Positions 1-20,281 of a stretch of 20,281 nucleotides of DNA are shown one piece after another. The notes below the pieces were generated by a model that was not told where the DNA came from, did no database searches, and worked only from the letters and a program-made list of their open reading frames with translations. The DNA is from a virus, in IMG/VR virus record IMGVR_UViG_3300037586_001996, positions 1-20,281 of that record, one strand, 5' to 3'. Numbering within the stretch: the stretch's first letter is position 1; every line of letters begins with the position of its first letter. The position numbers were made by a program, and so were the translations under genes.

Positions 1-664
1 AGTCGACGGTGATGTCTGCGTCTGTCGAGGTCTCAACATTGAGAACCAGGGTTGTCGGAGCACTGCCCGCGCCTAACTGAAAATCCGTGCCCGCGTCGTC
101 GGTGAAGTACAGCTCGTTGGGCGAGGCTGTGTTCACCCAAATTTGCCCATACGCGGCCGTGTCTCCGTCGGCGTCTGCCTTCTCTTTGAGGAAGATGGAT
201 CCCTCTCCCTGGATTCTGCCAGCGAACGTGGCCTTCTTGTTGGAGTCGAGCTTCAGAACGCTCGTCTGGCTTGCGTTGCCATCGGTGGTGTAGAAATACA
301 GCGCCGCCCCATTCTCGGCGTTATTCCACGCGGCATCCGTCAGCACCTCGATGCGAGCACCGACTGTCTGGGTTCCGCTGGTATCTTCAGCACCAGTGAA
401 CTCGATGACTCCAAGTCTGTGGCTGTCGCCCATGGCTGCGCCATCGTTGGCAGACAGCCTCAGGGCGCCTCCAGTGTTGGCGCTGCTCGTCGTGGTGTCG
501 TGAACATCAAGCTGAACGCCTGGGCTTCCCGTGCCGACACCAACCCGGTTGTTGGTCTCATCGACCACAATCGTGGTTCCATCAATCTCCAGGTCTGCAG
601 AGACGATCTTGTCAGAGGTGACAATGCCAGCACCACCGGAAAAGCTTGGACTTGTAACGCCCAT
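1..664 (-). CDS. Tail or head fibre protein, N-terminal part (3' end cut by window edge)
   Basis: This frame opens at ATG (664-662) and stays open to the left edge, giving 221 codons of a longer gene. The first residues read MGVTSPSFSGGAGIVTSDKI. A motif NNRVGVGTGSPGVQLDV follows at residues 38-54; this NNRVGIGT-SP-LDV pattern is typical of trimeric phage fibres and bacterial adhesins. From about residue 172 comes YGQIWVNTASPNELYFTDDA, a segment I associate with structural and fibre proteins of marine phages. Composition is rich in Gly, Thr, Asp and Ala, with no signal peptide or membrane segment. A strong GGGAGG Shine-Dalgarno lies about 9 bases before the start, and the start overlaps the upstream stop by one base (TGATG). 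The probable role is host attachment or capsid decoration. Fibre-type protein is fairly sure; its place on the virion is inferred. Confidence 0.72.
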   Translation of the reverse strand, partial: MGVTSPSFSGGAGIVTSDKIVSADLEIDGTTIVVDETNNRVGVGTGSPGVQLDVHDTTTSSANTGGALRLSANDGAAMGDSHRLGVIEFTGAEDTSGTQTVGARIEVLTDAAWNNAENGAALYFYTTDGNASQTSVLKLDSNKKATFAGRIQGEGSIFLKEKADADGDTAAYGQIWVNTASPNELYFTDDAGTDFQLGAGSAPTTLVLNVETSTDADITVD

Positions 665-1056
665 CAGTTTGCCCCTCCCTTCACGAGTTGGACGATGAGG
701 GCGTATTTCGCGTCGTTGTCACTGCCGGTGTTGAAGCCAGGTCTCATGTAGATCTTGCCATCACTGTCAGACCGAATGGGAACCGGCGCGGCGTAGATGG
801 TGTGAACCTTGGTGCCCACCGCTACGCCAGTGCTGTAGGCTACGAGCTCGTCGATGTCACCAGTAGTCCAGGTGGCAGACCGGCCAAGCTCCAGGCTGTA
901 GGTCGCAGCAGTGCCACCAGTCCGCACGAAGTGGAACTTGTGCAGCAGGTACGTCCTGGCCTCAGGCACAGGCAGTTGGATGGTTGTCTCCTCGCTGGTG
1001 CCCACGTTTGTGAGGGTTCCAGACACCCTGCGGTAGATTACATCTTTAGAACTCAT
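664..1056 (-). CDS. Small beta-rich virion structural protein (unknown function)
   Basis: This 130-residue protein has no domain I can name. The sequence alternates short beta-type segments (for example residues near YLLHKFHFVRTGG and YALIVQLVKGG) with Gly/Thr/Ser-rich turns, and has no cysteine, signal peptide or membrane helix, which suggests a compact jelly-roll or beta-sandwich. The ATG at 1056-1054 has a good GGAGG Shine-Dalgarno seven bases upstream. It lies between the giant ejection protein gene and a fibre gene and is coupled to the fibre by a one-base stop/start overlap. That position suggests a fibre-associated, tail-tip or head-decoration protein, but this is inference from context only. 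Confidence 0.62.
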   Translation of the reverse strand: MSSKDVIYRRVSGTLTNVGTSEETTIQLPVPEARTYLLHKFHFVRTGGTAATYSLELGRSATWTTGDIDELVAYSTGVAVGTKVHTIYAAPVPIRSDSDGKIYMRPGFNTGSDNDAKYALIVQLVKGGAN

Positions 1057-1081
1057 GAGAGCCTCCGTGGAAAGATTAACA

Positions 1082-4000
1082 TCAAGGCAGTGCCTCGCGA
1101 GCCATGGTCCTTAGTTCGCGCTCTACTTTCTGTAGGGCTCGCAGCCTTATCCTTGCCTCTGACGAGGAGTTCATGGCTGTCTGCAGGTTCAGAGCGTGCA
1201 TCATTGGGCTTGGTTCTGCCAGGCCTTTCATCTCTGCGCCCTCTGGTGCCGCGCCAGCAGCAATGGATGTCTTGGCGATGTCGTCTACAGTCCGCATGAT
1301 GCCAAGCCTGGTCAGGGCATAGGTATACAAGAGGTACTCGTTGTAGGACTTTTTGTTCTTGAACCGGAACTGCATCCCATGGAAGGTGGGATCACCAGGA
1401 CGGCGGCGGTCTAGGGCCACCGGTTCAACTTGGAAGAAGTTGGTAAAGTCGGTCCACGCCCCAAACCGCATCAGTGCTGCCACTTGGTGAGGCGGCACGT
1501 AGCCGGCGCCCTTCTCGTCTGGCCCGTAGTTAATCATCTCCTGGAGGAATCGAACCTCTGGGGTAAACATTGTCTCGCTCATCCCCTCCCACATGCCGGC
1601 AGCGGTAGGCTCAATGCCCTGCCTCCAGTTCATCACCCACATGCTGACGTTCACAATGTCGTTGAACGACTCAAGCCCTGGGTTGCCAGGGCCATACACC
1701 CCGCTCTGTGCCACCCGGTCGAACGTGGGGCCCATCACCGAGTACAGCCTGCTCTTGTGGTAGTCCTTGTCGTAGGCCCAACTACGTGAGTGCTGGTGCT
1801 GGTAGGCGTGCCACGCTGTCATCTGCCGCAGTCTGTTGCCCCCGCGCAGGAGCTCATCAATGACCTCTGAGAACATCTGCCTGCGGAAAGCCCAGAAGAG
1901 CACATACCTCGAGACGACTTCCTTCTCGGCTTTATGGACCGCGCCGTAGTCGAGCAGTACATTCTGAGCCATCTTGGCTGCCTCAAGCTCTGACTTGCCC
2001 TCCTTGAGCGCGCCGATGAAGATGTTCTTCCTCCAGTAGTTGTCCGTCGTTTCGGCAAACTGGTTCCAAAAGTTCTTGTTGCGCGGATCAATCCACTTCC
2101 TCACCTCGGTTCGCTTGGCCACGGCGGCAAGGTTCTTATCGACCTTGGCTGTCCGCATGATGCCTTCGATGACAGCGTCATGAAACTCATAGCTGACCTG
2201 CGAGAACTTCACGTTGTTTCTGGCAATGGCGTCTTCGAGCCCACGCCTTGTCCACTTGATGCCGTTGTCAGACAGGAAGACAACCTCGTCACCCTTCGCC
2301 CCGAACTTCACTGCCGCCCAGTTGAGCAGGCTGTTGGCCTTGAGATCTACACCGAGAGCCATCCCAGCACCACGCCACCCGCTGGTCATGGCAGCGATAG
2401 CCGGAGCCGTAAACGCGTTGAGCCCGTGGAACCGGGTAATGGGTGTGACTACACCACCGAGCATCCCAGAGATGGTGACGCGCCTCATGGTGTTCGCCAA
2501 AGAGTGGACCGACCTCCAGGCGAGGCTTACGAATTCCTCGTTGCCCGTGTATCGCAGGCTCTGCAGGGCATCATCGAGACCACCAGAGGCTACTGCCTTC
2601 TGCAGTCTGCCAGCGAGATCGGCATAGTCGGGACCGTGCATGAACGCCACGTCCTTGCCGGCCTCCATCCCAAAGATCTGTGGCTTAAGACCAACCGGAA
2701 TCTCTGTGACCTTGCGGCCCGACGTGAAGCCCCAAGACCGCAACAACCCCTGTGCCTGGATGTCTGCGTCGGTGGCTATGGTCTTCCACATGATGTCCTT
2801 GAGCGCCTTGGCTGCAACGTCCAGGCTCTCCTTTGGTACGCCAGCCTCCTTGAGCATGCCCCTAAGGAAGTCGTCATCAAGCAGCTGGCCCACCCCGCCC
2901 ATCATCTGGTTCACGTCTTGGGGCACGGCATACAGATCGTTCGTTGCTATCTTCCGCTCGAAGGCCTGCTTGACCAGGTGTAGCCTCTGGTCTGAGGTCA
3001 TAAGGGCGGCGATGTTCCGCATGATGTTGTTGGCCGAGCTTGCAACCATGTCCTCAGTCGTCTTCACTACAGCCTTTGCCGCGCTCTCTGCCGAGTGGAA
3101 GTACTGAAGGTCGGGGGGGCGGGCCGCGCCATATTTCCCCTCTTGGTTAATGAGGCGCCGCGCCTGGTTTAGGGCGCCGTCTGAGAGAGTCTTGCCCGAG
3201 GCGACAAGTGCGCGAAGCGCTGTTGCCCGCTTAACTCTCTCGGCCAAGTCTGCAGGGGGCTTTGCCTTCTTGGCCCGCTTTGCGTATTCACCAAGCAATT
3301 TATCGAAGACGGTTAGCCTGTCTGCCTTGAGAACTGCCGGATTGGGAACCCCCGGCGCTACACCTGGAGTGCTTCGTACAGGGATGTGCCCTTTGAGTTC
3401 CTTCTCGATCATCTTCAGCGTTTCTTTGCTCTTGTACTCAAGAGGGTGGTGAAGCTGAACCTTGAAGGCTGGGTTGGTCTCCACCAGCCTTGCCACTTCC
3501 GCGCGTACCATCTTCTGGGCTTTCTGCTCTGCAGCAAACGCGGCAAACGCAGCGAAGATGTTGTCGCTCGCTGCTGGGTCTCCGATCTTTTTGGCCCAAG
3601 GCCCAGTCTTCAGACCAGCCTCCTGCAGTAGCGGAGAGTCCTTCCTGAGCTTACCCAGGAACTTCCTAAAGTTATCCGGGGTCAGCCTTTTTATGCCCTT
3701 GATTGTCCCCGCCTTTGGGTCAAGGCCAAGGGCAAGCTTGATGGCTGCGTCTGTAATGTCGCTGTTCCCAAAGAACTTGGCAGTGATGTCCTTCCACCCA
3801 AGGAAGGTCTGCGTGTCTTTTGGTGCCCCCTTGATGTTCGTCTCAACAGACTTGACCGCGTCATCAATGATGTCCTGTATCGCGTGCTCTGCTGCCTTCT
3901 CTCTGCTGAGGCCCTTGGCAAGGTACCCCTTCTGCTTCGCAATGATGTCAGCGTTGAGGTCTGCCACGACATTGACCAGCCTGGCGTTGGTGGCCTCCAT

Positions 4001-6559
4001 GAACTCACCCACAACGGCGGGCGTGCGGGCTGCGTCATAGTTGAATCGGGTGCCCGTTTTGCCGCGAGCAAGCCACGACTTTGTTCCTTCCCACATGCTG
4101 AGCCTTGGGGCGAACTTCTCTCCAGCCTCGAGTCCAGTGCGTGTTGCCAGCTGGATGATCTCGTCGGCAGTCCGCATGGTTTGGATGCGCCTGCCTTGTG
4201 GTTCCATGGCGGCTGACCGCGCCCGGCCTGCCCACTGGAGCTCAACCGAGTCGTTAATCATGTTGCGGATGACCCTGCCTTGAATCTCCGCATGAACCCG
4301 GTGGTAGTCAATCTCGTGCAGGGGCTTACCTTTCCTGAGCCCATTCACGATGCCGGTCCAGACCTTCGACTGCTTCACCGCTTCTGGGCCAAGCGCGGTG
4401 ACGAGGTGATTGGCGACAACGATGGGGTTCTTGAAGGCGCGAACCGGACCAACCGCATCGTGCTCCAGGATGCCGACCACCCGCTTGGTGACATCTGGGC
4501 CAATGGTGTCCCACGCCTTCTTCGTGAGGATGGTTCGCCCCTGAAGGACGGTCTCACCAAAGAGCCTGGGGGCCCAGTCGAGCAGGTCGCCACGCACAGA
4601 GTTGGACGCCACCATGGATAAGGCCTGGGTCTCGATGTCGATTGCTGGTGAGCCCTTCATGCCCACCCTGACCAGTTCGTTTGCATAGCGACCGGCTTGA
4701 GCGCCAATGGGGGTGATGGGCCCGCCGGCCTTGGTGGAAGTCGCCCCAATCTCAAGAGCGCGTTGAACCGGACGTGAGAGCTTTTTGGTTGAAGCCAGGA
4801 ACTGCATCTTCCCTACGTGCTTACGCAGTTCGTAGACCATCGTTTTCCGGCTGATGTTCCCAGCGTCGTCGGTCGCCTTTACCAGCGCGTTCTTTACGAT
4901 TGGCGACCGGGCGACCAGGCCAAGCTCTTTGCCGCTGACGTATCTGCCCGTGCCACCCGAGATGTGTCGAAGAGCCACCTGTGGAGTCACCGTGGTGTCG
5001 GCCACTGCGTCACCGAGAACCCGCGCTGTCTGCAGAGCGTTGGTCCCACCCTCGAACGTGTCCACTCCAGGCACGTTGTGCAAGACCTTGCGTGCCGCCC
5101 AATCTGCGTGCTTGGCCCGGAGGATGATCATGGGGTCAGCCATAGCCTCGGCCACCCGCGCTGCCTTGCTTGCGCCGTTGGCAAGAGCGGTGCCCCTGGC
5201 AAGGCGCTCGGTGTACCTGGCTGTAGAGGCCGCTGCCTTCAGTGGGGCGTGGGCCACCTTAAACGGCGCGGAGATGGGGATGGCAATCTCTGCCCCAAGC
5301 CCAATCCACCATGGGGCGTTGGGGAATCCAAGCTTCTCCCAGCTCTCTTGGTATCTGTCCAGGGTCATCAGATCGTCACCAATCATGCGGCCCTGAGCGA
5401 TGGAGTAGGCGATGTCCCGCAGGATGTCATCAGTCTCAATCGCTGGGCGTTCCTGGTCTGCCCATGTTCTTGTAGACGGCTGAAAGGGTAGGGGCAGGCC
5501 ACCGACATAGGGGGCGTCCTTGTACCAGTCGGGCGCCATCTGCCACATCTTGTATGCGCGGTCTTCAGGGTCAAGAGGCCTGCCACCTTCGTCCATCTCC
5601 CAAGTGGCCCACTGGGCGACCGGGTCAGCGATGAACCGCAGGGTTCCAACGAGGTCGCGCAGCCCTGTAGCGAACATGCTCTCAGTGATTGTGCCCGGGG
5701 CGTGCCGCTCCCCCTGTGTCTCTACGATGCTCTCCATCGCCCACTTAAAGGCTGGAGACGCGCCATCCTTTAGGGCTTGCCAGTTGTCGCGCTCCTCATT
5801 GTAGAGCTCTGGGGCGATGTCCTTGACCCACTCCATCCAAAGTTGCTGGCCAAGGGCCTCAATGTCGGTGGTGTTTGGGTCTGGGTCTACACCAATCTTG
5901 CGTCGGTAGACCCTGGTTGCTGACGCGATCCAGTCCCCCTTGTCGCGCTTGAGCCTCTCATGGTACTTGTCCATCTTCAGCAGTTCGCGCTGGTCCCCTT
6001 GGTATTCGTCTGGGATTAGCGGGTCGATCAGTTCAAGCTGCTCTTCACGCCACGCCCTGGAGCGGACAACCTCCTCGTTACGCTGCTTGACCCGTTCTGC
6101 TGACTGCAAAACCTGTGGCCTAAACGCCTCGCGAACAGCCTCGAGACCGCTGAGCTCTTCAATCCTCTTCTTCGAGGCGTAGGGCTGCAGGCGCTGATGG
6201 ACATCGACTGCCTTAGCGGTGGCCTTGGCTACAGAACGGCGGGCCTTTTCTGCTGCCGCACCTGGGTCAGTAAACCCCAACTGCATGTTGTTGAGGGTCT
6301 CCTGCTTGACGGCTTGCTCGTACAGGTTCTCCCTCTCCCTTTCGGGGGTGTATGGAAGCTCCATCTCGGGCAAGGCACCAGCCCTTGGGGCCGTGCCTGG
6401 GGTTGGTCCTGTGCGCTCAATCTTTGTGGGGTAGACCGGCCGAGCGGGGGGCGGGGGCTCCTCCACAATCATGGTGTTCTTGGCTGCGTCTGCCTGCTCG
6501 GAGCCGTACATCTCCCTAAAGTATTCGACACGCTCCAGCTGCTCGGGAGTCAGAGTCAT
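1082..6559 (-). CDS. Giant internal virion / DNA-ejection protein (1825 aa)
   Basis: This is the largest gene in the window. The protein is mostly helical, with a Pro-rich stretch near residues 35-60 and Ala/Lys/Arg-rich helices after it. A hydrophobic amphipathic segment begins with WWIGLG at residues 417-422. Near the C-terminus, from D1537, comes DYGAVHKAEKEVVSRY followed by VLFWAFRRQ. I recognise this from very large proteins of environmental phages, where an aromatic-rich (D)YG-E-PFxxFxR block recurs. No polymerase, nuclease or peptidase motif was visible. The start ATG shares a base with the stop of the transglycosylase-bearing gene upstream (TAATG). As third and largest gene in a small-middle-large series after the tail genes, it matches T7 gp16 in position. 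It would be packaged in the head and injected to form part of the DNA-translocation channel. Virion location is probable; the mechanism is inferred. Confidence 0.68.
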   Translation of the reverse strand: MTLTPEQLERVEYFREMYGSEQADAAKNTMIVEEPPPPARPVYPTKIERTGPTPGTAPRAGALPEMELPYTPERERENLYEQAVKQETLNNMQLGFTDPGAAAEKARRSVAKATAKAVDVHQRLQPYASKKRIEELSGLEAVREAFRPQVLQSAERVKQRNEEVVRSRAWREEQLELIDPLIPDEYQGDQRELLKMDKYHERLKRDKGDWIASATRVYRRKIGVDPDPNTTDIEALGQQLWMEWVKDIAPELYNEERDNWQALKDGASPAFKWAMESIVETQGERHAPGTITESMFATGLRDLVGTLRFIADPVAQWATWEMDEGGRPLDPEDRAYKMWQMAPDWYKDAPYVGGLPLPFQPSTRTWADQERPAIETDDILRDIAYSIAQGRMIGDDLMTLDRYQESWEKLGFPNAPWWIGLGAEIAIPISAPFKVAHAPLKAAASTARYTERLARGTALANGASKAARVAEAMADPMIILRAKHADWAARKVLHNVPGVDTFEGGTNALQTARVLGDAVADTTVTPQVALRHISGGTGRYVSGKELGLVARSPIVKNALVKATDDAGNISRKTMVYELRKHVGKMQFLASTKKLSRPVQRALEIGATSTKAGGPITPIGAQAGRYANELVRVGMKGSPAIDIETQALSMVASNSVRGDLLDWAPRLFGETVLQGRTILTKKAWDTIGPDVTKRVVGILEHDAVGPVRAFKNPIVVANHLVTALGPEAVKQSKVWTGIVNGLRKGKPLHEIDYHRVHAEIQGRVIRNMINDSVELQWAGRARSAAMEPQGRRIQTMRTADEIIQLATRTGLEAGEKFAPRLSMWEGTKSWLARGKTGTRFNYDAARTPAVVGEFMEATNARLVNVVADLNADIIAKQKGYLAKGLSREKAAEHAIQDIIDDAVKSVETNIKGAPKDTQTFLGWKDITAKFFGNSDITDAAIKLALGLDPKAGTIKGIKRLTPDNFRKFLGKLRKDSPLLQEAGLKTGPWAKKIGDPAASDNIFAAFAAFAAEQKAQKMVRAEVARLVETNPAFKVQLHHPLEYKSKETLKMIEKELKGHIPVRSTPGVAPGVPNPAVLKADRLTVFDKLLGEYAKRAKKAKPPADLAERVKRATALRALVASGKTLSDGALNQARRLINQEGKYGAARPPDLQYFHSAESAAKAVVKTTEDMVASSANNIMRNIAALMTSDQRLHLVKQAFERKIATNDLYAVPQDVNQMMGGVGQLLDDDFLRGMLKEAGVPKESLDVAAKALKDIMWKTIATDADIQAQGLLRSWGFTSGRKVTEIPVGLKPQIFGMEAGKDVAFMHGPDYADLAGRLQKAVASGGLDDALQSLRYTGNEEFVSLAWRSVHSLANTMRRVTISGMLGGVVTPITRFHGLNAFTAPAIAAMTSGWRGAGMALGVDLKANSLLNWAAVKFGAKGDEVVFLSDNGIKWTRRGLEDAIARNNVKFSQVSYEFHDAVIEGIMRTAKVDKNLAAVAKRTEVRKWIDPRNKNFWNQFAETTDNYWRKNIFIGALKEGKSELEAAKMAQNVLLDYGAVHKAEKEVVSRYVLFWAFRRQMFSEVIDELLRGGNRLRQMTAWHAYQHQHSRSWAYDKDYHKSRLYSVMGPTFDRVAQSGVYGPGNPGLESFNDIVNVSMWVMNWRQGIEPTAAGMWEGMSETMFTPEVRFLQEMINYGPDEKGAGYVPPHQVAALMRFGAWTDFTNFFQVEPVALDRRRPGDPTFHGMQFRFKNKKSYNEYLLYTYALTRLGIMRTVDDIAKTSIAAGAAPEGAEMKGLAEPSPMMHALNLQTAMNSSSEARIRLRALQKVERELRTMAREALP

Positions 6560-8754
6560 TACCTTTGTATCCGTCCAGCCATGGGCGTTATCCGCGCGGT
6601 TCCTGGCTCAAGAATCTCGTCAAAGACCTGCGCCTCGGTAGGGGTCAGTGGGGCCCCGGCGGCGGACCCCGAGGTTTGCATTGGTTGGGTGAAAAACGAT
6701 GGTAGCCCACCACCACCACCAGTGGCTGCCCCGGCAGGGTAGACAGCCCTCGGTTGCTGGAGGGCGGCAGTCATGCCTGCGGCGGCGCCATATCCAACCT
6801 GCGGAATAACCTGTGGTGGTGGAACCGTGGTGACAACCTGTTGTTGTGGAACCGTGGCGACAACCTGTGGTTGCGGGGCAGCAGCGACAACCTGTGGCTG
6901 TGGAGCCGGGGCCACCACCTGCGGTGGTGGGGCGGGGGCCTCGAGCCTTGCTTTTTGAGCCACGAATGCCGGGTGCTCGTCTGCTGTTTCCCATCCTTGG
7001 TTGCGCACGCTTGCCGCCTTGCCCAGGCGATAGCCGGGCTGGCCCAGTGCTGCGGGCTGGAAGACCGCTATGCTCAGGTCGTACTGGCTCTGAATCTTGG
7101 ACCCATCGGGGTCCCACATATCGAAGTATTGGCCGGCTAAAGCGACCTGCTCTTCTGCTGTCATGCTGAGCAGAGACTGCCTATTGAGTCCCATCTCACC
7201 AAGTGTTGTATCTGTGAACTGGATCAACCCGTGTGCGTCACCAAACTGGTTTGGCTCGGTGGGGTCAAACGAACCATCAGTCTCGGCGTTAATGAGGTTG
7301 GCCCACCAATAGGGGTGATGCCCCCTGGCTGTGGCCTCGCGCACAATGGTGTTGGCCAGCGTTGGCGAGATGCCGTAGGCGCTCTGAATCTCACCAGCCA
7401 ATGGGCCACCAAGCCCAGGCTCTGGCGGAAGGCCCGCCTCCTCAAGAAACTGTGGGTCCATACCAGTGAATCTTCCTGGGTCCTGCTGGTACTTCTCAAA
7501 GGGCATACCAACATCTCCTTCAGGTTCGACTCCAGGCGTGTACGCCATCGCGTCTTCTTCTTTGGTCATAAGGGCGAAGAGGTGGTCGAGCGCCTTGCTG
7601 CGTAACTCTTGGTCGCCGTCTGCCCACTGGCCGATGATGTTTGCCGCACCCGGAATGGTTCCAATGGCGCCATTCCTAAACATGTCGTAGACCTGCTGGC
7701 CCATCGTCGCGGCACTGCTCTTGTCTTTCGTTAGATCCTTGCCGCTCTTTGCGAGGGCACCACCACGAACGGACGCCTCAAACCGAATCTTCTCCTCGTC
7801 GGTGAGTCCCTCCATCATCATCTCGGTGGGCCCCTTGCTGATGGGCATGCCGTAGTAATACTCAGCCTGCCTGCGGCGAACGTCTCGCTCTGTGAAGGGC
7901 TCGGTAAGGGCTTGCCTCTGGCCTTGAAGCTTGGCAATCCTTGCGTCCACCCTGGCCAGGGAGTCCCTCCGCATCTGAAGCTGGTCGGGTGTAAGTTGCT
8001 CGTCTGGGGCAGCCGCTATGAGCGCAGCGTCAGCATTGAACAGCCCTCCGGGGCCCACCGCCCCAGTTACAAAGGCGTCCCTGTCGTACCGCTTGTCGTT
8101 ACGCAGGTTCTCTGGCAGAAGGTCCCAGGAATTTAAGCCGCGCTCAGCGAAAATTCCAGAGCTTGCGACTATGCGGCGAATCTCATCCTGCTTGATGTCT
8201 GCATCAGCAGCGAGAGCCTTTGAATAGATGAGCTCAATAAAGTCTACCCCCTCGTTTTGAAGCTGCTGTCTGCCCAGCTTTCCCGTGCCAAGGTACTGAG
8301 TAACTTCTGGGTCCGCGAACATGTCCTGTATCTGTCTTGTAAGCTTCTCCTCCCATCCCGTATAGCCAGCCGTGGTACCTCTAAGTGTGTCATCAAGCTC
8401 GGTCGCAAGGCGTGTCAGTGCAGTCCCAAGGGCTTGGTTGTCCCAGCGGTCTGTGTAGGCCTCCTCTGCCTTTGCGAGGGCGATTCTTCGCTCTGAGTGC
8501 TCCTTCTGTGCCCGATCTAAAGCCTTGTTCGCCTCCACCATTCGCTTGGTGGCTTGCTCTCCCGAGGTCACGCCGCTGTAGACCGAGGCTATTCCTTCCA
8601 GCCTCTTAATCTCGTCGCTAATGTACCCAGCCCGAACCTCGTTGCTCTTCCACAGGGCTTCGAAGTCCCGCCCTGCAGCGGTGTAGTCGTTGGCGGCACG
8701 CTGCATGTTGAGCGTCTGGTAGGTACCAAGGTAGTTCTGTGCGTTGGTTGTCAT
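6559..8754 (-). CDS. Internal virion protein with lytic-transglycosylase domain (731 aa)
   Basis: The first 330 residues are helical and charged (Ala, Glu, Arg, Gln), suggesting coiled coils. A Gly/Ala/Ile-rich stretch lies near residues 355-378. Residues about 455-560 resemble a lysozyme-like transglycosylase: LINAETDGSFDP contains the likely catalytic E491, and AHGLIQFTDTTLGEMG (507-522) matches the conserved G-L-x-Q-F block after the catalytic Glu in SLT-type enzymes. It would cut peptidoglycan glycan strands locally during DNA entry. Five 9-residue repeats ending in QVV or QVI (606-650) form a Pro/Gln-rich linker before a Gly-rich tail. The start overlaps the upstream stop by four bases (ATGA). 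In T7 this enzyme sits in the largest ejection protein, gp16; here it is in the middle one. The lack of a signal peptide and the position between two ejection-type genes argue against a free endolysin. Confidence 0.78.
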   Translation of the reverse strand: MTTNAQNYLGTYQTLNMQRAANDYTAAGRDFEALWKSNEVRAGYISDEIKRLEGIASVYSGVTSGEQATKRMVEANKALDRAQKEHSERRIALAKAEEAYTDRWDNQALGTALTRLATELDDTLRGTTAGYTGWEEKLTRQIQDMFADPEVTQYLGTGKLGRQQLQNEGVDFIELIYSKALAADADIKQDEIRRIVASSGIFAERGLNSWDLLPENLRNDKRYDRDAFVTGAVGPGGLFNADAALIAAAPDEQLTPDQLQMRRDSLARVDARIAKLQGQRQALTEPFTERDVRRRQAEYYYGMPISKGPTEMMMEGLTDEEKIRFEASVRGGALAKSGKDLTKDKSSAATMGQQVYDMFRNGAIGTIPGAANIIGQWADGDQELRSKALDHLFALMTKEEDAMAYTPGVEPEGDVGMPFEKYQQDPGRFTGMDPQFLEEAGLPPEPGLGGPLAGEIQSAYGISPTLANTIVREATARGHHPYWWANLINAETDGSFDPTEPNQFGDAHGLIQFTDTTLGEMGLNRQSLLSMTAEEQVALAGQYFDMWDPDGSKIQSQYDLSIAVFQPAALGQPGYRLGKAASVRNQGWETADEHPAFVAQKARLEAPAPPPQVVAPAPQPQVVAAAPQPQVVATVPQQQVVTTVPPPQVIPQVGYGAAAGMTAALQQPRAVYPAGAATGGGGGLPSFFTQPMQTSGSAAGAPLTPTEAQVFDEILEPGTARITPMAGRIQR
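6805..6939 (-). repeat. Five tandem 27-base repeats encoding a Pro-Gln-Val linker
   Basis: Read on the minus strand, five in-frame 27-base units encode APAPPPQVV, APAPQPQVV, AAAPQPQVV, ATVPQQQVV and TTVPPPQVI, residues 606-650 of the 731-residue protein. CAGGTTGTC recurs in the middle units and CAGGTGGTG or CAGGTTATT at the ends. The last three residues are nearly fixed while the first three drift. The array probably forms an extended flexible spacer between the transglycosylase domain and the C-terminal tail. Confidence 0.88.
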
Positions 8755-9734
8755 CGACCTCTCCTGCGACCGCCGGTCCTGGATTCTTGAACGCGCCTAT
8801 AAGCCTCGTCAACAGGGATGATGTCTCCTGTTATTTGGTCTTTCACAAAGGACCTCCCGCCCGGACCAGCCTGGTAGTCGAAGGCATATCTGGAGCCTAT
8901 GATTTCTGGTGGGCCAAACCGGTTGTCCCGCACGTAATCGCCGGTACCGGGGGCAAAGCGCGCCTTCGTAGGGGCTGCGGCCTCAAACTCAAAGCCTGGC
9001 TCTACTGCTGGTCCACCAATCGCCTGCAGGGCTGCGGCGGTTTCGGATTCAGTGGCGACAGCGGGAACCGAACTGGCCGCCGGCTTGGCGCCCTCAGCCC
9101 ACCGCACAGTCGATGCTGTGAACCTATCTTCAAGGCCCGCCCGCTTGGCCGCGCTTTGGATATCTTTTTGGCTAAGGTCTTGGTCTCCATCAATACCAAG
9201 CGACTTCTTCATGCGGCCCTGTTCTTCGCCCCAAAACCTATGCTGGCCCGACCACGCCTCGAAGGCTTGGCCAGCCTTGGTTGCCGCGCCGATGATGGCG
9301 AAGGTTTCCTTCAGCATCTGCTGCCGGCGGCTACGCCGGTACGTATCGAGCTCGTCCTGTTCCTTTTCTTCTTTGAGTTCAGCCTTCCTGCGCTTCTCCT
9401 CGATCTTCATCATGGGCATCTCGGTGGCGCGGGCCATCCGCTGCTCTGCCCCCTGAAAGCCTCGAGCCGTAGCGCCAAGGGCTCCACCCGCAGCCGCCGG
9501 TGTCAGCGCCTGGGCAAACCCCTGCTGTTGCTCCTGCTGCGACTGGAGGATGGGGGCGAGAAGACTCTGCCCGTAGCCGGTGACCTGCTCCTGGGCGGTA
9601 CGTGTGATGCCTGGCTCTTCCAACTCAGCAAGACGCTCACGCTGTTCTGGCCCAAACAGTTGGGTGGCACCAGCAAGTCTGCCTGCAGCGGGAGCAATGG
9701 CCCCAATGGCGGCCAGGGTTGGAACAATAGCCAT
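8751..9734 (-). CDS. Small ejection protein, gp14/gp7-like (327 aa)
   Basis: The N-terminus (residues 2-24) is a hydrophobic Ala/Ile/Gly/Pro-rich segment that could insert in a membrane but lacks a cleavage site. A Gln-rich stretch lies at about 60-75, then a Gly/Ala-rich stretch at 79-90. Residues about 108-140 are strongly charged (K, E, R) and look like a helix or coiled coil. The C-terminal half is low-complexity Ala/Pro then more ordered, ending in a basic tail (GGRRRGR). The start has a strong TAGGAG Shine-Dalgarno six bases upstream; the stop overlaps the next start by four bases. A small Ala/Gly/Gln-rich protein with a hydrophobic N-terminus and charged helix, just before two larger internal proteins, fits the first ejected proteins of T7 (gp14) and P22 (gp7). 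Direct similarity was not tested, so the name rests on composition and order. Confidence 0.6.
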   Translation of the reverse strand: MAIVPTLAAIGAIAPAAGRLAGATQLFGPEQRERLAELEEPGITRTAQEQVTGYGQSLLAPILQSQQEQQQGFAQALTPAAAGGALGATARGFQGAEQRMARATEMPMMKIEEKRRKAELKEEKEQDELDTYRRSRRQQMLKETFAIIGAATKAGQAFEAWSGQHRFWGEEQGRMKKSLGIDGDQDLSQKDIQSAAKRAGLEDRFTASTVRWAEGAKPAASSVPAVATESETAAALQAIGGPAVEPGFEFEAAAPTKARFAPGTGDYVRDNRFGPPEIIGSRYAFDYQAGPGGRSFVKDQITGDIIPVDEAYRRVQESRTGGRRRGR

Positions 9735-9742
9735 GTCGTCTC

Positions 9743-10405
9743 CTAGATGTAGAAGCCTTCAAAGGACACACCCCAAGCCACCAGTTGGCACTTGGCCACA
9801 TCGGTGGTGGTGGTGCTTAGGCCGAGAGCGTAGGTTCCAGCGGTCGTGATGTGGCGCATGGAAAACCCGCCCATCATCCTGTTCTGCTGAGACCTGTGCT
9901 GAGAATCGTAGTCGTTGATGTCATCGGTAATCTGTTGCCTGGTGTTGTCCTTCGTTCCCGTGATCGGGTCGTCCCAGTAGACGAAGAACTTCGCAGAGCC
10001 GCCAGTAGCCGTGTTCTGGTCGTCCTCGATAAACGGGAAAGCCCACCACTGGAAGAACACGGTCATGGGCCTGCGGACCTCGATGTCCACCGTGGTCTGT
10101 GGGACGTGTGCCCTCTGGGCCGTGCTGATGACACCACTGTTGTACTGGCTGGCGTAGGTGAACATGCCAGCTGGGTAGGAATGGACGTGGCCACCGAACA
10201 CCCCAGACACGAAGTGGGCCCGGTTGATGATGGGCTCGTAGTCTCCACGCATGATGTGGTTGGTCTCCACCCACGCCGTGTCGCTCTTCATGGCCGAGCG
10301 TTCCAGTTTCGACAGGTAGCTCTTCAGATCGTCGAGGTTGCCCTGCACGTCGGTCGCGAGGACGACATCGCCACCCACCCATGTCTTCGCCGGGGTGTAG
10401 GCCAT
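9743..10405 (-). CDS. Fibre-like virion protein C (220 aa)
   Basis: This is the third of three consecutive small structural genes. Its N-terminus, TWVGGDVVLATDVQGNLDDL (residues 8-27), matches a pattern common at the start of phage fibre and tail proteins (T-x-x-x-G-x-x-L-x-x-x-D-x-N). The rest is beta-rich, with many Trp, Tyr, Phe and His (for example FFQWWAFPFIED), and ends in a strand-like QLVAWGVSFEGFYI. No membrane segment or enzyme motif was seen. The start ATG shares one base with the stop of the upstream gene (TAATG), and the stop lies 8 bases before the ejection gene start. It is probably an oligomeric fibre, spike or tail-appendage protein; the receptor-binding role is inferred. The first member is separated from the capsid genes by the adaptor and nozzle genes, which favours the tail over the head. 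Confidence 0.6.
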   Translation of the reverse strand: MAYTPAKTWVGGDVVLATDVQGNLDDLKSYLSKLERSAMKSDTAWVETNHIMRGDYEPIINRAHFVSGVFGGHVHSYPAGMFTYASQYNSGVISTAQRAHVPQTTVDIEVRRPMTVFFQWWAFPFIEDDQNTATGGSAKFFVYWDDPITGTKDNTRQQITDDINDYDSQHRSQQNRMMGGFSMRHITTAGTYALGLSTTTTDVAKCQLVAWGVSFEGFYI

Positions 10406-11220
10406 TACCCACCACCCATGTGTAAGGCATTCATGTTGATCTGCGCAATCACCACCGAGTCGGAGTCCCAGTCGGTGTCGTGATTGAGTTGGCTGTTTTC
10501 AGACCCGCCTTGGTAGGACTTGTAGACCCCGGAGATCATCAACCGAAACCCAGAAATGGTGATAGTGCTGACGATATTCGACTTGTAGTACCAGGCCTGC
10601 CTAAACGAGGTCTTGTCTAAGGTCAGCCCCTGGTGGGAGGCGGATGCCACCGTGTACATCCTCCAGGCGTGGGGGATGATCATGAGCCCATGAGTGTCGG
10701 CAGAGTCTGACACGTCTCGAGAAACAGACAGGTCTGTGGTGTTGGGCACCTCGGTCCAGCCGCCCACGTTCCACTGTAGCCATGCTGCCCAGAAAGCCCC
10801 CGTTTGACTGATGGCGGTATTGGTGATGTCGCCAAAGCTCTGGTCCTTTACAACCAGGTCCCAGTAGACGCGAATGACATCGCCGTATTTCACCTCAAGC
10901 GGTGAAGCGCTAAGGTCCATGGTGTTTTCGCCACCTGCGCCTGTATGGCTAAGGTGAACCGGCCCAGTGTTGGAAGCATAGTTCTGCGCATCGGTCGAGG
11001 CGTTGTTGTCCATCGACCCGTAGGCTTTGAGGACGTAGCCCTGGTCGCCGCCCGTGCCGTATCTGAACTCAAGGTTGGGCTGGTCAATGGCTTCGTTGCG
11101 GAGGTTGGTCGCGTCGATGTTGCCAGACGTAACCGTCTCGAGGTCACTGAACTTCTCGTTCAGGTCGTCGGTGGTAATGGTCGTCCCACGCTCCACGCTC
11201 TTGCTGTCCGCTCGAGACAT
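10405..11220 (-). CDS. Fibre-like virion protein B (271 aa)
   Basis: I start this gene at ATG 11220-11218 rather than the in-frame GTG at 11229. The ATG has a proper Shine-Dalgarno and gives the one-base stop/start overlap (TGATG) seen at several neighbours; for the GTG the same sequence would be too close. The N-terminus reads GTTITTDDLNEKFSDL (12-27) then GNIDATNLRNEAI (33-45), a typical phage fibre opening in which a short helix is followed by an ID-x-x-N-L-x-x-x-A-I turn. The body is beta-rich with many Ser, Thr, Asp, Trp and Tyr, and the C-terminus is a strand, VVIAQINMNAL, plus a Gly tail. It is probably a trimeric appendage protein related at its N-terminus to the genes on both sides. 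The exact role is unknown. Confidence 0.62.
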   Translation of the reverse strand: MSRADSKSVERGTTITTDDLNEKFSDLETVTSGNIDATNLRNEAIDQPNLEFRYGTGGDQGYVLKAYGSMDNNASTDAQNYASNTGPVHLSHTGAGGENTMDLSASPLEVKYGDVIRVYWDLVVKDQSFGDITNTAISQTGAFWAAWLQWNVGGWTEVPNTTDLSVSRDVSDSADTHGLMIIPHAWRMYTVASASHQGLTLDKTSFRQAWYYKSNIVSTITISGFRLMISGVYKSYQGGSENSQLNHDTDWDSDSVVIAQINMNALHMGGG

Positions 11221-11849
11221 CAGCGCCACCTTCCAATCGCGAGGAGTTGCCCACCCCCATAGTACATGACGGGCACATCGGTAGAACTAACGGCTGTGGC
11301 GTGTGTCGAGTCTATTGGCGCGGCCACTCTATACTCGATGGCAACGGTGCCGTCTCCACCCGCAATGGGGAAGTCGCACACAAGGAAGTAGTTGGTGGCA
11401 GCCATGTAGCAGGGCCCACCCTCACATACCGTCTGTCCGTTGTACTTCAGCCTGAACTCAACGAACTGCGGGTTCATCTGGTCATCGACCTTGAGCAGTG
11501 CCACCCAGCACTTGAACTCGAGGTGCATCATGCCCTCGTGCAGTCCAGCAAGGGACACCTCTACTGCCGGATAAAACCCCCCAAAGTACTTCTCGTAGGT
11601 CAGCCCGTAGAACTGCGGGTCGTCGGCACTTCCACCTCGACTTGGGGCCCCGAACTCTACGTCCTCTACGAAGACCTTGCAGAAAGCGTTCTGCTGCACC
11701 ATCGGTGGGGTGATGGCGCTCACCGGCAGGCTGGTGCGGTCAACGCCAGCGTTAGCCCAGCCGCGCAGGGAGTCGTACTCGCGGTTGAATCCGTCTGCAG
11801 TGGGCAGGTTCTTCGACCTCTGCTCCCGCTCTGTCCACCTCTTCGCCAT
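11220..11849 (-). CDS. Fibre-like virion protein A (209 aa)
   Basis: This is the first of three consecutive fibre-like genes. After a basic start (MAKRWTEREQRSKNLP), residues 18-28 read ADGFNREYDSL and residues 36-46 VDRTSLPVSAI, aligning with TDDLNEKFSDL and IDATNLRNEAI in the next gene. The body is beta-rich and aromatic (for example YGLTYEKYFGGFYPAVEVSL) and ends in a Gly/strand segment, GGGQLLAIGRWR. It has four cysteines, an unusual number for the neighbourhood. The start overlaps the stop of the nozzle gene by one base (TGATG), with AGAGGG as Shine-Dalgarno. Directly following the nozzle gene, it could be the tail-proximal adaptor on which the later fibres assemble; this is speculative. 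Virion protein is likely, specific function unknown. Confidence 0.6.
   Translation of the reverse strand: MAKRWTEREQRSKNLPTADGFNREYDSLRGWANAGVDRTSLPVSAITPPMVQQNAFCKVFVEDVEFGAPSRGGSADDPQFYGLTYEKYFGGFYPAVEVSLAGLHEGMMHLEFKCWVALLKVDDQMNPQFVEFRLKYNGQTVCEGGPCYMAATNYFLVCDFPIAGGDGTVAIEYRVAAPIDSTHATAVSSTDVPVMYYGGGQLLAIGRWR
11226..11234 (-). promoter_or_regulatory. Shine-Dalgarno that decides the start of fibre-like protein B
   Basis: On the minus strand GGAAGGTGG is followed by five bases (CGCTG) and then ATG at 11220. The upstream GTG alternative at 11229 is itself inside this purine-rich stretch, so it would have no spacer. This favours the ATG and shortens the protein by three residues. Confidence 0.6.
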
Positions 11850-14122
11850 CAGACCCTCTTGCCTTGGACAATCTTGGTGCCCTCTGGGGATGTGAGCTCG
11901 AGGGCGTAACCAACGAGGACCACGTCGTTGGTGGTCTGAATCTCAAACTGGAAGTTGGAGCACGAACCCTGGCTGATGGGGTAGCGAAACTCTGTGAGCC
12001 TCTCCTCTTCCCAGAGACCTAAATCTGTCTTGATGGAATCGTAGATGCCCTGGTCGGGGGCGTCCGGCATCTGTGGCCTCGCGGCTGGTGCTGCCGTCCC
12101 CACGTAGTCGTAGTCCTTGAAGTAGGTCATGGGGATGGTGTTGTCCCCACCCGTGAGTGCGTAGAGGTAGACGAAGTGGACCTTCTTCTTCTTGTTGGGG
12201 TCTCCAAAGTCGTGCCACTTGGACCGGTATCTGGCGATGGGCGCGACGTTGTCCACGAGGACAATCTGCCCTTGCTGCTTGCCGGCCTCCGACGAGACCT
12301 CTGCCTTCTTGCTGAGCGTCCTGCGTCCCGTGATGACAAACAGGCCAGCCTGACCCGTCTCGCTGGTCTGGCCCTCTACATGGCCAAACACGATGTCCCC
12401 ATCGAAGGTGGTAGACAGAGCTCCCACAGGGAAGTTCTCACGCACCGACCACGCCATCTTGTCGAGGTGCAGAACGATGCCCAGGTTGGGGCGATCGTGT
12501 CCGTCTGCAGCGAAGTAGCAATGCCACTCCTTCCACTTGTGGCTGTAGCAGGCGACCGCACGAGGTAGAGCGTCTTTGTTCATCCGCTCGATGGTCTTCA
12601 TGATGGGGTCGGAGATGCGCTTAATCTCAACCACGGCCCCACCCTCGAAGCCACCATGCACAACGTACACCCCGTCGTTGGCCAGAAAGATGACACCCAG
12701 GTCTGGGATGGTGTTGATGGCGTTGGCGGCTGTAGTTCCAACCGACTGGCTTAGCGGGGAGATGCGGAAGTCAGGGTAGTTGCCCGAGACGTAGTCCACA
12801 GAGCGCTGACGCAGGATGAGCAGGTAGTTGTAGTGGGCGTGAAACCCGGTGATGCCCCCGCCCTCTCTGGTGCCGACATCGGCGTAGTCGGTAGCCCTAA
12901 ACGTGTCTGGAAAGCCGGGGTTGCTCCAGAACACTGCGGTCTCATTTGAGGAGCCCCCATCAATGAACAGGCAGTCCTTGAAGATGGAGCAGAACCTCGC
13001 GCTCGTAGCCGGGAAGATGGTGGAGTCGCCATCCACAGGCGCAAGGGTGATCTGCTGGTTGTCTCCAAGATTGTCGAAGTAGAAGGTCTCGGTGTTGTTG
13101 GTGACCTGACCCACGTAGTAGTAGACCTCTGCCGCCTCGGTGCCATCGCCCAAGTCTTTGGTTCTGTAAATCTTGCGGGCTATCGTCCCCACCGGACCAG
13201 CTGGAATCTCAAGGCCAACGATCCAGCGTTTGCCTCCGAACTCTGGGTGGTATACGGTTACATCGCCCTCACCCGGAGCAATGTTGAGGGACTCTGGCTG
13301 GGACCAGACAACAAGGCCGCTGGCCTGAGAGACGGGGGATTCAGAACCGGCGTTGTTGATGAAACTCACCTTGTAGCGGTAGCTTGAGAAGATCTGTGCG
13401 ACGGCAAAAGTGCCGTCTTCGGCCATCTTCCTCGACGGTTTCTCGTCTCCCAAACCAATGGCGTTCCAGGCGCTCTCCCAGTCCAGGGTGCGGTAGGTGA
13501 GGTTGAATGGAAACCCAGAGAGGGGCGCCAAGCTTTGCTGATTGCCTCTCGCCCAGATGGCTATCGACCCACCGAACTGAGCCCCGTCTTCAGGCCTGGT
13601 GTGAACACCCCAGGGTGTTGGCGATGGCGGAAGGGACGCCCAGCCCACGTCATAGACGGGTGCCGTGGGTGAGGTGATGGACCCGCCGTGGGGCCAGGCT
13701 CCGTAGCGCACCGGCTTGTCGTTACCGTTCACCGTGTAGAGGAACCTGCCGTAGGGCGCGTAGGACGCAGGCGCCTCTGTAGCTGTTGGTGTCGTCCTCA
13801 GGACATCTAAGGCCTCAATCGCGCGGCTAGAGCCATAGTCCTTGAGGTAGTAAAGGGTGCCCCCCGACTCAAACACAACCCACTGTTGAGCGCCTTGGTG
13901 TCGCGACCAAATGAACAGTGAGTCGATTCTCCCGAGCGAATCGAAGGGGGCAAAGGTTCCACCAGTACTGGAGAGGTAGCGCTCGTACCCGATGCGGTTG
14001 TCCCAGCCCGAGGTCTGGTTGTGGACCGTGAAGTTCACAATCTCGGTGGCAGCCTTGTCTGCCTGGGGGATTAGCTCCGAGACGCCGCCAAGGGGGGTTT
14101 GCTCAAACCGCTTGCCTTTCAT
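11849..14122 (-). CDS. Tail nozzle-like protein, T7 gp12 / P22 gp10 type (757 aa)
   Basis: The N-terminus (FEQTPLGGVSELIPQADKAA then EIVNFTVHNQTSGWDNRIGY) matches the usual opening of podoviral nozzle or tail-tubular-B proteins. A Fibronectin-III-like segment lies at about 245-355 (YRYKVSFINNAGSESPVS, later KIYRTKD and ETFYFDNLGD). After it come blocks typical of these beta-propeller-like proteins: CSIFKDCLFIDGG, VFWSNPGFPDTF, LLILRQRSVDYVSG, and LGVIFLANDGVYVVHGG. The protein would form the distal part of the short tail through which DNA leaves. It starts one base after the stop of the adaptor gene, and its own stop overlaps the next start, so the three are probably translated in series. The length is in the range for this family. 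Alternative: another large tail hub protein. Confidence 0.72.
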   Translation of the reverse strand: MKGKRFEQTPLGGVSELIPQADKAATEIVNFTVHNQTSGWDNRIGYERYLSSTGGTFAPFDSLGRIDSLFIWSRHQGAQQWVVFESGGTLYYLKDYGSSRAIEALDVLRTTPTATEAPASYAPYGRFLYTVNGNDKPVRYGAWPHGGSITSPTAPVYDVGWASLPPSPTPWGVHTRPEDGAQFGGSIAIWARGNQQSLAPLSGFPFNLTYRTLDWESAWNAIGLGDEKPSRKMAEDGTFAVAQIFSSYRYKVSFINNAGSESPVSQASGLVVWSQPESLNIAPGEGDVTVYHPEFGGKRWIVGLEIPAGPVGTIARKIYRTKDLGDGTEAAEVYYYVGQVTNNTETFYFDNLGDNQQITLAPVDGDSTIFPATSARFCSIFKDCLFIDGGSSNETAVFWSNPGFPDTFRATDYADVGTREGGGITGFHAHYNYLLILRQRSVDYVSGNYPDFRISPLSQSVGTTAANAINTIPDLGVIFLANDGVYVVHGGFEGGAVVEIKRISDPIMKTIERMNKDALPRAVACYSHKWKEWHCYFAADGHDRPNLGIVLHLDKMAWSVRENFPVGALSTTFDGDIVFGHVEGQTSETGQAGLFVITGRRTLSKKAEVSSEAGKQQGQIVLVDNVAPIARYRSKWHDFGDPNKKKKVHFVYLYALTGGDNTIPMTYFKDYDYVGTAAPAARPQMPDAPDQGIYDSIKTDLGLWEEERLTEFRYPISQGSCSNFQFEIQTTNDVVLVGYALELTSPEGTKIVQGKRV

Positions 14123-14123
14123 C

Positions 14124-15395
14124 TCAACCGCTCGTGGTCAGTGGGCCAAAGCGGTTGGGCCGGAAGGTGGACCCAATCCCGTAGCCAGCCTTGACCCAGC
14201 GACGGCTAATCTCTGAGAGGTAGCGCTGCTCCATCTTCAGTATCTCGAGCTCAGCCTTGCGCCTGTAGACCTCAGCCTGGACGGTGTTGTCGTGCTTACT
14301 GAAGACATCGACGAGCGCCTTGTACGCCAAGTACTGGTGGTGGGCTCCCGGCATCTCCGGTGCGTCCGAGTCCTCGAACAGCATCTCTGGGGCAGAGATG
14401 TACCGAATGGTCACCGAGATATCAGAGGCCGGGCGCGGGTACAGACGAACCCTCCGGTAGTAGCCACCGTTGTTGTTCAGCCGGTCTCCAAGCTCCCAGT
14501 TGTCTCCATAGACCCCGGCCGAAACGCTGGTGTCTGATTCAACAATCTCAGCGCCAAACTTCCGGTAGGCCTTGTAGGGGCTGAACTTGATCCAGGCCTG
14601 CTTCTTGAATCCACTTGCGTCTGAACCGGACACCGTGGTGAGGTCTGGCAGGGTGACCGATAGCGTTGGATACGCTTCTGTGGTGGTAAGGACGACGGCT
14701 GAAGACTGGGACGAGTACCTGTTCCCGTAGTTCAGGGTGTAGACAAAGGTGTAGGTGCCGGCTGGCCAGCCACTACCGGCGGTTCCGCCTGTTGCTGCCA
14801 CCGGCGGCTTGATGGGTGACTGGACGTTGAAGTCGTCGTAAGGAATCCAGTCTGTGGGCGTTCCGGTCTCGTCGAGGTTGATGTTGAACCACTCGTCTTC
14901 CATGCGAGTCAGCGGGGTGTAGCGCCCAGGCTCTGACGATGGGGTGGTGGTTCTGTCTCGCTTGCCTATCTGCAGTACAGAGATGCAGTTGACTGGCAGG
15001 TCCATGTACCGGTACTTGACCTTGAAGGTGTCGGTTCCGCTCACGGTGGAGCCGGTGAACAGTTGCTTAAGGTTTGCCGACGTAGACGTGATGACGCTGG
15101 CTATCTCGTACTCGGCGTCTTGAATCTCAATGATCTGTCCTTCCATTGCATCAATGAAGAAGGACGAGCCCGTGCTGATGTCTCTCGTAGAGTTGGTCGT
15201 TGTCCCGTTCGTAGCGGTGTCGTCAGCCCTGGCGATCTTAACGACTTCGTTCTGGGCGAAGCTCCAGGGCTTCTCAGCAAACAACTCGAGATACACGTTG
15301 TTGATGATGCGGGTCAGTTCATCATCGTAGGTGGTCGTATTCGGATCGTAGTCCGTGATCGACTTGATGAGCCCACGTATCTCTGCCAGGCGCAT
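14124..15395 (-). CDS. Head-tail adaptor (T7 gp11 / P22 gp4-like) with Ig/FN3-like insert (423 aa)
   Basis: The N-terminal 50 residues (MRLAEIRGLIKSITDYD, then DDELTRIINNVYLELFAEKPW) are the helical start typical of podoviral adaptor proteins that bind under the portal. The C-terminal 120 residues also fit: SDISVTIRYISAPEMLFEDS, DAPEMPGAHHQYLAYKALVD, and a long helix with VYRRKAELEILKMEQRYL. Between them, residues about 200-295 (from GWPAGTYTFVYTLNYGNRYS, W210) look like a beta-sandwich of Ig or FN3 type inserted in the adaptor core. The ATG has GGGGTGA upstream. It follows the decoration gene after a 54-base gap with a stem-loop and comes just before the nozzle gene, the standard adaptor-nozzle order. 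Adaptor is likely; the insert type is judged only from sequence pattern. Confidence 0.72.
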   Translation of the reverse strand: MRLAEIRGLIKSITDYDPNTTTYDDELTRIINNVYLELFAEKPWSFAQNEVVKIARADDTATNGTTTNSTRDISTGSSFFIDAMEGQIIEIQDAEYEIASVITSTSANLKQLFTGSTVSGTDTFKVKYRYMDLPVNCISVLQIGKRDRTTTPSSEPGRYTPLTRMEDEWFNINLDETGTPTDWIPYDDFNVQSPIKPPVAATGGTAGSGWPAGTYTFVYTLNYGNRYSSQSSAVVLTTTEAYPTLSVTLPDLTTVSGSDASGFKKQAWIKFSPYKAYRKFGAEIVESDTSVSAGVYGDNWELGDRLNNNGGYYRRVRLYPRPASDISVTIRYISAPEMLFEDSDAPEMPGAHHQYLAYKALVDVFSKHDNTVQAEVYRRKAELEILKMEQRYLSEISRRWVKAGYGIGSTFRPNRFGPLTTSG

Positions 15396-15409
15396 AGCTC
15401 ACCCCATGG

Positions 15410-15442
15410 TGAAGGGGGCCCCCGGATGGAGGCCCCCGTTCA
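15410..15442 (-). terminator. GC-rich stem-loop after the capsid and decoration genes (no U tract)
   Basis: In the 54-base gap, GGGGGCC (15414-15420) pairs with GGCCCCC (15431-15437) around a ten-base loop. Flanking TGAA (15410-15413) and TTCA (15439-15442) extend the stem with one bulged base at 15438. Read on the minus strand, the stem is followed by CCATGGGG, not by a run of T, so it is not a classic intrinsic terminator. It may slow RNA polymerase, or protect the 3' end of a capsid mRNA. Confidence 0.4.
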
Positions 15443-15449
15443 ATTGATG

Positions 15450-15869
15450 CTAAAGGACTCGGAACCAGTACAGCTTAATGGTAGCGGTGTCTTCATCTTC
15501 GAGCGCCGTTGCAACAACCCGGTCGGTTGCCGCTGCGGTGTATACGACGACAGCACCGGAAGCCCCGGTGGTAAGGCTGTCTCCAGCCGTCCCGCCAGTA
15601 CCCGTGATCTTCACGCCCTCGATGTAACCGCCAACACACACCCGAACGGTGGCGCCGGTCGCGACAGTCTCAAGAGCAACACCAATGGCGAGGCCATCGG
15701 TGGTGCCTTGGGCGACATACTGTACCTTCTTCTCCCCAGTCTGGGTCGAATCCAGCTTTACGACTTGTCCAGCAGTAACGGTGCCATTGGCCACGAACTC
15801 CCAAACGTCTGCGTTTGCGCCAACCGTAATGGCCAGACCCTTACCGTGATGTAGGTTTAGTTGAGCCAT
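15450..15869 (-). CDS. Capsid decoration protein, DUF2190-like (139 aa)
   Basis: This small Gly/Thr/Val-rich protein follows the major capsid gene after three bases. It shows the pattern I know from DUF2190 capsid decoration (cement) proteins: TVTAGQVVKLDS, then GLAIGVALETVATGATVRVC, then GGYIEGVKITG and a G-D-x-L-T-T-G-A-S-G-A-V block. The fold is a small all-beta barrel that sits on the outer surface of the capsid and stabilises it. No signal peptide or membrane segment is present. GGAGG about nine bases before the ATG, inside the end of the capsid gene, gives efficient re-initiation. Position and composition agree well; the remaining doubt is DUF2190 versus another small cement family. Confidence 0.75.
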   Translation of the reverse strand: MAQLNLHHGKGLAITVGANADVWEFVANGTVTAGQVVKLDSTQTGEKKVQYVAQGTTDGLAIGVALETVATGATVRVCVGGYIEGVKITGTGGTAGDSLTTGASGAVVVYTAAATDRVVATALEDEDTATIKLYWFRVL

Positions 15870-15872
15870 GGT

Positions 15873-16889
15873 TTAGGCCTCCGCGTTGATGAGAATGCCC
15901 TGCGAGGCAAGGTGGGATGCCACCAACTGACAACGAACGTAGATGTTTGCGGCCCGGCTGGCGTACCCCGAGACACTCTCGAAGTCGTCCAACTGGAACT
16001 TGGCATCGCTGTCGTAGTACAGGTGCAGCAGGCTGGTGTTGAGGAAGTACATCGACATCTTGTTGGAGGCACCGCTACCGGTGAACCCAAGGTTGGGCTC
16101 GATGTACATGAGCGCAGAGTTGTAGGCCAGAGCCAACTTGCCGCTGTCGAGTTGAGTCTCGGTAGCAGACATGTACCGCTCGTTCTGCTGCAGGTCGTTC
16201 TTGTACTCCTCATAGGAAAGCGGAGAAGCAAGAATGAGGTTCATGCTGCCTTCAGGCGCGTAGGTCTGGGCCTGAATCATCAGTTTGCTCATTGCCTGCG
16301 AGCCATTGGCGTCAAAGTCACCGCTGGCTGTTGCCACTTGGTTCTGCCAGGAAGCAGCGAAATCCGACTTTACGAGTCCACCAACAGTGTTCACCTGTGG
16401 TCCCGTAAACGGAGTCACTTCCTCGAACCAACCCGTTGCAGCATCAAGCCCGTTGAACGACTCAAGGTCGGTCAGGATGGTGGAGGTGCCAGCAATCGCC
16501 TGCTTCTCAAACTCGCGCTTGAGCATGCCCATGACGGACTTGAGCCGGGCTTCCGCAATGCGGATGATGGCTCGCTCGCCCTTGTTGGAGAGCTCTTCCT
16601 TCTTGGTGATGACGATGGGTGCGCAGAAGTCTGCCCACTCAAACTCGGCAGTGCGCAGGGGGTCTGCGACACCAAGTCCGACGGCTTCGTAGCCGGTAGT
16701 CAGTTGGGTGATGTTGGAGTGTTCAGCGAGAATGACGGGGTGGTTGACCTTGGAACCGCCATCGACAGTGATCACGCCACCCTGAGACTCGATTTGCTCG
16801 AGTAGGGGCGTGGTGCGATGGAGTTGGTCAGCCGCCTTGTCCCGCAGGATCCGTAGCGTGGAGCTAAGGATGTCATTGGAAATGGCCAA
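15873..16889 (-). CDS. Major capsid protein, HK97-fold type (338 aa, TTG start)
   Basis: The 338-residue protein has the order expected for a major capsid protein. An N-terminal helix (DILSSTLRILRDKAADQLHR) leads into a beta region, then the long spine-helix area with ITKKEELSNKGERAIIRIAE and LKSVMGMLKREFEKQAIAG. The C-terminal part (FLNTSLLHLYYDSDAKFQLD, later ANIYVRCQLVASHLASQG) looks like the terminal beta/alpha domain. The start must be TTG at 16889-16887: an in-frame TAG lies nine bases upstream, a good AGAGGTG Shine-Dalgarno precedes the TTG, and no early in-frame ATG exists. Its neighbours (scaffold upstream, decoration protein downstream) support the assignment. It is preceded by the only large gap in the window, with a promoter-like sequence. 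HK97 fold is inferred from family knowledge. Confidence 0.82.
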   Translation of the reverse strand: MAISNDILSSTLRILRDKAADQLHRTTPLLEQIESQGGVITVDGGSKVNHPVILAEHSNITQLTTGYEAVGLGVADPLRTAEFEWADFCAPIVITKKEELSNKGERAIIRIAEARLKSVMGMLKREFEKQAIAGTSTILTDLESFNGLDAATGWFEEVTPFTGPQVNTVGGLVKSDFAASWQNQVATASGDFDANGSQAMSKLMIQAQTYAPEGSMNLILASPLSYEEYKNDLQQNERYMSATETQLDSGKLALAYNSALMYIEPNLGFTGSGASNKMSMYFLNTSLLHLYYDSDAKFQLDDFESVSGYASRAANIYVRCQLVASHLASQGILINAEA

Positions 16890-16893
16890 GGGG

Positions 16894-16900
16894 CACCTCT
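16894..16900 (-). promoter_or_regulatory. Shine-Dalgarno of the TTG-started capsid gene
   Basis: AGAGGTG on the minus strand is separated from TTG (16889-16887) by four C residues. It overlaps the stop (TAG, 16901-16899) of a 34-codon frame in the leader and of the capsid frame's own upstream region. The strong site so near the TTG is the main evidence for this rare start codon. Confidence 0.6.
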
Positions 16901-17003
16901 AAGGGTGAAGTTGAAAGTGAAGTTGTTCTCTTTCGGTTGCCCCGAGGGTCCGTAGCGCCACCTTTTCCTTCACCGAGGGAGTGAACGCTTGCTTTCCAAC
17001 CAT
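16899..17003 (-). other. Possible 34-codon leader ORF before the capsid gene (doubtful)
   Basis: A frame starting MVGKQAFTPSVKEKV runs from ATG at 17003-17001 to TAG at 16901-16899, ending ten bases before the capsid TTG. It has no recognisable Shine-Dalgarno, its ATG falls inside the proposed -10 element, and its final residues (QLHFQLHP) are encoded by the direct repeat. If translated from read-through mRNA it could couple translation to the capsid gene. I consider it more likely untranslated. Confidence 0.15.
16905..16925. repeat. Nine-base direct repeat in the capsid leader
   Basis: GTGAAGTTG occurs at 16905-16913 and again at 16917-16925 on the plus strand, separated by AAA, a 12-base period. 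On the mRNA this reads CAACTTCAC twice, just upstream of the capsid Shine-Dalgarno. It may be a CA-rich unstructured translation enhancer or chance; its function is unknown. Confidence 0.6.
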
Positions 17004-17027
17004 AGTCGGAGTCGATTGTCTGGTCAA
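16999..17027 (-). promoter_or_regulatory. Sigma70-like promoter before the major capsid gene
   Basis: On the minus strand TTGACC (17027-17022, five of six bases of the -35 consensus) is followed by a 17-base spacer and TATGGT (17004-16999, four of six bases of the -10 consensus). Start of transcription would fall near 16990. It is in the only sizeable gap of the operon and directly precedes the gene whose product is needed in most copies. It suggests use of host RNA polymerase for extra capsid transcription. Confidence 0.5.
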
Positions 17028-17035
17028 GATTTGGA

Positions 17036-17269
17036 CTATTTTCGTCTTGTGGTTTTTTTGCCTTTCTTGCGGTTCGTCGTTCTGGAGACCACCCTCAGGT
17101 TGCTCCGCTTGTTGCTCCCGCCCTTGGACAGGGGCTTCTTGTGGTCTACCTCTCGCGGGTCGCCCTTCTTCAGGCCAACCTTTGTCCGGGCCCGACCGGT
17201 AGCCGCCCGGTCTGCCCTCTTGGACGCGCCCCACTTCTTGTACTCCCTCTTGTAGTTGCGCTTAGGCAT
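17036..17269 (-). CDS. Very basic HNH-like small protein (77 aa)
   Basis: The C-terminal half carries D42-H43, P46-L47, G50-G51, N57-L58 and N66-R67, the D-H-x-x-P-L-x-x-G-G-x-N-L-x-N-R layout of small phage HNH-family proteins. The last metal-binding His of classic HNH is an Asn here (HNN type), and there are no zinc-binding CxxC pairs. Thirty of 77 residues are Lys or Arg against five acidic ones, so it should bind nucleic acid strongly. Its start overlaps the scaffold gene stop by one base (TGATG). Two readings are possible: a minimal homing or packaging-linked nuclease, or a former nuclease kept as a structural DNA-binding protein of the head. Its position between the scaffold and capsid genes favours a role in head maturation or packaging, but this is inference. 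Confidence 0.68.
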   Translation of the reverse strand: MPKRNYKREYKKWGASKRADRAATGRARTKVGLKKGDPREVDHKKPLSKGGSNKRSNLRVVSRTTNRKKGKKTTRRK

Positions 17270-18120
17270 CAGCGCTTACCCTTCTCGCCTTGGGCCTCGT
17301 ACCACTTGTAGATGCCGTAGGCGTCCAGGCCCTTGGGTGGCCCAATGCGGTCACCGACCTTGGCTCCACCACCGATCTTGAGGCCCGCTTCCTTCATGGC
17401 GTCCTTGTAGCGCTGGTTCTCCTCAACCATCTTGACCTGGCCCTCTTGAAGGTGCTTGCCTTTGACGGCCCAGTACGCTGTCTCAAGAGTCATGTGCTCG
17501 TTCTTCATCAGCATGTCGCGGACGTTGTCACGAATGGCCACGTTCTCTTTCACGTCGGGGTGCTCTGAGACAAAGGCCTGCAGACGAGACCGGGTCTGTT
17601 GGAGCTCGTACTCTTCCTGCACTGGCTTGTAGAGGTCCGCGACCTTCTTTGCTACAGCGTGCTCGATGTGCTTGACGAAGCTGTCTGGGTCGTAGGGGTC
17701 GAACTCACCAACGGTCTGGTCTGCGGCCTGCTGGATGGTCTTGTAGGCATCGGACTCGAGCATTGCTTTGCGCTGTGCGTCTAGGTCTCTGCGCTGCTCA
17801 GCTATCGCCTGCATCTTATGCGTGTAGTCCTTGCGCATGTTTGCCATCAGCTTCTTGGCGTCGTCTGGCAGGCTCTTGAGCGTGGCGTCTACATCAATGC
17901 CCTTGTGGTTTTCCTCAGAGGCGAGCAGCTCATCCTTCTTGGCTGCCTCGATGAGGTCTTCTATTTTGCCTTCGTAGTCATCTGCGGCGCGCTCTGGGCT
18001 GGCTTCAGCTTCAGGCGCGGCAGGCTCAGCAGGCTTTGCTTCCTGCTGCTCTGGTGCCGCTGCTGGTTCTGCCGGTGCTTCCGCACTCTGTGGTTGCTCT
18101 TGGGTTGGGGCATTGTCCAT
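17269..18120 (-). CDS. Capsid scaffolding protein (283 aa)
   Basis: The protein has the usual layout of podoviral scaffolds. The first 50 residues are disordered and rich in Ala, Pro, Glu and Gln. A long charged helical region follows (KIEDLIEAAKKDELL, then KLMANMRKDYTHKMQAIAEQ and RRDLDAQRKAM). Further helices lead to a C-terminus ending in a short basic stretch (YKWYEAQGEKGKR), as in P22 and phi29-type scaffolds, where a basic C-terminal end binds the coat protein. It has no cysteine and no enzyme motif. GGAG lies close before the ATG at 18120. It sits upstream of the major capsid gene with only the small HNH-like gene between. It would guide capsid shell assembly and leave before or during packaging. 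Role is well supported by composition and order; sequence similarity was not tested. Confidence 0.75.
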   Translation of the reverse strand: MDNAPTQEQPQSAEAPAEPAAAPEQQEAKPAEPAAPEAEASPERAADDYEGKIEDLIEAAKKDELLASEENHKGIDVDATLKSLPDDAKKLMANMRKDYTHKMQAIAEQRRDLDAQRKAMLESDAYKTIQQAADQTVGEFDPYDPDSFVKHIEHAVAKKVADLYKPVQEEYELQQTRSRLQAFVSEHPDVKENVAIRDNVRDMLMKNEHMTLETAYWAVKGKHLQEGQVKMVEENQRYKDAMKEAGLKIGGGAKVGDRIGPPKGLDAYGIYKWYEAQGEKGKR

Positions 18121-18147
18121 CGAGTCTCCGTGTCCCTTGCGGGGTGG

Positions 18148-18705
18148 TTAGGCGCGGGAGGCAAACAGGGCGTCTGTCTGACCCTCCGACATGGCTGGTG
18201 GGGTTGGGGGTGCGGGTGCAGCAGAGGGCTTAGTGGGCACAGCGGCTGATGGCCCACCCTCCACTGGCGCCCGCAGAAAGCGTGCAAACTCTGGGTTCTC
18301 GGCGATGTTGCGCAGCCTGCCGGCCACCCGGATGAGGTCGGTGTCGTCGGTAATCTCATCAAGGGAGAAGTCCAGGTCTGTGATGCCGGCCTCTTTGACG
18401 GCCTGGCTGATCATCGTGAGTACCTTGACGAACTCTGAGGGAAGGCGGTCTACGTCTTCAGAGAACACGGGGTAGTCGCCCTCGGTTCCGAACACGGGAA
18501 GCACTTCGTTGACGGAGTCCACAAGAGCGTTGAGGCCCTCGGTGGTGAAGTCGCCGGTCGGAGCCGCTGCGCTGAACGCCTGTTCTTCTGCCGCGTCCGC
18601 CTGGATGGCTGCCTGCTCGAGCTCGGGTGGAAGCGCCGCCTCTGTGGGTGCTGCTTCTGGTGGTGCTGCAGGCGGTGCTGCGGGTGGCGGTGCGTACTCT
18701 GGCAT
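18148..18705 (-). CDS. Pro/Ala-rich head-module protein of unknown function (185 aa)
   Basis: I do not recognise this protein. It starts with a Pro/Ala/Glu-rich disordered stretch (residues 3-30, MPEYAPPPAAPPAAPPEAAP), has an acidic, probably helical centre of about 100 residues (for example SEFVKVLTMISQAVKEAG and LIRVAGRLRNIAENPEFARF), and returns to Pro/Ala/Thr-rich sequence at about 150-173. The start has TAGGAG five bases upstream. It lies between the zinc-ribbon and scaffold genes. Composition resembles the scaffold N-terminus, so it may be a second assembly factor, such as a scaffold partner or portal chaperone; that is only a guess from position. No membrane segment or cysteine is present. 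Confidence 0.6.
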   Translation of the reverse strand: MPEYAPPPAAPPAAPPEAAPTEAALPPELEQAAIQADAAEEQAFSAAAPTGDFTTEGLNALVDSVNEVLPVFGTEGDYPVFSEDVDRLPSEFVKVLTMISQAVKEAGITDLDFSLDEITDDTDLIRVAGRLRNIAENPEFARFLRAPVEGGPSAAVPTKPSAAPAPPTPPAMSEGQTDALFASRA

Positions 18706-18713
18706 GGTGGCTC

Positions 18714-19124
18714 CTACAGAATCTCGTGGGCCGGGAACGTCTCAGCGATGGCTCGTCCCTGGTCGCCGTCGAACTTCTTCACGTTGTCGTTGTATTTGGA
18801 CACGGTCTTGTCGTGGGCCTTGGCCTCATCGACCGAGCTGGTCATGCGGGACTCGACGTATCCATTGCCCATGTCGGAGACGGGCACGAGGTCCCGCTCC
18901 TTGAGGAGCTTGTCCTTGTGCTGGCTGCTCTTGACCTCACAACCCAGGCCCCGGTCGAAGTAGGCGTGGCTGTCTCCCCACTTGGCCTTGGTGTCGGCGG
19001 GAAGGGACACGATTCTCCCCGCGATGCCATTGCACAGGTCGCATTGGACATGGTCAACGCGGTCCTTGAGGCTGAAGATCTCTTCAGTGACGTGGCCCTG
19101 GGGACAGCGGTACTCGTACATCAT
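18714..19124 (-). CDS. FmdB-like zinc-ribbon protein (136 aa)
   Basis: The first 32 residues form a zinc-ribbon: YEYRCPQGH (C7, H11) and VQCDLCNG (C28, C31), with the Y-E-Y-x-C opening of FmdB-family proteins. In the usual family the first pair is CxxC; here it is C-x3-H. The rest is a charged region without further pattern (one more Cys in RGLGCEVKSS), much longer than the 60-80 residues of typical FmdB proteins. The start ATG overlaps the portal gene stop by four bases (ATGA), so the two are probably translated together. Zinc-ribbon proteins of this type occur near phage terminase and portal genes, but their role there is not known to me. It may bind DNA, RNA or the portal. Confidence 0.7.
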   Translation of the reverse strand: MMYEYRCPQGHVTEEIFSLKDRVDHVQCDLCNGIAGRIVSLPADTKAKWGDSHAYFDRGLGCEVKSSQHKDKLLKERDLVPVSDMGNGYVESRMTSSVDEAKAHDKTVSKYNDNVKKFDGDQGRAIAETFPAHEIL

Positions 19125-20281
19125 GAGGGCAGGACCCTACCGATTTGCTGAGGAGATGGAAGTGCCCCAGGAGCCAGACCGAGTTGCTCGTCCCGGACAG
19201 CTTCGGCGGCTGGCGGTAGGGTGGGAGGCATTTGGGCGCTGCCTCCTGGGGCGACGGCTTGGGCAGGTTGCTCAGGAAGGAACGATTCGGGAAGCTGCAG
19301 CAACCTCACGACCTCCTTCCTTAAAGCATCGACTGGGACGCCGAGTTGGGACAGGAGATTCACAGCCTGCAACAACTCTATCTTGCGCTGGGCTTCGGAT
19401 ACTGGTGTGGACCCAGAGTCCTGCGCGAAGTAAGCGAAATCCCCGTCAAGATCACGGGATGCCAACACCTCTGCCTTGCCGTCAAGAACGACGAGGTCGT
19501 TACCTCCATCCAAGTATAGGGAAGTCATTCGAATGTATGCCTTGGCCATGGTCTCGATGGCGCTGTCTCGCTCGCGAGCAAGCCTGCCAATCTCTGACGT
19601 GGAGTAGCTGGCCAGGGCTGTAATCTCTGTGGCTGTGGCTCTGCCGCCCGCTGGGTTGCCTCGGGTGAACGGCGCGAGAACGCTGCCTCGGTCCAGGTCG
19701 TCTTGGACCTGCTCGATGTAGCGCTGAATCTCTGGGGGCGTGGGCGTATGGGGCAGGGGAATGATGGAGCCGCCAATCTCCTGGCCCGGTGAGAGCTCTA
19801 CCTCTACGAACTCGCCGTCGATGCCTTGAGCCAGCTTGGCCATGCTCTCGGAGTCGAACACGCCCTTCTCCACAATCCACTGACGCGCGGCCTTACGGAC
19901 AGCGTTGGCCTGGAACGTCCGCGAGATGTTGATTTCCTGAATCTGGTCGTAGACCCTAGCGAGCGCCGAGTACCCACGCAGGGGGTCGTCGGGCAGCCTG
20001 GAGTAGTAGATGGGAACAATGGGGATGACCGGGTGGTCGTCAGGCGTGCGAAACGGGATGGTCTCGATCTTGGTGGGCCCCTTCTCGGTCTCGATTTCAA
20101 TGCCGTCGTACAGCCAGGACTTGCCGTCCTTGTAGTTGGGGCTCCATACGAGCATCCGGTCACTCTGCAGGTCCCAGACCTCTACGACTTGGACGAAGTG
20201 GTCGAACGGGTCTTCGCTCAGAGCCGCGTCGTTATCCGCATCGCTTCCCCCGAGAATCGGCCCAGTATCAATATACCTTTC
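19121..20281 (-). CDS. Portal protein, C-terminal 386 residues (5' end cut by window edge)
   Basis: The frame is open from the right edge; the first internal ATG (20155) is not the start, because in-frame codons upstream of it encode a plausible portal segment (for example DHFVQVVEVWDLQSDRM). Residues after this include RGYSALARVYDQIQEINISR and ARQWIVEKG, then AGGRATATEITALASYSTSE and IGRLARERDSAIETMAKAYI, the long helix pattern of podoviral portals. The C-terminal tail is rich in Pro, Ala and Leu (LPEQPAQAVAPGG). The protein forms the ring at the capsid vertex through which DNA enters and leaves. It is the first of the head-assembly genes in the window and overlaps the zinc-ribbon gene by four bases. 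Complete length cannot be given. Confidence 0.8.
   Translation of the reverse strand, partial: ERYIDTGPILGGSDADNDAALSEDPFDHFVQVVEVWDLQSDRMLVWSPNYKDGKSWLYDGIEIETEKGPTKIETIPFRTPDDHPVIPIVPIYYSRLPDDPLRGYSALARVYDQIQEINISRTFQANAVRKAARQWIVEKGVFDSESMAKLAQGIDGEFVEVELSPGQEIGGSIIPLPHTPTPPEIQRYIEQVQDDLDRGSVLAPFTRGNPAGGRATATEITALASYSTSEIGRLARERDSAIETMAKAYIRMTSLYLDGGNDLVVLDGKAEVLASRDLDGDFAYFAQDSGSTPVSEAQRKIELLQAVNLLSQLGVPVDALRKEVVRLLQLPESFLPEQPAQAVAPGGSAQMPPTLPPAAEAVRDEQLGLAPGALPSPQQIGRVLPS

Follow-up and report, generated by a model that had tools for sequence, protein, structure and literature searches.

The window analysed here, the 20,281-base virus record IMGVR_UViG_3300037586_001996 (positions 1 to 20,281), carries a podoviral late operon on its minus strand (Table 1). 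Within this operon, three successive minus-strand genes, overlapping by 1 base each, encode the proteins referred to as A, B, and C; the length of B is 271 aa when counted from an ATG and 274 aa from an in-frame GTG. Each protein has an 11-residue motif near its N-terminus: ADGFNREYDSL in A (residues 18-28), TDDLNEKFSDL in B (residues 17-27), and ATDVQGNLDDL in C (residues 17-27). The motif is followed by VDRTSLPVSAI in A and by IDATNLRNEAI in B. An initial annotation of this DNA had reported the three open reading frames, the motif at these residues, and an ID/VD turn behind it in the first two proteins, all of which were found on checking the ORFs and sequences. It had also placed the trio between nozzle-like and ejection-like genes, and this agrees with the gene neighbourhood, in which ejection-type genes come after the trio. 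The product of the gene at 8751-9734 had no family match in PHROGs or Pfam.

Table 1. Late genes of the window and features within the trio and the nozzle-like protein.
Feature	Position	Strand	Basis
Portal-like gene, partial	19121-20281	-	
Scaffold-like gene	17269-18120	-	
Major capsid gene	15873-16889	-	podoviral capsid NF033394, E 4.8e-48
Decoration-like gene	15450-15869	-	
Adaptor, SU10-type	14124-15395	-	SU10_adaptor PF24175, E 1.9e-6, 28.9 bits against a cut-off of 27
Nozzle-like tail protein, 757 aa	11849-14122	-	phrog_3287 virion structural protein, 9e-12; also phrog_5107
Candidate fibre-dock loop of nozzle protein, residues 690-707, DQGIYDSIKTDLGLWEEE	12002-12055	-	putative, from alignment and SU10 analogy
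Appendage protein A, 209 aa	11220-11849	-	ORF; 31-41 non-redundant orthologues, the nozzle gene immediately preceding in every case
Anchor of A, residues 1-55 (W5, motif 18-28, VDRTSLP turn)	11685-11849	-	profile match to B and C anchors
Appendage protein B, 271 aa, body most variable of the trio	10405-11220	-	ORF; AlphaFold2 and PDB matches
Anchor of B, residues 1-55	11056-11220	-	profile match; AlphaFold2 helix
Appendage protein C, 220 aa	9743-10405	-	ORF; AlphaFold2 and PDB matches
Anchor of C, residues 1-55	10241-10405	-	profile match; AlphaFold2 helix
First gene past the trio, probably for an ejection/internal virion protein	8751-9734	-	position; Q-rich, charged sequence

A small HNH endonuclease ORF (17036-17269; PF01844, E 3e-5) is located between the scaffold and capsid genes, and an FmdB-type zinc-ribbon protein (18714-19124; TIGR02605, E 9e-5, under the cut-off) is encoded between the portal and scaffold genes. 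A protein similar to the latter occupies the equivalent portal/scaffold place in a related locus (L001, 1067-1594). A transglycosylase-like virion protein at 6559-8754 has PQPQVVA-type tandem repeats in its C-terminal part, and beyond the ejection genes lies an open-ended, fibre-like repeat protein (2-664) that lacks the anchor motif and is possibly a separate long fibre.

Searches of Pfam, PHROGs, and NCBIfam gave no match for A, B, or C: neither a family naming any of them a fibre, nor a tail fibre chaperone or other known non-fibre family, which is the kind of match that the initial annotation had regarded as evidence against its reading. No match was found among PDB sequences, and a tblastn search with one member of each trio family and the nozzle protein found none among 50,697 deposited phage records.

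Compared as single sequences over residues 1-50, A and B align with a score of 46 (0/2000 shuffles as high), and the comparisons of A with C (1210/2000 shuffles as high) and B with C (169/2000) are not significant. Since C could not be linked to the others as a single sequence, relatives were collected and family profiles were compared. Relatives were gathered through searches with the capsid, A, and C, and all loci were scanned with iterated HMMs for the trio. The major capsid protein has at least 259 matches in IMG/VR, from which 80 loci were taken, and one further contig came from a Maricaulis MAG. Profiles of the N-terminal 55 residues, built from approximately 31 orthologues per family and aligned with hhalign, match in register in all three pairs (P 3e-5 for A/B, 3.4e-4 for A/C, and 4.7e-4 for B/C), whereas the body profiles do not match (P 0.03-0.25). 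None of 150 column permutations and none of 30 body slices reached any of the three observed scores, although one A/C permutation approached its observed score (19.4 versus 20.8). Together, the profile matches and controls indicate that the motif belongs to a real common anchor of approximately 55 residues, homologous across the trio. The profile-profile alignment that the initial annotation had proposed therefore bears out its claim of a common N-terminus followed by different bodies. In the named-phage capsid relatives Mx8, Mx9, BUCT555, Ruegeria 45A6, and Bradyrhizobium ppBjS10J-1, the inspected proteins encoded after nozzle-like genes are without the anchor.

AlphaFold2 monomer models cover B and C, each on a 31-sequence alignment, and are of moderate confidence (mean pLDDT 69.8 and 71.4, respectively). 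In both models a helix (residues 17-31 in B, 17-32 in C) falls exactly on the motif and is followed by a beta jelly roll. The best-covered PDB relatives of the two jelly rolls are TNF-like trimeric lectins, although the query-side TM-scores reach only 0.37-0.43: the B model matches the TNF-like lectin PLTL (9ib7; E 2e-4, TMt 0.67), and the C model matches the BC2L-C N-domain (2wq4; E 1e-3, TMt 0.67, rmsd 4.1), as well as the central tail fibre of lambda, the latter at E 5.5e-4 with a low TM-score. PLTL and the BC2L-C N-domain share the jelly-roll fold with the predicted heads, but they are bacterial lectins without a phage anchor, at 7-9% identity. In BFVD, the B model has 181 matches at E<=1e-3 (best E 1.5e-14), many or most of which are unnamed or uncharacterised viral (phage) proteins. 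The B and C heads are thus predicted to be of one fold class, a TNF-like jelly roll, despite unrelated sequence; the earlier claim that the bodies are unrelated stands for sequence, in which the profiles do not align, but not for the predicted fold of B and C. TNF-like jelly rolls normally trimerise and often bind glycans.

The trio occurs in an uncultured, mostly marine group of short-tailed phages. In 114/114 IMG/VR-type loci uncut by a contig end, the gene order is nozzle-A-B-C, with one copy of each and the nozzle gene directly upstream, and no loss or duplication of A, B, or C was found; these 114 loci include repeat fetches of the same contig, the number of distinct C-type proteins being 70. 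Eight additional loci have a partial trio, and all of them end at a contig edge. The gaps between the genes in relatives are mostly -1 or -4 bases (overlaps). Because all three genes are present together, once each, and in fixed order, they encode complementary parts and not alternatives. Of the two possibilities raised initially, alternative or complementary binding heads, the first is therefore not supported and the second is. By their co-occurrence, A, B, and C are co-required components of an obligate set.

The constant anchor and the heads have diverged to different extents. For instance, in two related loci with 95% identical nozzle proteins (L117 and L120), A, B, and C are 97-100% identical over residues 1-60, and identity over the remainder of the proteins is 73% (A), 40% (B), and 73% (C). 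Silent sites drop too (third positions in A, for example, from 0.95 to 0.53), and the DNA identity profile of L117 4130-6224 versus L120 8001-10104 is three-toothed, with one drop per gene. Such a pattern would be expected if the sequence behind a constant anchor had recombined or belonged to alleles that separated long ago. Across 90 related pairs, the median anchor/head identity is 0.85/0.67 for A, 0.82/0.53 for B, and 0.79/0.64 for C, with 0.87/0.79 for the nozzle control in the same pairs. The anchor-head contrast (A 0.18, B 0.29, C 0.15, versus 0.14 for the adaptor control) is clearly above the nozzle, adaptor, and capsid controls for B only, and is modest for A and C. A conserved virion anchor with a variable distal domain, by which tail fibres and receptor-binding proteins are recognised, is accordingly clear for B and modest for A and C, and bodies that diverge behind a constant N-terminus are what the initial annotation had suggested looking for in related genomes. 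The idea that unrelated bodies are swapped onto the anchor was considered and rejected: the bodies found at a given position all belong to one full-length orthologous family specific to that position, and the variation seen is strong allelic divergence and not domain exchange. B is the likeliest specificity determinant of the trio, judging from the divergence of its head.

Overall, A, B, and C are quite probably paralogous short podovirus tail appendages that work as one receptor-binding set; we infer that they are located on the virion, trimerise, and bind a glycan or other receptor. The anchor of approximately 55 residues, consisting of a docking peptide, a 15-residue helix, and a turn, would hold each chain on the tail beside the nozzle protein, and would be followed by a compact beta head, which in B and C would be the TNF-like jelly roll. 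The anchors would be constrained by the tail, the heads would change with the host (B most), and the three heads would probably act jointly in holding on to the host cell.

As a kind, receptor-binding fibres with an anchor are familiar; as far as these searches show, a strict three-member paralogous set is undescribed, and a full-text literature search found no heterotrimeric fibre paralogues. In the Kuravirus SU10 the tail genes have similar neighbours (adaptor, nozzle, short fibre, ejection), and the short fibre, gp16, has an N-terminal helix and is attached to a loop of the nozzle subunit gp17 whose aromatic residues are in pseudo-threefold arrangement (PMC9509320). However, SU10 has a single gp16 gene, encoded before the nozzle gene and forming a homotrimer, whereas here three genes follow the nozzle gene. 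The gp16 head resembles T4 fibre tips and not a TNF-like lectin, and hhalign gave no meaningful alignment of gp16 residues 1-60 with the trio anchor. In the T7-like cyanophage P-SCSP1u, the N-terminus of the fibre gp28 is docked between nozzle and adaptor (PMC10575957); this phage differs in having one fibre gene, a homotrimer, and another N-terminal fold (a jelly-roll barrel plus helix).

In many relatives, an aromatic motif occurs three times in a row near the C-terminus of the nozzle protein, for example as VFDLG-VWDTA-VWEDP in locus L026. The first (F/Y) and third (W) positions of this repeat are kept and the second varies by clade, the middle aromatic being lost in the clade of the window. 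Each subunit of the SU10 nozzle has a loop with three tryptophans in a pseudo-threefold arrangement, which holds one fibre trimer (PMC9509320). By analogy, the loop at residues 690-707 may be the fibre dock. The two loops were not aligned by hhalign, for which the best match was the neighbouring propeller part (P 0.065). Among the relatives, the second motif of the nozzle loop carries an aromatic residue where W9 is missing from C and, for the most part, a non-aromatic one where W9 is present, with exceptions in L062, L111, L113, and L117-L124. A compensatory change between W9 and the second nozzle motif was not retained, since the tree shows no more than 3-4 changes and no test was significant.

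There is about an even chance that the appendages are three independent homotrimers, with their own sites on the nozzle or adaptor and different receptors. Homotrimers are the usual state of phage fibres, and TNF-like proteins are usually trimers (PMC12914763), the TNF-like heads of lectins being homotrimers, as is the C-terminal TNF-like knob of the Sf6/HS1 tail needle (PMC3741392). Additionally, each head family is well separated. However, only one obvious docking loop was found, and independent adhesins would be expected to be lost or duplicated at times, which is not seen in the 114 loci.

One loop and three paralogues suggest another arrangement, namely a single A:B:C heterotrimer (1:1:1) per pseudo-threefold loop of a nozzle subunit, in which each chain would sit on its own motif and three different heads would be presented at once. 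C1q chains assemble as a heterotrimer in this 1:1:1 manner. The constant presence of one of each in fixed order, the overlapping genes, the same anchor across the trio, and the same predicted head fold class in B and C would all be accounted for, as would a single nozzle loop with a threefold aromatic repeat, comparable to the SU10 loop that holds one trimer (PMC9509320); moreover, the three chains of the P-SCSP1u homotrimer already make non-equivalent contacts (PMC10575957). Nevertheless, this arrangement is rather unlikely. Co-divergence of the heads is uninformative as proof, since the heads covary with one another (partial r 0.38-0.46) no more strongly than with the adaptor (0.39-0.55), and neither the few W9-associated changes nor the hhalign comparison with the SU10 loop speaks for it. 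Additional docks could lie in the adaptor, which far exceeds its family profile in length, and the phage fibres in the cited literature are all homotrimers.

It is improbable that one of the trio is a central tail needle or tip plug of the Sf6 type and the other two are fibres. The needle of the P22-type tails of Sf6/HS1 is likewise a phage tail protein with a TNF-like knob (PMC3741392), SU10 has its needle gene after that for the nozzle, and the interval from the nozzle gene to the ejection genes contains no further candidate for a needle. However, the Sf6/HS1 needle is a single-gene protein with a long coiled coil and no sequence match to the trio was found; the B and C models have one helix of approximately 15 residues only, and the anchor is identical in kind across all three proteins. 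Finally, that the motif is merely compositional, a short amphipathic helix in unrelated tail or capsid accessory proteins, would fit the lack of a single-sequence match for C and of a curated family linking the trio, but is very unlikely, given that the profiles match in register in every pair, with scores above those of all permutations and body slices, and that both models place a helix at the same residues.

As paralogous appendages forming one receptor-binding set, A, B, and C probably serve host recognition in this uncultured phage group, of which the capsid protein has at least 259 relatives in IMG/VR, and B is where host specificity should first be sought. The strict occurrence of one copy of each, all with the same kind of anchor, also raises the question of whether phages build heterotrimeric fibres. 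One complete cassette (L085) comes from a contig that was assigned by binning to a Maricaulis sp. MAG, which hints weakly that part of this phage group has an alphaproteobacterial host.
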